Origin: Geobacteraceae bacterium GWC2_53_11
GTDB taxonomy: Bacteria > Desulfobacterota > Desulfuromonadia > Geobacterales > Pseudopelobacteraceae
Assembly (NCBI GenBank): GCA_001802645.1
Contig: MGZJ01000034.1
Location: 32,605-96,604 of the forward strand
Direction of reading: 5' to 3'
DNA length: 64,000 bases
Each line of letters starts with the position of its first letter. Positions within the stretch are counted from its first letter, which is position 1. The notes under the pieces were generated by a model. It saw nothing but the letters and a program-made list of their open reading frames with translations, did no database searches and was not told the origin of the DNA. Below, piece after piece: positions 1-64,000 of the stretch. A program made the position numbers and the translations under genes.

Positions 1-37
1 AATGTGCCAATTCTTCTTATTCTGTTTTACGGGGGTT

Positions 38-988
38 CTATGCCTGGCCGATACCCGACAGTCGCCACAGATTGTTGCCGACCGGCCTGGTAAATGTCCA
101 GAACTCCTCAAACTTGACCGGCTCGCTCTTGCTGCCGGACACGACCGATCCGGTCAGCTCATCGGTTGTATAATCAAGCAGGTTTGCATAGATGGAAGCG
201 GTGATAAAATCCTGCCCGGTCTCCTGCCACACCTCGGCAACAGCTACTTTCCGGACGGCAATATTTTCAAGCCTGTTGATCTGTTTATCCTTCAGCAACA
301 GGTCCAGGTCCGCCTGGAATATTCGATTCATCTCATCGGTCAGCAAGCCTGAGACCGGCGACAGGTCGCGCCCCATCCAGGCTCCCTGGATTTTGAAAAA
401 ATTGTCCATCACCAGGTCGTTGAATCGGTTTTCATCAAAGGAATGATCATTTTGGCGGATATGGGCCAGGCCGGTCGCAACCTCATCACCTGCCGGTTCA
501 TTAATCTGCTGCACGCCGGAAAATGGAATTACCGTTCCTCCCTGATAAGCTCCCTGCCCGAAAGGAACTGCTTCACTGTCAGCGCGTTTCTTTTTGATGT
601 AGCGATAGATAAGATAGCCGCCGCCCGCCAGCAGGATGATGCCAAACAGGCCAATGCCACCCCCGCCCGTGCCGCCAGCCGCTCCCGCGCCGGCTCCGGC
701 AAAGCTGCTGAAGAGCATGCTTCCCAGCATACCACCCGCAATTCCGCCGGCCATACTTCTCATGAAACCACCACCAGGCTGCTGAACCTGGCCTGGCGCA
801 GGCGCGGCCTGCTGCCGTGGTTGGCCGGACTGTGGTGAAGAGCTTGTCGGCCTGGAATAGCTGCGTGAGCCGCCGCCGGAAGAGCGGCTGCCACCGGCTC
901 TGGCGTGAGCGTTCAGTTCCAGCACGGTGATGCTTACAAACAGTACGGCTGCCATTATTGTTACTACTTTAACAACGTGTTTTTTCAT
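38..988 (-). CDS. Tim44-like domain membrane protein
   Basis: 316-residue protein of unknown exact role. An N-terminal hydrophobic segment (residues about 4-24, uncleaved anchor or signal peptide) is followed by an Arg/Ser/Pro/Gln-rich stretch (30-70), a Gly/Met/Ala-rich stretch (72-112), a second membrane segment (113-130) with a basic KKKR stop, and a Tim44-like domain (about 175-316), a fold known from the mitochondrial import motor and bacterial membrane proteins. I chose the start at 988 because AAGGAG lies just upstream; the open frame extends further but overlaps the preceding gene. It is the last gene of the riboswitch-controlled operon, 43 bp after the UPF0016 transporter. Its first 140 residues closely match the protein at 5910-6353, which lacks the Tim44 part. 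Domain call is fairly sure, function is not. Confidence 0.85.
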   Translation of the reverse strand: MKKHVVKVVTIMAAVLFVSITVLELNAHARAGGSRSSGGGSRSYSRPTSSSPQSGQPRQQAAPAPGQVQQPGGGFMRSMAGGIAGGMLGSMLFSSFAGAGAGAAGGTGGGGIGLFGIILLAGGGYLIYRYIKKKRADSEAVPFGQGAYQGGTVIPFSGVQQINEPAGDEVATGLAHIRQNDHSFDENRFNDLVMDNFFKIQGAWMGRDLSPVSGLLTDEMNRIFQADLDLLLKDKQINRLENIAVRKVAVAEVWQETGQDFITASIYANLLDYTTDELTGSVVSGSKSEPVKFEEFWTFTRPVGNNLWRLSGIGQA

Positions 989-1031
989 TTTTACTCCTTG
1001 AGGTTTGTGTTGTTGAATACTGTTTAGTCGG

Positions 1032-1622
1032 CTACATCCCTTTAAGCTTCCAGAGAGCGGCAACACCAAACACCAGAAACATGAAGCCTGCGGTGCGATG
1101 AATCCAGCGGAGCGGAATGAAGCGAACCAGCTGTTTGCCGGCAAACATCCCCAGCAGGGCCACGCACCACAATGCCAGGGTGGACGACACAAAGACCATG
1201 CCCATTCCGGCCAGGCTGTCAGAGTGCTGGGCCGCCTGGCTGGCGGTCACCAGCTGGGTTTTGTCACCCAGTTCCGCCATGAAGATCATGATGAAAGCGG
1301 TGCGGGCGGCAGTGGCCGCGGTGGGCGGCGGCCCGTCTTCATCATCCTGGCTGTCACTGGCGTGCCGCAGGGTGCTATAACCAAAATAGAGAAAGAGCAG
1401 CGCCGAAACGAGTGTCACCCAGAAGATCGGCAGCAGCAGAAACAACACCTTGCCTACCACGACCGCAGCCAGATTAAGCACGACAAAAGCGGCCGCAATC
1501 CCGATAAAAATCTTCTGCCACGGGTAGCGTAATGCCAAGGCAATAGCGGTAAGCTGGGTCTTGTCGCCCAGCTCAGCCAGAAAAATCAATCCAAAGGTGC
1601 TGATAAAAATCGTTTGTTCCAT
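1032..1622 (-). CDS. UPF0016/GDT1 family Mn2+/Ca2+ transporter
   Basis: 196-residue integral membrane protein with the duplicated E-L-G-D-K-T-Q signature of the UPF0016 (TMEM165/GDT1/MneA) family at residues 17-23 and 117-123. Each copy sits at the start of a three-helix half, separated by an acidic cytoplasmic linker (about residues 89-100). Known members move manganese or calcium across membranes, and bacterial members are often Mn exporters controlled by yybP-ykoY riboswitches, which fits the leader found upstream of this operon at 8383-8521. Length is normal for bacterial members. It lies 36 bp downstream of the zinc-ribbon gene and 43 bp upstream of the Tim44-like gene. Family assignment is secure; Mn export as the direction is inferred from relatives and the riboswitch. 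Confidence 0.93.
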   Translation of the reverse strand: MEQTIFISTFGLIFLAELGDKTQLTAIALALRYPWQKIFIGIAAAFVVLNLAAVVVGKVLFLLLPIFWVTLVSALLFLYFGYSTLRHASDSQDDEDGPPPTAATAARTAFIMIFMAELGDKTQLVTASQAAQHSDSLAGMGMVFVSSTLALWCVALLGMFAGKQLVRFIPLRWIHRTAGFMFLVFGVAALWKLKGM

Positions 1623-1658
1623 GGCACGTTCCGTTGTTTTAATCCCGCCTGTTTTTCA

Positions 1659-1973
1659 TCAAAAATCGAACAGTTCACTTAACAACGATTTTTTCTTGTG
1701 CTGTCCGTAGTGACCGCCGCCGTGCTGCTGCTTGTAGCCATGATGATTATCATGACCCTGCTTCATGTGTGACGACGGATATTCCGGTTCGCGGTAGCGC
1801 GGCGGGGGAACATCAACCGGCTGCGGCACCGCCATTACGGCAGAACGCTCGATGATTTTGTCCAACTCCCCCCGATCCAGCCATACTCCCCGGCATTGCG
1901 GACAGTAGTCAATCTCGATTCCCTGGCGGTCAGACATCATCAGATCGGTTGTTGTGCATACAGGACATTTCAT
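1659..1973 (-). CDS. TFIIB-type zinc-ribbon protein
   Basis: 104-residue soluble protein with an N-terminal zf-TFIIB-like ribbon: Cys3-x2-Cys6 and Cys24-x2-Cys27, followed by the usual G-V-W-L-D-R-G-E-L segment (29-37). The C-terminal half is Pro/His/Gly-rich with several HH and HG pairs and ends in a basic KKKS stretch, which could bind additional metal. The start at 1973 has AAGGAG upstream; the longer open frame overlaps the TerC gene and is unlikely. Small proteins of this family occur widely and their function is poorly known. The position between TerC and UPF0016 genes in an operon with a Mn riboswitch suggests a metal-related role, but that is inference. Confidence 0.82.
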   Translation of the reverse strand: MKCPVCTTTDLMMSDRQGIEIDYCPQCRGVWLDRGELDKIIERSAVMAVPQPVDVPPPRYREPEYPSSHMKQGHDNHHGYKQQHGGGHYGQHKKKSLLSELFDF

Positions 1974-2007
1974 AGTGTTTTCTCCTTTTACTGTTTGATG
2001 AAGCGGC

Positions 2008-2952
2008 CTACGTGTTTTTAACAGGTGGGGTCTTTCGTGCGTGATTCCTTCCGATAACAAGCGAAGCGAGAACCGACATGGAAAGGCAGGTGAAGATCAC
2101 CAGTAGCGAGACCTGGATCGGAATGTGAAATCCCATGGCCGTCGCAATCATCTTTCCCCCTACGAACGCCAGAATCGATGATATGCCCAGCTTCAGATAG
2201 ACGAACATCCCCATGATGCTGGCCAGCAGAAAATAGAGCGCCCTGAGTCCCATAATGGCAAAGATGTTGGAGGTGAAGACAATGAACGGGTCAAGTGTCA
2301 CCGCAAATATGGCCGGGATCGAGTCGATGGCGAACAGCACGTCGCTGCTCTCGATCATCACCAATGCCAGAAACAGCGGGCTGGCTACCAGCAGGCCATT
2401 TCGGCGTTTGAAGAACCAGTCGCCGCGCACCCGTTTGGTGAACGGAAACAGCTTGCGGGCCAGCCTGACCAGCAGATTTTTATCCGGATGGACTTCTTCT
2501 TCCGCACCGAAGGCCATTTTCCAGGCGGTAAACAACAGCAGCGCGCCGAACAGGTAAAACAGCCAGTGGAAAGCCGTCAACAGTTCGATGCCGGTGAAGA
2601 TGAACAACGCGCGCAGAACCAGTGCGCCGATAATGCCCCACTTGAGGATCCGTGCCTGGTGTTCGCCGCGAATCTTGAAATAGTTGAAGATCATGATAAA
2701 AACAAACAGGTTATCGACCGACAGCGATTTCTCGATCACATAGCCGGTAAAAAACTCCAGCGCCTTGATCTTGCCGAGAAAGACATATATCCCGGCATTG
2801 AATGCCAGCGCCAGCGACACCCAAATGATGCTCCAGGTCAGCGCCTGGCGGAATGAGACTTCGTGAGCTTTGCGGTTCATGCCGAGATCGATCGCCAGCA
2901 TGATGACCATCAGCAGTGCAAAGGCTCCCCACATTAGTGATTGTTCCGACAT
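2008..2952 (-). CDS. TerC family membrane protein (Alx-like)
   Basis: 314-residue polytopic membrane protein of the TerC/Alx family, with about eight to nine hydrophobic segments and the conserved acidic membrane motifs S-V-D-N-L-F-V-F (about residues 79-86) and D-V-L-F-A-I-D-S (about 204-211). These Asp residues are the proposed metal-binding sites of the family. Escherichia coli Alx is controlled by a yybP-ykoY element and acts in Mn handling; other TerC proteins are linked to tellurite resistance and to metalation of exported enzymes. It overlaps the PGPGW gene by one base (TGATG), so translation is probably coupled. A second, shorter TerC paralogue is in the same operon (6396-7157). Confidence 0.92.
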   Translation of the reverse strand: MSEQSLMWGAFALLMVIMLAIDLGMNRKAHEVSFRQALTWSIIWVSLALAFNAGIYVFLGKIKALEFFTGYVIEKSLSVDNLFVFIMIFNYFKIRGEHQARILKWGIIGALVLRALFIFTGIELLTAFHWLFYLFGALLLFTAWKMAFGAEEEVHPDKNLLVRLARKLFPFTKRVRGDWFFKRRNGLLVASPLFLALVMIESSDVLFAIDSIPAIFAVTLDPFIVFTSNIFAIMGLRALYFLLASIMGMFVYLKLGISSILAFVGGKMIATAMGFHIPIQVSLLVIFTCLSMSVLASLVIGRNHARKTPPVKNT

Positions 2953-3176
2953 CAGTTCCCTTTCCTCATGCGTTCAAAGCGTTCTTTTACGGTCACCAGC
3001 AGTTTTCTGGCCCAGAGGAACTCCGTGGCCAGCAGCGCCAACCCAATCGGGATGACAACAATAGCCGGTCCCGGCAGCACGATCATGGCTAGTCCGGCTG
3101 CCAGGATCGTGAAGCCGATCACCGTAACGATCAGGCGTTTGGCCTGACCCAAAGTTTTAACGACAAAATGTTTCAT
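2952..3176 (-). CDS. PGPGW-family small membrane protein
   Basis: 74-residue membrane protein with two hydrophobic segments (about 15-35 and 39-56) joined by a turn containing L-P-G-P-A, the hallmark of the PGPGW family (the last part of the name motif is degenerate here). The C-terminus is strongly basic (KERFERMRKGN), so it is probably cytoplasmic. No biochemical function is known for the family. The gene follows UPF0182 by 28 bp and its stop overlaps the TerC start by one base, which indicates co-translation with TerC. It might be an accessory subunit of that protein; this is inference. Confidence 0.8.
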   Translation of the reverse strand: MKHFVVKTLGQAKRLIVTVIGFTILAAGLAMIVLPGPAIVVIPIGLALLATEFLWARKLLVTVKERFERMRKGN

Positions 3177-3204
3177 GGTGTGGTTACCTTGTCACAACGG
3201 GCAG

Positions 3205-5880
3205 CTACTGTGCCATCCGCTTCAGGACCTGTTCCAGCTTGCGCAGTTCCTCGCCGTAACCGGCCCAGTTCCCCTGACGCTGCAAGGTGGTAGCCTTTTC
3301 ATAGATCCTCATCGCTTCCCTGGCCAGTGATGACGGTGATGTCTTCACAACGGACTCCGCCGTCGTGACGGCAGCCGAAACGGCTTTCCTGCCGCCAAAG
3401 AGCCGCTGCAGGGCAAGCTCCAGATTCTCCTCCATAACCACCTGATCGCCAAAGGCCACAATCACCCGTTTCAGTTCAGGCAAACCGTTTTTTTCGGCCG
3501 CCAGAAACAGCGGCTGCACGTAGAGCAGCGACTTCTCGATAGGAATCACGAGCAGGCTCCCTCGAATGACTTCCGAGCCGCGCTGGTTCCAGAGCGACAG
3601 TTGCTGGGATATGAAGGAATCCTGATTGATCCGGGCATCAATCTGTTTCGGGCCATAGATCAACCGGTCGCGCGGAAAAGTGTAGGCACGGATCTTCCCG
3701 TAATTTTCCCCGTCGCAGCGGGCCGTCAGCCATGCCGCCAGATTGTCCCGTTTGGACGGGGTAAAGGGGAGCAGCAAGATGTATTCCTCAACCTTCTCAC
3801 CCGGCAATCTCATGATCGTGTAATAGGGCTCCATCGCCTTTTCGCCGATGGCGGGGATCTCCCAGAGATTTTCTTTGTTGTAGAAGACCTTGGGATCGGT
3901 CATGTGATAGGCAGCAAACATGGCGGCCTGAACCTGAAGAAACTGATGCGGGTAGCGAATGTGCCTGCGCAAGTCCTCGGGCATGGCGGCCAGCGGCTTG
4001 AAAAATCCCGGAAACATGCGGGCATACACCTTTACCAGCACATCGTTCGGCTCGCTCACATAAAAGTTAACCGAGCCGTCGTAGGCGTCAACAACCGCCT
4101 TGACGGAATTCCGCATGTAATTGATTCCACCCTTGAGCGGCTTTGAATAGGGGAGGCGATCCGAATAGGTATAAGCGTCGATGATCCATTTGAGCCCCCC
4201 TTTTTCGTCAACTACCATGTACGGGTCGCCATCAAAACGGAGAAAGGGCGCGATCTCCCTGACCCGCTGGTTGATATTGCGGTTGTAGATGATGCGGCTC
4301 TCTGCGGTGATATCCGATGAAAGCAGAATTTTTTCGGTTCTGAAACTGGCGGCAAACAGTGCTTTTTTGAGCAATGAATCAATCGGCACCCCGCCTTTTC
4401 CGGCATAGGTGGTGTTGATATCACCGGTGGCGGTCGGGTAGCTGAATTCAGGTATTTTGGTCTTGACGACCACATAGTCGTTCGACAGCTCGCCGAAATA
4501 TATTTCCGGCCGGGTCACCTTGACATCAGCCAGGCTGACGGCCGGGATATCCTTGACAAAAAACTCCGGCAGCCCTTCCTTGCTGATCTTGCTGACCGGT
4601 CCGAAGGTGATGCCGTTGCCGTGGGTAAAGATCAGGCGCTCGTTGATCCAGTTCTTGCTCGGGAGATCGGCATAGGAAAGTTCGCGTGGCGACAGCATGA
4701 CCTGTGTATACTGACCGTTAACCTTGTAGCGGTCATTGTCCACATCGAAAAACTTGTAGTAGGTCCTGATCTGCTGCAACTGGCTGTAGGTTTTAAGCAG
4801 CGGGGCATGATCCCAGAGCCGGATGTTCTTGATGGTGGCATCATTGTTGGCAATATCAGCGGCTGACAGCTTTGTATCCACATCGAACGGCACGGTTTCT
4901 ATCTTTTCCAGATCATAGCCGAAACGGGTAAACTTGAGATTGTTCTCGATGTACGGTGTTTCAAGGGCAAGTTCGTTGGGTGCCACCTTGAATTTCTGCA
5001 GCACCCCCGGATAGACCCGGATGCCGATCACGTAGAGTGCTACTACGATGGCAGGCGGCAGCAGCGCGGCACGCCAGGTCCCTTTCCAGATGCCGACTGC
5101 CAGCATACACCCGGCAAGCGGCGTCAGGAACGTCAGCGCCCTGAACGTCAGCAGACGGGAATGCACATCCGCATATCCGGCGCCATAAAAAGAGCCGTTG
5201 CCGGCATACAGCAGCCGGAAACTGTCCAGATAGAAGCCTGCGGCAATTACGCAGGAAAAGAGCGCCGCCAGAACCGCCAGATGCCGACGTACCTTTTCGT
5301 CAACCGAGGCCCCCCGTTCGGTCAGCAGTATACCGCCGCGTACATAATACACGGCCCCGGCAAGAACGGTGGCCGCCAGCAGGATAAATCCGGCAAAACC
5401 TTTACAGATTTCCAGTAACGGCAGGCTGAACAGATAAAAGCCGATATCCTTGCCGATAACCGGGTCAACGGTACCCACATCCACCCGGTTCGCGAAGAGC
5501 AGCACCTCCTCCCAGCGCAAAGCGCCCCAGTTCCCTGCCAAAAGCGCCAATCCGGCAGAGATGAGCAGGGCAACCGGTTTTACCAGGCGAAGGGCATCAT
5601 CCCTCTGGATGCGGAAACTGCCTCCCCCCACGACGAACAGAGCGGAATAGGGAAACTGCGCCCTGTTCGCATACCACAGATTGATCATGACCACGGCGAA
5701 CAGCAGTGCCCCGAAGAGCACGCCTACCCCGAGTTTTGCAGACAGGGCCGTGGTAAAGACGGAGGTATAGCCGGTCTCCACAAAGAAGAGCCAGTCGGTG
5801 TAAAAATCAAGCAATGATGAAGCAAATGGCAGCAGTACTGCTGCGAGAACCAGAACCAGAACAAACCTGTTTTTAAACAT
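3205..5880 (-). CDS. UPF0182 family membrane protein
   Basis: 891-residue protein of the UPF0182 family. The N-terminal third (about residues 1-300) contains roughly seven hydrophobic segments, including the conserved start of the family with F-Y-T-D-W-L-F-F near residue 26. The remainder is a large soluble domain, presumably on the outer face, ending in a charged helical tail (about 845-891) with K-A-T-T-L-Q-R-Q-G-N-W resembling a tetratricopeptide-type helix. Length is normal for the family, which occurs in actinobacteria, cyanobacteria and Geobacter relatives and has no established function. Placement in a Mn-riboswitch operon between the glycine-rich membrane protein (29 bp) and PGPGW (28 bp) is the best clue to its job. 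Confidence 0.9.
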   Translation of the reverse strand: MFKNRFVLVLVLAAVLLPFASSLLDFYTDWLFFVETGYTSVFTTALSAKLGVGVLFGALLFAVVMINLWYANRAQFPYSALFVVGGGSFRIQRDDALRLVKPVALLISAGLALLAGNWGALRWEEVLLFANRVDVGTVDPVIGKDIGFYLFSLPLLEICKGFAGFILLAATVLAGAVYYVRGGILLTERGASVDEKVRRHLAVLAALFSCVIAAGFYLDSFRLLYAGNGSFYGAGYADVHSRLLTFRALTFLTPLAGCMLAVGIWKGTWRAALLPPAIVVALYVIGIRVYPGVLQKFKVAPNELALETPYIENNLKFTRFGYDLEKIETVPFDVDTKLSAADIANNDATIKNIRLWDHAPLLKTYSQLQQIRTYYKFFDVDNDRYKVNGQYTQVMLSPRELSYADLPSKNWINERLIFTHGNGITFGPVSKISKEGLPEFFVKDIPAVSLADVKVTRPEIYFGELSNDYVVVKTKIPEFSYPTATGDINTTYAGKGGVPIDSLLKKALFAASFRTEKILLSSDITAESRIIYNRNINQRVREIAPFLRFDGDPYMVVDEKGGLKWIIDAYTYSDRLPYSKPLKGGINYMRNSVKAVVDAYDGSVNFYVSEPNDVLVKVYARMFPGFFKPLAAMPEDLRRHIRYPHQFLQVQAAMFAAYHMTDPKVFYNKENLWEIPAIGEKAMEPYYTIMRLPGEKVEEYILLLPFTPSKRDNLAAWLTARCDGENYGKIRAYTFPRDRLIYGPKQIDARINQDSFISQQLSLWNQRGSEVIRGSLLVIPIEKSLLYVQPLFLAAEKNGLPELKRVIVAFGDQVVMEENLELALQRLFGGRKAVSAAVTTAESVVKTSPSSLAREAMRIYEKATTLQRQGNWAGYGEELRKLEQVLKRMAQ

Positions 5881-5909
5881 CGCCGTCCCCCCTTTGTTTC
5901 AATTTTTCA

Positions 5910-6353
5910 TCAACGACGATACGGATCAGAGGAACTTTCGGCTCTCTTTTTTTTCAGATACCGGTAAATCAGGTAGCCGCCACCGGCCAGAAGAATGATT
6001 TCAAACAGGCCGATACCACCGCCGCCGGCCATGCCGCCCATACCGCCGCCTGCTCCGGCCATACCGCTGAACAGCATGCTTCCCAGCATTCCACCCGCAA
6101 GTCCGCCGGCCATGCTTCTCATGAAACCGCCTCCGGCAGGCTGCTGAAAAGCACCCGGCGCAGGGGCGGCCTGCTGGCGCGGCGGTGGCTGATAGGAAGG
6201 AGCAGCGGCCGGGCGGGAGTAGCTGCGCGAGCCACGGCTCCCCATGGAGCGGCTGCCGCCGGCCCTTGCTTCGGCGTTGAGTTCCAGAACGGTAATGCTC
6301 ATAAACAAGACGGCGGCTAAAACGGTAAACACCTTAACAGCATGATTTTTCAT
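5910..6353 (-). CDS. Gly-rich membrane protein, short Tim44-like paralogue
   Basis: 147-residue protein that is nearly collinear with the first 140 residues of the Tim44-like protein at 38-988: the same N-terminal hydrophobic segment, the same Arg/Ser/Pro/Gln-rich linker, the same F-M-R-S-M-A-G-G stretch (78-84) and the same second membrane helix followed by Y-L-K-K-K-R (131-136). It stops shortly after that point, so the Tim44 domain is absent. The end is a clean stop codon, with no sign of a decayed domain in the 29 bp before UPF0182. A good Shine-Dalgarno sequence precedes the start at 6353. It may be a partner or regulator of the long paralogue by shared membrane contacts; function unknown. 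Confidence 0.8.
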   Translation of the reverse strand: MKNHAVKVFTVLAAVLFMSITVLELNAEARAGGSRSMGSRGSRSYSRPAAAPSYQPPPRQQAAPAPGAFQQPAGGGFMRSMAGGLAGGMLGSMLFSGMAGAGGGMGGMAGGGGIGLFEIILLAGGGYLIYRYLKKKRAESSSDPYRR

Positions 6354-6395
6354 TGTACTCTCCTGAGGTTCTTCATTTCCGGCAATGCCGGAGTC

Positions 6396-7157
6396 CTACG
6401 GGTGCGATACGTCTTCAGCGTTTGCTTCACCATATTGATTGTGCAGCTTGACCGGCGTCCCCCGGCGCATGCGCAGGTTGAGCATCTCCACCAGCACCGA
6501 AAAGGCCATGGCAAAATAGATGTATCCTTTGGGTATGTGCATGTCGAGACCGTCACCGATGAGCGCCACGCCGATCATGAGCAGAAAGCTGAGCGCCAGC
6601 ATCTTGATGGTCGGGTGTTTTTCCACAAAGACACTGATCTTGCCCGAGAAGAGCATCATGAAGCCGACGGCAATGACGACCGCAGCAACCATGACGGCCA
6701 GCTGGCTGGCCATCCCGAGAGCGGTGATGATCGAATCGAGCGAAAAAACTATGTCCAGCAGCAGAATTTGGACAATTACCGCCCCGAAGGTGGCGCCTGC
6801 TCCGGTGACCGCATGCCCCTCCTCTCCTTCCAGCTTCTCGTGAATCTCCATGGTGCTTTTCCAGATCAGGAACAGACCACCGGAAAGAAGAATCAGGTCG
6901 CGACCGGAAATCTCGTTGCCCAGCACGGTAAACAGCGGGGACGTCAGCCCCATGAGCCAGGTCAGAGAGAAGAGCAGCGCGATGCGAATAAACATCGCCA
7001 GGCCGAGCCCGACCAGCCGGGCCTTTTCCTGCTGGTGAACCGGCAGTTTTCCTGCCTGGATCGAAATGAAGATGATGTTGTCGATGCCGAGTACGATTTC
7101 CAGCGCACTCAATGTTACCAGTGCCATCCAGACCTGCGGGTCAGTCAGCCATTCCAT
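6396..7157 (-). CDS. TerC family membrane protein (YgdQ/YoaE-like)
   Basis: 253-residue polytopic membrane protein of the short TerC branch typified by E. coli YgdQ and by the membrane half of YoaE; no CBS or CorC domain is attached. About seven hydrophobic segments are visible. Family acidic motifs are present: E-I-V-L-G-I-D-N (about 20-27) early on and D-I-V-F-S-L-D-S (about 134-141) in the middle. These are likely metal-binding positions. It lies 32 bp after the ribbon-helix-helix gene and 42 bp before the glycine-rich gene in the riboswitch operon. It differs clearly from the Alx-like TerC protein at 2008-2952, so the operon carries two TerC subfamilies. Confidence 0.9.
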   Translation of the reverse strand: MEWLTDPQVWMALVTLSALEIVLGIDNIIFISIQAGKLPVHQQEKARLVGLGLAMFIRIALLFSLTWLMGLTSPLFTVLGNEISGRDLILLSGGLFLIWKSTMEIHEKLEGEEGHAVTGAGATFGAVIVQILLLDIVFSLDSIITALGMASQLAVMVAAVVIAVGFMMLFSGKISVFVEKHPTIKMLALSFLLMIGVALIGDGLDMHIPKGYIYFAMAFSVLVEMLNLRMRRGTPVKLHNQYGEANAEDVSHP

Positions 7158-7189
7158 GTGTCCTGCCTCCTCTATTCATGTAAATGCAA

Positions 7190-7411
7190 TTAATCCATAC
7201 ACAGCTTGCGGCGTTTGGAGCTCCACATATCAATCGCCTCTCGCATGATCTCGGAGATGCTTTTTGATGTGGACTTTGTCAGTTTTTCCAGCGCTTTCTT
7301 TTCTTCGTCATTTATGCGCAGTGAAATGACATTCTGCAACTGCTCAGTTTCTTTTCTTTTCTTTCTGGATGACTTCGGTTCCCTGCTAAAAAGTGTTCTT
7401 GTGTAAGACAT
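7190..7411 (-). CDS. Ribbon-helix-helix (CopG-like) protein
   Basis: 73-residue basic protein. After a Lys/Arg/Ser-rich arm (1-25) comes a likely beta strand N-V-I-S-L-R-I (27-33) and two helices, E-E-K-K-A-L-E-K-L and the S-I-S-E-I-M-R-E-A-I region (about 50-60), the pattern of ribbon-helix-helix DNA-binding proteins of the CopG/Arc/MetJ group. Such proteins act as dimeric repressors or antitoxins. No toxin gene is adjacent: the neighbours are HtpX (58 bp upstream) and TerC (32 bp downstream). It could be an autoregulator of the operon in addition to the riboswitch. Fold is likely, target unknown. Confidence 0.75.
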   Translation of the reverse strand: MSYTRTLFSREPKSSRKKRKETEQLQNVISLRINDEEKKALEKLTKSTSKSISEIMREAIDMWSSKRRKLCMD

Positions 7412-7469
7412 GGTTTCCTCCTCTGTCTGTGTATGGGAGCAGTGGTGTCCCGTGGTTACCGCTGATAGA

Positions 7470-8336
7470 TCAGCGCATTCGTGCTGCCAGTTCCTGTAGT
7501 CGGGCGATGCGCTCCTCCATCGGCGGGTGGGTCGAGAAAAGCGCCATCATACCGCCGCCGGTCAGCGGATTGACGATAAACATATGGGCGGTGGCAGGCC
7601 GGGCATCCAGCATCGGAATCGCCTGCGATGCGGTGTGCAGCTTGCCCAGGGCGCCCGCCAGCGCCAGCGGCCGGCCGCATATTTCAGCTCCGGAAGCATC
7701 CGCAAGGTATTCGCGGGAGCGGGAGACCGCCATCTGAATCAGCATTGCGGCAATCGGTGCGATGATCGCCATGGCCAGCGAACCGACCATGCCGCCGATA
7801 CCGCCCCCCTCCTCATCATCTCCCCGGCCGGCGCCCAACATCGCGCCCCACTGCAGCATGCTGCCGATCATCGAGATGGCGCCGGCAAAGGTGGCGGCAA
7901 TCGTTGAAATCAGTATATCGCGATTTTTCACGTGAGCCAGTTCGTGGGCCATGACCCCTTCCAGCTCATCCGGCGTGAGGATGCGCAGAATTCCCTCGGT
8001 GGCAGCAACGGCGGCATGTTCGGGATTGCGGCCAGTGGCAAAGGCATTGGGGGAATCGTCCGGAATTATGTAGACCTTCGGCATCGGCAGCCCTGCCCGG
8101 CCGGCAAGACGTTCGATCATCCCGTAAAACGACGGGTGAATGTCGCGGGTAATTTCCCGGGCGTTGTACATTTTGAGGACGATCTTGTCGGAAAACCAGT
8201 AGGAGCCGAAGTTCATGACAGCGGCCATCAGAAAGGCGAACATCATGCCCCCCTTGCCGCCGACGGCGCCGCCCATGAAAACAAGCAGCATGGTAAGCAG
8301 GGAAAGAAGAAGTGTTGTTTTGAAGCGGTTCATCAT
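7470..8336 (-). CDS. htpX: Zinc metalloprotease HtpX homologue (M48B)
   Basis: 288-residue membrane-bound metalloprotease. Two N-terminal hydrophobic segments (about 7-27 and 31-47), the catalytic H-E-L-A-H at 131-135 within the M-A-H-E-L-A-H-V family motif, the third zinc ligand Glu209 in S-R-E-Y-L-A-D, and two further hydrophobic segments between them are all present, as is the C-terminal S-T-H-P-P-M-E-E-R motif. HtpX degrades damaged or misfolded cytoplasmic-membrane proteins. The start at 8336 has GGAGG nine bases upstream; an ATG one codon later is also possible. It is the first gene behind the yybP-ykoY riboswitch, which makes this protease a likely part of a manganese-responsive operon. 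Confidence 0.95.
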
Positions 8337-8382
8337 GACTATATACCTCCGACGAGTTTATTTTTCGCCGGGGTAAATAAAA

Positions 8383-8425
8383 AAGACCTTTACCCACGGC
8401 GTACTGCGCATTGGATAAAGGTCTT
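8383..8425 (-). terminator. Intrinsic terminator of the riboswitch expression platform
   Basis: A 10-bp perfect stem is formed by 8416-8425 (5' arm in the transcript, AAGACCUUUA) and 8383-8392 (3' arm), followed by a U-rich run (UUUUUAUUU) in the minus-strand transcript. The 5' arm overlaps the 3' strand of the aptamer's closing helix (8415-8421), so terminator and ligand-bound aptamer cannot form together. This layout predicts that metal binding turns transcription on. Confidence 0.85.
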
Positions 8426-8521
8426 GCTTGCGATTGGTTATCGTTCCCTGTCCGAGTCTTGCGACTGTGTTGACGAACAAGGGATCAGCCATGTCTCCGG
8501 CTGATAGCTACTCCCCTTCAT
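8415..8521 (-). promoter_or_regulatory. yybP-ykoY (Mn2+) riboswitch aptamer
   Basis: The minus-strand transcript reads AUGAAGGGGAGUAGC (8521 down to 8507), then a short hairpin around GCCGGAGACAUGGC, then CUUGUUCGUCAACACAG, a second hairpin, and GAACGAUAACC before the closing strand CCUUUAU (8421-8415). GGGGAGUAGC, the GUUCGUCAACAC-type segment and CGAUAACC are hallmarks of the yybP-ykoY class, which senses Mn2+. The closing helix pairs 8515-8521 with 8415-8421 over seven base pairs. It lies directly ahead of the htpX-TerC-UPF0016 operon, the classic gene context for the class. Recognised by eye; a covariance-model search has not been run. Confidence 0.9.
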
Positions 8522-8530
8522 TGAGTTCTA

Positions 8531-8560
8531 ATAGTAGAGGAACTGTTCCCTGCCTGTCAA
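8531..8560 (-). promoter_or_regulatory. Sigma-70 promoter of the riboswitch operon
   Basis: On the minus strand a perfect -35 box TTGACA (8560-8555) is followed after 18 bp by TACTAT (8536-8531), a good -10 box. The predicted start near 8524 lies immediately before the riboswitch's first paired strand. The promoter sits just after the ccsB stop codon, so the operon is transcribed independently of the cytochrome maturation genes. Confidence 0.75.
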
Positions 8561-8568
8561 GTGGTTAT

Positions 8569-9423
8569 TTATTTGCCGCCGCCGTAGCTGTGCAGACCGG
8601 ACAGAAACAGGTTGACCCCCAGGTAGCAGAAGATGGTGGCGGCAAAGCCGACGATGGAAAGCCAGGCGGCGCGGCGGCCGACCCACCCCTTGGTGATGCG
8701 GGCGTGCAGAAAGGCGGCGTACACGAACCAGACGATCAGCGACCAGGTTTCTTTCGGGTCCCAGCTCCAGTAGGTGCCCCAGGCGTAGTTGGCCCAGGCG
8801 GCACCGGTGATGATGCCGAGCGTCAGCAGCGGAAAACCGACCATGATCGCCCGGTAGTTGAGGTCATCCAGTACCTTGATCGGAGGGAACATGCCCATGA
8901 TGCCTGCCTCGCCCGACTTGTGATCGCTCTCGTCATGATTGGCCTTGATCAGGTACATGATGGAGATGCCGCATGCCACGGCAAAAGCGGCGTAGCCGAG
9001 GAAACAAGTGATGACATGGTAGAGCAGCCAGTTGCTCTGCAGGGCCGGAACGAGCGGCTCAATGCCGGTGTTCAGTCCGAGCTGTGCCCAGGCCATGCCG
9101 AGCAGGGCAAAGGGCATGACAAAGGCGCCGATCACCCGGTACTTGTACTTGATGTCAAGCAGGGCGTAGATCAGCACGATGGTCCAGGAGAAGAACACCA
9201 CCGATTCATACAGGTTCGAGAGCGGGGCGTGCCCCACCCCCATGTCGTAGGATTCCTTCCAGCGCAGGCCGATAGCCACGGTCTGCGCCAGCAGGCCGCC
9301 GTAGGCAACGGCAATGGCGGCTGTGCCGAGCACCTTGGCGCGACCGGCCAGAAACACGAAAAACAGCAGCATGGAGATGAGATAGGCAAAGGTGGTTATA
9401 TTGAAAAGCAGTGAACTGGTCAT
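8569..9423 (-). CDS. ccsB: Cytochrome c biogenesis protein CcsB/ResC
   Basis: 284-residue integral membrane protein of the system II cytochrome c maturation family (CcsA/ResC/CcsB). It has about eight hydrophobic segments and the tryptophan-rich heme-handling motif W-G-T-Y-W-S-W-D-P-K-E-T-W (about 216-228), with conserved membrane-edge histidines, for example in L-L-Y-H-V-I-T (about 133-139). With ResB it forms the heme export and ligation complex that attaches heme to apocytochromes outside the cytoplasmic membrane. It overlaps resB by four bases (ATGA), so the two are translationally coupled. The cytochromes encoded just upstream are natural substrates. Confidence 0.95.
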   Translation of the reverse strand: MTSSLLFNITTFAYLISMLLFFVFLAGRAKVLGTAAIAVAYGGLLAQTVAIGLRWKESYDMGVGHAPLSNLYESVVFFSWTIVLIYALLDIKYKYRVIGAFVMPFALLGMAWAQLGLNTGIEPLVPALQSNWLLYHVITCFLGYAAFAVACGISIMYLIKANHDESDHKSGEAGIMGMFPPIKVLDDLNYRAIMVGFPLLTLGIITGAAWANYAWGTYWSWDPKETWSLIVWFVYAAFLHARITKGWVGRRAAWLSIVGFAATIFCYLGVNLFLSGLHSYGGGK

Positions 9424-10820
9424 GGCTGTTTCTCCTTGGTAAGATCTGTGGTGAGGCGGGCTACAAGCCCCTCAAAGCTCTGCTGGAACGCACCCTGATT
9501 CTTGCTGGCATTGCCGCCGACCGTGACGGCGCCATGCTGGATGCGCACCCAGATACGGCGATGCGACATGAAAAAGGCGATATAAATGCCGACCACCATC
9601 AGCAGGCACCCCAGCCAGACGATTTCTACACCCGGATCCTTGGCAACCTGCAGACCGGTGTACATCCGCTCTTCGGCCCCCTTGTAGTGCAGCACCGGCC
9701 CCTTGCCATGTTCCTTGGCGTGCTGAAGATTCAACTCAGGATGGTTGGCATAGACGACAAAGCTTTCCGCCTTGCCGTCAGGGGTATGCAGTTCAACCTG
9801 CGCTGCTGGCCCGGATAAATCTTTCGCAAACTCGGAGACATCCCTGGTAGCCTCCAGCACGTGCATACTGCTGCCGTCGGGAAGATTCACGGAAGCTTTC
9901 CCCTCCACGGTCAGCGACACCGGATTTTTACCGTCAAGATCACTAACGGTGAAGAAATAGTTGCCGGCGTTGCCGTAGCTGGACTGATAGAAGGTAATCC
10001 CCTTATAAGTGAGCGGATCATTAACAATAACCCGGGCATTGGTATAATCAGGCACCGGCTTGCCGTTCTCCAGCACGGTCAGGATGCTCTTGAACTCCTT
10101 TGGCGCACCGCTGGCGTAGTGGGCAACGCTGAATTTTTCAAGACGCAGAGCGAAACCGAGGTCGAGCTGCTTTCCTGAACGGGATTCGATTTTGGAAACG
10201 CTCTCGCCTTCCAGGATATTGACAAAACCCTTGTAGCCGAATAGCGAGCCAATCAGGGCTCCAATAAAGATGATGATGACGCTCAGATGAACGAAGTAGA
10301 CGGAAAGGCGGCACCAGGGTGCTTTCTGGGCAAACAGATGCCAAGCGCCGTCGGCTTCGACGACTTCCGGTTCAGCAAAATCCGCCTTCAGGAACGCAGC
10401 AACTTTCTCTTTCAGTACGGCAGGGTCGTCTGAACTCCTGATCGTTGCAACATTGGACAGGGACTGTTCCAGTGCGCCGCTCAGAACCTTCACCGGTTCG
10501 GTAATGATTTTCCAGATATGGGGCAGCCGCTTGAATGAGCAGGCCACCAGATTGACGGTCAGCAGGTACAACAGCAGAATGAACCACCAGGAATGGTACA
10601 TATCGAAAAAGCCCAGCGCCTTGTACAGCTTGATCTTGGCAAGACTGATACTGGCAAGATATTCCTCGGGAGGAGTCCCCTGGGGAATCACCGTCCCGAT
10701 AATCGAGATGACTGCCAGTGAGATAAGCAGGAACATGGTCAGTTTAAGCGAGCAGAAAAAATCCCAGAGAGAATGCAGAAAATCTTTTTGTTGTGTTGTC
10801 ACGTAGTTGTTCTCCTTCAA
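9420..10820 (-). CDS. resB: Cytochrome c biogenesis protein ResB
   Basis: 466-residue ResB/Ccs1 family protein. Three N-terminal hydrophobic segments (about residues 24-46, 75-95 and 172-194), a large periplasmic domain (about 200-410) and a fourth C-terminal segment (about 418-440) match the family layout. The early motif S-L-K-L-T-M-F-L (about 24-31) and G-T-V-I-P-Q-G (about 43-49) are typical. ResB keeps apocytochrome cysteines accessible and, with CcsB, ligates heme to CxxCH motifs. It is coupled to ccsB by a four-base overlap and lies downstream of the Cys-rich protein and pentaheme cytochrome genes in the same direction. Confidence 0.95.
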   Translation of the reverse strand: MKENNYVTTQQKDFLHSLWDFFCSLKLTMFLLISLAVISIIGTVIPQGTPPEEYLASISLAKIKLYKALGFFDMYHSWWFILLLYLLTVNLVACSFKRLPHIWKIITEPVKVLSGALEQSLSNVATIRSSDDPAVLKEKVAAFLKADFAEPEVVEADGAWHLFAQKAPWCRLSVYFVHLSVIIIFIGALIGSLFGYKGFVNILEGESVSKIESRSGKQLDLGFALRLEKFSVAHYASGAPKEFKSILTVLENGKPVPDYTNARVIVNDPLTYKGITFYQSSYGNAGNYFFTVSDLDGKNPVSLTVEGKASVNLPDGSSMHVLEATRDVSEFAKDLSGPAAQVELHTPDGKAESFVVYANHPELNLQHAKEHGKGPVLHYKGAEERMYTGLQVAKDPGVEIVWLGCLLMVVGIYIAFFMSHRRIWVRIQHGAVTVGGNASKNQGAFQQSFEGLVARLTTDLTKEKQP

Positions 10821-10912
10821 AAATAGTGCGCCGCTTTGGGAATCAAGAAATTACCGGGCATTCTCCGGCAACGCGCGGAGTTAATGTAGAGACGGCAGAA
10901 GAATCAGGAGCT

Positions 10913-11296
10913 TCAAGCGAGGTTTTGCGGAGGGACGAATATGGCGAGGTACACCTGCGGCAGCAACCAGAAAGGCTCCCGAAAGTTCTGGGCAACAACC
11001 ACCGGAGCATAGGCTAGCCGCACTCTCTGGCCAAGTGGGGCATGACATGCACAACTACAGCCGGTTGTGTCGCAGCAGTCCGAATCATGACCATCGGAAC
11101 AGGGGCAGGTGTCAAGAGGAGATGTATTTGCCGTACTGCTGATCGTCGGCATCAAGTCTCCTTCAGCATCAAACACGACAGATTGAGCGCAGAGCGTTGC
11201 CGGCAAAGCCAAATAGATAATGATCAGAACAAAAGCAATAAACTGATTATGAGCAAGCGAAAGCGTCATGAAGTACCGAAGAAACCCTGTGATCAA
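10913..11296 (-). CDS. Small exported Cys/His-rich protein
   Basis: 127-residue protein that I cannot assign to a named family. A hydrophobic segment (about 17-37) ending in L-C-A-Q resembles a cleavable signal peptide. It is followed by a dense cysteine and histidine cluster: C-P-C-S-D-G-H-D-S-D-C-C-D (63-75) and C-S-C-A-C-H-A-P (80-87), nine cysteines within about 25 residues, then a hydrophobic C-terminal half. This suggests a periplasmic metal-binding or redox protein. The single CACH is not a CxxCH heme site. ATG at 11296 and one nine codons later are both possible starts. It sits between the pentaheme cytochrome and resB, so a role in cytochrome maturation or metal supply is conceivable but unproven. 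Confidence 0.6.
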   Translation of the reverse strand: MITGFLRYFMTLSLAHNQFIAFVLIIIYLALPATLCAQSVVFDAEGDLMPTISSTANTSPLDTCPCSDGHDSDCCDTTGCSCACHAPLGQRVRLAYAPVVVAQNFREPFWLLPQVYLAIFVPPQNLA

Positions 11297-11346
11297 TCCT
11301 GAAAATCCTTACTCCATGTGTTGGAGCGTATCGCATTTAATCAAAC

Positions 11347-12243
11347 CTAGTCAAAGGTTTTTCTGAGCAGGTGCAACAGCAACGCAATCAGCAGCATGAC
11401 CGACACAGCAACCGCACCGGCTATTGCACGTCTCTGCCGGGAGTCATCAAACCGGTCAAGCACGACCTTGATTTTTTTCAGATCGGCCTGAATCCCGGCC
11501 GATTCCTGTTTGACCAGTTCAACATTCACGTTGTGGAACAGGGTATGGAAGCGATTGCGCACCGCAAACAACTCCTGTTCCAGCTTTGCGGTATCGGTTC
11601 CGGTCATTTTATAGCCTGAGATTCGGCTCTCAATAGCCACAATGAGCGCTTCGGTTTCCTGCATGGCGGCGCGGATCACCTTGGCACGTTCATAACTGTG
11701 GCAGCGGCTGCAGCTCTTTTCGTTGATCAACTCCAGAGAAGCTTTCACCACCTGATGGCTGCCGTGGCAGGTAACGCAGGTCGGCCCCCCGTGGGCCAGT
11801 TTTCGACCATGCGCGCTGTTCAGGTAATCCTTTAGCACGCCGACATGGCACCGCCCGCAGAAAGCCGGAATAGCGTCCTCTTTCGGCACTCCCAGAAAAC
11901 CGCGTGCCGGACTCATGGCATTGGCGGCGTCTTTCGGATCTCCCCCATGACAGCCGTTACAGAAAATACCGTTCTCGGCATGAATGCTCCCGCGCCAGAG
12001 CGTGACCGGCTGGCTGTATTTTTCCGGCAGTTTTGAATGGCACTCGATGCAGACCGGCTCCGCATTTTCCGGCGCAGCAAACGCCAACAGCGGCAGCAGG
12101 ACAACGAGAGCGAATAACAAAACTGAAGTCAGGCCACGGAGGCACAGAGGCACAGAGGAAATCCCCGGCCTTTTATCTCTGAGTCTCTGTGCCTCTGTGG
12201 CAAATACTTTTTCTACGTTCATAGCTGGATTTCCGTATCTCAT
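11347..12243 (-). CDS. Membrane-anchored pentaheme cytochrome c
   Basis: 298-residue multiheme cytochrome with five CxxCH heme sites: CIECH (65-69), CNGCH (95-99), CGRCH (129-133), CVTCH (156-160) and CSRCH (178-182). A hydrophobic segment before the first heme (about 41-57) serves as export signal, and a C-terminal segment (about 270-292) followed by basic residues anchors the protein. The start at 12243 overlaps the cytochrome b stop by four bases (ATGA), which favours coupled translation; ATG at 12222 is the alternative. Residues about 15-37 are encoded by a palindromic intergenic-type repeat (12133-12201), so the N-terminus is unusual. In this operon it probably takes electrons from the Rieske/cytochrome b complex, in the position of cytochrome c1. 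Confidence 0.88.
   Translation of the reverse strand: MRYGNPAMNVEKVFATEAQRLRDKRPGISSVPLCLRGLTSVLLFALVVLLPLLAFAAPENAEPVCIECHSKLPEKYSQPVTLWRGSIHAENGIFCNGCHGGDPKDAANAMSPARGFLGVPKEDAIPAFCGRCHVGVLKDYLNSAHGRKLAHGGPTCVTCHGSHQVVKASLELINEKSCSRCHSYERAKVIRAAMQETEALIVAIESRISGYKMTGTDTAKLEQELFAVRNRFHTLFHNVNVELVKQESAGIQADLKKIKVVLDRFDDSRQRRAIAGAVAVSVMLLIALLLHLLRKTFD
12133..12201. repeat. Palindromic GGCACAGAGG repeat inside a gene
   Basis: Two 17-bp arms, 12133-12149 and 12185-12201, are inverted copies with one mismatch (GCCACGGAGGCACAGAG on the left). The left arm continues with another CACAGAGG unit. Elements of this CAGAGGCACAGAGG type are usually dispersed intergenic palindromes in bacterial genomes. 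Here the element is read in frame within the 5' part of the pentaheme cytochrome gene, just ahead of the signal-peptide core. Confidence 0.8.
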
Positions 12244-13343
12244 GACAAGTGCCCCCAAATGCTCAGCCCGATCCAGAGCAGCACCCCGCCGACGGCACAA
12301 GTCATGAACAAGGGCCGTTTCAACGGGTGACGCTCACTCCCCCGGTCAACAAAGGGGAGCAACGCCAGAAAGGTCATGGCGGCCCCCTGCAGCGACAGAC
12401 CGATCAGCTCGTTGGGAAAAATTTTCAGGGTCTGGTAGTTGGCCAGAAAATACCACTCCGGCTTGATGTGAGCCGGGGTTACAAAGGGATTGGCCGGAAT
12501 AAAAGCGTCACGGGGAAAGAACAGGTACGGATCGAAAAAGACCACCGCCAGGAAACAGGCCAGGTAAATGGCAATCGAACGCAGGTCCTCCAGGGCATAG
12601 TTGGGAAAAAACGGGATCCCCCCTGGATGCCCTTCATAGCGGTAGCTGTCCCCCTGCCATTGGTTGGCGGTCTCCTTCAGCCCGAACGGAGGGGTTGAAA
12701 CCCCGGTACGCTTGAGAAGAAAAATATGGGCTCCTATCAGGGCAACAATGCCGGCCGGAATGACCGCGACATGCAGGGCAAAGAAGCGCCCGAGCGTCGG
12801 CGGGCCGACCAGTTGACTGCCGCGCAGGAACTCGACCAGATACGGCCCGACCACCGGAATGGCGCTGGCACTGTTGGTTGCTACGGTGGTGGCCCAGAAT
12901 GAAAGCTGGCTCCAGGGCAACAGGTAGCCGGTCAGGGAGATTGCCTGCACCAGCGTCAGCAGCATGAAGCCGCTCACCCAGTTCAGTTCGCGCGGTTTTT
13001 TGTAGCTCCCCATAAACAGCACCGACAGCATATGGAGCAGCAGCGCCAGCATCATCATGTTGGAGCCGACGGCATGGCACATGCGGATCAGCCAGCCATA
13101 GGGAACATCGTTCATGATAGCGGTGACGCTTTTAAATGCCTTGTCCGCATCCGGCACGTAATAGATCAGCAGCAGCATGCCGGACACCACTTGCAGGGCA
13201 AAGGCACACAGCAGAATGCTCCCCATTGAGTACCATGCATTTATGTTGCGCGGCAGGAGATAGCCGGTCAGTTCCTTTGCCGCAACATCACGAATCCCAA
13301 CCCGCACATCTATCCAATCGATGATCTTTTTAATGATTGTCAT
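12240..13343 (-). CDS. Cytochrome b subunit of a bc-type quinol oxidoreductase
   Basis: 367-residue cytochrome b. Heme-ligand histidine pairs are visible at His90/His104 and His191/His206; the 14-residue spacing of the second pair is of the cytochrome b6 type. The quinol-site motif P-E-W-Y is at 295-298, and about eight hydrophobic segments are present, so N-terminal (b6-like) and C-terminal (subunit IV-like) parts are fused in one chain. It oxidises menaquinol or a similar quinol in the cytoplasmic membrane together with the Rieske protein 27 bp upstream. The pentaheme cytochrome overlaps its stop codon. The C-terminus is followed by no c-type extension. Confidence 0.95.
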   Translation of the reverse strand: MTIIKKIIDWIDVRVGIRDVAAKELTGYLLPRNINAWYSMGSILLCAFALQVVSGMLLLIYYVPDADKAFKSVTAIMNDVPYGWLIRMCHAVGSNMMMLALLLHMLSVLFMGSYKKPRELNWVSGFMLLTLVQAISLTGYLLPWSQLSFWATTVATNSASAIPVVGPYLVEFLRGSQLVGPPTLGRFFALHVAVIPAGIVALIGAHIFLLKRTGVSTPPFGLKETANQWQGDSYRYEGHPGGIPFFPNYALEDLRSIAIYLACFLAVVFFDPYLFFPRDAFIPANPFVTPAHIKPEWYFLANYQTLKIFPNELIGLSLQGAAMTFLALLPFVDRGSERHPLKRPLFMTCAVGGVLLWIGLSIWGHLS

Positions 13344-13370
13344 GCAGTCTCCTTCACCCCGATGTTCAAA

Positions 13371-13790
13371 CTAGCCAACCGTAATACTGTCGCCTGAAAC
13401 TGAAAAGGGAAGCTTGTTCAGTGGCTTGGGTGGCGGACCGGCTGTTACGGAGCCATCAGCGGAAAAATGACCGCCGTGACAAGGGCAGAGGAAATCCTGT
13501 TTATCCTTCTCCCACTGCACGATGCAGCCAAGATGTGTACAGACCGCCGAAAACGCGACCAGATCACCGCCGCGCTTGCGTACCAGCACCGCCGACGACC
13601 CGGCATATTCGAAGAATTTCGCTTCCCCTTCGCGGACATCCGCAGCAGGGATCACAACCTTTCCAGCCGCATCACTTCCGGTGCGGGGCGCCAGATAACG
13701 GAACAGCGGCCAGGAAAACGCAGCCGCCGCAACCGCCCCGAGTCCTCCCAGGCACAGGCCGAGAAATGTTCTTCTGCTGCTGTTATCCAT
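13371..13790 (-). CDS. Rieske iron-sulfur protein
   Basis: 139-residue Rieske [2Fe-2S] protein. The cluster ligands are in C-T-H-L-G-C (84-89) and C-P-C-H-G-G (102-107). The N-terminus carries a twin-arginine-like signal S-S-R-R-T-F-L-G (4-11) and a hydrophobic anchor (about 12-34). I chose the start at 13790 because GGAGG lies seven bases upstream and the Tat motif follows directly; the open frame continues upstream without a good ribosome site. It transfers electrons from quinol at the cytochrome b site to a c-type cytochrome, here presumably the pentaheme protein. First gene of the operon Rieske-cytochrome b-pentaheme cytochrome-Cys-rich protein-resB-ccsB. Confidence 0.95.
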   Translation of the reverse strand: MDNSSRRTFLGLCLGGLGAVAAAAFSWPLFRYLAPRTGSDAAGKVVIPAADVREGEAKFFEYAGSSAVLVRKRGGDLVAFSAVCTHLGCIVQWEKDKQDFLCPCHGGHFSADGSVTAGPPPKPLNKLPFSVSGDSITVG

Positions 13791-13845
13791 ACTTCCCTCC
13801 AAATCGTACCGATCTACTTCCACCACTTCTAGGCAACCAATGTCA

Positions 13846-13873
13846 ACTATAGCCAAGCTGCCGGCTATTGCAA
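13846..13873 (-). promoter_or_regulatory. Putative sigma-70 promoter of the Rieske operon
   Basis: On the minus strand TTGCAA (13873-13868) is followed after 16 bp by TATAGT (13851-13846). The predicted start would give a leader of about 50 nt before the Rieske start. The -10 box is good and the -35 moderate; no experimental support. Confidence 0.45.
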
Positions 13874-14305
13874 GCAATTCTGCAACGTATCAATCTGTCG
13901 AACCAATGCTCCCGCAGACACCACAATGCGCCTATCTGTCATTTCAAAACATGAAATAGCCATATTCGTTGCAGGGGAAACATCCTTTGCAAACATCCCC
14001 CCAGAAGAAACAGGCTCACGTATGCAGCAAAAAAACAAGCAATAACGAACAGTTGCTTAGTGGCGGCAACCAGTATCGACAGAGGACTCATTTTCTCATG
14101 AACATTATGTTTCACCAGAAACAAGAGCGATCTTATGTAACCAAACTTTTAACCATCAAGAATTATTACATAAATATTGAAAAACAAAAATGGGCATACA
14201 GCTTGCGATTATCGGATGCACGACGCACTTGATCCGGCAAGCGGCACCAATGCGCAGTTTACTTGACCCCTGAATTTTGCAGAACCGTTCGCGAGGTATC
14301 TCAAC
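13874..14305. other. Divergent intergenic region without a confident gene
   Basis: This stretch separates the minus-strand Rieske operon from the plus-strand transferase gene. It is AT-richer than its surroundings. A minus-strand open frame at 13939-14091 would encode 50 residues with one hydrophobic segment, but its ribosome-binding site is poor and I do not call it. A G4/C4 hairpin lies around 13973-13999. I found no convincing riboswitch or promoter for the plus-strand gene. Confidence 0.5.
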
Positions 14306-15709
14306 ATGCTTTTCTGCATATTACTTACATCGCTCGTCACCACTCTGGTGCTGGTGCCCAGGACAACCAGCTGGGCTCTGGACCATGGCTTCCTCGACCA
14401 GCCCGATGATCGCAAGATTCATATCATCGGGACTCCTCGACTGGGGGGCATCGCCATCATGATGGGACTGCTCCTCACATCTTTGCTTTTTGTGCAGAGC
14501 TCCCCCAAGACGTGGGGATTTCTGGCCGGGGCGATCATCATCTTTCTGACAGGACTGTACGACGACCTGAAGAGCCTGACTCCACGCCAGAAACTGGCCG
14601 GCCAGTTTGCAGCCGCCGGAGCGGTTGTCTTGGCGGGCAGAACAGAGCTGAGCTCCTTCGGCAACCTGTTTGGCATGGGCGAACTGTACCTGGGGCCTCT
14701 GGCCGTTCCGATCAGCATCTTTGCCATCGTCGGAGTAATCAACGCCATCAACCTGTTGGACGGGCTGGACGGCCTGGCAGCCGGGGTGTGTGCCCTGGCA
14801 ACGTCCACCTTTGCCGTGTTGGCCTACTTCAGTGGCAATGCAGAACTGCTGGCACTGTGCCTTGCACTCCTGGGAGCCCTGATCGGATTCCTGAAATACA
14901 ACACCCATCCGGCACGCATATTCATGGGTGACTCGGGCAGCCTCCTGCTGGGGTATTGCATGGGAACCTTTTCGATCATGCTGGTGACTGGCGGCAACCA
15001 GACGATCAGCCAGGTAACCCCACTCATGGTGCTGGCCATACCGATCCTTGACACCCTGTTCGTAATGGGAAAACGGGTCCGCTCAGGCAAGCGCATATTC
15101 TCTCCCGACAAGAGTCACCTGCATCACCGGCTGTTGAGTCTGTGCGGCGACCATCGCACAACGGTGCAGATCATTCATGCCTTCTGCTATGCCTTATGCA
15201 TCACGGCACTGGCAAGCATGCACCTGCCGGACCACCTGATTCTGACAACCCTGTTGCTGACGTACAGCGTACTCTTCCTTGCGATGTGGCAAATGGCCAT
15301 AGCGATCGGGAATCGGAACAAACAGTGGGCTACCTCACGTTCGACAGAATTACTCAGCATGTTCGGGCACTACGGCAACCCTGCCAGAAAACCGATCAAA
15401 TCCGTCATGTTGGCAATCGTATTGTTGGCCATTCTGATCCCGCCACAACCGAGGTGGAGCTTTGGGCGGGAACATGCGGAGCTCATATCGTCGCACTCCA
15501 GCTACCCGGCAAAACTGCCTCCCACAGATACTGACGATCTATATAGTGATCTCACCATCACAATCGCCCGGCAAAATTTACGACAAGCATGCCTATACCA
15601 GGACGCACGCCAGAAATTTGGCCGTATCCGCCCTTCTGCTCAGGTTCAACGAGCAACCTATGTTAGCACCCCCTTTTCCGGATTCATCCAAACAGGAGAA
15701 ACGTTATGA
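14306..15709 (+). CDS. WecA/MraY-like polyprenyl-phosphate sugar-phosphate transferase
   Basis: 467-residue polytopic membrane protein of the polyprenyl-phosphate N-acetylhexosamine-1-phosphate transferase family (glycosyltransferase 4). Family motifs: D-Q-P-D-D-R-K-I-H (about 32-40), L-Y-D-D-L-K-S-L (about 88-95), N-L-L-D-G-L-D-G-L (about 149-157), F-M-G-D-S-G-S-L-L-L-G (about 211-221) and H-L-H-H-R-L (about 272-277). It loads the first sugar phosphate onto undecaprenyl phosphate to start a surface glycan. The core ends near residue 385; a soluble tail of about 80-90 residues with no recognisable domain follows, longer than usual. It overlaps the next gene by four bases. The GC-rich composition differs from the glycan island downstream. 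Confidence 0.9.
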   Translation: MLFCILLTSLVTTLVLVPRTTSWALDHGFLDQPDDRKIHIIGTPRLGGIAIMMGLLLTSLLFVQSSPKTWGFLAGAIIIFLTGLYDDLKSLTPRQKLAGQFAAAGAVVLAGRTELSSFGNLFGMGELYLGPLAVPISIFAIVGVINAINLLDGLDGLAAGVCALATSTFAVLAYFSGNAELLALCLALLGALIGFLKYNTHPARIFMGDSGSLLLGYCMGTFSIMLVTGGNQTISQVTPLMVLAIPILDTLFVMGKRVRSGKRIFSPDKSHLHHRLLSLCGDHRTTVQIIHAFCYALCITALASMHLPDHLILTTLLLTYSVLFLAMWQMAIAIGNRNKQWATSRSTELLSMFGHYGNPARKPIKSVMLAIVLLAILIPPQPRWSFGREHAELISSHSSYPAKLPPTDTDDLYSDLTITIARQNLRQACLYQDARQKFGRIRPSAQVQRATYVSTPFSGFIQTGETL

Positions 15710-16842
15710 GAAACAAACTTGCAAACATTACAGTCCTGCTCATCATGATGCTACCCGGCACGTTGCCGGCCCTGGCAGCCACGCCGGAAAGCACTCCATC
15801 ACCACTCAAGCTGCCTGTTGCCGCCGTACCGGACAGTCAGAAAACAAAAACTTCCGATCTGGCAACGTCAGTGCTGGAGCGTTTTCGAACGTATGTCGGC
15901 CCACGCACGACGACCGCCATGTCAGAGTTGTTCAAGGCACCTGTTTCGAAAGGGATTCGCCAGCAGCCCGAAATAGTATTAAGTAATGGTGCAGTTATAG
16001 CAAACATAGCGGTGTCGATTCCTACCAAGGACAAGACCGCCCCGAACTTCGCTTTTAACGGAGCACGCCTACTAAGCTCCGAGCAAGATAAAAAAGGTGA
16101 GTGGCTGCTCTCGGCGCTGCCCGACACAGGGGGCATGAAGGCAGAGCTGCTTGTACTGTCGAATGGCGCTGCTCTTGATATCCCTATCACGATTGCTCCC
16201 CCTCTGCCTCTGGAAACCGACCTCAGCGAAAAGGGTTTCATCACCTTTCTCGGCAGCAAGACTCCGGGAGCAAAGCCCCTGTATGACCTGAACGGTGACG
16301 GTCGTCACGACTACATGGATGACTACATCTTCACCGCCAACTACCTTGTCAACAAACTGTCACCACTGTCCAGACGAGCACCGGAAGAAGTTCGTGCCGC
16401 ACAGGAGCCAAGCCAACCCGCATCATCTATTGAGCAGCAGATCCGTGATCTCCAGGCTGAAGACGCAGCCAGCCCCCCTGAACAAAAAACCGGTGTCGAG
16501 CAACAAAACCCGGTGCCCGCGTTTGGAACAGGCGGGGGGTACGGAACTGTTACGAACAGCGCAACAAGTGGTAGTGGAACCGCTGCAACAAACAGCGCAA
16601 CCGCCGGTACCGGTGGTTACACGACAACAACCACAACCGGCAGCTCAGCCGGAAACAACAGTGTCAACACCACAACAGGAAGCACAGCAGGAAGCAGTAC
16701 CGCAACCATGACAACAATAACCGGCCCATCCGGCAAATCGGTTACCTATGTCGGCACCGATAAGCGCAACCTGAATTTAAGAAACTTGAAGGCCAAAGAA
16801 ACAAAAGACCTTCTCAATACCACCAACAAAAATTCGCGTTGA
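15706..16842 (+). CDS. Exported Ser/Thr/Gly-rich protein with EF-hand-like motif
   Basis: 378-residue protein with a clear signal peptide (hydrophobic 7-22, cleavage probably after A-L-A near 25). Residues about 194-206 read D-L-N-G-D-G-R-H-D-Y-M-D-D, a calcium-binding dockerin/EF-hand-type loop, followed by an amphipathic helix. The region about 270-345 is dominated by Thr, Ser, Gly and Ala repeats, and the C-terminus is basic (L-R-N-L-K-A-K-E-T-K). I do not recognise a named family. The start overlaps the stop of the sugar-phosphate transferase (ATGA), so the two are co-translated; the Ser/Thr-rich part could be a glycosylation target. Composition matches the neighbours. Confidence 0.75.
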   Translation: MRNKLANITVLLIMMLPGTLPALAATPESTPSPLKLPVAAVPDSQKTKTSDLATSVLERFRTYVGPRTTTAMSELFKAPVSKGIRQQPEIVLSNGAVIANIAVSIPTKDKTAPNFAFNGARLLSSEQDKKGEWLLSALPDTGGMKAELLVLSNGAALDIPITIAPPLPLETDLSEKGFITFLGSKTPGAKPLYDLNGDGRHDYMDDYIFTANYLVNKLSPLSRRAPEEVRAAQEPSQPASSIEQQIRDLQAEDAASPPEQKTGVEQQNPVPAFGTGGGYGTVTNSATSGSGTAATNSATAGTGGYTTTTTTGSSAGNNSVNTTTGSTAGSSTATMTTITGPSGKSVTYVGTDKRNLNLRNLKAKETKDLLNTTNKNSR

Positions 16843-16881
16843 ACTATATCGTACCCCAGACCACCTTTTAAGGAGCACGTC

Positions 16882-17463
16882 ATGACCCGTACCAGCTTTA
16901 CACTGCTGACTCTGCTTATTCTTATCCTGCTACCGCTGGCGATTGATCCCGTTCTGGCTGAAGAGATTAAATACAAGCGTACGGTAGAAAACTACACCAT
17001 ACCTGACGTCACTCTCGTCAACCAGAACGGTGCCAGAGTAAAACTGAAAGACCTGATCACATCCAGCAAGCCGGTGGTACTTGATTTTATCTACGGCACC
17101 TGCACCACCATCTGCCCCGTACTTTCGGCCGGCTACACCAGTCTTCAACGAAAACTCGGCGAAAAAAGCACTAACGTTCATTTGATTTCAATCACCATCG
17201 ACCCCGAACACGACACCCCGAAAGTCATGAAGGAATACCTGAAACGCTATCAGGCACGACCGGGCTGGGACTTCCTGACCGGCAGCCGCAGCGACATCGA
17301 CAAGGTCATGCGCGCTTTTGACTCCTACATTCCCAACAAGATGTACCACTACCCTGTGAACCTGATTCGCGATCCCAAAGATGGCACATGGGTCAGAATC
17401 CTTGGCCTTACCAGCACCTCGGAATTCATGAACGAGTACAAAAAAGCAGGCGGCATTATCTAA
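16882..17463 (+). CDS. SCO1/SenC-family copper chaperone
   Basis: 193-residue exported protein with a signal peptide or anchor (about 5-26) and a thioredoxin-like SCO domain. Copper ligands are Cys74 and Cys78 in G-T-C-T-T-I-C-P and His156 in M-Y-H-Y-P-V; D-P-E-H-D-T-P (108-114) is the usual SCO motif. SCO proteins insert copper into CuA sites or keep its cysteines reduced, and relatives serve other copper enzymes. No cytochrome oxidase genes are nearby; the copper protein of this operon is the multicopper oxidase at 20146-23634, which is therefore the likely client. Followed 32 bp later by the FKBP gene. Confidence 0.92.
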   Translation: MTRTSFTLLTLLILILLPLAIDPVLAEEIKYKRTVENYTIPDVTLVNQNGARVKLKDLITSSKPVVLDFIYGTCTTICPVLSAGYTSLQRKLGEKSTNVHLISITIDPEHDTPKVMKEYLKRYQARPGWDFLTGSRSDIDKVMRAFDSYIPNKMYHYPVNLIRDPKDGTWVRILGLTSTSEFMNEYKKAGGII

Positions 17464-17495
17464 ATACACCAACTATGAGCTATCAGGAGTCGAAA

Positions 17496-18227
17496 ATGCG
17501 AAAACTACAACTTGCAGTCCTAACCGTCATAACAGTTGCGGCCATCCAGGTTCAGGCCGAAGACCGGCAGCCGCTCACGACCGCCAAGGAAAAGACAAGC
17601 TATGCCATCGGGGTTGATCTGGTCAGGGATTTTAAACGCCAGGCCATTGATGCCGATCTCAATGCCGTTATCAGGGGAATGCAGGAAGAAAACGCGAAGA
17701 AGAAACTGCTGATGACCGAACCCGAGATTACAAAAACCCTGACAAATTACCAACTTGAACTGAAGTCCGCTCAGGCGCTCCTCAGACTGAAGACCGCAGA
17801 ACAAAACAAACGAGACGGCAAGTCCTTTCTGACGGCCAACAAGAGCAGGGAGGGGGTTGTAACTCTTTCCAGCGGCTTGCAGTACAAGGTCATCAAGGCC
17901 GGCAACGGCAAAAAGCCGGGCGATACTGACGGTGTAACCTGCCGCTATCGCGGCACCCTGCTTGACGGCACCGAGTTTGACAATTCGGAGAGCCTCGGGT
18001 ACCCGGTGACCTTCTATGTCAAGGACAGCATCATCGCAGGCTGGAAAGAAGCTCTCAAGCTCATGCCGGCCGGCTCCAAGTGGCAGATATTCGTTCCTTC
18101 CGAGCTTGCTTTCGGCGAAAAGGGGGCAGGACGCGAGATCGGCCCCAATGCCACTATTATTTATGAAATCGAGCTTCTTGCGGTCAATCCGAAAGCAGTA
18201 CATCCGGCGAAAAAGGATAGAACATGA
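17496..18227 (+). CDS. FKBP-type peptidyl-prolyl isomerase (Mip/FklB-like)
   Basis: 243-residue exported prolyl isomerase. Signal peptide about 1-20 (cleavage after V-Q-A), FKBP_N dimerisation domain with long helices (about 25-135), and a C-terminal FKBP catalytic domain (about 140-235) with Y-R-G-T-L-L-D-G-T-E-F-D and the final I-I-Y-E-I-E-L-L. I took ATG at 17496 because AGGAG lies six bases upstream; the open frame reaches further into the SCO gene. Such proteins assist folding of exported proteins. It overlaps the next gene by four bases (ATGA), linking it to the cytochrome fusion and multicopper oxidase, both exported proteins likely to need folding help. Confidence 0.93.
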   Translation: MRKLQLAVLTVITVAAIQVQAEDRQPLTTAKEKTSYAIGVDLVRDFKRQAIDADLNAVIRGMQEENAKKKLLMTEPEITKTLTNYQLELKSAQALLRLKTAEQNKRDGKSFLTANKSREGVVTLSSGLQYKVIKAGNGKKPGDTDGVTCRYRGTLLDGTEFDNSESLGYPVTFYVKDSIIAGWKEALKLMPAGSKWQIFVPSELAFGEKGAGREIGPNATIIYEIELLAVNPKAVHPAKKDRT

Positions 18228-20050
18228 GAAACGCCAGAACCAAAAATATGCTGGGGCGTATAACCGCCGCGCTGCTCACGGCCCTGATTTCTCTGTTCCT
18301 GTTCAGCTTTACGGGGTGGGGAGCCGGGCTGCCGACTGCTTCCGGCGCAGACTCCGAAACGCTACGCCTGGGGGAACGGATGTATCGTGACAGCCTGCTC
18401 CCCTCCGGAGAGCCGATGACGGCATTTCTGAGGGGCGACGTCCAGGTACCGGGCACCGCCTTCAGCTGTGTCAGCTGTCACCTGCGCAGCGGCATAGGTT
18501 CTCTGGAAGGACAGATTCTTTCCACCCCGACCAACGGAACGAAGCTCTACAAACCTTACTACCAGTACCCTCTTCCCCAGAATTGGGAATACGGCAAGGT
18601 ACGGGAAGGGATGTGGGACATGCCGGAAAGCACCGCCATCTATCGCCCTGCCTACACCGATCAAACCCTGGCGGCAGCCTTGCGCGGCGGGGTGGATCCG
18701 ACCGGCAGGGAACTCAACTCCGCCATGCCACGCTACCAGATCGACGACAGCTCCATGGCGATTCTGATCGCCTACCTGAAGACCCTTTCAGCCGAGATTT
18801 CTCCGGGGGTGGATAAGGAATACAAGTACATCCGTTTTGCCACCGTGGTCGCCGGAGACGTGCCTGCTGAAGATCGCGAGGAAATGGTGGCCATGCTTGA
18901 AGGCATCATGGCGCACCATAACCGTCAGGGACAGATCAGGAACAGATACCAGAACATGGGCGGAAACGTGATGAAGCCGGCCTCCTTCAACAATCCACTC
19001 TTCACGATAACCATCTGGCAGCTTACCGGCCCGGCAAGCAGCTGGCGCGCGCAACTTGAGGAGCACTATCGCAAGGAGCCGGTCTTTGCCCTGCTGGGTG
19101 GCTTATCTGCCGGAGACTGGCAGCCGATCCACGAGTTCAGCGAACAGAACAAAATCCCCTGTCTCCTGCCGGTAACCGATCTGCCGGTGGTCTCCGACAC
19201 GGATTGGTACACCCTCTATTTCAGCAAGGGAATCTATCAGGAAGGGGAGAGTGCCGCCCGTTTTCTGGCTTTGAATTCAGACACGGCTGATACCGGCCGG
19301 ATTATTCAGGTTGTCGAGGATTCACAGCGGGCCCGCGCCCTGGCCAACGGATTTGAGGACACCTGGAGAGAACTAGGCCGCACCGACGCGCCCGAGACGG
19401 TGCATCTTGCTCCCGGAGAAACCATAAGCGCTGCAAAAATCCTCTCGTTGAGCCGACATAGAGAAAAACGGCCGCCTGTAATCCTGCTCTGGACAGCCGC
19501 CGGGGCACTCCCGGTTCTCGAAAGCCTGGCCGCCGACAAGGACAGCGTCAAGGGGGTCTATGTATCCTCGACACTTCTCAAGCAGGAATTGTGGAAGATT
19601 CCGGAAAAAGCACGGGATTTCACCTATATCAGCTACCCGTACCGGGTTGACAACGAATCCGACTTTTTCACCTACAACGCCAGGAGCTGGATGAAAAAAC
19701 GGCACATACCTGCCGGTGAAAAACGAATCTCCACACACCTCTATGCCTTGATGAACGTCCTGCTCGACCCATTCCGGATAGTCAAACAGGACTTCAACCG
19801 GGCCGGCCTCGGCTCGGGCGATGTCATTATGGAATACCAGTTTGAAATGATGATGCACGTAAGACGCAACTATTATCGCGATTATCTGTTTGATGTCATC
19901 GGAATGTCCGGCGATCTGCCGAGCATAGATTTTGAACGATTAAGCTTTGGCCCCGGTCAGCGCTACCTGTCCAAAGGGTGCTTCATCGTCCAACTCTCCG
20001 CCGGCTCCAAACCGGGACTGATCAAGAAAAGCGACTGGGTAGTTCTATAG
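18224..20050 (+). CDS. Monoheme cytochrome c fused to periplasmic-binding-like domain
   Basis: 608-residue exported protein. A hydrophobic signal (about 12-34) is followed by a cytochrome c domain with one heme site CVSCH (82-86) and a probable distal Met around residues 167-185 (region A-M-P-R-Y-Q and S-S-M-A-I-L). Residues about 200-560 have the pattern of a type I periplasmic binding protein, as in branched-chain amino acid receptors: F-A-L-L-G-G-L-S-A-G near 287-296, then alternating strands and helices. No transporter permease genes are nearby, so a sensory or substrate-binding redox role is more likely than uptake. Coupled to the FKBP gene by a four-base overlap. The fusion is unusual; the binding-protein part is assigned from overall pattern and is less certain than the heme site. 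Confidence 0.8.
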   Translation: MRNARTKNMLGRITAALLTALISLFLFSFTGWGAGLPTASGADSETLRLGERMYRDSLLPSGEPMTAFLRGDVQVPGTAFSCVSCHLRSGIGSLEGQILSTPTNGTKLYKPYYQYPLPQNWEYGKVREGMWDMPESTAIYRPAYTDQTLAAALRGGVDPTGRELNSAMPRYQIDDSSMAILIAYLKTLSAEISPGVDKEYKYIRFATVVAGDVPAEDREEMVAMLEGIMAHHNRQGQIRNRYQNMGGNVMKPASFNNPLFTITIWQLTGPASSWRAQLEEHYRKEPVFALLGGLSAGDWQPIHEFSEQNKIPCLLPVTDLPVVSDTDWYTLYFSKGIYQEGESAARFLALNSDTADTGRIIQVVEDSQRARALANGFEDTWRELGRTDAPETVHLAPGETISAAKILSLSRHREKRPPVILLWTAAGALPVLESLAADKDSVKGVYVSSTLLKQELWKIPEKARDFTYISYPYRVDNESDFFTYNARSWMKKRHIPAGEKRISTHLYALMNVLLDPFRIVKQDFNRAGLGSGDVIMEYQFEMMMHVRRNYYRDYLFDVIGMSGDLPSIDFERLSFGPGQRYLSKGCFIVQLSAGSKPGLIKKSDWVVL

Positions 20051-20145
20051 GCAGCCATCGGCGCAGCACTGACTCGCCGCCCATTGTCAAGCAGTACAAC
20101 CATGTATCCTGATAAAATTCGGGATCAAAACAAAGGAGGTTCATC

Positions 20146-23100
20146 ATGAGAGCCAGAAGCAGTACCACAAAGCGACTGCTCAAGCACATCGTCGGCATTT
20201 CCGCGATGACGTTGTGTGCAGTGTCGTCGGTGTTCGCAGCGTCCCCGAACACCGAATTCCTTCCCGATTTCCAGGTAGAAACGTTGGCCCCGGCATCCCA
20301 GGCCGCCTTTGCCTGGAAAAACGTAGCTCCCAACGCACTTGCGGACTACTACACCTATCTGCCCATGACTACGGCCGACGCTGCTGCGGTAGGGTTCCCA
20401 ACTTCCGCAACGGTTACCGCGCAGAATCCGCACGGGGTCATCTGCGGGAGGGATGCTGCTCACGGTGGCAGTGATGTTGCAAGCACGGCGGACTGTTACA
20501 TCATCACCCTCCGCAAACTTGAACAGCCCATGTCACTGGATTTCCTCAGGAACCCGCTGATCGGCATCAACGGCTTTACCGGTCCCGGTCTGATCGGCGC
20601 AGACGGGCTCACCCCTCTCTTTGACACCGACACATTGTCCGGTTCCACCACCACCGCCTACGGGTACGGTTCCGGCGGCGTGAATTGGAAGCCGTACGGC
20701 GCAAGTGGTCCTACTCTTGCTCAAGGCAGTGCACCGGCTGCTTTCCAGAACGTACCGATCAGCGCTTTTACGGATAACACCTTCGGCGATCCGGCTCCCA
20801 AGGGGATCTGGCACTTCCCCGCCCCATCCATCAAGGCCACCAAAGACCGCGCCGTACTGGTGCAATGGCTAAACGAACTGCCCAATTACGAACCGGTAAA
20901 CCTTGATCCGTCAGGCGATTGCGGCATCAACACAGAGTCATGCTACCCCTTCAACCGCATCGTCACTCACGTTCACGGAGCCCACGTCGGACCCGAGAGT
21001 GACGGCCTGGCCCTGGCCTGGTACACGCCCAACTATGCTCTTGTCGGTGAAGGCGCTTTCCAGACCTCTGACTACACCATGAGTACCAATGGGTTCAGCC
21101 CACCGGTTCCCATCTATTACTACCCGAACAGTCAGGAAGCCGCCACGGTCTGGTATCATGACCATGCGGTTGGCACCACCCACAATAACGTCGCCATGGG
21201 GCTTGCCGGTTTCTGGCCGCTAAGCGATGCCGTGGAAGATGCTCTGAAAACCTGCGTCGGTGTCGGCTGCAAAACCGTACTACCCTCGACAGCCACCACA
21301 ACCGACTTCGAACTCGGGTTTGCCTTTCAGGATCGCAATTTTGACGTCAATGGCAAGATGGTTATGCCGGCTGCCGCCATTTACGACAAGACCGATCCCA
21401 ACTGCGTTTTTGATGCCAACAACAATGCTCTCCCCGGCACCTGCAAGCGCCTGGATTTTATGAAGCAGCTCGGCAATCCGGCAGCAGCAGCCGGACAAGA
21501 TCCAAATCCGATTGTGCATAAAATACCTTATGATGCCGCGACGCTTGCTTCCTGGCAGAATGGCACAACCGCCCAGCAAGCAGACTACGCCCTTAACTTT
21601 CCGGCAAGCTGCCAGGTCAACCTGACCAACACCTTTGAAGGTATCGCCGGGGTTGATCCGGTCACCGGCGCCAGGGTGCCCTTTACCCAGTGCGCTCCTT
21701 TCCCCGGCACCAGCAACACGCTGGAATATTTCGGCAATATGCCCGTCGTCAACGGCGTAACCTACGCCGTGTACAATGTCGATCCGACCGTGTACCGCAT
21801 GCGCCTGCTCGGCGGCACCGATTCCCGTGCCTGGATTGCCCAGCTGGTCAAACAGGGGGCGACGCCATCCATGATGAATTGCGGCGGCGGAGCAGCCCCC
21901 GCAGGCTGCGCCGTGTACGATGCCAACGCCATTATTCCGTTCTTCCAGGTCGGCTCCGAGCAGGGTCTGCTGACCAATATGGTTCAACGTAGCGAGATCG
22001 ATCTGATGCCCGGCGAGCGTATTGACGTGCTGGTTGACTTCAGCGGTCTTGGCGGCACCACCGTCACCATGAAAAACCTTGGTGACGATGCCCCTTACTC
22101 TGGCCGCTTTGATTTCGACAACATCGCCACCCGTCAGCCGACTTCACTTCTCATTCCCGAAATCATGAAATTCAAGGTCCGCCCGGTTGCCACTCCGACT
22201 CCTGTCACCAGCAACGTCCAGACTCCTGTTGACGGCGCGCCCTTGAAAGGGGCCTATCCGACGATTACTCCGGTCAAAACCCGGACTATCGCCCTGATCG
22301 AAATTACCGATCAGTACGGTCGCACCATGCCGACCATCGACGGTCGGGGCTACACACCTCCCGGCATCCGTACCACCGAGGTCATTCCCATTAATCAGCA
22401 CGAGCAGTGGGATATTGTCAACACTACCGTTGACGCGCATCCGATGCACCTTCACCAGGTTGCATTCCAGGCAATTGACCGCCAGGCAATCGCGGTTGAT
22501 GCCAACGGCGACGCCCTCGCATCAGGATTTATGGCCGGAGCCAAATATACTTTCGGTGCCGATGTTTTCCCCTACGATCAAACTGTTGCGGCACGTCAAG
22601 CCAGCATTTTCTCCGAGTCGCAGTATCTTGTTGCTCCGGGATCAACCCCGATCCCCGTGGCAGCGTATGAAGTCGGCCTGAAAGACACCATTCAGTGTCC
22701 TCCGGGTTATGTGACGCGCGTCAAGACCTTCTTCGACATCGCCGGCGATTATGTATGGCACTGCCACATCCTGTCTCACGAAGAGCACGACATGATGCGG
22801 CCGTTCCGTGTAACAAGCACTGCAGCGCTGGCTGCTCCTGCTTCGGCCACTGTTGTCGATCTAGGAAATGGCCAAGTGCAGCTTACGGTTGCTCCTGCTC
22901 AGATAGCTCCTATACAGCATGTTGTACAATACAGGGTAGTCGGCGATCCGTTCTGGCTCACTAACGCCGCATCGACAAGTGTTCAGACGGTAACTCTTCC
23001 TACTACTGGAACTTATGAGTTCCGAGCTCAGTTCGTTGAACCGGCAATTCAGAGCGTACATGCCAATACGGCTCCGGATAGTACCTTTACAGCCGGCAAC

Positions 23101-23634
23101 GCGCAGGTAAACTACGGGCTTACTATCACCACAACCAGCCCGCGTCCTAGTGCCCCTGTTAATTCGTTAGTAAACGACGTTATTATCGCTACCGGCGGAG
23201 CAGGCGCTAATTCCTTCGCTGTTACAGCCGGCACCGTACCGACTGGTGTCACCTTCTTCCCCAACGGCCAGTTGTACGGTGTAGCGACAACTCCGGGTAC
23301 GTTTAACTTTACCGTTACGGTTACTAATGGTGCTGCAACCTTCAGCAAGGCATTTACAATGGTTATAGTTTCAAATCTTAACATTGTCACTGCAAGTCCA
23401 CTTACCGGTGGTACTGTTGGTGCATTGTACAGCAATGTAATCACATCAAGCCTGGGTGCTGGTGGTTACACCTATGCTGTTACAGCCGGCACCGTGCCGA
23501 CTGGAGTTGTCTTCTTCACCAACGGTCAGCTGTATGGTGTACCAACCGTTGCCGGTACGTATAACTTTACTGTTACGGTGACAGATGCTGCAGCACAAAC
23601 TGTAAGTAAGGCATTTACAGTGACAGTCCTGTAG
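20146..23634 (+). CDS. Secreted multicopper oxidase, OmpB/MofA-like, with Ig-like repeats
   Basis: 1162-residue exported protein with a signal peptide (about 11-32). The four copper-binding segments of multicopper oxidases are present: H-V-H-G-A-H (273-278), W-Y-H-D-H (about 335-339), H-P-M-H-L-H (765-770) and H-C-H-I-L-S-H-x4-M (about 871-882; the Met fits a type 1 axial ligand). The spacing is much wider than in laccases, as in the large OmpB/MofA-type proteins tied to Fe(III) reduction or Mn(II) oxidation in other bacteria. Residues about 990-1162 are two He_PIG-type Ig-like repeats. AAAGGAGG precedes the start. A strong terminator follows. From about 22860 codon use shifts to more A/T-ending codons, suggesting that the tail was added later. 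Confidence 0.92.
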   Translation: MRARSSTTKRLLKHIVGISAMTLCAVSSVFAASPNTEFLPDFQVETLAPASQAAFAWKNVAPNALADYYTYLPMTTADAAAVGFPTSATVTAQNPHGVICGRDAAHGGSDVASTADCYIITLRKLEQPMSLDFLRNPLIGINGFTGPGLIGADGLTPLFDTDTLSGSTTTAYGYGSGGVNWKPYGASGPTLAQGSAPAAFQNVPISAFTDNTFGDPAPKGIWHFPAPSIKATKDRAVLVQWLNELPNYEPVNLDPSGDCGINTESCYPFNRIVTHVHGAHVGPESDGLALAWYTPNYALVGEGAFQTSDYTMSTNGFSPPVPIYYYPNSQEAATVWYHDHAVGTTHNNVAMGLAGFWPLSDAVEDALKTCVGVGCKTVLPSTATTTDFELGFAFQDRNFDVNGKMVMPAAAIYDKTDPNCVFDANNNALPGTCKRLDFMKQLGNPAAAAGQDPNPIVHKIPYDAATLASWQNGTTAQQADYALNFPASCQVNLTNTFEGIAGVDPVTGARVPFTQCAPFPGTSNTLEYFGNMPVVNGVTYAVYNVDPTVYRMRLLGGTDSRAWIAQLVKQGATPSMMNCGGGAAPAGCAVYDANAIIPFFQVGSEQGLLTNMVQRSEIDLMPGERIDVLVDFSGLGGTTVTMKNLGDDAPYSGRFDFDNIATRQPTSLLIPEIMKFKVRPVATPTPVTSNVQTPVDGAPLKGAYPTITPVKTRTIALIEITDQYGRTMPTIDGRGYTPPGIRTTEVIPINQHEQWDIVNTTVDAHPMHLHQVAFQAIDRQAIAVDANGDALASGFMAGAKYTFGADVFPYDQTVAARQASIFSESQYLVAPGSTPIPVAAYEVGLKDTIQCPPGYVTRVKTFFDIAGDYVWHCHILSHEEHDMMRPFRVTSTAALAAPASATVVDLGNGQVQLTVAPAQIAPIQHVVQYRVVGDPFWLTNAASTSVQTVTLPTTGTYEFRAQFVEPAIQSVHANTAPDSTFTAGNAQVNYGLTITTTSPRPSAPVNSLVNDVIIATGGAGANSFAVTAGTVPTGVTFFPNGQLYGVATTPGTFNFTVTVTNGAATFSKAFTMVIVSNLNIVTASPLTGGTVGALYSNVITSSLGAGGYTYAVTAGTVPTGVVFFTNGQLYGVPTVAGTYNFTVTVTDAAAQTVSKAFTVTVL
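23124..23634 (+). repeat. Two tandem 258-bp Ig-like coding repeats
   Basis: Units 23124-23381 and 23382-23634 encode two similar Ig-like domains with a period of 258 bp (86 codons). The stretches starting at 23221 and 23479 are almost identical over about 60 bases, encoding A-V-T-A-G-T-V-P-T-G-V in both. The high DNA identity implies a recent duplication or gene conversion. Confidence 0.8.
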
Positions 23635-23662
23635 TAATTTACACCAGTTGGTTTTGTAAATG

Positions 23663-23693
23663 AATCGGCCCTCACGAAATGTGAGGGCCGATT
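23663..23693 (+). terminator. Intrinsic terminator after the multicopper oxidase gene
   Basis: A 13-bp perfect stem (AATCGGCCCTCAC, loop GAAAT, GTGAGGGCCGATT) is followed by a short T run. It lies 28 bp after the oxidase stop codon and marks the end of the copper/cytochrome cluster. Confidence 0.9.
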
Positions 23694-23959
23694 TTAGAAA
23701 AATAAACAGTATACTCCAAAATCATTGTTCTCATTACATTGTAACTGGTTAGAATAAACGCTTTCTATGATATTAAGCGTAATTTAAAGCCCAGGCAATC
23801 CACAACACCCTGGCTTCGCTGATAGAAATCAACTCTCAGTATGGATATATTGCTGGTTTTCTGTTTTTACCCAGAGTAATGTTTGCTTGAAAATAGCTAA
23901 GCATTTTTTATATCAGCATCCAACTCTCTTAAGCTATTCAATAAATCGGAAGTATTGCT
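23694..23959 (+). promoter_or_regulatory. AT-rich leader of the polysaccharide cluster
   Basis: Non-coding, AT-rich sequence between the terminator and the first island gene. A possible promoter is TTGCTT (23883-23888), 17 bp, TTTTAT (23906-23911). An imperfect hairpin AAGCCCAGG...CCCTGGCTT lies around 23787-23817. I found no ops/JUMPstart element. The promoter call is weak. Confidence 0.3.
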
Positions 23960-25306
23960 ATGAACATTCTACTGATATATCCAGGATTGATTGAAGGTTT
24001 TAACTCTTACGACAGGGGGTGCAACTGGATCAATCACGGCGTAGGAATAATTTCAACTGTTCTAAAAAATGAGGGCCATTTTATTACATACATGGATCTC
24101 AGAAAACTTCACAACTGGAATGAAGTAACGTCAGAAATCCGTCGTATCGAGTTTGAAATGGCATTAATTTCCGTTGCTACTGTTGACTTTGAACCGGCAC
24201 AAAAGCTTGCAGAAATAATCAAGTCAAAAAATATACATATTAAAATCATGGTTGGAGGTCCACATCCAACACTCATGACTCATCAAACTGCCGAAGTTAA
24301 GTCATTTGATTACATTTTCACTCATGAAGCCGAAAAAACCCTGCCATCACTTCTGCATAACCTTCATGACATCCCACGCATCATAAAGGGAGAGATGCCT
24401 CCGGATCTTGACAAGCTTCCCTTCGTTGACAGAGCCTTGACACCTACGGGAGAAACACCATTTTTTGCAGGACTTGCACAACCTTATTTTTCAATTACCG
24501 CTTCACGGGGATGCATGTATAAATGTTCGTTCTGTCAGCCTGCAGAGCGCTCTATTTTTGGCAATATCGTGAGAAAAAGGAGCGTCGACAATATCCTTGA
24601 TGAAATTGAATATCTCGCCAAAAACCATGGCATGCAGTCTTTTATGATCCACGATGACTGTTTTACGCAATATTATTCCTGGATAGAGGAATTTTGTGCA
24701 AAAAAAATTGAGAGAGGGTTTGAACAGAAGTTTGTTTGCCAAAGCCGCGCTGATATCATATGCAAGCGCCCCGATCTTATGCAAAAACTTGTTGATTCCG
24801 GTCTTGACTGGGTACTGATTGGCTTTGAAAGCGGTAGCGACCGTGTCCTCGACTTTATCAAAAAGGGCACCTCTGTTGAACAGAATCTTCAGGCTGCCCG
24901 CATCTGCAAAGAGCTTGGAATAAAAATATTTGCAAACTATATGTTCGGGCTTCCCACAGAATCCAGAGGCGAAATGGAGCAAACTGTAAAAATGATGCGC
25001 AGAATAAAGCCTGATATTTTCAGTCCATCTGTATTCACCCCGGCACCGGGGAGCGAATTATATGATTATTGCATAACACACGACCTGAATCTGATCAGCA
25101 CATCAGACGCTTATAGCAGAAATGTAATGAGCGGAGCAAAAATCAAGGGCGTCGATTACAACTTTGTAAAAAGAATGGTTTTTGAAAGTGAGTCGGGGAA
25201 AGTTGCGGGGACTGTCAGGTACATAAGCAACATAGTGATCGAAAAATTCAAGGCAAAGGAAGGATTGAAACGGATCTTTTCAGTACCGGCAAAGGATAAT
25301 ATCTGA
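23960..25306 (+). CDS. Cobalamin-binding radical SAM protein
   Basis: 448-residue protein with an N-terminal B12-binding-like domain (about 1-145; I-M-V-G-G-P-H-P-T at 96-104 is typical of this class) and a radical SAM domain whose [4Fe-4S] ligands are Cys185, Cys189 and Cys192 in R-G-C-M-Y-K-C-S-F-C. Relatives include BchE-like enzymes and methyltransferases acting on unreactive carbons. The classical D-x-H-x-x-G cobalamin ligand motif is not evident, as in many members. It is the first gene of an AT-rich polysaccharide cluster, so it may modify a sugar or lipid carrier; substrate unknown. The stop codon overlaps the probable CTG start of the flippase gene. Confidence 0.88.
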   Translation: MNILLIYPGLIEGFNSYDRGCNWINHGVGIISTVLKNEGHFITYMDLRKLHNWNEVTSEIRRIEFEMALISVATVDFEPAQKLAEIIKSKNIHIKIMVGGPHPTLMTHQTAEVKSFDYIFTHEAEKTLPSLLHNLHDIPRIIKGEMPPDLDKLPFVDRALTPTGETPFFAGLAQPYFSITASRGCMYKCSFCQPAERSIFGNIVRKRSVDNILDEIEYLAKNHGMQSFMIHDDCFTQYYSWIEEFCAKKIERGFEQKFVCQSRADIICKRPDLMQKLVDSGLDWVLIGFESGSDRVLDFIKKGTSVEQNLQAARICKELGIKIFANYMFGLPTESRGEMEQTVKMMRRIKPDIFSPSVFTPAPGSELYDYCITHDLNLISTSDAYSRNVMSGAKIKGVDYNFVKRMVFESESGKVAGTVRYISNIVIEKFKAKEGLKRIFSVPAKDNI

Positions 25307-26832
25307 GTTCAAATATCAGTTCACGAATAGTAAGGAATTCCAAATTCAACATCCTCAGGACATTTCTAACTGTTCCGATCACACTATTATTGACCCCTTA
25401 TATAATGAAAAATTTGGGGGCAAAAGAATTTGGCATTTGGGCGCTTGTTGGGGTTATCTCGTCATACGCTCAACTAAGTGATTTTGGAATAACGGAAAGT
25501 ATGATCAAGTTTATGGCGGAGTATGAGGCGCGCAAAGATATTAACCGGTTGAACCAGCTTATAAATACGTCCATGGTTGTATATATGGTTCTAAGTATCC
25601 TTTTTTGCTTCATTTTCATCAGTATTCTTCCGTTTGTTATCAATAGAATTTTGTGTATTCCTATTCTTCTTCAGGAAAAAGCCAACCATATTTTCACTAT
25701 TGCTATCATCCTGTTCTTTGCCAACATGGTGATGGGAGTCTTTGGCTCACTTATCATAGGTTTCCAGCAAATGGGCTACAGCAACCTAATCGGGCTGGCG
25801 TCTACCGTTATTACAGCATGTGGTACATTTGCATTTATTTCAAATGGTTACGGACTGCATGGGCTTGTCTACAACAATGCACTTGTGACATTAGTTGTCG
25901 CTATATTTAATTTTTATGCTGCTAAGCTTATATTTCCCGGCATGTGCTTAAATCCTTTCAAGTACTTCAACAAAGATATTTTAAAAATGATTTTCGGTTT
26001 CAGCTGGAAAGTGCAAGTCTCTAACATAACCCAACTGCTGGTATATCAGGTGGATCGTGTATTACTTAGCCATTACGTGGGGTTGGAAGCGGTTAGCTTC
26101 TATGAGATTTCCTACCGCATAGCCAGCCAGGCGAGAGGATTTATCACTTCCATTTTCTCCCCGATATTACCTGCCGCATCAGCGCTTCATGCTGTTGAAG
26201 GCAACGATAAAATTGTCGGACTTTACAAAAGGTCGTTCAAATACATGGCCATCACTGTCGTTCCATTTATGACTCTGCTTATCGCTCTTGCACACCCTTT
26301 CATGAGAACCTGGATGGGAGCAGAATATGATACCAGCGCAATTACCATGCAACTGTTATTGATAGCATATACCATTACACTTTTTACAGGGCCTGGCTCA
26401 TTCATATTGAGCGGTATAAACAAACCACAGGTAGGTATGAAATCATCGGCAATGGCGGGATTAACCAATCTGACTTTATGTTGGCTGCTTGTTCAGACAG
26501 TGGGGTATTATGGAATAATTATCGGCATAGCCACCTCAATGTTAACATCGGGAATTTATTTCATTTTTATGGTTCACAAAAACATTAGTGGCATTAACTG
26601 GCAGTTGTATCCGCAGACACTTATAAAACCTTTTCTCGTATCAACCAGCCTCGCAATATTTATTCCCGCTCTCGATGTACTATTGCCCATAAAAGGATAT
26701 ATTTCATTATTTACTATAAGCACTGTATACCTGACGCTAGCAGGCATGCTTTTGCTCCGTGGTAACTACTTTGATGAATTTGATCGCAAGACTATGGCGT
26801 TACTCATTCCATTCAGACGGATGGGGCTATGA
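25303..26832 (+). CDS. wzx: Polysaccharide flippase (Wzx-like), probable CTG start
   Basis: About 509-residue membrane protein with roughly twelve hydrophobic segments, MATE/MviN-like superfamily, the type that moves lipid-linked repeat units across the cytoplasmic membrane. The only ordinary starts in frame are TTG 25390 and ATG 25405, but the frame upstream encodes S-S-R-I-V-R-N-S-K-F-N-I-L-R, the usual beginning of this family. CTG at 25303 has AAAGGA six bases upstream and overlaps the preceding stop as CTGA. I therefore place the start there; a sequence error is the alternative. It overlaps the following glycosyltransferase by four bases. Confidence 0.88.
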   Translation: MSSNISSRIVRNSKFNILRTFLTVPITLLLTPYIMKNLGAKEFGIWALVGVISSYAQLSDFGITESMIKFMAEYEARKDINRLNQLINTSMVVYMVLSILFCFIFISILPFVINRILCIPILLQEKANHIFTIAIILFFANMVMGVFGSLIIGFQQMGYSNLIGLASTVITACGTFAFISNGYGLHGLVYNNALVTLVVAIFNFYAAKLIFPGMCLNPFKYFNKDILKMIFGFSWKVQVSNITQLLVYQVDRVLLSHYVGLEAVSFYEISYRIASQARGFITSIFSPILPAASALHAVEGNDKIVGLYKRSFKYMAITVVPFMTLLIALAHPFMRTWMGAEYDTSAITMQLLLIAYTITLFTGPGSFILSGINKPQVGMKSSAMAGLTNLTLCWLLVQTVGYYGIIIGIATSMLTSGIYFIFMVHKNISGINWQLYPQTLIKPFLVSTSLAIFIPALDVLLPIKGYISLFTISTVYLTLAGMLLLRGNYFDEFDRKTMALLIPFRRMGL

Positions 26833-27755
26833 CACATTCATACTCTCAAAAAGTCAGCGTATGCATCCCCACGTACAATTACAGCAGATTTATTGCTGAT
26901 TCTATCGAATCAGTCCTTGCACAAACCTTTACAGACTTTGAACTGATAATTGTTGATAACTGTTCAGAAGATGACACCAGAGAGGTCGTCGCACCTTTTT
27001 TGCAACGCGATAATAGAGTTACATATATTTGCAATGAAACCAATGTAGGAATGGTCAATAATTGGAACAAGTGCCTTGAGTTGGCAAAGGGTGAATATAT
27101 TAAGCTGCTTTGCGCCGACGACACCCTGGAGTCAGAATGCCTTGAGAAGCAGGTATCCGTGTTGGACCTACATTCGACAGCGTCAATGACAAGCTGCAGC
27201 AGATTTATTACAGACAAATCATTACGAGTGCTTAAAACCTTGAGTTTCTGTCACAAAACAGCAACGATGAGTGGGCATAAACTCATTAACTTCTGCCTCA
27301 AGAATGGCAATATGGTTGGAGAGCCTCCAGCAGTTTTGTTTCGTTCAAACAAGGCAACCCGTGGATTTTTACAAACGTACAGGCAAATCACTGACCTGGA
27401 AATGTGGCTTCATCTGCTGGAGCAGGGCGACTTGGTAGTACAGCCCCAGCCGCTCTGTAAAATACGTCAACACGATGAACAAATGACCATAGCAAACAAC
27501 AATAACCTGCCCATAGATGAAAATCTGTTTCTGTACCTTGATTATCTAGAAAAACCATACATTTCAAAGTGTAACAAGTATAGGTTGCTCTATCGCATTT
27601 CTGTTTTACTGCACACCTTCAATTACGACCAGACCAGCCACCCGTCTTTACATAACCGCGCAACACTGTATAGACTATTATATGGTGCGTTTAAATTGAA
27701 AAACTTTTTAAGTCATTTGCTCTGTATCCGTTCAAATAACACATCAGGATTTTAG
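26829..27755 (+). CDS. Family 2 glycosyltransferase
   Basis: 308-residue GT-A-fold glycosyltransferase. The N-terminal motif V-S-V-C-I-P-T-Y-N-Y (about 9-18), the nucleotide-binding V-D-N-C-S-E-D-D-T (about 42-50) and the metal-binding A-D-D (about 97-99) are all present. Acceptor and donor sugars cannot be told from the sequence. It is cytoplasmic or membrane-associated and would add a sugar to the growing lipid-linked repeat unit. The start overlaps the flippase stop (ATGA) and the stop TAG is directly followed by the next gene's ATG, so the genes are tightly coupled. AT-rich like the rest of the island. Confidence 0.9.
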   Translation: MTHSYSQKVSVCIPTYNYSRFIADSIESVLAQTFTDFELIIVDNCSEDDTREVVAPFLQRDNRVTYICNETNVGMVNNWNKCLELAKGEYIKLLCADDTLESECLEKQVSVLDLHSTASMTSCSRFITDKSLRVLKTLSFCHKTATMSGHKLINFCLKNGNMVGEPPAVLFRSNKATRGFLQTYRQITDLEMWLHLLEQGDLVVQPQPLCKIRQHDEQMTIANNNNLPIDENLFLYLDYLEKPYISKCNKYRLLYRISVLLHTFNYDQTSHPSLHNRATLYRLLYGAFKLKNFLSHLLCIRSNNTSGF

Positions 27756-28697
27756 ATGACATCATACGGTGATAAAGTATCTGTCTGTCTGCTAACCTAC
27801 AACCATGTAAATTTGGTCGAGTCCACTATCAAGACGGTTCTCGACCAGACCGTACAGGGATTTGAATTTATTGTGAGTGACGATCACTCGACTGACGGAA
27901 CCTGGCAGAAAATTCTCGATCTTGCTTCAGCAGATGCACGGATAACGCCGATTCAGACGCCATACAATATTGGCATGCCCGGAAACACCAACTATGCAGT
28001 ATCGCATACGTCTCGGCCCTATATAGCACTTCTGCACCACGATGATCTGTACCGCAAGGACTTGCTCGAAAAGTGGACTGGAGTAATGGAGCGGCATCCC
28101 GATGTAGGGTTTGTATTCAATCCGTATGGAGTGTTCGAGTCTGATTCTGTCTTCGACCATCCTTTCAGGAATGAAAAATTGGATGGCAGATGGTTTCTGG
28201 AAAAACATCTCTTCCATTATTGGGGATGTCCGGTACGAGGTACTGCGCTGATCAGGAGGGATGCCTTTGAAGCAGTCAGTGGAATGCGTGAAGAATTTGG
28301 CTTGTTGGCCGACATCGATTTGTGGATGCGTTTGGCACGGAACGGGCCTGTCGGGTATGTTCCTGAACCGGTAATCATTGTAAGGCATGATCGCCCTGAA
28401 TACTATCCTGACATTTATACAGGTAAATCCTGGTCTTGGTGCCGAAAATATTTTTTATATGAGATTCATGGCAGAAATCGGGAAGAGTACTATAGTGGCA
28501 TTAGACTACGTTGCGAAATGCTGAAATTTAGGTTCAAGGTGACTGTGGAAACCATAAAATGGCTCGGTTATGCTGTTGTGCGCAATAGGCCGGATATGTT
28601 TCTGGATTCCGGCAAGAACACGAGTACTTACGAACTGTCCATAGTCAGGGCCGTAAAGTTCATTGCTAAAAGACTTTGCAGGCATCATACCCAGTAA
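27756..28697 (+). CDS. Family 2 glycosyltransferase
   Basis: 313-residue GT-A-fold glycosyltransferase with V-S-V-C-L-L-T-Y-N-H near the N-terminus, V-S-D-D-H-S-T-D-G-T (about 40-49) and a metal-site H-H-D-D (about 94-97). It begins immediately after the stop of the preceding glycosyltransferase, with which it shares fold but only limited sequence similarity. It is expected to act in assembly of the same polysaccharide; sugar specificity unknown. Confidence 0.9.
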   Translation: MTSYGDKVSVCLLTYNHVNLVESTIKTVLDQTVQGFEFIVSDDHSTDGTWQKILDLASADARITPIQTPYNIGMPGNTNYAVSHTSRPYIALLHHDDLYRKDLLEKWTGVMERHPDVGFVFNPYGVFESDSVFDHPFRNEKLDGRWFLEKHLFHYWGCPVRGTALIRRDAFEAVSGMREEFGLLADIDLWMRLARNGPVGYVPEPVIIVRHDRPEYYPDIYTGKSWSWCRKYFLYEIHGRNREEYYSGIRLRCEMLKFRFKVTVETIKWLGYAVVRNRPDMFLDSGKNTSTYELSIVRAVKFIAKRLCRHHTQ

Positions 28698-28707
28698 CGG
28701 GGGAACG

Positions 28708-29649
28708 GTGAAATCATTTAATTTAATTTGCCCAATGGACAAAACGGCACTTGCAAAATTGGGATTATCGTATTGTTGTCCCGCCTGCAATAAATCCTAC
28801 CCATTGGAAAAAGGGGTTATTAAATTTCTGGAACAAGCCGATGACTTTTACGAGGGTGCCTACGAATGTCAGGTTCGCTTTATACCCCGTAGTGAGAGAA
28901 TATGGCATATTTGGCCACTCTGGCTGATCAACAGTGGCTATCCCTGGATGGTCAGGAAACACGTCCCGGCTGGTAGCACGGTTTTGGAACTGGGTTGCGC
29001 AGGAGGTGTTCGTTACTTCGGTAACCGTTACCGGATGATTGGTTGTGATCTTTCCTTTTCGGCATTACTGAAACTGGAGGATATATATGAGGCCAGATTA
29101 CAGGCAGATGCCTCCAGTTGTTTACCGTTACCAGACAGTTCGGTGGATGCAGTGGTCAGTTCGTTTTTCTGGGAGCATATTCCACCAGCGGTCAAGCCCA
29201 AGATTCTGATAGAAATAAACAGAATCCTGCGTCCAAGCGGCAAACTGATTTTTCTTTATGATGTGGAGACAGAAAACTCCCTTATCAAACGCTTTAGAAG
29301 CGTTGACCAAGCCAAGTATAATAGCCTTTTTATAGAGGGTGATGGTCATCTGGGTTATCAGCCTCCACGGAAAAACCTGTCAATTTTCACCGAAGCCGGA
29401 TTTCGGCTGATCACCCATAAAGGACTGGAAAAAACGTGGATACAGTCACCGTCATCATATATTAAACTTGCACAATTTGGTGCAGGAACTCCGTTATTAG
29501 GTGTTTTGGCTCGCAAAATTGAACGTCCCCCGCTGTTATATTTCTACAGTGGGTTGCTACGGTTGATAGACACGTTAATATGCCCCTTGCTACCTGATGT
29601 GTTGTCACGCATTGATCTGGTGGTCTACGTTAAAGAGAGAAATCAATGA
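28708..29649 (+). CDS. SAM-dependent methyltransferase with Trm112-like zinc ribbon
   Basis: 313-residue protein. The N-terminus is a small zinc-ribbon-like module, Cys8 and Cys23/Cys24/Cys27 in L-I-C-P-M-D-K and Y-C-C-P-A-C, resembling Trm112-type domains. A class I methyltransferase fold follows with V-L-E-L-G-C-A-G-G (92-100) as SAM motif I, then a Methyltransf_11-like core and a C-terminal extension. I chose the GTG at 28708, after G-rich sequence; an in-frame TTG at 28663 overlaps the previous gene. In glycan clusters such enzymes methylate sugars or terminate chains. Substrate unknown. Confidence 0.85.
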   Translation: MKSFNLICPMDKTALAKLGLSYCCPACNKSYPLEKGVIKFLEQADDFYEGAYECQVRFIPRSERIWHIWPLWLINSGYPWMVRKHVPAGSTVLELGCAGGVRYFGNRYRMIGCDLSFSALLKLEDIYEARLQADASSCLPLPDSSVDAVVSSFFWEHIPPAVKPKILIEINRILRPSGKLIFLYDVETENSLIKRFRSVDQAKYNSLFIEGDGHLGYQPPRKNLSIFTEAGFRLITHKGLEKTWIQSPSSYIKLAQFGAGTPLLGVLARKIERPPLLYFYSGLLRLIDTLICPLLPDVLSRIDLVVYVKERNQ

Positions 29650-29700
29650 TACGGATTTTGCACAATCCATGACCCCTATTTGCTCAACCCGGAGGTATAT

Positions 29701-30576
29701 GTGCTTATACGATTGCTATATTTTTTCATTTCGAGGCAGCTTGGATGGCGGTTTGGCAGATCACTTTACATGAGAGCCCGAGGTGACGTTGCCAATGAGA
29801 TTTTAAGCAACGGTGAGTTCATGGTTCAACAATGTGTTGTCGAGGGCTGGAAAAACAAACCTGATTCTGAAGCTAAACTTGTTGTTTTCGACGTAGGGGC
29901 AAATGTAGGAAACTGGTCAGAATTATTGCTTGCCCATATAGACTCACTTCACAATAACAATATTATTCCTTGTGATCTTCATCTGTTCGAACCTATTTCT
30001 GAAACCTTTACTACTTTAAAAAAACGCTTTCAGGATTCTGGGCACAGTACCTCACTTTATTTTCATCAGTTGGCACTTTCCTCGTCAAAGGGCAATGACC
30101 AGATGTACCTTCTCGGCGCATCCGGTATTAACTCAATACATTCTGACAAAACAAATGGCAACGCAGCATCTGTTACAATTACGAAAGATACCGCCGCCAA
30201 TATTTGTGTGTCACATGCAATTTCCAAAATACATTTGCTGAAATCTGATACAGAAGGACATGACATGGAGGTAATTCTTGGTGCCTTACCCCTTTTGAGA
30301 GAGAACAGAATCTCTGTACTGCAATTTGAATACAACCATCGTTGGGTATACTCACGGCACTTTCTGAAAGACGTTTTTGATTCAATCTACCAGCTACCCT
30401 ACAGGATCGGTAAAATCCAATCAGATCACATTGAATTATATACTGACTGGCATCCCGAAATGGAGCGCTTTTTCGAAGCAAACTACATTCTTATACATGA
30501 AGATTCCTTGTCATGGTTTAGTACCCGTGAAACAACCTTTGACAAGCATAATACTGCAGCATCATCTTTTTTATGA
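29701..30576 (+). CDS. FkbM family methyltransferase
   Basis: 291-residue SAM-dependent methyltransferase of the FkbM type, with V-V-F-D-V-G-A-N-V-G-N-W (about 61-72) as SAM motif I and the family's later K-S-D-T-E-G-H-D segment (about 181-188). FkbM proteins O-methylate sugars and polyketides. GTG at 29701 is preceded by GGAGG at a spacing of five bases and is preferred over TTG 29680. It overlaps the next gene by four bases. It is the second methyltransferase in the cluster, so the polysaccharide or its end is likely methylated at two positions or one enzyme caps the chain. Confidence 0.88.
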   Translation: MLIRLLYFFISRQLGWRFGRSLYMRARGDVANEILSNGEFMVQQCVVEGWKNKPDSEAKLVVFDVGANVGNWSELLLAHIDSLHNNNIIPCDLHLFEPISETFTTLKKRFQDSGHSTSLYFHQLALSSSKGNDQMYLLGASGINSIHSDKTNGNAASVTITKDTAANICVSHAISKIHLLKSDTEGHDMEVILGALPLLRENRISVLQFEYNHRWVYSRHFLKDVFDSIYQLPYRIGKIQSDHIELYTDWHPEMERFFEANYILIHEDSLSWFSTRETTFDKHNTAASSFL

Positions 30577-31634
30577 ACATTCTCGTTATCGGCAAATTCT
30601 ATACTGAAGGCTTCGGACTGCACATAGCTGAAAACCTGGAAACTATGGGGCATACCGTCAGTCGATTCGAACCTGGTTATCGCTCCGACCGCATTGGAGG
30701 TTTAGTGGGGCACCGTATCGACCAGGCAGGAAGAGTCCTTCGGGGGATATCCGACAATCTGCCTGCCATGCGATCATGGCATCTGAGAAAGCTCTGGGAT
30801 TTAATAGAAAATTTGTCACTAGACCTTGTCATCGTTATCCATGATTTTCTCTGGCCGTCTGAGGTAGCGGAACTGAAACGGCGAAGTGAAGCACCTGTCG
30901 TTCTCTGGTTTCCTGATGCCTTGGTTAATTTTGGTCGAGGCTTTTTTATGAACGCCCCCTATGATGGTCTTTTTTTTAAGGATCCCTTTATAGTTGATCG
31001 TTTGAAAAATTTTCTCGACATTCCGGTATATTATCTTCCGGAATGTTTTAACCCGATGAAGCATAGCGCGGCAAATATTGATGAAAGCGAGCTTGCCTCT
31101 TACCGTTGTGATATTACATGTGCAGGGAATCAGCACTCATGGCGCGTTGCAATATTCAAACAATTGTCTGAATACAATGTAAAACTTTGGGGGCCGCCAC
31201 AACCACTGTGGCTTGACATTGCTCCAGTTACGAAAATGCATCAAGGGCGACCGGTGCACAACAGAGAGAAGACAAGCGCATTTAGAGCTGCAAAGATTGT
31301 CGTGAACAATCTGCATTATGGAGAAATATGGGGCGTAAACGTGCGAACTTTCGAGATTGCGGGAATCGGAGGCTTCCAAATGGTTGACTGGAGACCAGGA
31401 ATTGAGCCGCTTTTCAAAATAGGAAAGGAACTGATCTGCTTTCGCAGCATTTCCGATCTTAAACAGAAAATAGATTACTGGCTTCCCCGTGATGATGAGA
31501 GGCAGGAGATTGCGTTAGCGGGAATGCAACGGGCACATGCGGAGCACACCTACTCTCAGCGATTATCGTTATTGCTCGATACATTGGTTGGAAAAGAGTC
31601 TGGATACCCCCTTCCACTTGGCAGAGACGCATGA
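30573..31634 (+). CDS. CgeB-like glycosyltransferase
   Basis: 353-residue protein of the CgeB/Glyco_trans_1_2 type: N-terminal M-N-I-L-V-I-G-K, a Rossmann-like first half with L-V-I-V-I-H-D-F (about 84-91), then the characteristic C-terminal part with V-N-N-L-H-Y-G-E-I-W-G-V-N-V-R-T-F-E (about 245-262). In this family the second half contains the probable donor-binding glutamate. It is probably a GT-B-fold glycosyltransferase; members are annotated as spore maturation proteins in Bacillus but are common in surface glycan clusters. Overlaps both neighbours by four bases. Confidence 0.82.
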   Translation: MNILVIGKFYTEGFGLHIAENLETMGHTVSRFEPGYRSDRIGGLVGHRIDQAGRVLRGISDNLPAMRSWHLRKLWDLIENLSLDLVIVIHDFLWPSEVAELKRRSEAPVVLWFPDALVNFGRGFFMNAPYDGLFFKDPFIVDRLKNFLDIPVYYLPECFNPMKHSAANIDESELASYRCDITCAGNQHSWRVAIFKQLSEYNVKLWGPPQPLWLDIAPVTKMHQGRPVHNREKTSAFRAAKIVVNNLHYGEIWGVNVRTFEIAGIGGFQMVDWRPGIEPLFKIGKELICFRSISDLKQKIDYWLPRDDERQEIALAGMQRAHAEHTYSQRLSLLLDTLVGKESGYPLPLGRDA

Positions 31635-33181
31635 CCGACAATAATGCCTTGAGCACATCCAGTCGCAACAATTACACTCAGTCACCATCATCTCGAAAAC
31701 ATGCAACAACCATTTCTGAGTTGAGAGTTCTGGTTATATTGCTTTCGTTGATAATATGCTCCGTTTTGTCGATGCATTTGGTTACGAATTCACAGGGTTT
31801 TATAGCTTATACGCTTCTTCTGGCCGGGTACCTTGTTGCAGAGATCAGGAATATTTTCAAGCAGGATCCTTATCTTGCATGGATTAATCCTGCCGTATTT
31901 GCTTCTCTGGCTACCTTTATGCTGACTTTCGTATTTACAAACGTGCTCTATTTTATGCCCGACAACTTAGTCAGTCTCGTAGGCTTACAACCAGTCATAA
32001 CAGCTTGGATGAACCAGCTGATGTTTCTGGTACTGCTGGCAGCTTGCGCTATGTGGATTGGGTACAACTCTGTTGCAGGGAGAATAATTAGTCAGACTTT
32101 GCAAAAGAGTCGTCTGCTTCACTTGTGCATAGCACCTTCAGAAAACATCAATAAACGTGCAGTTATTGTCTTTATTATTATTAATTTAATTGCTCGCCTG
32201 TGGGCCATCAAACTTGGTTGGTATGGCTACTCTGCCTCCACAGAACTGCTTAGTTCAGGTGCAAACTTTACTGAATATTTCAATATTGCGGATTGGATCG
32301 GCAAACTTGTTTTGCTTGTCGTTGCTATTCACTATTTTTCTTTATCATACCCGATGGTAAGCGACCGAACACTTTTGTGGCTTATGCTTAGCTATCAAGT
32401 TGTTTTCGGACTCCTCTCTGGAATGAAGTCCGGAGTAGTAGTCCCGTTCATCATTGTCGCCATTGCTTATTACTGTCAAAAAAACCGTTTTCCTCTCTGG
32501 GTGGTTCCTGCCGTTGTTGCTTCGGTTTTTGCTGCATATACTGTTATTGAACCGTTCCGGGCTTCCCGTAATGAAAATGCTCACTTCTCAGGCAAAAGCC
32601 TTGGTAGCATTGTATCAACAATGACGAATGTAAATAAAATTAGCGAGTTTGAAAGCACCAAAGTCGCTCCAACTTGGTTGAGCGTGCTTGCACGACTTAA
32701 TCTTACCTACATCGCATCGTTAGGAATTGAGTATGCGGCAAACAACAAACTGCCAGATGACAGACCCCATTTCTTACGCAATATTCTACTAGCGCCCGCA
32801 CATGCGATTGTGCCGAGATTTTTATGGAATGAAAAACCTCTCCAGCAAGATGGGCTTTGGTATACAAAAAGAGTTCTGGGAGTTGATGTTTTCAGTGCAA
32901 CGGCCATGAGTCCGTTTACCTATCTTAATTTTGCCGGTGGGCCATTGGCAGTGATCCTGGGCTTTTTATTTGTGGGGATTATCCAACGGGGGCTGTTTGA
33001 CGGCCTGCGAAGTTTTGGTACTGGCGGGCTTATAGTTTTTTTAGGGTTGTTAAGCACTATTGGCACTATCGACAATTCATTCAACACGGTTATTATTGGA
33101 ATCATCAGGTATTTTCCAATGCTGATCGTTGCACAATATGTGCTAATGCAACATCCAAATAAGAGCTTTCATGAAAAATAG
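31631..33181 (+). CDS. wzy: Wzy-like oligosaccharide repeat-unit polymerase
   Basis: 516-residue membrane protein with about twelve hydrophobic segments and a large extracytoplasmic loop (about 295-420), the usual shape of Wzy polymerases. Sequence motifs are weak, as always for this family; R-N-E-N-A-H-F and P-R-F-L-W-N-E-K-P (about 398-406) are typical polar loop elements. It would polymerise undecaprenyl-linked units flipped by the Wzx protein at 25303-26832. Starts within the previous stop (ATGA) and overlaps the next gene by 11 bp. Assigned by topology and context. Confidence 0.82.
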   Translation: MTDNNALSTSSRNNYTQSPSSRKHATTISELRVLVILLSLIICSVLSMHLVTNSQGFIAYTLLLAGYLVAEIRNIFKQDPYLAWINPAVFASLATFMLTFVFTNVLYFMPDNLVSLVGLQPVITAWMNQLMFLVLLAACAMWIGYNSVAGRIISQTLQKSRLLHLCIAPSENINKRAVIVFIIINLIARLWAIKLGWYGYSASTELLSSGANFTEYFNIADWIGKLVLLVVAIHYFSLSYPMVSDRTLLWLMLSYQVVFGLLSGMKSGVVVPFIIVAIAYYCQKNRFPLWVVPAVVASVFAAYTVIEPFRASRNENAHFSGKSLGSIVSTMTNVNKISEFESTKVAPTWLSVLARLNLTYIASLGIEYAANNKLPDDRPHFLRNILLAPAHAIVPRFLWNEKPLQQDGLWYTKRVLGVDVFSATAMSPFTYLNFAGGPLAVILGFLFVGIIQRGLFDGLRSFGTGGLIVFLGLLSTIGTIDNSFNTVIIGIIRYFPMLIVAQYVLMQHPNKSFHEK

Positions 33182-34199
33182 ACATTTAGAGTCACCTCTA
33201 GTTGCTATATTCAACAGAAAGCCTCAAGACGCAAATTTTAGTGTCGAGAGACTTTTTAAGGATATAGTAAAGGCCTTTCCACCAAATCTTATTTACAATT
33301 CATATACGTCAAAGTTTAAAAGCCGTGGATTCTGGAGCAGGCTATATAATACCGTTGAAGCATTCTGTAAGCAAGGCGACGTAAATCACATTACCGGCGA
33401 TGTACATTATTTGTGCTACCTAATGTCTAAAAACAAAACATTGCTAACAATACTTGATTGCGGAAACCTCAAAAGATTGAACGGTATCAGGAGAACAATC
33501 TTTTATTTTTTATGGTTCTGGCTCCCGGTAAAAAAAGTAGCCATGATAACGGTTATTTCCGAATCAACTAAAAAAGAATTGTTACAATATGTACGGTGTG
33601 ATGAGAGAAAAATTCGCGTCATACCTTGCTGTATTTCTGACGATTTCAAACCTTCACCTAAAGCATTTAACAGTTCAAATCCCGTATTATTGCAAATCGG
33701 TACCGCTTACAACAAAAACCTGCCAAAGGTGGCTGAAGCAATCTCCGGAATTCCATGCCATTTGCGCATAATTGGTAAATTATCAGAAGAGCAGATTTCA
33801 CAACTGCTTGCATTCGACATCAGTTATTCATCAGTATCAAATCTAACGGACCTTGAAATTATCGACGAATATATCAAATGTGATGCTCTGATATTTGCTT
33901 CAACTTACGAAGGCTTTGGAATGCCTATAGTTGAAGCGAATATAACCGGGCGCCCTGTCGTAACAAGCAATATTTTATCCATGCCCGAAGTTGCAGGCAA
34001 TGCTGCTTGCCTGGTTGACCCTTATGATGCCGAAGATATTAGAAAGGGGGTACTGAAAATATTTTCAGATGAAGATTACAGGAAAACACTAGTCGCCAAT
34101 GGATATCAAAACGCTCGGAGATTTAAACCGGCAATTGTTGCTGAACAATATGTAGAGCTTTATAAAGAAGTATATCTATTGAGCATGCACAGTAAATAG
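33171..34199 (+). CDS. Family 4 glycosyltransferase
   Basis: 342-residue GT-B-fold glycosyltransferase. The C-terminal half holds the GT4 donor-site motif E-G-F-G-M-P-I-V-E-A (about 246-255, E-x7-E pattern), and I-T-V-I-S-E-S-T-K is in the middle of the chain (about 126-134). The N-terminal half is shorter than usual for the family. It overlaps the polymerase gene by 11 bp. Likely function is transfer of a sugar to the lipid-linked repeat unit; specificity unknown. Confidence 0.88.
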   Translation: MKNRHLESPLVAIFNRKPQDANFSVERLFKDIVKAFPPNLIYNSYTSKFKSRGFWSRLYNTVEAFCKQGDVNHITGDVHYLCYLMSKNKTLLTILDCGNLKRLNGIRRTIFYFLWFWLPVKKVAMITVISESTKKELLQYVRCDERKIRVIPCCISDDFKPSPKAFNSSNPVLLQIGTAYNKNLPKVAEAISGIPCHLRIIGKLSEEQISQLLAFDISYSSVSNLTDLEIIDEYIKCDALIFASTYEGFGMPIVEANITGRPVVTSNILSMPEVAGNAACLVDPYDAEDIRKGVLKIFSDEDYRKTLVANGYQNARRFKPAIVAEQYVELYKEVYLLSMHSK

Positions 34200-34230
34200 C
34201 AAACGATTCGAGATCAGGCAGGGGCATGAA

Positions 34231-35391
34231 ATGCGGCAAACAAGAGTCGTTCAAATTGGATATAACTGGTCAAAAGAAAGTGCTGGCTCTGCTCAGGCAA
34301 TTTATAATTTTGCAGAAGCACTTGATACTATTGTAATTTCATTCTCACGGGATTCCCGTCTGAGATATGATGATGATTTAGAGATCGAACAGTTCCATAT
34401 TCCGTACTTCGAAAGCGCGTTAAACAGATACTCTTATACATGGTCTTCAAAAAAACGGAAGGCTGAACAACTTATAGCAAATTCTGATTTGCTCATATGT
34501 CACGGATTATTTCGTTACTGTTACGATTGGGCCATCGGCATTGCCATTAAGCACAAAATACCTTACTGGATAATACCGCATGGTTCCCTTGATCCGTATG
34601 TTTATACCTATAGAACATTATCGAAAAGAATTTGGTTCACATTAAAAGGCAACAAAGCGTTTTCACAAGCTTCAGCCTTGATTTTTTCCACTGAAAAAGA
34701 ATTACTTAAGGCGCAATCATTCATCGATACTGAGCGATTCCAAATAGTCCACTGGCCTGTAAGTTATGTGGATACATCAAATGCCGAGAGCGCTAAAATA
34801 CGCATTCGCTCATTACATTCAATTCCATACAATGCGAAAGTGTTACTATTCATTGGTAGATTTCATCCCTCTAAAAGACCCCTTGAAACGATCAAGGTCG
34901 TTGCAAATGCTCATGACAAAAACATTTATCTGCTGATGATCGGACCTGACTCAGACGTACTAACTGCTAATGAGTGTTATAAATTTTGCAAAGATAATCA
35001 TTTTACAAATATTCGTTTCGCAAAACCGGTTTTTGATATGAGCAAGTTCAACTATTACATGGCTGCCGATGCATTTATCTCTTTATCGTGCAGGGAAAAT
35101 TTTGGTTATACCGTTGCAGAAGCCATGGCATCCGGCATTCCGGTAATTTTATCCCCCGGAAATGATCTGAGCAAAGACATTTCCCCATTAAACTGCGGGT
35201 GGATGTTGAAGGATGACTCTCTTAACAGTGCTATTGATGCAGTCAATGAAATTGCTGAAACACCTACTGATATACTTGCTAAAATGGGTCAACGCGGGCA
35301 ACATTGGGCCCGAACTGAACTTACGAAAGAAAGATTTCGTGCCAACATTAATGCGTTAGTTCAAAAAACGATACTCACGCATGCACGGTAA
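34231..35391 (+). CDS. Family 4 glycosyltransferase
   Basis: 386-residue GT-B-fold glycosyltransferase with an N-terminal acceptor domain (P-H-G-S-L-D-P at about 117-123, a common GT4 motif), a linker F-I-G-R-F-H-P-S-K-R-P (about 208-218) and the donor-site motif E-N-F-G-Y-T-V-A-E-A (about 289-298). It lies 31 bp after the preceding GT4 gene. Expected to act on the same glycan; donor unknown. Confidence 0.9.
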   Translation: MRQTRVVQIGYNWSKESAGSAQAIYNFAEALDTIVISFSRDSRLRYDDDLEIEQFHIPYFESALNRYSYTWSSKKRKAEQLIANSDLLICHGLFRYCYDWAIGIAIKHKIPYWIIPHGSLDPYVYTYRTLSKRIWFTLKGNKAFSQASALIFSTEKELLKAQSFIDTERFQIVHWPVSYVDTSNAESAKIRIRSLHSIPYNAKVLLFIGRFHPSKRPLETIKVVANAHDKNIYLLMIGPDSDVLTANECYKFCKDNHFTNIRFAKPVFDMSKFNYYMAADAFISLSCRENFGYTVAEAMASGIPVILSPGNDLSKDISPLNCGWMLKDDSLNSAIDAVNEIAETPTDILAKMGQRGQHWARTELTKERFRANINALVQKTILTHAR

Positions 35392-35478
35392 AGTTTTCGT
35401 CAGCAAAACGTCTATATACACTGAATTGCTTTGATATTTCACACCCTGTAGAGAACATATTATCGGGGGGGTATTATT

Positions 35479-36462
35479 GTGCCCATTAGAATTGTTGTTA
35501 CTGGAGGGTCGGGCTTTATAGGCACCAATGTTATTCAGTTCTATCTTGAAAAAGGAATTGACGTAACAAATATTGACATTTCAAGACCTGTGCACCCCGA
35601 TCATTCAATTCATTGGATCAGTGGCAACATTTGTGACAAGACGCGTCTGATAGAGATCTTCAAGGAGATATCTCCTACTTTCGTCATTCACCTGGCTGCA
35701 AGAACAGATCTTAAAGGTAAAACACCGGATGAATATTCCGCCAATTCTCAAGGCGTGATAAATATAATTTCAGCAATCAACTCGTGCGGTAGCGTAAGAA
35801 AAGTTCTGTTTGCTTCCAGCATGTTGGTATGCAAGGCAGGTCATATTCCAAAAAATTATGACGAATATTGCCCGGATACTGCATATGGGAAAAGCAAAGT
35901 CACTTCAGAATTACTTGTGAAGGAAGGCAATATATCCTGTCCATGGAATATTATCAGACCAACATCCATCTGGGGGCCATGGTTTGGAGAGCCGTATCGA
36001 AAATTTTTTGATTTGGTCATAAGAGGCAGGTTTGTACACATGGGGGGCCAAACAGCTACGAAAACATTTGGGTTTGTAGGAAATGCCGTGTACCAGATAG
36101 ACAAGTTATTATTTTCACAGGACAGCGCGGCAGATCATAGGACGTATTATATCGGTGACAGTCCCCCAATAAATATTTCTGATTGGGCTGATGAAATCCT
36201 ATCACTACTTGGCCGGCCTCCCGCACCAAAAATTCCGTTAGCCTTATTCAAAGCAGCAGCATTAAGCGGCGACATTTTACAAAAATTAAAAGTACCTTTC
36301 CCAATGAGCAGTTTCAGGTTGAAGAACATGACAACGAATAACATTTTGAATCTGGAAGACTTGTATGCAATCGCTGGAAATCCGCCATTTAACCGCAAAA
36401 CAGGTATAGCATTAACTCTTGAATGGCTGAATAAATTCGGCACCCCCGGAAACAACAACTAA
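35479..36462 (+). CDS. NAD-dependent sugar epimerase/dehydratase
   Basis: 327-residue extended short-chain dehydrogenase. The nucleotide-binding motif T-G-G-S-G-F-I-G (about 8-15) and catalytic Y-G-K-S-K (Y-x3-K, about 136-140) are present, with the catalytic Ser in S-S-M-L near 114-117. It would produce or modify a nucleotide sugar for the cluster; 4-epimerase, dehydratase or reductase activities cannot be distinguished. Start is GTG at 35479 after a G-rich ribosome-binding site. It is the last AT-rich gene of the island and ends one base before the GC-richer glycosyltransferase. Confidence 0.9.
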   Translation: MPIRIVVTGGSGFIGTNVIQFYLEKGIDVTNIDISRPVHPDHSIHWISGNICDKTRLIEIFKEISPTFVIHLAARTDLKGKTPDEYSANSQGVINIISAINSCGSVRKVLFASSMLVCKAGHIPKNYDEYCPDTAYGKSKVTSELLVKEGNISCPWNIIRPTSIWGPWFGEPYRKFFDLVIRGRFVHMGGQTATKTFGFVGNAVYQIDKLLFSQDSAADHRTYYIGDSPPINISDWADEILSLLGRPPAPKIPLALFKAAALSGDILQKLKVPFPMSSFRLKNMTTNNILNLEDLYAIAGNPPFNRKTGIALTLEWLNKFGTPGNNN

Positions 36463-36463
36463 C

Positions 36464-37225
36464 GTGAATTCTACTCTTTCCATCATAACCGCCACCTTCA
36501 ACGCCGCCTCAACGGTGGCGGATTGCCTGAAGAGCGTCGCCTCCCAGACCCACCGTGCCGAACATTTCCTAATCGATGGTGCCTCGACAGACACCACCCT
36601 CGAAATTGTCCGCCGGATCGCTCCCGCCAATACCCGGATTATATCCGAACCGGATCACGGCATTTACGACGCCATGAACAAGGGAATCGCTCTGGCCACC
36701 GGTGAAATCATCGGCATACTCAATGCCGATGATTTCTATGCTTCGCCCGATGTTTTGTCGATGGTTGCCAAGACGTTTGATGACCCGACTGTGATGAGCT
36801 GTTACGGGGATCTGGAATATGTGAAAAGTGCCGGGGCGCGGAATTTTTCCGTGGTCAGATATTGGAAATCAGGCCGGTTCACATCACGATCGTTTTACTG
36901 GGGCTGGATGCCGCCTCACCCTGCCTTTTTCGTGCGAAAATCAGTATACGAACAGCATGGTCTGTTTAATCTCAACCTTGGCTCTGCCGCCGATTATGAA
37001 TTGATGCTGCGCCTGCTGCTGAAAGAGCGGATCTCAAGCGTATATATTCCTGAAGTGCTGGTTCGCATGCGTATCGGCGGGGCCAGCAACCGCAATTTTA
37101 CGGCCCGACTGGCTGCCAACCGCATGGATCGTAAAGCGTGGGAAATCAACGGTCTTATGCCGTACCCCTGGACGTTGCTCTGTAAACCAGTGCGGAAGAT
37201 TGGACAATATCTGGTGAGACGGTGA
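36464..37225 (+). CDS. Family 2 glycosyltransferase (GC-rich, island edge)
   Basis: 253-residue GT2 enzyme similar to WcaA-like transferases: S-I-I-T-A-T-F-N-A-A (6-15), D-G-A-S-T-D-T-T (about 38-45) and L-N-A-D-D (about 85-89). It starts with GTG one base after the epimerase stop. Its codon use is clearly GC-richer than that of the preceding genes, so it looks like part of the older backbone onto which the AT-rich island was joined. It ends convergently with the wzz-like gene. Confidence 0.9.
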   Translation: MNSTLSIITATFNAASTVADCLKSVASQTHRAEHFLIDGASTDTTLEIVRRIAPANTRIISEPDHGIYDAMNKGIALATGEIIGILNADDFYASPDVLSMVAKTFDDPTVMSCYGDLEYVKSAGARNFSVVRYWKSGRFTSRSFYWGWMPPHPAFFVRKSVYEQHGLFNLNLGSAADYELMLRLLLKERISSVYIPEVLVRMRIGGASNRNFTARLAANRMDRKAWEINGLMPYPWTLLCKPVRKIGQYLVRR

Positions 37226-37256
37226 AAATGTGTTGTGAAGCACAACGCCAGCGGGT

Positions 37257-38447
37257 TCATTTTAATTTAAACAGCTCCTTCCAACCCTCTCTGGTTTTCT
37301 CATCCATACGTTCCACGTTTTCCAGAACGATGACAACCGCAAACACAACAAGCAACGAGACAAGTATGACCAATTGCAGAATCTTTGCCCGGGCTGGTTT
37401 GCTCTTCCTATCCGGCACCTTTGCCTTCTGGAGCACCTGAAACGGAGTTATATCCTTTACCTCACCCAATTTTGTCGCTTCATTCTGTTTAGTGAGCATT
37501 TCCAGCACCGCTTCCTGTATCTTGAAATCCCGCATCAATCTCAGGTACACCTGCCCCAACTGCGGCACGTTCCCCACATTCGGGATGGAACTGCTTTTCC
37601 CGCCAGCTCCCTCAAGTTTGCCGATCTGAGTCCGCAGATTGGCTACCATGGTTTTAGCTGTTTTTACCTCCTGGCTCGATTCGGAAAACTGCGTCCGGTA
37701 AGTGGACAGTTGCACCTCCTGGGCAGCAAGCTGGGCGCGCAACTGGGCCAAACCTTCGATGGTAGCCTTTGCCTGGTCAGTAACGGAAATGGACTTGTTC
37801 CTTGACTGAAAATCCTTAAGGGCGTCTTCGGCACGACTCAAATCAGCGCGGGTTTCAGCAATCCGCTTCTCAAGAAACAAGCGATTCCTGCCGGCGCCGT
37901 TCATATTCAGACCGGCGGCAAGCCTGCCCAGTTCTTCCACATAGGCATTGGCCAGGTCGGCAGCGAGCTTTGGGTCCTTGTCATCAACTTCAATAGTAAT
38001 CACCCCATCGTTTTTCCCCAGAGAGATAACTGAATTATCACCCAGCATCCTGTAGGCATCTCCCCGGAATTTCGCTTTATACAGATCGACCAGCTTGAAA
38101 CGGTCGATGATCGGGTCTTGAACGGTTTCGCTTTTAAGCATGGTGACATACAGGTCACCAGTGGACTTGGAACTAATAGCACCGCCAGCCAGGCCTGACA
38201 GACCACCCAACTGAGACATAAGAGCACTCACGGAAGGTTTGTCATCATCACTTGGGATGATCATTGTCCTGGCTGTGTAGATATTGGGCAACATCAGGGC
38301 ATAAATAACGGTGATGATTGTGGTTGCCAGGGTAAAACCAATGATCAGCCGCCTGTATTTGACAAGTATGGCAGCGTAGTCGAGAACTCCGACCGTTGAA
38401 ACCGATGCCTGGGGCGTTTTTGAAAGTTGGCCGGCACTTTGTTGCAT
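37257..38447 (-). CDS. Wzz-type chain-length determinant protein
   Basis: 396-residue polysaccharide co-polymerase. N-terminal membrane segment (about 33-54), a periplasmic region with long helices rich in charged residues and coiled-coil tendency (about 180-285), the P-F-Q-V-L-Q-K-A segment (about 341-348) before the C-terminal membrane helix (about 364-384), and a short cytoplasmic tail. No tyrosine kinase domain is attached, so this is the Wzz or separate-kinase type. It controls glycan length and links the Wzy polymerase with the outer-membrane exporter encoded 34 bp upstream. GGAG precedes the ATG at 38447. Confidence 0.92.
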   Translation of the reverse strand: MQQSAGQLSKTPQASVSTVGVLDYAAILVKYRRLIIGFTLATTIITVIYALMLPNIYTARTMIIPSDDDKPSVSALMSQLGGLSGLAGGAISSKSTGDLYVTMLKSETVQDPIIDRFKLVDLYKAKFRGDAYRMLGDNSVISLGKNDGVITIEVDDKDPKLAADLANAYVEELGRLAAGLNMNGAGRNRLFLEKRIAETRADLSRAEDALKDFQSRNKSISVTDQAKATIEGLAQLRAQLAAQEVQLSTYRTQFSESSQEVKTAKTMVANLRTQIGKLEGAGGKSSSIPNVGNVPQLGQVYLRLMRDFKIQEAVLEMLTKQNEATKLGEVKDITPFQVLQKAKVPDRKSKPARAKILQLVILVSLLVVFAVVIVLENVERMDEKTREGWKELFKLK

Positions 38448-38481
38448 GCTAATACTCCAAAGACTATCGTAGGTTCAAAGC

Positions 38482-41013
38482 TTACAGCCCCGCCGCAATC
38501 AACACGCCTGCAGCAAGAGCCAGGTTGCCGAGGATGACGGCAGTGTCCTTGATTTCACGCATCCAGGCAATTTTCTCAAACTTCTGCGGGACAATAACGG
38601 TGTCGCCCGGCTCCAGGGTGGTGGACATAAATCCGCTGAAGATCAGGTTTTTGAACATTGAAACCTGCTGTCTGCTTAATACTGTCCCGTCCGCGCGGAC
38701 AATGTAGATATCGCTTTCTTCCGCAGACCTGACCGGGCCGCCCGCTTTCTCCAGATAAAACGCCACGTCATCATCGTCAACCGGGATAAAGCTGGTCGGG
38801 TTATAGACTTGACCAAGGACATTGACGGCGTTCGGCATCGGGGTGACTTCCAGCAGATCGCCCCCCATGAGTTCAACGTCATAGCGTGACCCCTTGAAAT
38901 TCGGTATATCCATATGAATAACCAGTCGCCCCTCCGCCTTTGAGTTCTTCAGTAAAGAGATGGATCGCATCAGGCTCTCCAGAGCGGCCTTCGTAGCATC
39001 CAGCTCCTCTTTTGTTGAAGCAACCGAAGTCACTTCCGCCTGTTTTTTCAGAATTTCCTGCTCGGTTTTAGCAACAAATTCGTCCATTCGCTTCTGCTGT
39101 AGTTCCCGGGTGGACACCCTGGTAAACTTGGCGGCACGGAGATACGCCTTGTCGGTAAAACCACCGGCCCGCTCGATCAGCGCACTCAGCTTTTCTCCTT
39201 TATAGATCGGGTATACGCCGGGAAAACGAAATTCACCCTGGAGTGTGACATAACGCTCCTTTTCCTCTGCCCAGTTGGGAATTTTCCTGATATTCAACTC
39301 ATCGAAAGGCACAAGAACCCGGTTTTCCTTCGGGTTGCCTTTGATTGCTTCTTCCAGGTTGATGGTGATGGGAAATGACGATACCGCTTCACCGTTTTGC
39401 TTGATGCGATTTATCTCGGCATTTTTCAGATACGCGGTGTTTTTGGGGTTACCGGCCAATAACAGGAGGTCCCGAACCGTCATATTGGTAAAGAGACGGT
39501 ATTCGCCGGGTCGCTGTACCTCGCCGTTCACCTTGACCCTGGGCATTTCCTCCATCTCCCAGCGAGAAAATATCCGCACCGTATCAAACTCTTTCAGCTC
39601 CAGATTATGTTCTGAATCACCTGCCAGTACCTTAGCAACATTGACGAAGAGTTTCTCCGGATGATAATCAGGCGGATAAAGACGGGTAATTTCAGCAGCG
39701 TCCTTATAATATTCGGAAAGAAGATTGTCCGGAAGCAACAGGTTGCTCAGGCGCATGCCGGGCTGAAGGGCATAGTCTCCGGGGCGGAGCACATAGCCGT
39801 CGAGTCTGACATGGTCCCGCAATGTCACATCAATAGGGAAAATCTTGACGATGTCCATATCCTGTATCTTTATGCCTTGCACGATCTGAAGCAGGTTTTT
39901 CTCCCCTCCTTTCGGATCGATGTTGAAATCGGCGACCACCTTCTTTTCATGGGCGTCAACTCTGGATATCTGGACCCTCTGAAGGTAACCTGTGGGAAGA
40001 AAACCCTCCGCCAGCGCGATCAGATCACCCATATTCTTTTCTTCTTTAAGCTCATAGATGGCAGGCCTTTTCACGTTTCCGGCGATTCCGGCAACTCTGC
40101 CGATAACCGGCACAAAGATGGTATCGCCGTTCTGGAGACGAATGTCCCTGCTTTTGTCCCCCTTGAGAAAGAAATCGTAGAGATCAACCATTTCCACGAC
40201 CTTTTCTCCCCGTTTAACCTGGATATTTCGCAGGGTGCCGGTTTTAAGCGGCCCGCCGGACGCGCTGAGGGCGTTGATCAGCGTCGAGAGCGAGCTCAGG
40301 TTGTAGTCTCCGGGCGCTCTCACCTCTCCGACCACAAACACCTTGATGGCTCGCAGTTTACCCAGCGTCACATTCAGATTGAAATCTTTGAAGTTCCGGG
40401 ACAAACTTGCCTTCAGAACAGCCGGCAACCGTTCAAAAGTAATCCCCCAGACTTTTATGCTTCCCACCTTCGGGAGGAGAATTTCCCCGCTCCGGTTGAC
40501 CTCAAGTTCATACGTTCCTTCGACAACGCCCCAGAGATTCAGGATAATCCTGTCTCCCGGACCGATGACGTAGTCAGGACCGACGGGAATGTCGGTGAGC
40601 GGGGCAAAACCGGTTGCGGACGGTCTGAAAAAATTGTAACCGAACTGAATGATATTATTAACTTTGTAAGGTTGGGGGTGGGAACTGTTTTCGGCAGTAT
40701 CTTCGGCATAAACGCTTTTTTCAATGGCGGAAAAATCAGCCTGATCCGCTTGTCCGCTTTCCACCCCGATATTTTTAGCCTTCTCCGCGCCGCCATCCGA
40801 TTTTGTTCCTCCGTTGTTTTCCGGACGCGGATCCGGGGTTGCCGTTGTACGTAACGGGGAGGCAGAATGAACTGCGGCGGGACGATATACGGATGACTTC
40901 ACCTGCTTTGCGGAGAGAGATGATGAAAGCTCCTCGGCATAAACTCCAGGGCAATCAAGTATCGCTCCGGCAATCCATATCAGGGAAATAAATAGCAACG
41001 TTCCTTTGTTCAA
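38482..41013 (-). CDS. Polysaccharide export protein with SLBB repeats (Wza-like)
   Basis: 843-residue exported protein. Signal peptide about 1-26, a Poly_export domain (about 125-205) with V-G-P-D-Y-V-I-G-P-G-D (about 147-157), then several SLBB beta-grasp repeats up to about 640, a helical stretch (about 650-705), a further SLBB-like unit and a C-terminal hydrophobic helix (about 820-840), the probable outer-membrane alpha-helix. Twice the length of E. coli Wza, as in other SLBB-rich exporters. The start is TTG at 41013 with GGAG seven bases upstream; the nearby ATG is in another frame. A sigma-54 promoter lies about 70 bp upstream. Exports the glycan through the outer membrane. Confidence 0.93.
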   Translation of the reverse strand: MNKGTLLFISLIWIAGAILDCPGVYAEELSSSLSAKQVKSSVYRPAAVHSASPLRTTATPDPRPENNGGTKSDGGAEKAKNIGVESGQADQADFSAIEKSVYAEDTAENSSHPQPYKVNNIIQFGYNFFRPSATGFAPLTDIPVGPDYVIGPGDRIILNLWGVVEGTYELEVNRSGEILLPKVGSIKVWGITFERLPAVLKASLSRNFKDFNLNVTLGKLRAIKVFVVGEVRAPGDYNLSSLSTLINALSASGGPLKTGTLRNIQVKRGEKVVEMVDLYDFFLKGDKSRDIRLQNGDTIFVPVIGRVAGIAGNVKRPAIYELKEEKNMGDLIALAEGFLPTGYLQRVQISRVDAHEKKVVADFNIDPKGGEKNLLQIVQGIKIQDMDIVKIFPIDVTLRDHVRLDGYVLRPGDYALQPGMRLSNLLLPDNLLSEYYKDAAEITRLYPPDYHPEKLFVNVAKVLAGDSEHNLELKEFDTVRIFSRWEMEEMPRVKVNGEVQRPGEYRLFTNMTVRDLLLLAGNPKNTAYLKNAEINRIKQNGEAVSSFPITINLEEAIKGNPKENRVLVPFDELNIRKIPNWAEEKERYVTLQGEFRFPGVYPIYKGEKLSALIERAGGFTDKAYLRAAKFTRVSTRELQQKRMDEFVAKTEQEILKKQAEVTSVASTKEELDATKAALESLMRSISLLKNSKAEGRLVIHMDIPNFKGSRYDVELMGGDLLEVTPMPNAVNVLGQVYNPTSFIPVDDDDVAFYLEKAGGPVRSAEESDIYIVRADGTVLSRQQVSMFKNLIFSGFMSTTLEPGDTVIVPQKFEKIAWMREIKDTAVILGNLALAAGVLIAAGL

Positions 41014-41080
41014 AAGGCATCTCCTCTCGTCAGACCTAACTATCTTTTTAAATTCATGTTTATTGCCTAACGGTTCTTTC

Positions 41081-41096
41081 AGCAGTTACCATGCCA
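41081..41096 (-). promoter_or_regulatory. Sigma-54 promoter upstream of the SLBB export gene
   Basis: The minus strand reads TGGCATGGTAACTGCT from 41096 to 41081. It matches the sigma-54 consensus TGGCACG-N4-TTGCW at all but two positions, with the invariant GG and GC correctly spaced. The predicted start near 41070 gives a leader of about 57 nt. Expression of the export and chain-length genes probably depends on an NtrC-type activator; one such regulator is encoded at 59000-60703, though no link is shown. Confidence 0.75.
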
Positions 41097-41288
41097 TTAA
41101 ACCAGCGAGCGGATTCATGCATATTCAAAGGAGTTGCGCTCGTTGCAATCAGCCGGACACATACCGGCAAAGCCACAAATATGGCAGACCTGCAACATAC
41201 TATGGCTTCAGACACCTCTGTCAGCAGGGCAGGATTAATGCAATAAAGGTGGCAGCTGCAAAAAATGTTGCATGTATAATCAGGGGCC

Positions 41289-44200
41289 TCAGGACTCCGC
41301 TGCCTCCGGAGCAAAGCCCCGCCGCATTGTATTTTCGGTCACCACGCGCGGATCCATGAAATGCAGCAGATAATCGGGGCCGCCCGCCTTTGTGCCGGTG
41401 CCGGACATGCGGGCACCGCCGAACGGCTGGCGTCCCACCAGGGCACCGGTGATGCCGCGGTTGATATAAAGATTGCCGACCCGGAACTGTTGCCATGCCC
41501 GTTCCAGGTGTTCCGGCGAGCGGCTGAACACACCGCCGGTCAGGGCAAAACGGGTGGCATTGGCCCATTCGAGGGCCTGATCGAAATCCTTCGCCCGCAT
41601 CACTGCCAGCACCGGGCCGAAAATTTCTTCCTGGGCCAGCCGGTGATCGGGACGGATATCGCCGATAATCGTCAGCGGCACCCAGTACCCTTCGCCCGGA
41701 GGAACCGGGCTTTCATAGAGCAGCCTCCCCTCCTCCCGCCCGATGACAACAAACTCCCGAATTTTTGTCCGGGCCGCGCCATCAACCACCGCCCCCATGG
41801 CACAGGCCGGGTCTTCGGCAGGACCGACCCGCCACCCCCGGGCCGCCTTCACCAGACGTTCCACAAAACGGTCGTGAAGCGCGGCAGACACGATTACCCG
41901 CGAACAGGCCGAACATTTCTGCCCCTGAAAACCGAAGGCAGATGTGAGCACCGCAGGGATTGCCTCGTCCAGATCGGCATCGTCGTCAATGATGATGGCA
42001 TTCTTCCCTCCCATCTCGCAGACCACCTTCTTCACGTGGGTCTGGCCGGGGCGAGCCACTGCTGCCCGTTCAATGATGTGCAGACCAACGGCCATGGAGC
42101 CGGTAAAAGCGATCAGGGAAACATCAGGATGCTCCACCAGAAAATCGCCGATCACCTCACTGCGCCCCGGCACATAGTTGAAGACGCCGGCCGGCAGTCC
42201 GGCGTCCCGGAACAGCTCCACCAGCTGGTGGCCGACAATTGCGGCGAGACTGGACGGCTTGAACACGACAGGATTACCGGCAACGATAGCCGCGGCAACC
42301 ATGCCGGTACTGATGGCCAGCGGAAAATTCCAGGGAGCGATCACTACCGCCACCCCTTTGGCGTCATAGCTATAATGATTCAGTTCTCCCGGCACACAGC
42401 CCAGCCGCCGCGGTTCTCCCAACCGGACCATCTCGCGGGCATAGTATTCGAGAAAATCAATAGCTTCACCTACATCGGCATAGGCCTGGTCCCACTGTTT
42501 GCCAACCTCCAGCACCTGCAGAGCGGCCAAATCGAAGATCCGTCCCCGTGCAGCCTCCGCGGCTTTGAGCAGGTAACCGGCCCGTTCACGCGGCGGCGTG
42601 TCGCGCCAGACGGGGAACACCGCCGTGGCAGCAGATAGTGCACTGGCAACCTCATCAATCCCGGCCTGACAGACCTGTCCGAGAATTTCGGACGGGGCGG
42701 CTGGGTTGCGGCCAGGCAGCAGTTCGGCTGTAACGACATCAGTACCATTGATAAAAAGCGGGCAGGTTCGAGAGCCATGGCTACGGTACCTGGCGATTGC
42801 GGCTGGAAAAGCAGCGCGCTGTTCGGGCCGGGTAAAATCAGCCAGCGGCTCGTTGATGAACAACGGCAGAACGCCCGATTCACTTCCGCTTCTGCCCGGC
42901 ATACGGGATTGTCCCTGCTGTTCACGCTCCATAGTCTCCGCCGGATCTTCCAGCAGCCGCTCTACCTGCGCTTCTTCGCTGAAGCTCTGGCGCAGAAAAG
43001 AATCGTTGGAGGTGTTCTCCAGCAAACGCCTGACCAGATATCCCATACCGGCCACCATATCGCCATACGGAGAGTAGAGCCGGACGCGCCCCGTTTCCTT
43101 GAGAATGACACGGCGAACCGGTTCGGCCATGCCGTACAGCATCTGGAACTCGTAGCGCGATGTTGGCACCTTCAGCTCTTTGGCTATCTCGATAACCGCC
43201 GCAACGGTACGGATGTTGTGGCTTGCGCAGGCAAAATGGCAGATATCATGCCGTGTGAGGATCATCCGGGCCAGCCGTTCAAAGGCCGCATCGGTATCAC
43301 CCTTGACCGTCCGGACCGGCACCTGCCATCCCATCTGTGCAGCCTTGACCGTTTCGAAGTCCCAGTAAGCACCTTTGACAAGGCGCACCGAGATCGGAAC
43401 GTTCTCCGCAACGGCCCACTCCAGCAGATCAGCCAGATCGCGCTCCGTGTCATGCAAATAGGCTTGCAGCACAATACCGATATGGGGATAGCTCCGGTAT
43501 TCCAGCCTCAAGCGCCGGTAGACCTCCAGGGTAATATCCTTGAAGCGGTACGATTCCATGTCTATGCAGAGGAACCCCTGCACGGCAACGACTTTGTTGC
43601 AGATGCGACGCATTCCGTCCAGTATTGCCTGTACCGACCCCTCAAAATCCTGGGGATTGGCCTGGCTGAACAGGGCCGTCGGCTTAACCGCCACATTAAT
43701 CTTCGGGCTGTCACCCCAATCCATCCCGTCACTGTTCCCCTGTCCCGGCAGGGATGACCAGCTTTGCTGCTCATACTCCAATGCGGTCAGTAGCTCCAGG
43801 TAGGTTCCGATGTATTTCTCCGCCTCATCCGCCGACAGGGTTGCTTCACCCAGCACATCCACTACTGCGCCATAGCCGTCGCTCCGCAAGGTGCCAAGAC
43901 GTTTGACCGCCTCGCCGATATGTTCGCCGATGATAAACTGCCGGGCCATTTCATGGATATTGGCGGCAATCAGCTTGGCAAGCATTGCTCCACCGAGAGT
44001 GCCGAACATCCCCGCCATCCGTGCCCCGGACGAGAGCACCGGGGGCATATCGTCCTCTTCGCCGAAGTAAGCGCGGATATGTGAGGTCAGCTGTTCGGAG
44101 GAGGTTAGCGTTGGGAAGACATCGACAAAACGGAACAGCTGCAACTTGAACTGATCATGCCGCATGCTCCACGCCATTACTTTGCCGGTCCAGGTAGAGC

Positions 44201-44291
44201 TGGCAAACAGGGCCGGTTTTTCCCCCGCAATAGCCGAATAAAGCGCCCTGCCCCGTGCGATGATACGTTCGTTAAGATCTGCTGGCTGCAT
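41289..44291 (-). CDS. putA: Bifunctional proline dehydrogenase/P5C dehydrogenase (PutA)
   Basis: 1000-residue enzyme that oxidises proline to pyrroline-5-carboxylate with FAD and then to glutamate with NAD. The proline dehydrogenase barrel is about 120-430 (R-L-V-K-G-A-Y-W-D near 286-294), and the aldehyde dehydrogenase domain is about 490-985 with E-M-G-G-K-N-A (about 764-770) and the catalytic Cys in G-Q-K-C-S-A-C (about 797-803). No N-terminal ribbon-helix-helix DNA-binding domain is present, so it is a non-regulatory PutA. ATG at 44291 with GGGAG six bases upstream is preferred over the GTG at 44309. It lies 14 bp after arginase and completes a route from arginine to glutamate. Confidence 0.95.
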   Translation of the reverse strand: MQPADLNERIIARGRALYSAIAGEKPALFASSTWTGKVMAWSMRHDQFKLQLFRFVDVFPTLTSSEQLTSHIRAYFGEEDDMPPVLSSGARMAGMFGTLGGAMLAKLIAANIHEMARQFIIGEHIGEAVKRLGTLRSDGYGAVVDVLGEATLSADEAEKYIGTYLELLTALEYEQQSWSSLPGQGNSDGMDWGDSPKINVAVKPTALFSQANPQDFEGSVQAILDGMRRICNKVVAVQGFLCIDMESYRFKDITLEVYRRLRLEYRSYPHIGIVLQAYLHDTERDLADLLEWAVAENVPISVRLVKGAYWDFETVKAAQMGWQVPVRTVKGDTDAAFERLARMILTRHDICHFACASHNIRTVAAVIEIAKELKVPTSRYEFQMLYGMAEPVRRVILKETGRVRLYSPYGDMVAGMGYLVRRLLENTSNDSFLRQSFSEEAQVERLLEDPAETMEREQQGQSRMPGRSGSESGVLPLFINEPLADFTRPEQRAAFPAAIARYRSHGSRTCPLFINGTDVVTAELLPGRNPAAPSEILGQVCQAGIDEVASALSAATAVFPVWRDTPPRERAGYLLKAAEAARGRIFDLAALQVLEVGKQWDQAYADVGEAIDFLEYYAREMVRLGEPRRLGCVPGELNHYSYDAKGVAVVIAPWNFPLAISTGMVAAAIVAGNPVVFKPSSLAAIVGHQLVELFRDAGLPAGVFNYVPGRSEVIGDFLVEHPDVSLIAFTGSMAVGLHIIERAAVARPGQTHVKKVVCEMGGKNAIIIDDDADLDEAIPAVLTSAFGFQGQKCSACSRVIVSAALHDRFVERLVKAARGWRVGPAEDPACAMGAVVDGAARTKIREFVVIGREEGRLLYESPVPPGEGYWVPLTIIGDIRPDHRLAQEEIFGPVLAVMRAKDFDQALEWANATRFALTGGVFSRSPEHLERAWQQFRVGNLYINRGITGALVGRQPFGGARMSGTGTKAGGPDYLLHFMDPRVVTENTMRRGFAPEAAES

Positions 44292-44305
44292 ATCAGGCTC
44301 CCTGG

Positions 44306-45196
44306 TCACAGTATCCGTTTACCGAACAGCGAAGCGGCCAGATCAACTGCCAGCCGGGCGGTCTGGTTGTGCCGGTCGAGGATCGGGTTGATCTCGACGA
44401 TATCCAGCGCACAACAGCGACCGGAGTCGGCGATGATTTCCATCAACAACTGCCCTTCACGAAACGTAAGGCCGCCGGGAACCGCCGTGCCAACGCCCGG
44501 GGCAATCTGCGGATCCAGTGCGTCCATATCCAGACTCACATGCAGCCGCTCACGATGTTCAAGCCGTTCCAGCGCCTCGCGGGTGACTGCGCCGATCCCC
44601 CGTTCGTCTATGTCACGCATGGTGTACACCGTTATACCGCTGTTGCGCAGACGCTCCCGTTCCTCCGGATCAAGGTCGCGCACGCCGATCATCACCACGT
44701 CTTCGGGAAGCAACGTGGGACCGGGGCGGCCAACCTCGACCAGCTCAGGATAGCCGTCGCCAAGGAGCACCGCCAGCGTCATGCCATGAATGTTTCCGGT
44801 GATGGTTGTCTGAGGGGTATTGAAATCGCCATGGGCGTCGATCCAGATCAGTCCGACAGGCGCATCGGCACTGCTTCCGCCGATACTGCCAATGGCAAAC
44901 GTATGATCCCCCCCCAGCAACAGCGGAACATGCCCTATTGCCAGGGCGTTTCGCACAGCTTCACAGGTGGTCCGGCAGGTTCTGCTGATAGAGGGCAGGT
45001 AATGCAGCGGCTGTTCCGAAACAAGAGTTTCACGAATCGGCACCTCGATATTGCCGCCGTCGCGAATCCGGTAGCCGAGCGCGGCCAGACGGGGGGAAAG
45101 ACCGGCATAGCGCATCGCCGCCGGCCCCATCTCCACCCCGCGCTGGGTCTGCCCCAGGTCGATCGGCACCCCGATTATCTCAATAGTTCGCGCCAT
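44306..45196 (-). CDS. rocF: Arginase
   Basis: 296-residue ureohydrolase. Mn-binding motifs are G-G-D-H (95-98), D-A-H-G-D (120-124) and S-L-D-M-D-A-L-D-P (about 222-230), followed by the arginase-type P-G-V-G-T-A-V-P-G-G (about 233-242). The latter and the N-terminal G-V-E-M-G-P-A (20-26) favour true arginase over agmatinase. It hydrolyses arginine to ornithine and urea. It lies between the ornithine cyclodeaminase gene (19 bp upstream) and putA (14 bp downstream). No urease genes are visible in the window. Arginase needs a binuclear Mn centre, another manganese-dependent protein in this window. Confidence 0.95.
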   Translation of the reverse strand: MARTIEIIGVPIDLGQTQRGVEMGPAAMRYAGLSPRLAALGYRIRDGGNIEVPIRETLVSEQPLHYLPSISRTCRTTCEAVRNALAIGHVPLLLGGDHTFAIGSIGGSSADAPVGLIWIDAHGDFNTPQTTITGNIHGMTLAVLLGDGYPELVEVGRPGPTLLPEDVVMIGVRDLDPEERERLRNSGITVYTMRDIDERGIGAVTREALERLEHRERLHVSLDMDALDPQIAPGVGTAVPGGLTFREGQLLMEIIADSGRCCALDIVEINPILDRHNQTARLAVDLAASLFGKRIL

Positions 45197-45215
45197 ACTC
45201 CCTCCTCACGCTTCG

Positions 45216-46301
45216 TCACCCCAGATTACGGCGGAGATTGACCATGAAATCCTGGGCATTGGTCAAAAACGGCACCGCCTGCATCGAGCCCCGGTTGGCC
45301 AGTTTATCGACACTGAATTCGGTCATATCGACAACGTAGAAAAACACCGGGCGCAACCCGCCGTCTGCTTCCACCTGATATCCCGGGATCATATTGCCGA
45401 AGGCGATGGTATGAAGCTGGGTCGCCAGGGCAATCACGGTGGTCGCCCGGCGGGCATGAACTCGCATGGCATCCTGAGCCTGCGAAGTATCGGCAATCAC
45501 GCCGGGAAGCGGCCCGTCGTCGCGGATCGATCCTGCCAGCACATAGGGAATACTCTTTCGTTCGCAGGCGGCGATAATTCCGTCATTCAGCCCCAAGCCG
45601 TGAATAGCCTGCGAAATTGAGCCGTACTCCAGCACTTCGTTGATGATATCTAGATGGTTGTAATGGCCGCGGGGCTGCAACTCCTGGGTATAGATATCCT
45701 GCCCGAGGCCGGTGCGAAAGCGGGCCGCCTCCAGATCGTGGGTAGCCAGGGCGTTGCCCGCCATCAAGGCATGGCAGTACCCCTGTTCGACCATGAACTG
45801 CATGGCATCGCGGCTGTCCTTGTCAAAGGCAACCGCCGGGCCGAGCACCCAGACGAGGTACCCGTGCTCACGGTCATGGCGCAGGACATTGTACAATTCA
45901 TCATAGGAACGGGAAAAGGGGGTTTCACGGGTGCCGCGCGTACGGAAGGCAAACTTGTCATTGACGGCACCTGGCTGGGCAAAACCGGTAGTGTGGACAT
46001 AAATGCCCTCTTCGCCGTTTTCGCTCCGACCGGTCACCACCAGGTCTCCCTGCTTGACCCGCCGCGGTTCTACAACATCCAGTTCTCCGCCGCGCAGCAC
46101 CAATACGGCGTCCATGCGGCTTTCCCGGGCGATCAGCCAGCGGCCGTTCCCCAGGTGGACATATTCGGGATGATTGGATGTGGCGTGAAAATTCTTCGGC
46201 AGGACCCGGTCGGCAGTGACAGGTTCAAGGCGTGCCGCCGGAGCGGCCGCCAAGGCGGGGCTGGTGAAATCGGGAGCGGTATAGGCAGACAGGACTGACA
46301 T
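45216..46301 (-). CDS. Ornithine cyclodeaminase, archaeal type (TIGR00300/LOR-SDH domain)
   Basis: 361-residue protein of the LOR/SDH-domain family, related to the archaeal ornithine cyclodeaminase and to the C-terminal half of cyanobacterial AgrE/ArgZ. Recognised by N-H-P-E-Y-V-H-L-G (43-51) in the N-terminal part and by the C-terminal Rossmann-like region with G-L-N-D-G-I-I-A-A (about 252-260) and P-G-Y-Q-V-E-A-D-G-G-L-R-P (about 318-330). The enzyme would convert ornithine to proline and ammonia with NAD. It is unrelated to the common bacterial Mu-crystallin-type enzyme. First gene of the operon with arginase and PutA, which strongly supports this function. Family assignment is by memory of motifs. 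Confidence 0.82.
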   Translation of the reverse strand: MSVLSAYTAPDFTSPALAAAPAARLEPVTADRVLPKNFHATSNHPEYVHLGNGRWLIARESRMDAVLVLRGGELDVVEPRRVKQGDLVVTGRSENGEEGIYVHTTGFAQPGAVNDKFAFRTRGTRETPFSRSYDELYNVLRHDREHGYLVWVLGPAVAFDKDSRDAMQFMVEQGYCHALMAGNALATHDLEAARFRTGLGQDIYTQELQPRGHYNHLDIINEVLEYGSISQAIHGLGLNDGIIAACERKSIPYVLAGSIRDDGPLPGVIADTSQAQDAMRVHARRATTVIALATQLHTIAFGNMIPGYQVEADGGLRPVFFYVVDMTEFSVDKLANRGSMQAVPFLTNAQDFMVNLRRNLG

Positions 46302-46339
46302 CTGATTTCCCCCTGTTTAAAAGACGTACTCTCTTCTCA

Positions 46340-46368
46340 AGTAAACCGCCTTGGGACCGGTATGTCAA
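46340..46368 (-). promoter_or_regulatory. Promoter of the arginine catabolic operon
   Basis: On the minus strand a perfect TTGACA (46368-46363), 17 bp, then TTTACT (46345-46340). The predicted start near 46333 leaves a leader of about 32 nt with a G-rich ribosome-binding site. A near-palindrome GTTTGT-TG-ACAAAC (46381-46394) lies upstream and could be an operator for this operon or for the divergent hydrolase gene. Confidence 0.6.
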
Positions 46369-46450
46369 GTGACTACACACGTTTGTTGACAAACAGGAAC
46401 CTCTACGCGAAAATCAGCGCCGCTTTTAGTAAAAAACATAAGGAACTGAC

Positions 46451-47371
46451 ATGAATCTCCATAACCTCACCTGCATCGACCTTGATCAACCATCAATGGT
46501 CGGCTTTCGTCACTTCATCAGCTCATGGCTCTACCGGGGCGATAGTTTCACCCTGCTGGTAGATCCGGGTCCGCTTTCCACCATCCCACGGCTGCTCGGC
46601 ACCCTGCGCGATAAAGGGGTACAGCATATTGACTACGTGCTGCTGACCCACATCCACATCGACCATGCCGGCGGTACCGGAGCGCTCTTGCGTGAGTTTC
46701 CCGACGCCACCGTTATCTGCCACCCTGACGGAATACGTCATATGGTTGCACCTGAAAAGCTCTGGGAAGGCTCCCGCAAGGTGCTCGGAATTCTGGCGGA
46801 GACCTACGGGGAAATCGTGCCGGTTCCGGCGGAGCGAATCCGTTTCGAAGAAACCGTCGGCAGCACCGGCGTACGCACATTCCTCACCCCGGGACATGCG
46901 CAGCACCATTGCTCCTACCTGCTGGACGACCTGCTGTTCGGCGGTGAGGTGGCCGGTGTACGAAGCGATGTGCCGGATGGCATTTTCATGCGCCCTGCCA
47001 CCCCGCCCCGCTTCATTCTCGAAGTAGCACTCGACTCCATCGACAGGATGATCGCCCTGTCTCCACGGCGCATGGTGTTTGCCCACTACGGACTGGTTGA
47101 CAACGCTCCCGGCCATCTGCACATCGCCCGCAGACAGCTGCTGCTCTGGGTCAGGGGAGTGGCGGAACTTGCCACGGTTGAAGAATCGCAACGCGAAGCA
47201 GCATTGATCGACTGGCTGATGGAGCATGACGAGCACTACCGCAACGTCACGCAGTTGCCGCCCGACATCCGGACACGTGAACGTTATTTCTTCGGAAACA
47301 CCCTGCGCGGCATGTCTGAGTATGTGGAGGGACTGGAAGATATTGAACGGCAGAAACTGGTGACAGGATAG
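46451..47371 (+). CDS. Metallo-beta-lactamase-fold hydrolase
   Basis: 306-residue hydrolase with the zinc-binding motif H-I-H-I-D-H (67-72) preceded by L-L-T, a later ligand in T-P-G-H-A-Q-H-H (about 145-152), and F-G-G-E-V-A near 165-170. The C-terminal part (about 210-306) is helical and extends the core. Relatives include glyoxalase II-like and diverse thioester or phosphodiester hydrolases; the substrate cannot be told. It is divergently transcribed from the arginine operon, sharing a 149-bp intergenic region. TTGACA at 46386-46391 could be its -35 box, with a weak -10. Confidence 0.9.
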   Translation: MNLHNLTCIDLDQPSMVGFRHFISSWLYRGDSFTLLVDPGPLSTIPRLLGTLRDKGVQHIDYVLLTHIHIDHAGGTGALLREFPDATVICHPDGIRHMVAPEKLWEGSRKVLGILAETYGEIVPVPAERIRFEETVGSTGVRTFLTPGHAQHHCSYLLDDLLFGGEVAGVRSDVPDGIFMRPATPPRFILEVALDSIDRMIALSPRRMVFAHYGLVDNAPGHLHIARRQLLLWVRGVAELATVEESQREAALIDWLMEHDEHYRNVTQLPPDIRTRERYFFGNTLRGMSEYVEGLEDIERQKLVTG

Positions 47372-47389
47372 ACTGGAAAGGCGGTCGCG

Positions 47390-47896
47390 CTAAGCGGTCC
47401 GCCTGATGATTTCGGCACAGACCTCTTCGTGACTCAGGCTGGCACAGTTAATGGTGATCTCAGCATACTTCCGGTACAGGGCGCATCGTTCATGAAACAG
47501 GTCGGCGAAGTTCTGATCCGGCCTCTTTGCCAGACCCCGCATGCTCACGTCACCAACCCTTGTTTCCAGTTCGGGCAAATCCACTTCAAGGAAGACGATG
47601 CACCCTTCCGAAACAAGATGATCCATGGCCCGGAGACTGTAAACGGCACTGCCTCCGGTCGCAATCACGCAATTCTGAACGGAAAGCCCCAGCAGGACTC
47701 TCTCCTCGATCTTCCTGAGAGCCAGATACCCGTCCGTATCAACAATATCCTGCAATGCCCGCTTGTGCGAAGACTGAATGAGGACATCCGTATCCACAAA
47801 ATCACGTGACGTCTGCTTCGCGAGGATAACGCCGACCGTGCTCTTGCCGGCGCCTGGCATCCCAATCAGGACAAGATTTGACTTTGAATGTGTCAT
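47390..47896 (-). CDS. aroK: Shikimate kinase-like protein
   Basis: 168-residue P-loop kinase with G-M-P-G-A-G-K-S-T (12-20), D-T-D (34-36), the arginine of A-L-R-K-I-E (about 57-62) and A-T-G-G-S near 80. Later, R-G-L-A-K-R-P (about 124-130) fits the lid. In most shikimate kinases the middle motif is T-G-G-G; here the last Gly is Ser, so substrate preference might differ from a housekeeping AroK. Start at 47896 is chosen for homology; AGGAGG lies twelve bases upstream, rather far. Neighbours are a GGDEF regulator gene (48 bp) and a convergent hydrolase gene. No other aromatic-pathway genes are nearby. Confidence 0.8.
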   Translation of the reverse strand: MTHSKSNLVLIGMPGAGKSTVGVILAKQTSRDFVDTDVLIQSSHKRALQDIVDTDGYLALRKIEERVLLGLSVQNCVIATGGSAVYSLRAMDHLVSEGCIVFLEVDLPELETRVGDVSMRGLAKRPDQNFADLFHERCALYRKYAEITINCASLSHEEVCAEIIRRTA

Positions 47897-47944
47897 GCGT
47901 CGAAACGTCCTCCTGCGCTGCAACCTGCCATTCAAATCTGCCTC

Positions 47945-48844
47945 TCAGAACTGTACGGCAACCACACGGTTTCTGCCGGTTTCTTTGGCCCTGTAGAGGC
48001 ATTCGTCTGCCTTGCCGAGAATGGCATCCATTGTCATTTCCTCAATCCGGGTAGTGTTTTCGATGGTAATTGCCCCGAAACTTACCGTCACCTCAACCGC
48101 TGCGCCCGGAACCGGCACCGCTGTTCCGGCAATGATGTTTCTGATGCGCTCCGCAACGAGCTGGCAACCGGCCGGGGGCGTTTCCGGCAGAACAATGACA
48201 AACTCCTCTCCGCCGTAACGGGCCACCCAGTCGTTTTCAAAGCGGATCGAGCGATTGATCCGGGCAACAAATTCCTTGAGCACCAGATCGCCGGCCTGAT
48301 GCCCGAAACGATCATTGACCGCCTTGAAGTGGTCGATATCGCACATGACAACTGAGAGCGGGTGCCCATAACGCCAGCTTCGCTGAATCTCTTTTGACAA
48401 TTGACGATCCAGGTAGCCGCGATTGTAGGCTCCGGTCAGCTGATCGTGCAGGGCCAGCTGTTTCAACGATGTTTCCAGATCCAGGATGCGCCGGGCAACT
48501 TTCAAACGGGCTGTCAGCTCGACCTCATGAACCGGCTTGACCAGGTACTCGTCAGCTCCCGCTTCGAGTCCGGCGATCAGTTCGTTCTTTTTATCCAGCG
48601 ATGTCAGCAGCAGAATGAAGGAGTAATCCTCCGAAGGCTTGGCACGCAGAGCCCGGCAAAAGACAAGGCCGTCCATTTCCGGCATCACCCAGTCGGTAAT
48701 GATGACAGGGAAATGCTCCTGTTCGCACAACTCAAGGGCATCTCGGCCATTACCCGCAAGGACAACCGTGTGACCGCCCCGTTCAAGCGCGTCTTTCAGG
48801 ACTGTTTGAGAGAAGAGATCGTCTTCGACAACAAGAATTTTCAT
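47945..48844 (-). CDS. Response regulator with GGDEF domain (diguanylate cyclase)
   Basis: 299-residue cytoplasmic protein with a receiver domain (1-120; phospho-acceptor Asp51, acidic E7-D8-D9, Lys103) and a GGDEF domain (about 130-295) whose active site is intact, R-Y-G-G-E-E-F (209-215). It should make cyclic di-GMP when phosphorylated, like PleD. The inhibitory RxxD site five residues before GGEEF reads F-E-N-D, so the Arg is missing and product inhibition may be weak. The cognate kinase is not next door. ATG at 48844. Confidence 0.93.
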   Translation of the reverse strand: MKILVVEDDLFSQTVLKDALERGGHTVVLAGNGRDALELCEQEHFPVIITDWVMPEMDGLVFCRALRAKPSEDYSFILLLTSLDKKNELIAGLEAGADEYLVKPVHEVELTARLKVARRILDLETSLKQLALHDQLTGAYNRGYLDRQLSKEIQRSWRYGHPLSVVMCDIDHFKAVNDRFGHQAGDLVLKEFVARINRSIRFENDWVARYGGEEFVIVLPETPPAGCQLVAERIRNIIAGTAVPVPGAAVEVTVSFGAITIENTTRIEEMTMDAILGKADECLYRAKETGRNRVVAVQF

Positions 48845-48928
48845 GCATACCTCATCATCAGGATTTCAGAAGCATAGCAGGCTTGCGGAAAATGTACAGA
48901 CCGAGACGACCGGGGACTCCAGCACCCG

Positions 48929-49459
48929 CTATTCCCGATAGCCGCTGCCGATGGCGGTGAACGGCAGATGCAGGCCAAGCGCCGGAACCTGTTGCGCCAC
49001 CCAGGCGGTAAACGTATTGCTGTTCGGGCCGGGAAAAGCGTTGTACGTATTCGGCCACGGATAGGTGCGGGCTGCATTGTCAACGGACGTGATCAGACCA
49101 TCCACCCCTGCTCCCCGATGCTCGTTCAGCAGGCGAGGCCGTTCACCAAACCAATAACGGTCGGGAAGGTCTTTCTCGATGCGCACCGGAGACAGTCCTC
49201 TGCTTTGTCGCCAGCCGATGACCTCATACACCGTATATGATGACTCCCCGCTATGTTTAGCCGCAATCCAGGTATGGATGGCGAACCAGCCGCGCCATCC
49301 CCAGGCCGAGGCGCCATACACCTGCAACACAGCTTCACTGGTCGTTTGAGGATTCGGAGCGATACCGGCAGACTCACGGCTGGCGGTGCGCCAATCCTTG
49401 CCGCTTGAGCAGGACGACAGTATGAACGATGCCATTATGAACCAGAAAAACACTTTCAC
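48929..49459 (-). CDS. DUF3750 lipoprotein
   Basis: 176-residue protein with an N-terminal hydrophobic segment ending in a lipobox, L-S-S-C near residues 13-16, so it is probably a lipid-anchored envelope protein. The body matches the DUF3750 pattern as I remember it: W-F-A-I-H-T-W-I, then Y-T-V-Y-E-V-I-G-W-R, and late T-Y-P-W-P-N-T-Y-N-A-F-P-G-P-N-S-N-T-F, suggesting a conserved active-site-like region with His, Asn and Ser. Function unknown. Start: GTG at 49459 has GGAGG five bases upstream; the TTG six codons earlier is less likely. Stands alone between the GGDEF gene and the chemoreceptor terminator. Confidence 0.82.
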   Translation of the reverse strand: MKVFFWFIMASFILSSCSSGKDWRTASRESAGIAPNPQTTSEAVLQVYGASAWGWRGWFAIHTWIAAKHSGESSYTVYEVIGWRQSRGLSPVRIEKDLPDRYWFGERPRLLNEHRGAGVDGLITSVDNAARTYPWPNTYNAFPGPNSNTFTAWVAQQVPALGLHLPFTAIGSGYRE

Positions 49460-49613
49460 ACATACCTCCCGCGTCAATGTGACCGTACAACTACTGATAA
49501 TTGTACTCCATTAGATCATTGATTTTCAGCTTATATTATCTGCACCTGCATCGGGAACAAGGGATTCGATTGGCGGGAAGACAGTGCGAAGGAAGGTCAT
49601 GTTGATTACAGCG

Positions 49614-49650
49614 GAAAAAAACCTGGGACCGGAAAACTCCGGCCCCAGGG
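49614..49650 (-). terminator. Intrinsic terminator after the chemoreceptor gene
   Basis: In the minus-strand transcript a CCUGGGGCCGGAG / CCGGUCCCAGG hairpin with UUUU-type loop is followed by a run of seven U. It lies about 35 bp after the stop of the chemoreceptor gene. Confidence 0.85.
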
Positions 49651-49683
49651 ACAACTAAAATCAAATTGGCAGCAGACGCTGAC

Positions 49684-51336
49684 TCAAGCCAGCTTAAACT
49701 GTGCGACGAGCATATTCAATTCTTCTGACAACCTGGCAAGCTGGCCGGCAGCCATGGCAGAATCCTGTATCCCTTTTGTCGTTTCGGTCACAGCAACAGT
49801 GATCTGCTGAATATTACTACTGATTTCCAGAGTCGTTGCCGTCTGTTCCTCCGCGGCGGTTGCAATCTGGTTTACCTGCGCCGTGACACTGTTGACCTGC
49901 TCAAGGATTTCCTTAAGAGCCTCGCCTGAGCGGGATGCTTCACGAGTTCCCAACTCAACCTCTACCACGCCCTGCTCCATCATGGTCACGGCAGAGCGCG
50001 TTTCCTCCTGAATGCTCCGGATCATTGCACCGATTTCTCTCGTCGCAACCGAGGTGCGGCCCGCCAGCGCCCTCACTTCGTCGGCAACAACGGCGAAGCC
50101 ACGCCCCTGTTCTCCGGCTCGGGCCGCCTCAATAGCCGCATTGAGGGCCAGCAGATTGGTCTGATCGGCAATGTCCTCGATGGTGCCGACGATCTCGCCG
50201 ATCTGGTCCGAGCGCTGACCAAGCGAGCCGATGGTTTCCGAACTCTGGCGAACCCGCTCGGCAATGCGGTTCATCGCATCAATGGTGCGATCAACGACAG
50301 CAGTGCCGGCTTCGGCGGCTTCGCTCGCCATCCCTGATGCGTTGGCCGCAAACGTGCAATTGCGGGCGATATCCGTTGATGTGGCCGCCATCTGTTCACC
50401 TGCCGTGGCAATGGTAACGGCCTGGGCGGACATCTGTTCCGTTCCGGTTGCCATCTCTTCGGCGCTCGAAGAGAGCTGAACCGCGGCCGATGCGACCTGC
50501 TGCGAATTGCCCGCCACCTGCATGATCGTGCCGTGCAGCTTATCCACAAACTGGTTGAATGCTCCGGCAAGCTGGGCAACTTCGTCACGGCCGGCCACGG
50601 CCAGGCGCTTGGTCAGATCGCCTTCACCGCTGGCAATGTCGCTCAGCATGTCCAGCACCCGGGCAATCGGATGGGTGCAGGAGCGGGCAATCAGCAGACC
50701 GGTAGCCGCACCGCAGACAATCATCACCACAATCATGATCATCATGAAAGTGAAGGTCGTGTGGTAACTGCTCATTCTGCTCTGATACATGGTATCGCCA
50801 TCGGTTATGTTGGACTCAACGATGGCTTTGATTGCTTCCGCCGGTTTGGCATACAGCGGAGCCACCGCTGCTGTTGCAAAGGAAACTGCCGCGGCATGCT
50901 CCTCACGGTTGCCGCTCGCGGCGGCAGCCATGGACATGTCCGCCAGCTTGACGCCCTGGCTGTAGTACCCCTCGAACCCCTGCCGGAACCGCCCCAACAG
51001 TTCCTTTTCCTTGGGATCAAGCGGCTGTTTGTCAAAGAAAGTCAGTGTTTCCCGTATCTTCTGCGCGCGCTGGGACATATCCGTGGATTTTTCCTTGAGC
51101 TTATCCACATCCGAAAGGGCCAGCATGTAGACCAGATCGAGGCGGATGCCGAGAAATTGCCGGTCAAGATCCGACAGATTGGCCACATGCTTAAGCGATA
51201 AATTTGCATCGCCAAGAGAACTGCTCATATTGCGGAGATTAAAAAGCCCTGCGCATCCAATGATGACCAGGGCAAGGGAAAACAGCGAAATAAGTATGAT
51301 GAGACGTGTTCTGATTTTGATTTTTCGCAACGCCAT
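49684..51336 (-). CDS. Methyl-accepting chemotaxis protein
   Basis: 550-residue chemoreceptor. First membrane segment about 12-33, a periplasmic four-helix-bundle sensor (about 35-190), second membrane segment (about 193-216), HAMP domain (about 217-270), and a long cytoplasmic signalling domain (about 280-550) with the conserved hairpin tip [18 protein letters not shown] near its middle. The C-terminus ends in Q-F-K-L-A without a CheR-tethering pentapeptide. Ligand unknown. Three tandem 10-bp repeats lie about 150 bp upstream of the start, and a terminator follows the gene. Confidence 0.95.
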
Positions 51337-51734
51337 GCTTAAATCTCCTTTGGCTTACGTGATGACATATTATGCGAATCAGCCAAACCGAATTCATTGT
51401 CCCGATACTTTGGCTGTTTGATCTATATAATTAAAACAAATTTTGTATACAGAGTAGACAACGGCACCGCAAGCTATAGTTCCTGACATTTCCTGACATT
51501 TTCTGACAACGTTTACAAGTGGTGCGCGCCTCAACATTGCAACAAAATAACCCGTACAAGACGGGACTATCAGGGGCAGCTTATCCGGTGAGTTGCAGGC
51601 GAAGGAAAGGAAAAACACGAGGAGTATTATTCCCGTTCGGTAAAGAGAAAGGTGGTTGCGCTGGCAAATGCGGAACTGCATGGTCTTGCGAGGACGTTGT
51701 TGGAGAAGCACGAGTTGAAGTTTGGTGGTAAACA
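51337..51734. other. Intergenic region: chemoreceptor leader, 10-bp repeats, coding remnant
   Basis: The first part is the AT-rich leader of the chemoreceptor gene with no clear promoter. Three direct 10-bp repeats follow (51481-51510). From about 51600 a plus-strand frame reads smoothly to a stop at 51760 (for example V-V-A-L-A-N-A-E-L-H-G-L-A-R-T-L-L-E) but has no plausible start except an internal GTG, so it looks like the tail of a decayed gene. Its end overlaps the terminator of the small protein on the other strand. Confidence 0.4.
51481..51510. repeat. Three tandem 10-bp repeats
   Basis: TCCTGACATT, TCCTGACATT, TTCTGACAAC stand head to tail, one helical turn apart. The arrangement resembles a multi-site operator for a regulator binding one face of DNA. 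Confidence 0.7.
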
Positions 51735-51758
51735 GAAAAGGCGGCCAATTGGCCGCCC
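51735..51758 (-). terminator. Intrinsic terminator after the 41-residue protein
   Basis: Palindrome GGCGGCCAATTGGCCGCC (51740-51757) is followed on the minus strand by UUUUCUGUUU. It ends the small membrane protein transcript. Confidence 0.8.
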
Positions 51759-51768
51759 GTAAGAAATA

Positions 51769-51894
51769 TCACTTGTTCCCATCCGCACGTTTTTGCCGTC
51801 TGCGCCTCCAGGCGGCGCGGCCGCCGAAAAATACTCCGGCAAGGGTCAGAACCCAGATGGTAATGGTAACTGCATATTCACTGGTGGTGATCAT
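51769..51894 (-). CDS. 41-residue single-span membrane protein
   Basis: Very short gene, encoding a protein with a hydrophobic helix (about residues 8-25, V-T-I-T-I-W-V-L-T-L-A-G-V) and a strongly basic tail (A-W-R-R-R-R-Q-K-R). CAGGAG lies five bases before ATG 51894, and a strong terminator follows the stop by about 10 bp, so the unit has all parts of a real gene. Positive-inside rule places the C-terminus in the cytoplasm. No family recognised. The Cys-rich small protein gene lies 48 bp upstream in the same direction. Confidence 0.65.
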   Translation of the reverse strand: MITTSEYAVTITIWVLTLAGVFFGGRAAWRRRRQKRADGNK

Positions 51895-51942
51895 GATATC
51901 TCCTGAAACGCTGTTGTTTCCGGTCGAGCGGCCGGGTATCAG

Positions 51943-52224
51943 TTACGGCAACTGATACCCGGCCCCGGCAAACTGGATATTGGCCGGATCTTCGCAACGG
52001 GGCGGAGAAACGGCATGTACGCCATTACATTCCGGGCAACTTCCCACAAAAGTAGCCAGGGTGAAGGCTGTTCCGCACCCCTGGCAGGCAGTCTCTAATC
52101 CCCCTCCGGGGAGCGGTTTGCTTCTGAGAGCGCCACCGTGAGCCCGCGCAACAAACTCCACCAGATTCCTTCCTTCAGCAAACGGCCCTTCGCCGGCATC
52201 GTGGCCGCATCCGCAATTTCCCAT
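51943..52224 (-). CDS. Small Cys-rich zinc-ribbon-like protein
   Basis: 93-residue soluble protein. N-terminal C-G-C-G-H-D (4-9), then two CxxC knuckles, C-Q-G-C (about 47-50) and C-P-E-C (about 63-66), and a further Cys near 76. The knuckle pair suggests a structural zinc site; the N-terminal CxCxH could bind another metal. No named family recognised. AAGGAG lies seven bases before ATG 52224. The stop codon lies within a 14-bp inverted repeat (51931-51963), which has no U-run and so is probably not a terminator. Confidence 0.72.
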   Translation of the reverse strand: MGNCGCGHDAGEGPFAEGRNLVEFVARAHGGALRSKPLPGGGLETACQGCGTAFTLATFVGSCPECNGVHAVSPPRCEDPANIQFAGAGYQLP

Positions 52225-52326
52225 CGTGTTATCTCCTTACGTCAATTTTAATCATAGGAGTGGAGTCTACCTGCAACCGCTCCGCAACGTATTGATGCAA
52301 GTCAAAAAAAACGCTTACTCTGTGCA

Positions 52327-52355
52327 CAAAAAAGGCGGCCACGTGAGCCGCCTTC
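52327..52355 (-). terminator. Intrinsic terminator after the VOC protein gene
   Basis: On the minus strand AAGGCGGCUC / GGCCGCCUU forms a stem (52332-52354) followed by six U. It lies about 18 bp after the stop of the VOC gene and resembles the terminator at 51735-51758. Confidence 0.85.
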
Positions 52356-52372
52356 GTTGTTTCACCTGCTGC

Positions 52373-52747
52373 TTATGCCGCAGGTTTCATGGAGTCCGGA
52401 TTCGCCTGCCACAGTGCCAGCATGGCCCCGGCCGGATCCGTAATGATGCTGAACCACCCCATGCCGGGGACCTCGGTGACATCCTTGCAGATCGTTGCCC
52501 CAAGGGTGCGGGCCTTTTCAGCGGCCACGGCCACGTCGTCCACCAGAACATATGCCATCCAGTAGGAGGGGGAATCGGGCTGGACGGTCTTCATGATGCC
52601 GCCGCCGGTTCCTTCACCCACGTTGATGAGGGTGTACTCTGCTCCAGGTACGTCTTCCAATTTCCAGTCAAACAGTTTGCTATAGAATTCCTTGGCCCCG
52701 GCCACATCGGTGGTTGCCAATTCAACATGTACAAATGGATTTGCCAT
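52373..52747 (-). CDS. VOC superfamily (glyoxalase/dioxygenase-like) protein
   Basis: 124-residue protein of the vicinal-oxygen-chelate fold with the paired beta-alpha-beta-beta-beta modules: F-V-H-V-E-L-A-T-T-D (5-14) with A-K-E-F-Y-S-K-L-F-D-W-K at 18-29, and in the second half A-T-I-C-K-D-V and F-S-I-I-T-D-P-A-G-A (about 98-107). Similar short proteins are annotated as glyoxalase or bleomycin-resistance relatives; the reaction is not known. Possible metal ligands are His7 and a C-terminal acidic residue. Stands alone with its own terminator. Confidence 0.9.
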   Translation of the reverse strand: MANPFVHVELATTDVAGAKEFYSKLFDWKLEDVPGAEYTLINVGEGTGGGIMKTVQPDSPSYWMAYVLVDDVAVAAEKARTLGATICKDVTEVPGMGWFSIITDPAGAMLALWQANPDSMKPAA

Positions 52748-52936
52748 GACTCATACTCCTTTCCGTCTTTTTATGTACGACCTGCGATTATTATACGCCC
52801 GTGCAGAGGATGCAAAAAGCCTTTTCAGTGATGCAAAAGGGAGGCGCTCTACGGATTGAAACGTGCTATTCTGTTGCAAAAACAGGGTAATAGGCGGAAA
52901 ATAATCGTGTAGAGATGAGTGAGGGAGGTGATATGT

Positions 52937-53365
52937 GTGCTTGTCTCACAGGTCACGCCTTATGGTACCGCCGGGGTTGGTGTGACACTTCTGACCGCGG
53001 TCAAGAGTACGACCCAAACCGCACGGACTTCAGTGTCGGCAGCTCCGAATCCCGTTGCGTCAAAGCCTTATGAAGTCGAGCTTTCAGGCATGGCACGGGC
53101 GCAGTCGTTGCATCTGCAGGGGTTCAGCGCACAGATGATCTCCGTCAAGCTGGGGCTGGATATGAACATGGTGAACCAGTTCCTGGGCAACATCGAACCG
53201 TCCGTGACCACGACGTATGTCGAACCCAAAAAGATGTATCAGGAGCCGAAGGCGCTTGCGCAGGGGCGCGAGCAGCTTGGTACGGACCTGACTCAGCTGA
53301 ACCTGATACGGTATACGTGGGAGACGATGGCTCGCAAGGGCAAAGAAAACGTGCTGTTGACATGA
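52937..53365 (+). CDS. Hypothetical protein with helix-turn-helix-like segment
   Basis: 142-residue protein I cannot assign. The N-terminal part (about 1-45) is Thr/Ser/Val-rich without clear structure; residues about 50-85 (M-A-R-A-Q-S-L-H-L-Q-G-F-S-A, then I-S-V-K-L-G-L-D-M-N-M-V-N-Q-F-L-G) fit a helix-turn-helix in which A-Q-M-I-S-V-K-L-G-L forms the first helix and turn. The C-terminal third is polar. GTG at 52937 has GGAGG eight bases upstream; the ATG at 52932 is in another frame. Possible DNA-binding protein, moderate doubt. Confidence 0.6.
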   Translation: MLVSQVTPYGTAGVGVTLLTAVKSTTQTARTSVSAAPNPVASKPYEVELSGMARAQSLHLQGFSAQMISVKLGLDMNMVNQFLGNIEPSVTTTYVEPKKMYQEPKALAQGREQLGTDLTQLNLIRYTWETMARKGKENVLLT

Positions 53366-53532
53366 TATGACTCGCTTCTTGTGACCGCCGGGCAAGTTCC
53401 GCTGTTTCATTCCCTGCCAAACTCCTCTGAATCCTCCGCAGTAAATGTCTGTTGACGCTGCTTCATGCCAGATGGTACTTTTCCCCTACGATACGTGAAT
53501 ATACCGGTGTCGAAGATTCCGGAGGGTGGGGC

Positions 53533-55284
53533 ATGGGGAAACTGGTATGGTGTGGAATTGTTATGGTGCTGCTGGTAACCGGCTGCGGCTGGAATGGTAC
53601 GCCGACCCGGGAAAATGATATTACCCCGCTGACATCGATTACGATAACCGCTGAATATTCGACCATTGCTGCGAATACGACCACCAGGCTTACTGTTGAG
53701 GGTGACTTCTCCGGTTATTTTAAAGATGACGTTACCGATCAGGTGACGTGGTCGAGTAATGTGCCATCGGTGGCGGCGTTTGGTTTGACAAGCGTTCCAA
53801 ACCGGGTGAAGGGTGTGAGTACGGGGAGTGTCGTCGTGACGGCGACGGTGAAGGGGGTTTCCGCGACCATTCCGATTACTGTCAGTGCCGCAACCATTTC
53901 CAGTATAGCTGTTGCCGCTCCCCCTGCTTTGGTACCTAAAGGTAAGACCCATCAGTTTATTGCCCTTGGTACCTTTCTGGATGGTGCAACCAGCTCCGTT
54001 CAGGACATAACATTTGATGCCACATGGGCGTCCAGCGCTGAAGCCGTTGCGACCATCAGTGACCTCGAAAGCAGCAAGGGGCTTGCCAAGGCTGTTGCCG
54101 CCAGCGGCACCGCCATCATATCAGCGACCTTTAACAGCGGAGGCGGTGGAATTGATGTCATCGGCAGTGCCGATATGAGCGTCACCAATCCAGTTGTGAC
54201 GGCCATATCGGTGTCTCCGCCAAACCCGACGGTACTGTCTGTTACAACCAAGCAGTTTACCGCCACCGGTACTTATTCCGATGGAACTACCGCCGATATT
54301 ACCTCTCAGGTTTCCTGGAGTTCCTCTAACGAGACCTTGGCGATAATGAGCGGCAGTGTGGCGCTGACGCTCGCTCCAGGGGCTGCCACCGTCAGCGCCA
54401 CTAAAGACGGTGCCAGGGGGGAAACAAACCTCACGGTGACCGGAGGCACGTTGAATAGTATCGCCGTTACCCCGGCAACACCTACGCTGGTTAATGGCAC
54501 CAAAGCGCGCATAACTGCTACCGGAACTTTTAGTAATAACAGTCAACGGGATATTACCGGAGCTGTCACCTGGACAACGGATGCAGCTTTTGCGACGGTG
54601 ACTCCGGCAGGTGGGAACCTGGCCTGGTTGAACGCTGTAACCGGCGCCACTTCGGCCGGAACGACTATTTCAGCAAAAGCATCAGGAATAACCCGTGATA
54701 TAGCACTTACAATCACTACGCCACCGGCGCCAGCCGTTACATCCATAGCAATTACTCCCGTCAGCCCGACATTGTTAATTGGAACAAGCACCCCGCTTAT
54801 CGTAACTGCGAGATTCAGTAACGGTGCTGAGCAGGATGTGTCTGCACTCGCTGTGTGGACATCGGATAGCAATAAAGTTACGCTTGGCACCAGCGACCTT
54901 GCCGCGGGACGCATTACCGGTGTTACTGCCACCAGCGGCGCGGCCCTGCCAACCATCACCGCGACCTATGGTGATAAAACGGATGCCACGACGGTAACGG
55001 TTACGACAGCTCCGACGCTTTTAAGCGTGGCCGTTTCCTGCCCTGCTGTGTCAGTTGGAAATCAGGTTCCGTGCACCGTTATGGCAACCTATTCAGGTGT
55101 TTCCCCCATTAATGTAACCAGGGATGCTACAGCCTGGATGGTCGGTTCGGAAAATTTTCTTGCAGTTGCCGACAGTATCAACCAGCCGGGAGAGGTTATC
55201 GGCGTCAGCGGAGGTTCGACAACCCTGACTGCCACGTTTGGCGGAATAACGGCACCAACTGTTACCATTATTGTTACTCCTTAG
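53533..55284 (+). CDS. Lipoprotein with six Ig-like (Big_2) repeats
   Basis: 583-residue exported protein. The signal peptide ends in a lipobox L-V-T-G-C near residues 14-18. The rest consists of six bacterial Ig-like repeats of about 85-100 residues, each starting with a phrase such as I-S-S-I-A-V or V-T-A-I-S-V-S-P and containing T-A-T-G-T-F/Y-S-D/N-G or a variant. Such repeats are found in surface and adhesion proteins. ATG at 53533 is chosen because GGAGG precedes it and the lipobox follows; the open frame extends to 53452. The outer-membrane beta-barrel gene follows after 14 bp, so the two probably form an envelope pair. Confidence 0.85.
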   Translation: MGKLVWCGIVMVLLVTGCGWNGTPTRENDITPLTSITITAEYSTIAANTTTRLTVEGDFSGYFKDDVTDQVTWSSNVPSVAAFGLTSVPNRVKGVSTGSVVVTATVKGVSATIPITVSAATISSIAVAAPPALVPKGKTHQFIALGTFLDGATSSVQDITFDATWASSAEAVATISDLESSKGLAKAVAASGTAIISATFNSGGGGIDVIGSADMSVTNPVVTAISVSPPNPTVLSVTTKQFTATGTYSDGTTADITSQVSWSSSNETLAIMSGSVALTLAPGAATVSATKDGARGETNLTVTGGTLNSIAVTPATPTLVNGTKARITATGTFSNNSQRDITGAVTWTTDAAFATVTPAGGNLAWLNAVTGATSAGTTISAKASGITRDIALTITTPPAPAVTSIAITPVSPTLLIGTSTPLIVTARFSNGAEQDVSALAVWTSDSNKVTLGTSDLAAGRITGVTATSGAALPTITATYGDKTDATTVTVTTAPTLLSVAVSCPAVSVGNQVPCTVMATYSGVSPINVTRDATAWMVGSENFLAVADSINQPGEVIGVSGGSTTLTATFGGITAPTVTIIVTP

Positions 55285-55298
55285 AAGAAAGGACTTAT

Positions 55299-55949
55299 AT
55301 GAACAAATTTTCTCTCAGTATAGCCGTACTCGGTTTCTTGCTAATCTTCTCTGTCCCTACCCGGGCGCAGCATTCCGGTCCCTACATCGGAGCATTCCTT
55401 GGCGGCAGTGCGTTAATGAACAGCAAAAGCTCCGATAATCTGGGTGATTCCCGCCTCTCCTACAAGCCGGCCCTGATGGAGGGGACCATGGTCGGCTGGG
55501 ATCTTGAACCGGGCAACGCCATGGGTGAGGGGCGGCTCGAACTCGAGTACAGCCGTCGCAGCAATTCGCTCGACAAGGCGACCTATAACACCGGGAGTGT
55601 TCCGGGCGGCGGCAAGATGACCGCCGACAGCCTGCTGTTCAACTGCATCGGCGTGTTTCGTGACGATACCATCTGGTCTCCCTATCTCGGCCTCGGTCTC
55701 GGCGCGGCGCGCCTCAAGGCTGACAATCTTACCGTTACGGGCAAACTTCTCAGCAACGACTCCGCCGTTGTTTTCGCTTATCAGGTTCAGACCGGTTTTG
55801 ACATTGAGCTGTCCAAGTATTTCAGCCTCGATCTTGGCTACCGTTATTTCAGCACCGCCCGCCCCACATTCGTCGAGGCGAGCGGGCGTAAATTTACCAT
55901 GGATTACGTCAGCCACAATGTTGTTCTTGGTCTGCGGGTCGGCTTTTAA
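55299..55949 (+). CDS. Outer-membrane beta-barrel protein
   Basis: 216-residue exported protein. Signal peptide about 1-23 (cleavage after R-A-Q), then alternating amphipathic strands with Gly/aromatic pattern: G-P-Y-I-G-A-F-L-G-G near the start, W-S-P-Y-L-G-L-G-L-G-A-A (about 127-138) in the middle, and a typical C-terminal strand N-V-V-L-G-L-R-V-G-F ending in Phe. This matches the eight-stranded OmpA-/OmpW-like barrel families. AAAGGA precedes the ATG. Probably co-transcribed with the Ig-repeat lipoprotein. Specific function unknown. Confidence 0.88.
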   Translation: MNKFSLSIAVLGFLLIFSVPTRAQHSGPYIGAFLGGSALMNSKSSDNLGDSRLSYKPALMEGTMVGWDLEPGNAMGEGRLELEYSRRSNSLDKATYNTGSVPGGGKMTADSLLFNCIGVFRDDTIWSPYLGLGLGAARLKADNLTVTGKLLSNDSAVVFAYQVQTGFDIELSKYFSLDLGYRYFSTARPTFVEASGRKFTMDYVSHNVVLGLRVGF

Positions 55950-56006
55950 CCGGCTGCACTACCGCAAAGCCGCTGCTGTCAAGCCCGATAGAATACAAAG
56001 GCCACG

Positions 56007-58229
56007 ATGCCCAACCCGTACCTCGATACACGTACCATTCTGATGCACACCATATTTTCCCGCCGTTTGTGGAACGATCGGCCGTGGCTGCGCTACGCCG
56101 CTGCCATAGCCATCATCATGGCGGCGGCAGCAGGCCGCATACTGTTTTTGGGCGATCTCGGGATACGGGCCCCGTACATGACCTTTTACCCGGCGGTTAT
56201 GATCGTGACTCTGTTTTGCGGTCTGTATGCCGGTTTTCTGGCAACGTTTCTTTGCGCCCTCCTTGCCTCGTATTTCTGGATAGAACCTTTACATCAGCTT
56301 TCAATCAGGACGCCAGCCGATTGGCTGGGGCTGCTTGTCTTTATGGCCAGCTGTTCGGCTGTTGCCAGTGTGGGCGCATTGCTGCGCCGGTCGGAGCTGC
56401 GGAATGTGGAGATGGAAGCCCGGTTGGCATTATATAACGAACGGAAGCAGTCCGAAGACAAGCTCAACATGGCGCTGGCCGCGTCGAGAATGGGGGTCTG
56501 GGAGTGGAATCTGAGTACCAATGCGGTGTTCTGGTCGCCGGAGTGCCATGAAATTGTCGGGCTGAAGGATTTCAACGGCAGCTTCGAGGCGTTTGCAGAG
56601 CTGATACATCCTAATGATGCGGCGCATGCCATGGAAACCGTATCCCGTTCTCTCGCTCAGGATAATGCCTATATCGACGAGTTCCGTATCATCCGCCCCG
56701 ATGGGAAACTATGCTGGCTTCAGAACCATGGCCGGGTTACCTATGATGCGGACCGGACGCCGCTGCTGATGGTCGGTACGGTTCAGGATGTTACCGACCG
56801 CAAGCAAATGGAAGAGATGCTGAAAGAGAGCGAAGAGCGGTTTCGTTCCATCGTGGAAAATTCTCCCAATATGATCATGATTCATGCGGACGGAAAATAT
56901 GTCTACCTGAATCCGGCCGCAGTTAAAGGTTTCGGCATTGAGGATCAGCAGGAGTATATCGGAAAGCCGATTGTCGAAGCGGTGCATCCCGATTTCCGTG
57001 ATTGTGTCCGTGAGCGTTTAAACACAATTTATCGTTATAACCAGTCTGCTCTCAAGTCGGAACAACAGCTGCTGCGTAAGGATGGCAGCGCCTTCTGGGC
57101 CGAGATAACCGGAATCCCGACGGTTTTTAACGGGAGTAAATCAGTACAGGTGATTGCCGTTGATATCACCGCACGCAAACGGTCCGAGCTGGCCAATGAA
57201 CGGCTGCTGCTGCGCCAGCGGGCGATGCTGGACAACCTCCCCATGATGGCATGGCTCAAAGACAGGGACAGTCGCCTTGAAATGGTAAACGAGGCGTATG
57301 CAAAAGCCTGCGGCTGTTCCGTTGACGACTGTATCGGCAAGACCGACCTGGAACTGTTTCCTGAGGAATTGGCCAGGGGGGTCATGGCTGATGATCATGC
57401 CGTGTGCGCCACTGCGGTAAGAATTCAGAAAGAAGAGCTTATCACCACCCCACAGGGGACGCATTGGTACCTTGTCTACAAAACCCCGCTCTTTGACGAA
57501 CAGGGTCGGGTCCTGGGCACCATGGGGATTGCCCAGGACATCTCCGAGCGGAAGCAGTATGAGACGGAGCTGCGCGGCTATTCCCATCGTCTGATCGAGA
57601 TGGATGAAAATCTGCGGAAACATCTTGCCGCCGAGCTTCATGACGAGATCGGCCGTGACCTGACAGCTCTCGGGATGAATATGGCTGTCATCGGCAATGG
57701 TGTGGCAGAGCTGGAGTCGGTCAAGATTGGCGAAAAAATCCAGGATACGGTAAAATTAATTGAAAACATCAGCCGCACCGTCAGGGGGATCATGGCCGGT
57801 CTCCGGCCGCCGGTTCTCGATGACTTCGGGTTGCTGGCAGCTCTTCGCTGGCACGGCAGGCTCTTTTCGGAACGAACAGGGGTCGTGGTCGATGTTTTGG
57901 CAGAGGACTCTTTTCCCCGGCTGGCGACTGAAAAGGAGACGGCTCTGTTCCGCATTGCGCAGGAGGCGCTGATGAATGCCGCCAAGCATGCGGGTGTCCG
58001 GTCCGTAACAATGACGTTGGGAATATGCGATGAAACGGTCCGACTTGTCATTGCCGATCAGGGGAAGGGCTTCATGCACGGGGTTTTTGAACCTTCCCGG
58101 GACGGTTCCGGATGGGGGCTGAAAATAATGCGGGAACGGGCAGAAACCGTAGGCGGTCGTTTTCAGGTCGAATCGGATCCGGGCGGTGGTACTGCCGTAT
58201 CGGTCATTGTACCGGTAAAGGAGGCTTAG
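56007..58229 (+). CDS. PAS sensor histidine kinase, NarL-type (HisKA_3)
   Basis: 740-residue sensor kinase. N-terminal DUF4118-like membrane domain with about four hydrophobic segments (about 25-125), three PAS domains (about 150-265, 275-395 and 400-520), a HisKA_3 dimerisation domain with the phospho-acceptor His in A-E-L-H-D-E-I-G-R-D (about 544-553), and an ATPase domain ending in G-W-G-L-K-I-M-R-E-R-A. The response regulator gene follows without a gap, so the two form a pair. Start at 56007 has AAAGG five bases upstream; ATG 56043 is an alternative. Signals sensed are unknown. Confidence 0.93.
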   Translation: MPNPYLDTRTILMHTIFSRRLWNDRPWLRYAAAIAIIMAAAAGRILFLGDLGIRAPYMTFYPAVMIVTLFCGLYAGFLATFLCALLASYFWIEPLHQLSIRTPADWLGLLVFMASCSAVASVGALLRRSELRNVEMEARLALYNERKQSEDKLNMALAASRMGVWEWNLSTNAVFWSPECHEIVGLKDFNGSFEAFAELIHPNDAAHAMETVSRSLAQDNAYIDEFRIIRPDGKLCWLQNHGRVTYDADRTPLLMVGTVQDVTDRKQMEEMLKESEERFRSIVENSPNMIMIHADGKYVYLNPAAVKGFGIEDQQEYIGKPIVEAVHPDFRDCVRERLNTIYRYNQSALKSEQQLLRKDGSAFWAEITGIPTVFNGSKSVQVIAVDITARKRSELANERLLLRQRAMLDNLPMMAWLKDRDSRLEMVNEAYAKACGCSVDDCIGKTDLELFPEELARGVMADDHAVCATAVRIQKEELITTPQGTHWYLVYKTPLFDEQGRVLGTMGIAQDISERKQYETELRGYSHRLIEMDENLRKHLAAELHDEIGRDLTALGMNMAVIGNGVAELESVKIGEKIQDTVKLIENISRTVRGIMAGLRPPVLDDFGLLAALRWHGRLFSERTGVVVDVLAEDSFPRLATEKETALFRIAQEALMNAAKHAGVRSVTMTLGICDETVRLVIADQGKGFMHGVFEPSRDGSGWGLKIMRERAETVGGRFQVESDPGGGTAVSVIVPVKEA

Positions 58230-58862
58230 ATGCCGATCAGAATAGTAATAGCCGACGATCACGCGATAGTGAGGGAAGGCCTTCGGATGATTCTTGAATC
58301 GCAGAGTGATTTCCAGGTCGCCGGTGAAGCCGTGACCGGCCGCGAGGCGTTGCTCCAGGCAGAAGCGCTTCAACCGGATGTCATTATCATGGATATCGCC
58401 ATGCCTGAATTGAACGGCATCGAGGCGGTCCGCATGATCAGCGAACAGGTGCCGAGCACCAGGACAATCATGCTTTCCATGCACCATACCCAGGAGCATG
58501 TCTTTCGTGCCGTCCAGGCGGGGGCCAGCGGCTACATTCTCAAGGAGTCGGCAGGATCGCATGTGGTAACCGCGATTCGTACGGTTATGAAGGGGCTTCA
58601 GTACTTCTGCGAAGGGGTTGAAGCTCCTCCGAAAACCCGCTCCGTACCCCGGAGCCCTGTCGACCGTCTCAGTCCGCGGGAGCTGGAAGTAATTCAGCTG
58701 GTTGCGGAGGGTAAAACAAGTGTCGAAATAGCTGAAATACTGTCCCTTTCTCCCAAGAGCATCGAAACCTACCGGAGCCGTCTGATGCAGAAGCTCGGCA
58801 TCAATAATATTCCCGCCCTTGTCAAGTTTGCCATCCTGCACGGTATTACGCCTTCGGAATAA
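58230..58862 (+). CDS. NarL/LuxR-type response regulator
   Basis: 210-residue regulator with a receiver domain (1-120; acidic D9-D10, phospho-acceptor Asp in I-I-M-D-I-A-M-P about 51-58, Lys about 105) and a LuxR-type helix-turn-helix (about 145-205; L-S-P-R-E-L-E-V-I-Q-L-V-A-E-G-K then S-P-K-S-I-E-T-Y-R-S-R-L-M-Q-K-L). It starts immediately after the kinase stop codon, which makes it the cognate partner. Target genes unknown; no target site could be identified. Confidence 0.95.
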   Translation: MPIRIVIADDHAIVREGLRMILESQSDFQVAGEAVTGREALLQAEALQPDVIIMDIAMPELNGIEAVRMISEQVPSTRTIMLSMHHTQEHVFRAVQAGASGYILKESAGSHVVTAIRTVMKGLQYFCEGVEAPPKTRSVPRSPVDRLSPRELEVIQLVAEGKTSVEIAEILSLSPKSIETYRSRLMQKLGINNIPALVKFAILHGITPSE

Positions 58863-58999
58863 ATTTTGTTTTAATCAAACTTTCCCGACAGACACCCGAA
58901 ACAAATACCTTTACAGTGCCTACGTATATTTCAGAAACACGGCAGAAAGGCGCGTGCCGCCGTTAAAGCTGCCGGGCAATTGGTTACGAGGTGCGGTGA

Positions 59000-60703
59000 A
59001 TGTCTCTCATGACGCCTTTGGTGCTCATTGTTGATGATGAACAGTCGATACAGGATCTTCTCAAAATCTATTTTGGGCGGGAAGGTTTTGTTGTTGCCTG
59101 CGCATCGTCAATACGTGAGGCAGAACAGGCTCTTGGCCGAAATAAATTTGATCTGGTTCTCATCGATATCTACCTGGGTGAAGGTACCGGCATTGACCTC
59201 TTGCGTCACGTCCGGGCATTCAACCCACATATTCAGGTTGTGCTGATGACCGGCCTTCCCGATGTCCAGACTGCCGCGGAAGCTCTCAGGCTGGGGGCTT
59301 TTGACTATGTCACCAAACCGATTGCTCCTCACCAGATCGTCGGCATAGCCCAGCGGGCCATGCTCGGTAAAAAGCTTGTCGAGGAAAACGAACGCAGGCA
59401 GGCGAACCTGGACGCCATCTTCCACAGCGCATCCGATGGTATTATTCTGGTGGATAGCAGCAACACGCCAGTCCGGGTCAATGGTGCGGCCATGCAGTCG
59501 TGCGGCTTTATCCTGGATACGACCGGCTTTCCCCAACGTCCTGAAGAGAGCGGGTGCGGCGGCACATGCCGGCAAACCATGGCCAGAGTGCTTCAGAACG
59601 GATCCAAACAGACGATTCGCCGTTTTGAATGCCGGAAGAATGACGGCACCAGGCGGACCATAAGCCTCAGTGCCTCTCCCGTGTTCGAAAGTAATGGCTC
59701 GATAAGCGGGGCAGTGGGCATTATGCGTGACGAGACCGAGTTGGTGTACCTGGAAAAGCAGGTATACCGGCAAAGCGGTTTTGGAGGGCTTGTGGGCGGC
59801 AACAGCGCCATGCAGAGGATGTATACCCTGATTGAGGCGCTGGCTGACGTGCCGACCACCGTGCTGGTAAACGGTGAAAGTGGCACCGGCAAGGAGCTGG
59901 TGGCAGCGGCGCTGCATCACCAGGGGGGCAGACGCGACAAGCCGATTGTGAAGGTCAACTGTTCCGCCCTGTCGGAGCATCTTCTGGAAAGCGAACTGTT
60001 CGGCCATGTTCGCGGGGCTTTTACCGGCGCGGTTTCCGCCAAGATCGGCAGGTTTCAGAGGGCGCACGGCGGGACAATCTTCCTTGATGAGATCGGCGAT
60101 ATCTCCATTGCCACGCAGATGCGGTTGCTTCGCGTGCTGCAGGAACATGAATTCGAACAGGTTGGCGACTCAACCCCCGTCAAGGTGGATGTCCGGGTCA
60201 TTGCGGCGACCAATCAGGACCTGGCGGAAAAGGTGCGGCTCGGCACATTCCGGCATGATCTCTACTACCGTCTGAACGTAGTCCGCCTTATTGTCCCGCC
60301 GCTCCGGGACCGTCTTGACGATATCCCGCTGCTGGTCGATCATTTTCTCGAGAAATTCATCCAAAAGTTTAACAAACCGCTTTCGGGGGTATCCCCGGAA
60401 ACGCTGGAACTGTTGACCATCCATACCTGGCCCGGAAATGTCCGTGAACTGGAACACACGCTTGAACATGCGGCAATTGTGTGCCGTTCCTCGAACATTG
60501 AGGTAGCGGACCTTCCCCAGGACTTTCTTGCGGCAATTCACGACCGGACCGAAGAGATGGCCTGTAGTATCGATGAAGAGGAACTGACGCTGGAAGATGC
60601 CCTTAAAATGTCAGGAGGCAACAAAGCCAAGGCTGCCCGTCTGCTTGGCGTCAGTCGCTGCACGGTGTATCGCAAACTGCAGGACGGCGTTGCCGTAAAT
60701 TGA
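59000..60703 (+). CDS. Sigma-54 activator with receiver and PAS domains (NtrC family)
   Basis: 567-residue transcription activator. Receiver domain (1-125; phospho-acceptor Asp in L-V-L-I-D-I-Y-L about 51-58), a PAS-like domain (about 130-245) and an AAA+ domain (about 260-480) with Walker A G-E-S-G-T-G-K-E (about 292-299), the sigma-54-contact loop G-A-F-T-G-A (about 338-343) and Walker [10 protein letters not shown] (about 358-366). A Fis-type helix-turn-helix closes the protein (about 525-562). It activates sigma-54 promoters when phosphorylated. A soluble histidine kinase gene follows 42 bp later and is a likely partner. The PAS insertion between receiver and AAA+ is unusual. Confidence 0.95.
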
Positions 60704-60745
60704 ATCTGCTCTCATATTGAATCCAGCCGAAGGAGGCTCCTGCAC

Positions 60746-61489
60746 ATGATATCCGATGCTCCCTTGACTGAGAATGCCCTATATAATCAGAATGAAGAAC
60801 TGCGGGAGGCCAACCGGAACCTGGAAGCCGCCCTGTTGTCGATTTCCCACGACCTGCGTAATCCGCTTCATGTCATCATGATGGATAGCGGCAAACTGCT
60901 TGAGAAGAGTGGCGACCAGTTTGGTTCCCGTGAACGATCCAGCCTGGAGCGGGTCAGCACGGCGGCCCAGCATATGGCCGGAATGATCGACGGCCTTCTG
61001 GGAATGTGTTGTATTGCAGGACAGAATACGTCGTTTGAAATGGTTGATTTGAGCAGCCTGGCATCAGCCGTTTTTTCCGAGCTTCATATGAAGGAACCGC
61101 ATCGGACGGTTGTCTGCACCGTTCAGGAAGGCGTGCACGGCTGGGGTGATCCCCGGCTCCTTGAGGTCGTCCTGGTTAATCTGATCGGCAATTCTTGGAA
61201 GTACAGCGTAAATCGGCATTCCGCCGTGATCGAATTTGGATCCACGGCATCTTCGGATGGGAACCTCACCTGTTTTATCCGCGATAACGGCATCGGTTTT
61301 GACGCCTCATTGGCCGATCGCCTCTTTCTCCCGTTTCAACGGTTTCACGCCGATTCTGAAGGAAGCGGCATCGGCCTGGCTTCCGTGCAGCGCATTATTA
61401 CCCGTCTGGGCGGCAGGGTTTGGGCTGAGGCAGGGAAGGAAAGCGGAGCCGTCTTCTACTTTACCCTGCCCGCCGTCCCCTCCACCTGA
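60746..61489 (+). CDS. Soluble histidine kinase without sensor domain
   Basis: 247-residue cytoplasmic kinase. A short coiled-coil-like N-terminus (about 8-28) is followed by a HisKA domain with S-I-S-H-D-L-R-N-P-L-H (about 32-42) and an ATPase domain with N-L-I-G-N-S-W-K-Y (N box, about 147-155), D-N-G-I-G-F-D and G-S-G-I-G-L-A-S-V. No membrane or sensor segment is present, so it must receive its signal from another protein. AAGGAGG precedes the ATG. It follows the sigma-54 activator by 42 bp and is probably its kinase or phosphatase. Confidence 0.92.
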   Translation: MISDAPLTENALYNQNEELREANRNLEAALLSISHDLRNPLHVIMMDSGKLLEKSGDQFGSRERSSLERVSTAAQHMAGMIDGLLGMCCIAGQNTSFEMVDLSSLASAVFSELHMKEPHRTVVCTVQEGVHGWGDPRLLEVVLVNLIGNSWKYSVNRHSAVIEFGSTASSDGNLTCFIRDNGIGFDASLADRLFLPFQRFHADSEGSGIGLASVQRIITRLGGRVWAEAGKESGAVFYFTLPAVPST

Positions 61490-61740
61490 ATCTCCCCCTG
61501 TCGCTTCATGCGACATATCTGTAACAGGGTGATGCGACACATGTGATTCATTGCTACATTGCTGCATTGCCGATGCCCCTTGTTGTATTCCCTTCCGTGC
61601 CTGACAGAATCCTTATCAGTTTGAATTTTCACACGAAAAATTTTTATCTGTCGCCGCCTGTCCCGCTGGCACGCATCGTGGAATGTCATAGTCAGGATCT
61701 ATCTCCGGAATTGATCGAATAGATCCACAGGGGGCGACAT
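61490..61740 (+). promoter_or_regulatory. Leader of the STAS-CheY-CheA genes with paired direct repeats
   Basis: Non-coding region. Two direct repeats ATGCGACA(T/C)AT lie at 61508-61518 and 61532-61542, 24 bp apart, with CTGTAACAG between them. A sequence resembling a sigma-54 promoter, TGGCACGCATCGTGGA (61667-61682), has the GG but lacks the invariant C of the -12 GC, so I do not call it as one. No other promoter is clear. Confidence 0.35.
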
Positions 61741-62097
61741 ATGGCTGAATTTTCCGTACAGGTTGAACCGGCAGACGAAGATGCCATTGTCGTCACGGTA
61801 AACGGTCCCGCAACCATCTCCAACGTCAACACGCTGCTCACGCAGCTGCTGGCAGCCTTTCATCGGGCAGACCATGTGATCATCGATCTGCATGGCGTTA
61901 CCGACATCGATGCCGCCGGCCTGCAACTGCTCTGCTCTTCCCATCGAAGTTCTCTCTCTGTCAGCAAGGAATTAACCATACGTGGCAAGGAACAGCCTGT
62001 CATCCGGGATGCAGCCGCCGCATCCGGTCAGCTGCGCACGTCAGGGTGCGCAATCGACTCAACACATACCTGTATCTGGACGGGAGGGACCTACTGA
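61741..62097 (+). CDS. STAS domain protein
   Basis: 118-residue protein with a STAS (anti-sigma-antagonist-like) fold: V-I-I-D-L-H-G-V-T-D-I-D-A-A-G-L-Q (about 43-59) is the core motif. The position of the usual phosphorylatable Ser in D-S-x-G-L is occupied by Ala (D-A-A-G-L), so regulation by a serine kinase is unlikely. In chemosensory clusters such proteins often work as adaptors or scaffold regulators. AGGGGG lies seven bases before ATG. The stop overlaps the CheY start by one base. Confidence 0.9.
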   Translation: MAEFSVQVEPADEDAIVVTVNGPATISNVNTLLTQLLAAFHRADHVIIDLHGVTDIDAAGLQLLCSSHRSSLSVSKELTIRGKEQPVIRDAAAASGQLRTSGCAIDSTHTCIWTGGTY

Positions 62098-62462
62098 TGG
62101 CAAAGCAGATCATGGCGGCCGACGATTCGGCCAGCGTCAGGCAGATGGTAAGTTTTACCCTGAAACAGGGTGGCTACGAGGTGGTTGAAGCGGTGGATGG
62201 TCAGGATGCCCTGCGGAAACTGCAGGAGCACAAGGTTGACATGCTTATCACTGACCTGAACATGCCCAACCTCGACGGCATCGGCCTGATCAAGGCAACC
62301 CGTGCGCTCCCCTCCTGCCGGTTTATCCCGATTATCATGCTCACCACAGAGTCACAGGAGTGCAGAAAGCAGGAAGGGAAGGCTGCCGGAGCAACGGGGT
62401 GGGTGGTCAAGCCGTTCAAGCCGGAACAGATGATCGCCGTGGTGAAAAAGGTTCTGGGATGA
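62097..62462 (+). CDS. cheY: CheY-like response regulator
   Basis: 121-residue single-domain receiver. Acidic pocket A-D-D-S (about 8-11), phospho-acceptor Asp in L-I-T-D-L-N-M-P (about 51-58), Thr/Ser in M-L-T-T-E-S (about 83-88) and Lys in V-V-K-P-F (about 105-109). The start overlaps the STAS stop by one base (TGATG) and the stop overlaps cheA by four bases (ATGA). Expected to carry phosphate from the CheA encoded next to its target, for chemotaxis or another CheA-controlled output. Confidence 0.94.
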   Translation: MAKQIMAADDSASVRQMVSFTLKQGGYEVVEAVDGQDALRKLQEHKVDMLITDLNMPNLDGIGLIKATRALPSCRFIPIIMLTTESQECRKQEGKAAGATGWVVKPFKPEQMIAVVKKVLG

Positions 62463-64000
62463 TTGATCAATTCAGGCAGACATTCAAAGACGAAGCCAAC
62501 GAGCATCTTGCCGAGTTGGAGAGCTCGCTGCTTGAACTTGAAGAAGCCCCGGATGATCTCGAACTTGTCGGACGGGTGTTCCGGTCCATGCACACGATCA
62601 AGGGGTCGGGGGCCATGTTCGGTTTTGATGATATCGCCCGCTTCACCCATGAGGTCGAGACCGTTTTTGACCTGGTGCGGACCGGGCAGTTGACGGTTAC
62701 CGGCGATCTGGTGAATCTGAGCCTCAAGGCAAGGGACCGGATCAAGGCCATGCTTGATGCCGACGGCACCGATCAGGACAGTGCCGCCAGCGAAAAGCTT
62801 ATTGCAGCCTTCAGGTTGCTGGCGGAACGTGGCGAACCTGCCGGGCGGTGCCCCGATGCAGATTCTGAAGCGGAACCCGAGGCTGAATGCGGCGATACTA
62901 TCACCTATCGCATCAGGTTCAAGCCGCTTCCCGGCATCTTCAAAAGCGGCATGAACCCGGTAGCCTTGCTGAATGAGCTTCAGGAACTCGGGAGGTGTAC
63001 CGTTGTTGCACAGACGTCTGAAGTACCGGTCCTTGCGGCTATCGATCCGGAGAACTGCTACCTGTTTTGGGATGTCGTTCTTACCACCCCGCTCGGTGTG
63101 GACGCCATTCGAGATGTGTTTATTTTTGTCGAGGACGAGTGTGATCTGAGCGTAACGGTTATCGACGCCAGCGACGGACTCGACCAGGACGAAGATTACA
63201 AAAAACTGGGCGACATCCTGGTGGAGCGCGGCGATCTGACCCCGGAAGACATGCTGAATGTGCTGGCGGTGCGCAAACGTTTCGGAGAGCTGGCCGTGGA
63301 AGCGGGTGTAGCAACCGGTGATCAGATCGCTTCAGCGCTGGCGGAACAGCAGCATGTCCGGGCAGTTCGTCAGGAGCGCGCCTCCGATGACGCAACGTCG
63401 AATATCCGGGTGCCGGCTTCGCGTCTGGATGTCCTGATCAATCTGGTGGGGGAGCTGGTTACCGTACAGGCGCGGTTCACCCAGACCGCGCTGCAGCGGG
63501 ACGACGAAGAACTGCTGGCCATCGCCGAAGAGGTGGAACGGCTGACGGTGGAGCTGCGGGACAATACGCTCAATATCCGCATGCTCCCCATCGGCAGCAC
63601 CTTCAGCAAGTTCAAACGGCTGGTGCGCGATCTTTCCCAGGAGCTGGGCAAGCAGATAGAAATGACCACGGAAGGTGCCGAAACGGAGCTGGACAAGACC
63701 GTTATCGAAAAACTGAATGATCCGCTGGTGCACCTGATCCGCAACTGTATCGATCACGGCATCGAGCTTCCTGCGATCCGGGAGCAGCAGGGCAAGCCGC
63801 GTCACGGCACTGTGCATCTCTCTGCTGCCCATTCGGGCGACAGTGTGCAGATCACCATTCGTGACGACGGTGCAGGGCTTGACCGAGATGCCATTCGCGC
63901 CAAGGCGACAGAAAGAGAGCTTATCTCTGCCACTGCCGAACTGAGTGAACAGGAGATTTTCTCCCAGATCTTTGCCGCCGGATTTTCCACCGCCAAACAG
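62459..64000 (+). CDS. cheA: Chemotaxis histidine kinase CheA (partial, 3' end missing)
   Basis: At least 514 residues, open at the right window edge. HPt domain at the N-terminus with phospho-accepting His45 in S-M-H-T-I-K-G-S, a middle domain with P2-like elements (about 140-240), the dimerisation domain (S-R-L-D-V-L-I-N-L-V-G-E-L about 321-333) and the start of the ATPase domain (H-L-I-R-N-C-I-D-H-G-I-E about 425-436; D-D-G-A-G-L about 468-473). The CheW-like domain would lie beyond the edge. It passes phosphate to the CheY encoded immediately upstream. The four-base overlap with cheY indicates coupled translation. Confidence 0.95.
   Translation, partial: MIDQFRQTFKDEANEHLAELESSLLELEEAPDDLELVGRVFRSMHTIKGSGAMFGFDDIARFTHEVETVFDLVRTGQLTVTGDLVNLSLKARDRIKAMLDADGTDQDSAASEKLIAAFRLLAERGEPAGRCPDADSEAEPEAECGDTITYRIRFKPLPGIFKSGMNPVALLNELQELGRCTVVAQTSEVPVLAAIDPENCYLFWDVVLTTPLGVDAIRDVFIFVEDECDLSVTVIDASDGLDQDEDYKKLGDILVERGDLTPEDMLNVLAVRKRFGELAVEAGVATGDQIASALAEQQHVRAVRQERASDDATSNIRVPASRLDVLINLVGELVTVQARFTQTALQRDDEELLAIAEEVERLTVELRDNTLNIRMLPIGSTFSKFKRLVRDLSQELGKQIEMTTEGAETELDKTVIEKLNDPLVHLIRNCIDHGIELPAIREQQGKPRHGTVHLSAAHSGDSVQITIRDDGAGLDRDAIRAKATERELISATAELSEQEIFSQIFAAGFSTAKQ

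Follow-up and report, generated by a model that had tools for sequence, protein, structure and literature searches.

The htpX-led operon of Geobacteraceae bacterium GWC2_53_11 is probably governed by a Mn riboswitch of the yybP-ykoY family that acts as an ON switch by antitermination, and whose leader carries a conserved second layer of alternative pairings, B:C and C:D, downstream of the terminator. In the window (the whole 64,000-nucleotide stretch of DNA that was analysed), promoter, aptamer, terminator and, at 8336, the start codon of htpX follow one another along the minus strand downward from 8560:

8560-8555 and 8536-8531, minus strand: sigma-70-like promoter, TTGACA and TACTAT, 18-nt spacer, 10/12 matches
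8523-8413, minus strand: Mn2+ (yybP-ykoY) aptamer with P1.1, P1.2, P2, P3.1, L3, P3.2 and P4
8520-8515 and 8421-8416, minus strand: helix P1.1, UGAAGG/CCUUUA, the closing helix of the aptamer
8516-8507, minus strand: aptamer motif GGGGAGUAGC
inside 8478-8467, minus strand: aptamer motif GUUCGUCAACAC
8512, minus strand: putative A-minor adenosine, equivalent to A10 (residue role from PMC6754395)
8471, minus strand: candidate Mn-ligand adenosine, equivalent to A41 of L. lactis (residue role from PMC6754395)
8425-8379, minus strand: intrinsic terminator, with 5' arm (strand A) AAGACCUUUAUCC at 8425-8413, 3' arm GGGUAAAGGUCUU at 8395-8383 and U-run at 8384-8379
8401-8389, minus strand: strand B, CGCCGUGGGUAAA, terminator 3' arm, with strand C as alternative partner
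8377-8366, minus strand: strand C, UUUACCCCGGCG, just 3' of the U-run and complementary to both B and D
8355-8344, minus strand: strand D, UCGUCGGAGGUA, including the htpX Shine-Dalgarno GGAGG at 8350-8346

An earlier note on this DNA had proposed the TTGACA/TACTAT promoter, and both boxes are where it placed them. Promoter-like sites are about as frequent in 2 kb as expected (1 vs 0.9), so that the promoter score, being near chance, says little by itself. The site lies directly 3' of the stop codon of a cytochrome c biogenesis-like gene (8569-9423) and ends just ahead of the aptamer, a placement consistent with a transcription start near 8524. The leader folds far better than its shuffles (z -4.95), and a BLASTN search against plasmids gave no match.

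The genes downstream form a run of ten on the same strand with spacing below 60 bases (two start codons were re-read from the open reading frames):

7470-8336, minus strand: htpX, M48 membrane metalloprotease, first gene (NF002826, 405 bits, cut-off 369)
7190-7411, minus strand: ribbon-helix-helix protein (PF01402)
6396-7157, minus strand: TerC family membrane protein (PF03741, 1.1e-45)
5910-6353, minus strand: glycine-rich small membrane protein without family match, resembling the N-terminal part of the Tim44-like protein at 38-988
3205-5880, minus strand: UPF0182 large membrane protein (PF03699)
2952-3176, minus strand: PGPGW small membrane protein (PF09656)
2008-2952, minus strand: Alx-type TerC protein (TIGR03718 R_switched_Alx, above cut-off)
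1659-1973, minus strand: Zn-ribbon (TFIIB-type) small protein (PF13453; start codon taken from the open reading frame)
1032-1622, minus strand: GDT1/UPF0016 cation exporter, MneA type (PF01169, 5.8e-43)
38-988, minus strand: Tim44-like membrane protein, last of the tight run (PF04280; start codon taken from the open reading frame)

No convincing internal terminator was found within the run, and the ten-gene operon proposed earlier is supported by the spacing, the gene content and the homologues. Proteins of the glycine-rich type recur in these operons. A gene for a CNNM/CorC-type membrane protein (L224 6031-7338, contig C34 ~31030-32337) lies on the same strand about 300 bases past the run, with no terminator-like site in between, and the operon may extend past the tenth gene. 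By profile matches, the aptamer stands upstream of Mn-export/TerC genes, here two TerC proteins and GDT1. Of 62 copies in relatives, 37 have htpX as their first operon-type gene and 21 have terC, and in the remaining ones another gene of the operon comes first; outside Desulfobacterota, pattern-matched riboswitches head genes for GDT1 or TerC rather than htpX. A published finding agrees well with this gene content: in B. subtilis, TerC proteins at the translocon co-purify with HtpX and FtsH, and loss of two TerC proteins makes FtsH, another membrane protease, essential (PMC10550928).

The aptamer has the canonical four-way junction with helices P1-P4 in 40 distinct aligned Geobacterales sequences, and RNAalifold, unaided, predicts the same helices. 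On the named structure 96.6% of pairing cells are paired, double-sided changes are seen in 19 of the 31 pairs, P1.2 alternates between C-G (27 sequences) and U-A (13), and the covariation score was reached by none of 500 shuffles. The conserved L1 (GGGGAGUAG / CAAGACC) is found in this alignment, the invariant blocks of which are AGGGGAGUAG, CGUCAA, CGG and CAAGACCUUUA; L3 UCA(A) with the Mn-ligand A, together with A10, is invariant in 40/40 sequences. In the L. lactis aptamer, N7 of A41 is a Mn2+ ligand and A10 is the L1 adenosine (PMC6754395), to which, on our reading of the aligned motifs, the window adenosines at 8471 and 8512 would correspond. The motifs GGGGAGUAGC and GUUCGUCAACAC, already picked out for the aptamer in the earlier note, are in place; the third that it named, CGAUAACC, is part of the variable P4 hairpin and no family signature. 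One aptamer copy (L088 806-1021) has an additional hairpin of ~40 nt within P3.2, beyond the metal site.

An Rfam yybP-ykoY match, the check suggested for this element, turned out negative for RF00080: the window holds no match at the gathering score (45 bits), a permissive Rfam cmscan (E<=10, 321 bases) returned chance microRNA/sRNA matches with RF00080 absent, the genome as a whole gave sub-threshold noise only, and none of 58 relatives rose above the cut-off. DNA similarity, on the other hand, finds the element in 51 of the 58 relatives, in nine genera and often in several copies. RF00080 gives E. coli mntP 40.9 bits, under the model's own 45-bit cut-off, and E. coli alx no match at E<=1 (the shortfall is seen at L101 374-470 and L102 1873-2002); because it underscores mntP and misses alx, a failed gathering score is weak evidence. 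The RF00080 consensus is without P1 pairs and has the P4 region paired across to the terminator, and for lack of P1 Mn riboswitch clades are probably under-annotated. On this evidence the fault lies more probably with the model than with the RNA, the 45-bit score being a database threshold and not a defining biological feature.

We also worked in the reverse direction, with a covariance model (R1) made from the alignment of the 40 Geobacterales aptamers. R1 matches the E. coli leaders of alx (32.2 bits, E 2.5e-5) and mntP (30.9 bits, E 5.5e-5) at full length and 5' of the start codon, detects a Bacillus Mn riboswitch with an E-value of 2.4e-12, and matches Bacillus and Betaproteobacteria loci, these too at full length, at the same places as RF00080. 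These matches to proven Mn riboswitches, the invariant ligand residues and the Mn-export genes make it very improbable that the leader is some other structured element with chance similarity and no Mn riboswitch, as the failure of RF00080 in all 58 relatives might suggest. The earlier assignment to the yybP-ykoY family is upheld by homologues, covariation, the reciprocal covariance-model search and gene content, and membership among the Mn riboswitches is settled as far as sequence allows; from the invariance of the ligand-site residues and the presence of Mn-export genes we infer that the RNA binds Mn2+. One relative (G039) carries three Geobacterales-type copies beside a Mn riboswitch of a different, E. 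coli/Betaproteobacteria-like type (L004 1493-1643; RF00080 33 bits, R1 32.7 bits). Aptamers on Desulfobacula and Desulfobulbus contigs (L121, L134, L181) score 109-118 bits with the Geobacterales model, which suggests that close relatives occur, or transfer has taken place, beyond the order.

As the earlier note had claimed with correct coordinates, the terminator overlaps the closing helix of the aptamer: CCUUUA (8421-8416) is both the 3' strand of P1 and a section of the terminator 5' arm. Strand A (AAGACCUUUA) is thus common to aptamer P1.1/L1 and the terminator, every extracted or aligned copy keeps a strand-A-based terminator, and unconstrained folding of the leader gives the terminator. 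In L. lactis, Mn has been shown to stabilise P1.1 and so to block the overlapping terminator (PMC11087558), and the same anatomy implies a Mn-induced ON switch here; with the GDT1 exporter and both TerC proteins among the genes of the operon, Mn-induced antitermination is the right reading. Mn2+ at the L1/L3 interface would stabilise the closing helix P1.1, which would hold strand A, block the A:B terminator and allow read-through into htpX and nine further genes. The logic of a metal-ON switch, put forward earlier, finds support in homologues, covariation, reciprocal search and gene content, with Mn2+ as the presumed ligand.

Sound in its main line, the earlier reading was incomplete, since it went no further than 8383 and so did not include the conserved strands that lie at 8377-8344. 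Comparison of the copies gives good support to the view that most htpX-led copies conserve B:C and C:D, whereas terC-led ones all but lack them. The B:C duplex is stronger than with shuffled C (p<=0.05) in 34/37 htpX-led vs 1/21 terC-led copies, and C:D shows the same contrast. As isolated hairpins, B:C and C:D average -18.0 and -13.0 kcal/mol in htpX-led copies and -4.9 and -2.9 kcal/mol in terC-led copies; B:C is the stabler in 34 of the 37 htpX-led copies (-18.6 vs -16.3 in the window, where each helix has one bulge). Since column covariation of B:C in the MAFFT alignment is affected by shifts around indels, a partner-permutation test was used instead. None of 2000 permutations paired as well as the own partners for B:C (0/2000 also in a diverse subset) or for C:D (2/2000 in the diverse subset), a test in which shared ancestry remains. 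Loci that were not used to form the idea bear it out in part: B:C is present in 7/13 and C:D in 6/13 htpX-led copies, compared with 0/11 of those led by terC. At L065, L066, L071, L079, L082 and L088, B:C is kept and C:D lost or weakened, and in some htpX-led copies (L191, L206, L230, L233) both are absent. An antisense terminator as the reason for the B:C palindrome was ruled out, the opposite strand having no U-run after the palindrome.

We propose that the four strands make up a single chain of neighbour pairings, A:B (the terminator), B:C and C:D, by which termination would be coupled to translation. In read-through RNA, strand C would have two possible partners, arm B once it is freed and the Shine-Dalgarno region D. 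With Mn, B:C would form as soon as C emerges and hold C off the Shine-Dalgarno during its synthesis; without Mn, A:B would hold B, C:D would form, and the few leaked transcripts would stay untranslated. Growing-transcript folding of the window with P1 absent gives A:B and then C:D only. With P1 forced, as a stand-in for bound Mn, B:C is predicted from about +12 to +33 nt past the U-run and lasts until the Shine-Dalgarno is nearly complete, at which point the equilibrium moves to C:D; P1-forced folding of L005 and L079 retains B:C. At full-leader equilibrium, forcing P1 fails to expose the Shine-Dalgarno in all 37 copies led by htpX (mean unpaired 0.21 with and without forcing), and because it is paired in both states, a Mn-responsive second gate must be kinetic, with ribosomes loading on nascent RNA. 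On these models, a Mn-dependent choice between B:C and C:D has about an even chance of being real. More tentatively, and at slightly less than an even chance, the leader may be a four-strand relay in which the terminator 3' arm serves as an anti-anti-Shine-Dalgarno and one Mn2+ decision sets termination and then htpX translation, terC-led copies using termination alone.

The pairing of the Shine-Dalgarno in both equilibrium states, together with the similarity in sequence of strands B and D, would also suit a Mn riboswitch that acts on transcription only, with C as part of a fixed Shine-Dalgarno hairpin that lowers htpX translation and the match to B as a by-product of the B/D resemblance. We consider this unlikely, given that copies without C:D keep B:C by compensatory changes (L065 GCUGCGGG/CCGCAG, L079 GCCGAGGG/CCCUCGGC, L088) and that own-partner B:C beats all 2000 permutations. 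Retention of B:C where C:D is lost could instead reflect a hairpin that has no part in translation control but stabilises the read-through mRNA or takes part in its processing; this is distinctly unlikely, as it leaves unexplained why C:D is conserved in most htpX-led copies. HtpX is a heat-shock-type membrane protease, and C:D, which sequesters the Shine-Dalgarno of the protease gene and is largely missing before terC, might be an RNA thermometer independent of the Mn switch. This seems less likely still because C:D is very stable, reaching -24 to -27 kcal/mol in several lineages (L052, L080), unlike a thermometer that melts, and the conserved B:C would be left without explanation.

The reading that we prefer, antitermination by Mn with a second layer of pairings, can be set beside known systems. 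E. coli alx and mntP have the same aptamer core, which R1 aligns end to end, and alx is a TerC relative; their known control acts chiefly at translation and does not involve this terminator, and to our knowledge neither stands at the head of an htpX operon. The L. lactis yybP-ykoY riboswitch shares the four-way junction, L1/L3, a P1.1 3' strand within the terminator and the ON logic, whereas a downstream B:C/C:D layer is not described in the passages of PMC11087558 consulted. The B. subtilis tlrB (yxjB) leader likewise has, 3' of a terminator, a hairpin that sequesters the Shine-Dalgarno and keeps read-through RNA silent, but it is controlled by a stalled ribosome and not by a ligand aptamer, and an overlapping antiterminator was not identified there (PMC6851288). 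Dual regulation of transcription and translation, described as rare, is also found in the c-di-GMP riboswitch Bc1, which differs in being incoherent and in having two terminators and another ligand (PMC11218506). A search of the open-access literature, outside which most subscription papers lie, brought up no other Mn riboswitch that is arranged in this way.

Aptamer and terminator alone would be a further member of a known family; the value of the finding lies in a clade missed by the library, the pairing of htpX with TerC and the conserved second layer. With the usual Rfam cut-off, a whole Geobacterales clade of Mn riboswitches is passed over. In the present operon htpX would come under Mn control alongside two TerC proteins, which is independent support, from genome content, for the idea that Mn export and exoenzyme metalation are linked to the quality control of membrane proteins. 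If the relay is true, a single riboswitch would curb leak-through by an added translational gate, and the natural terC-led copies would serve as built-in controls.
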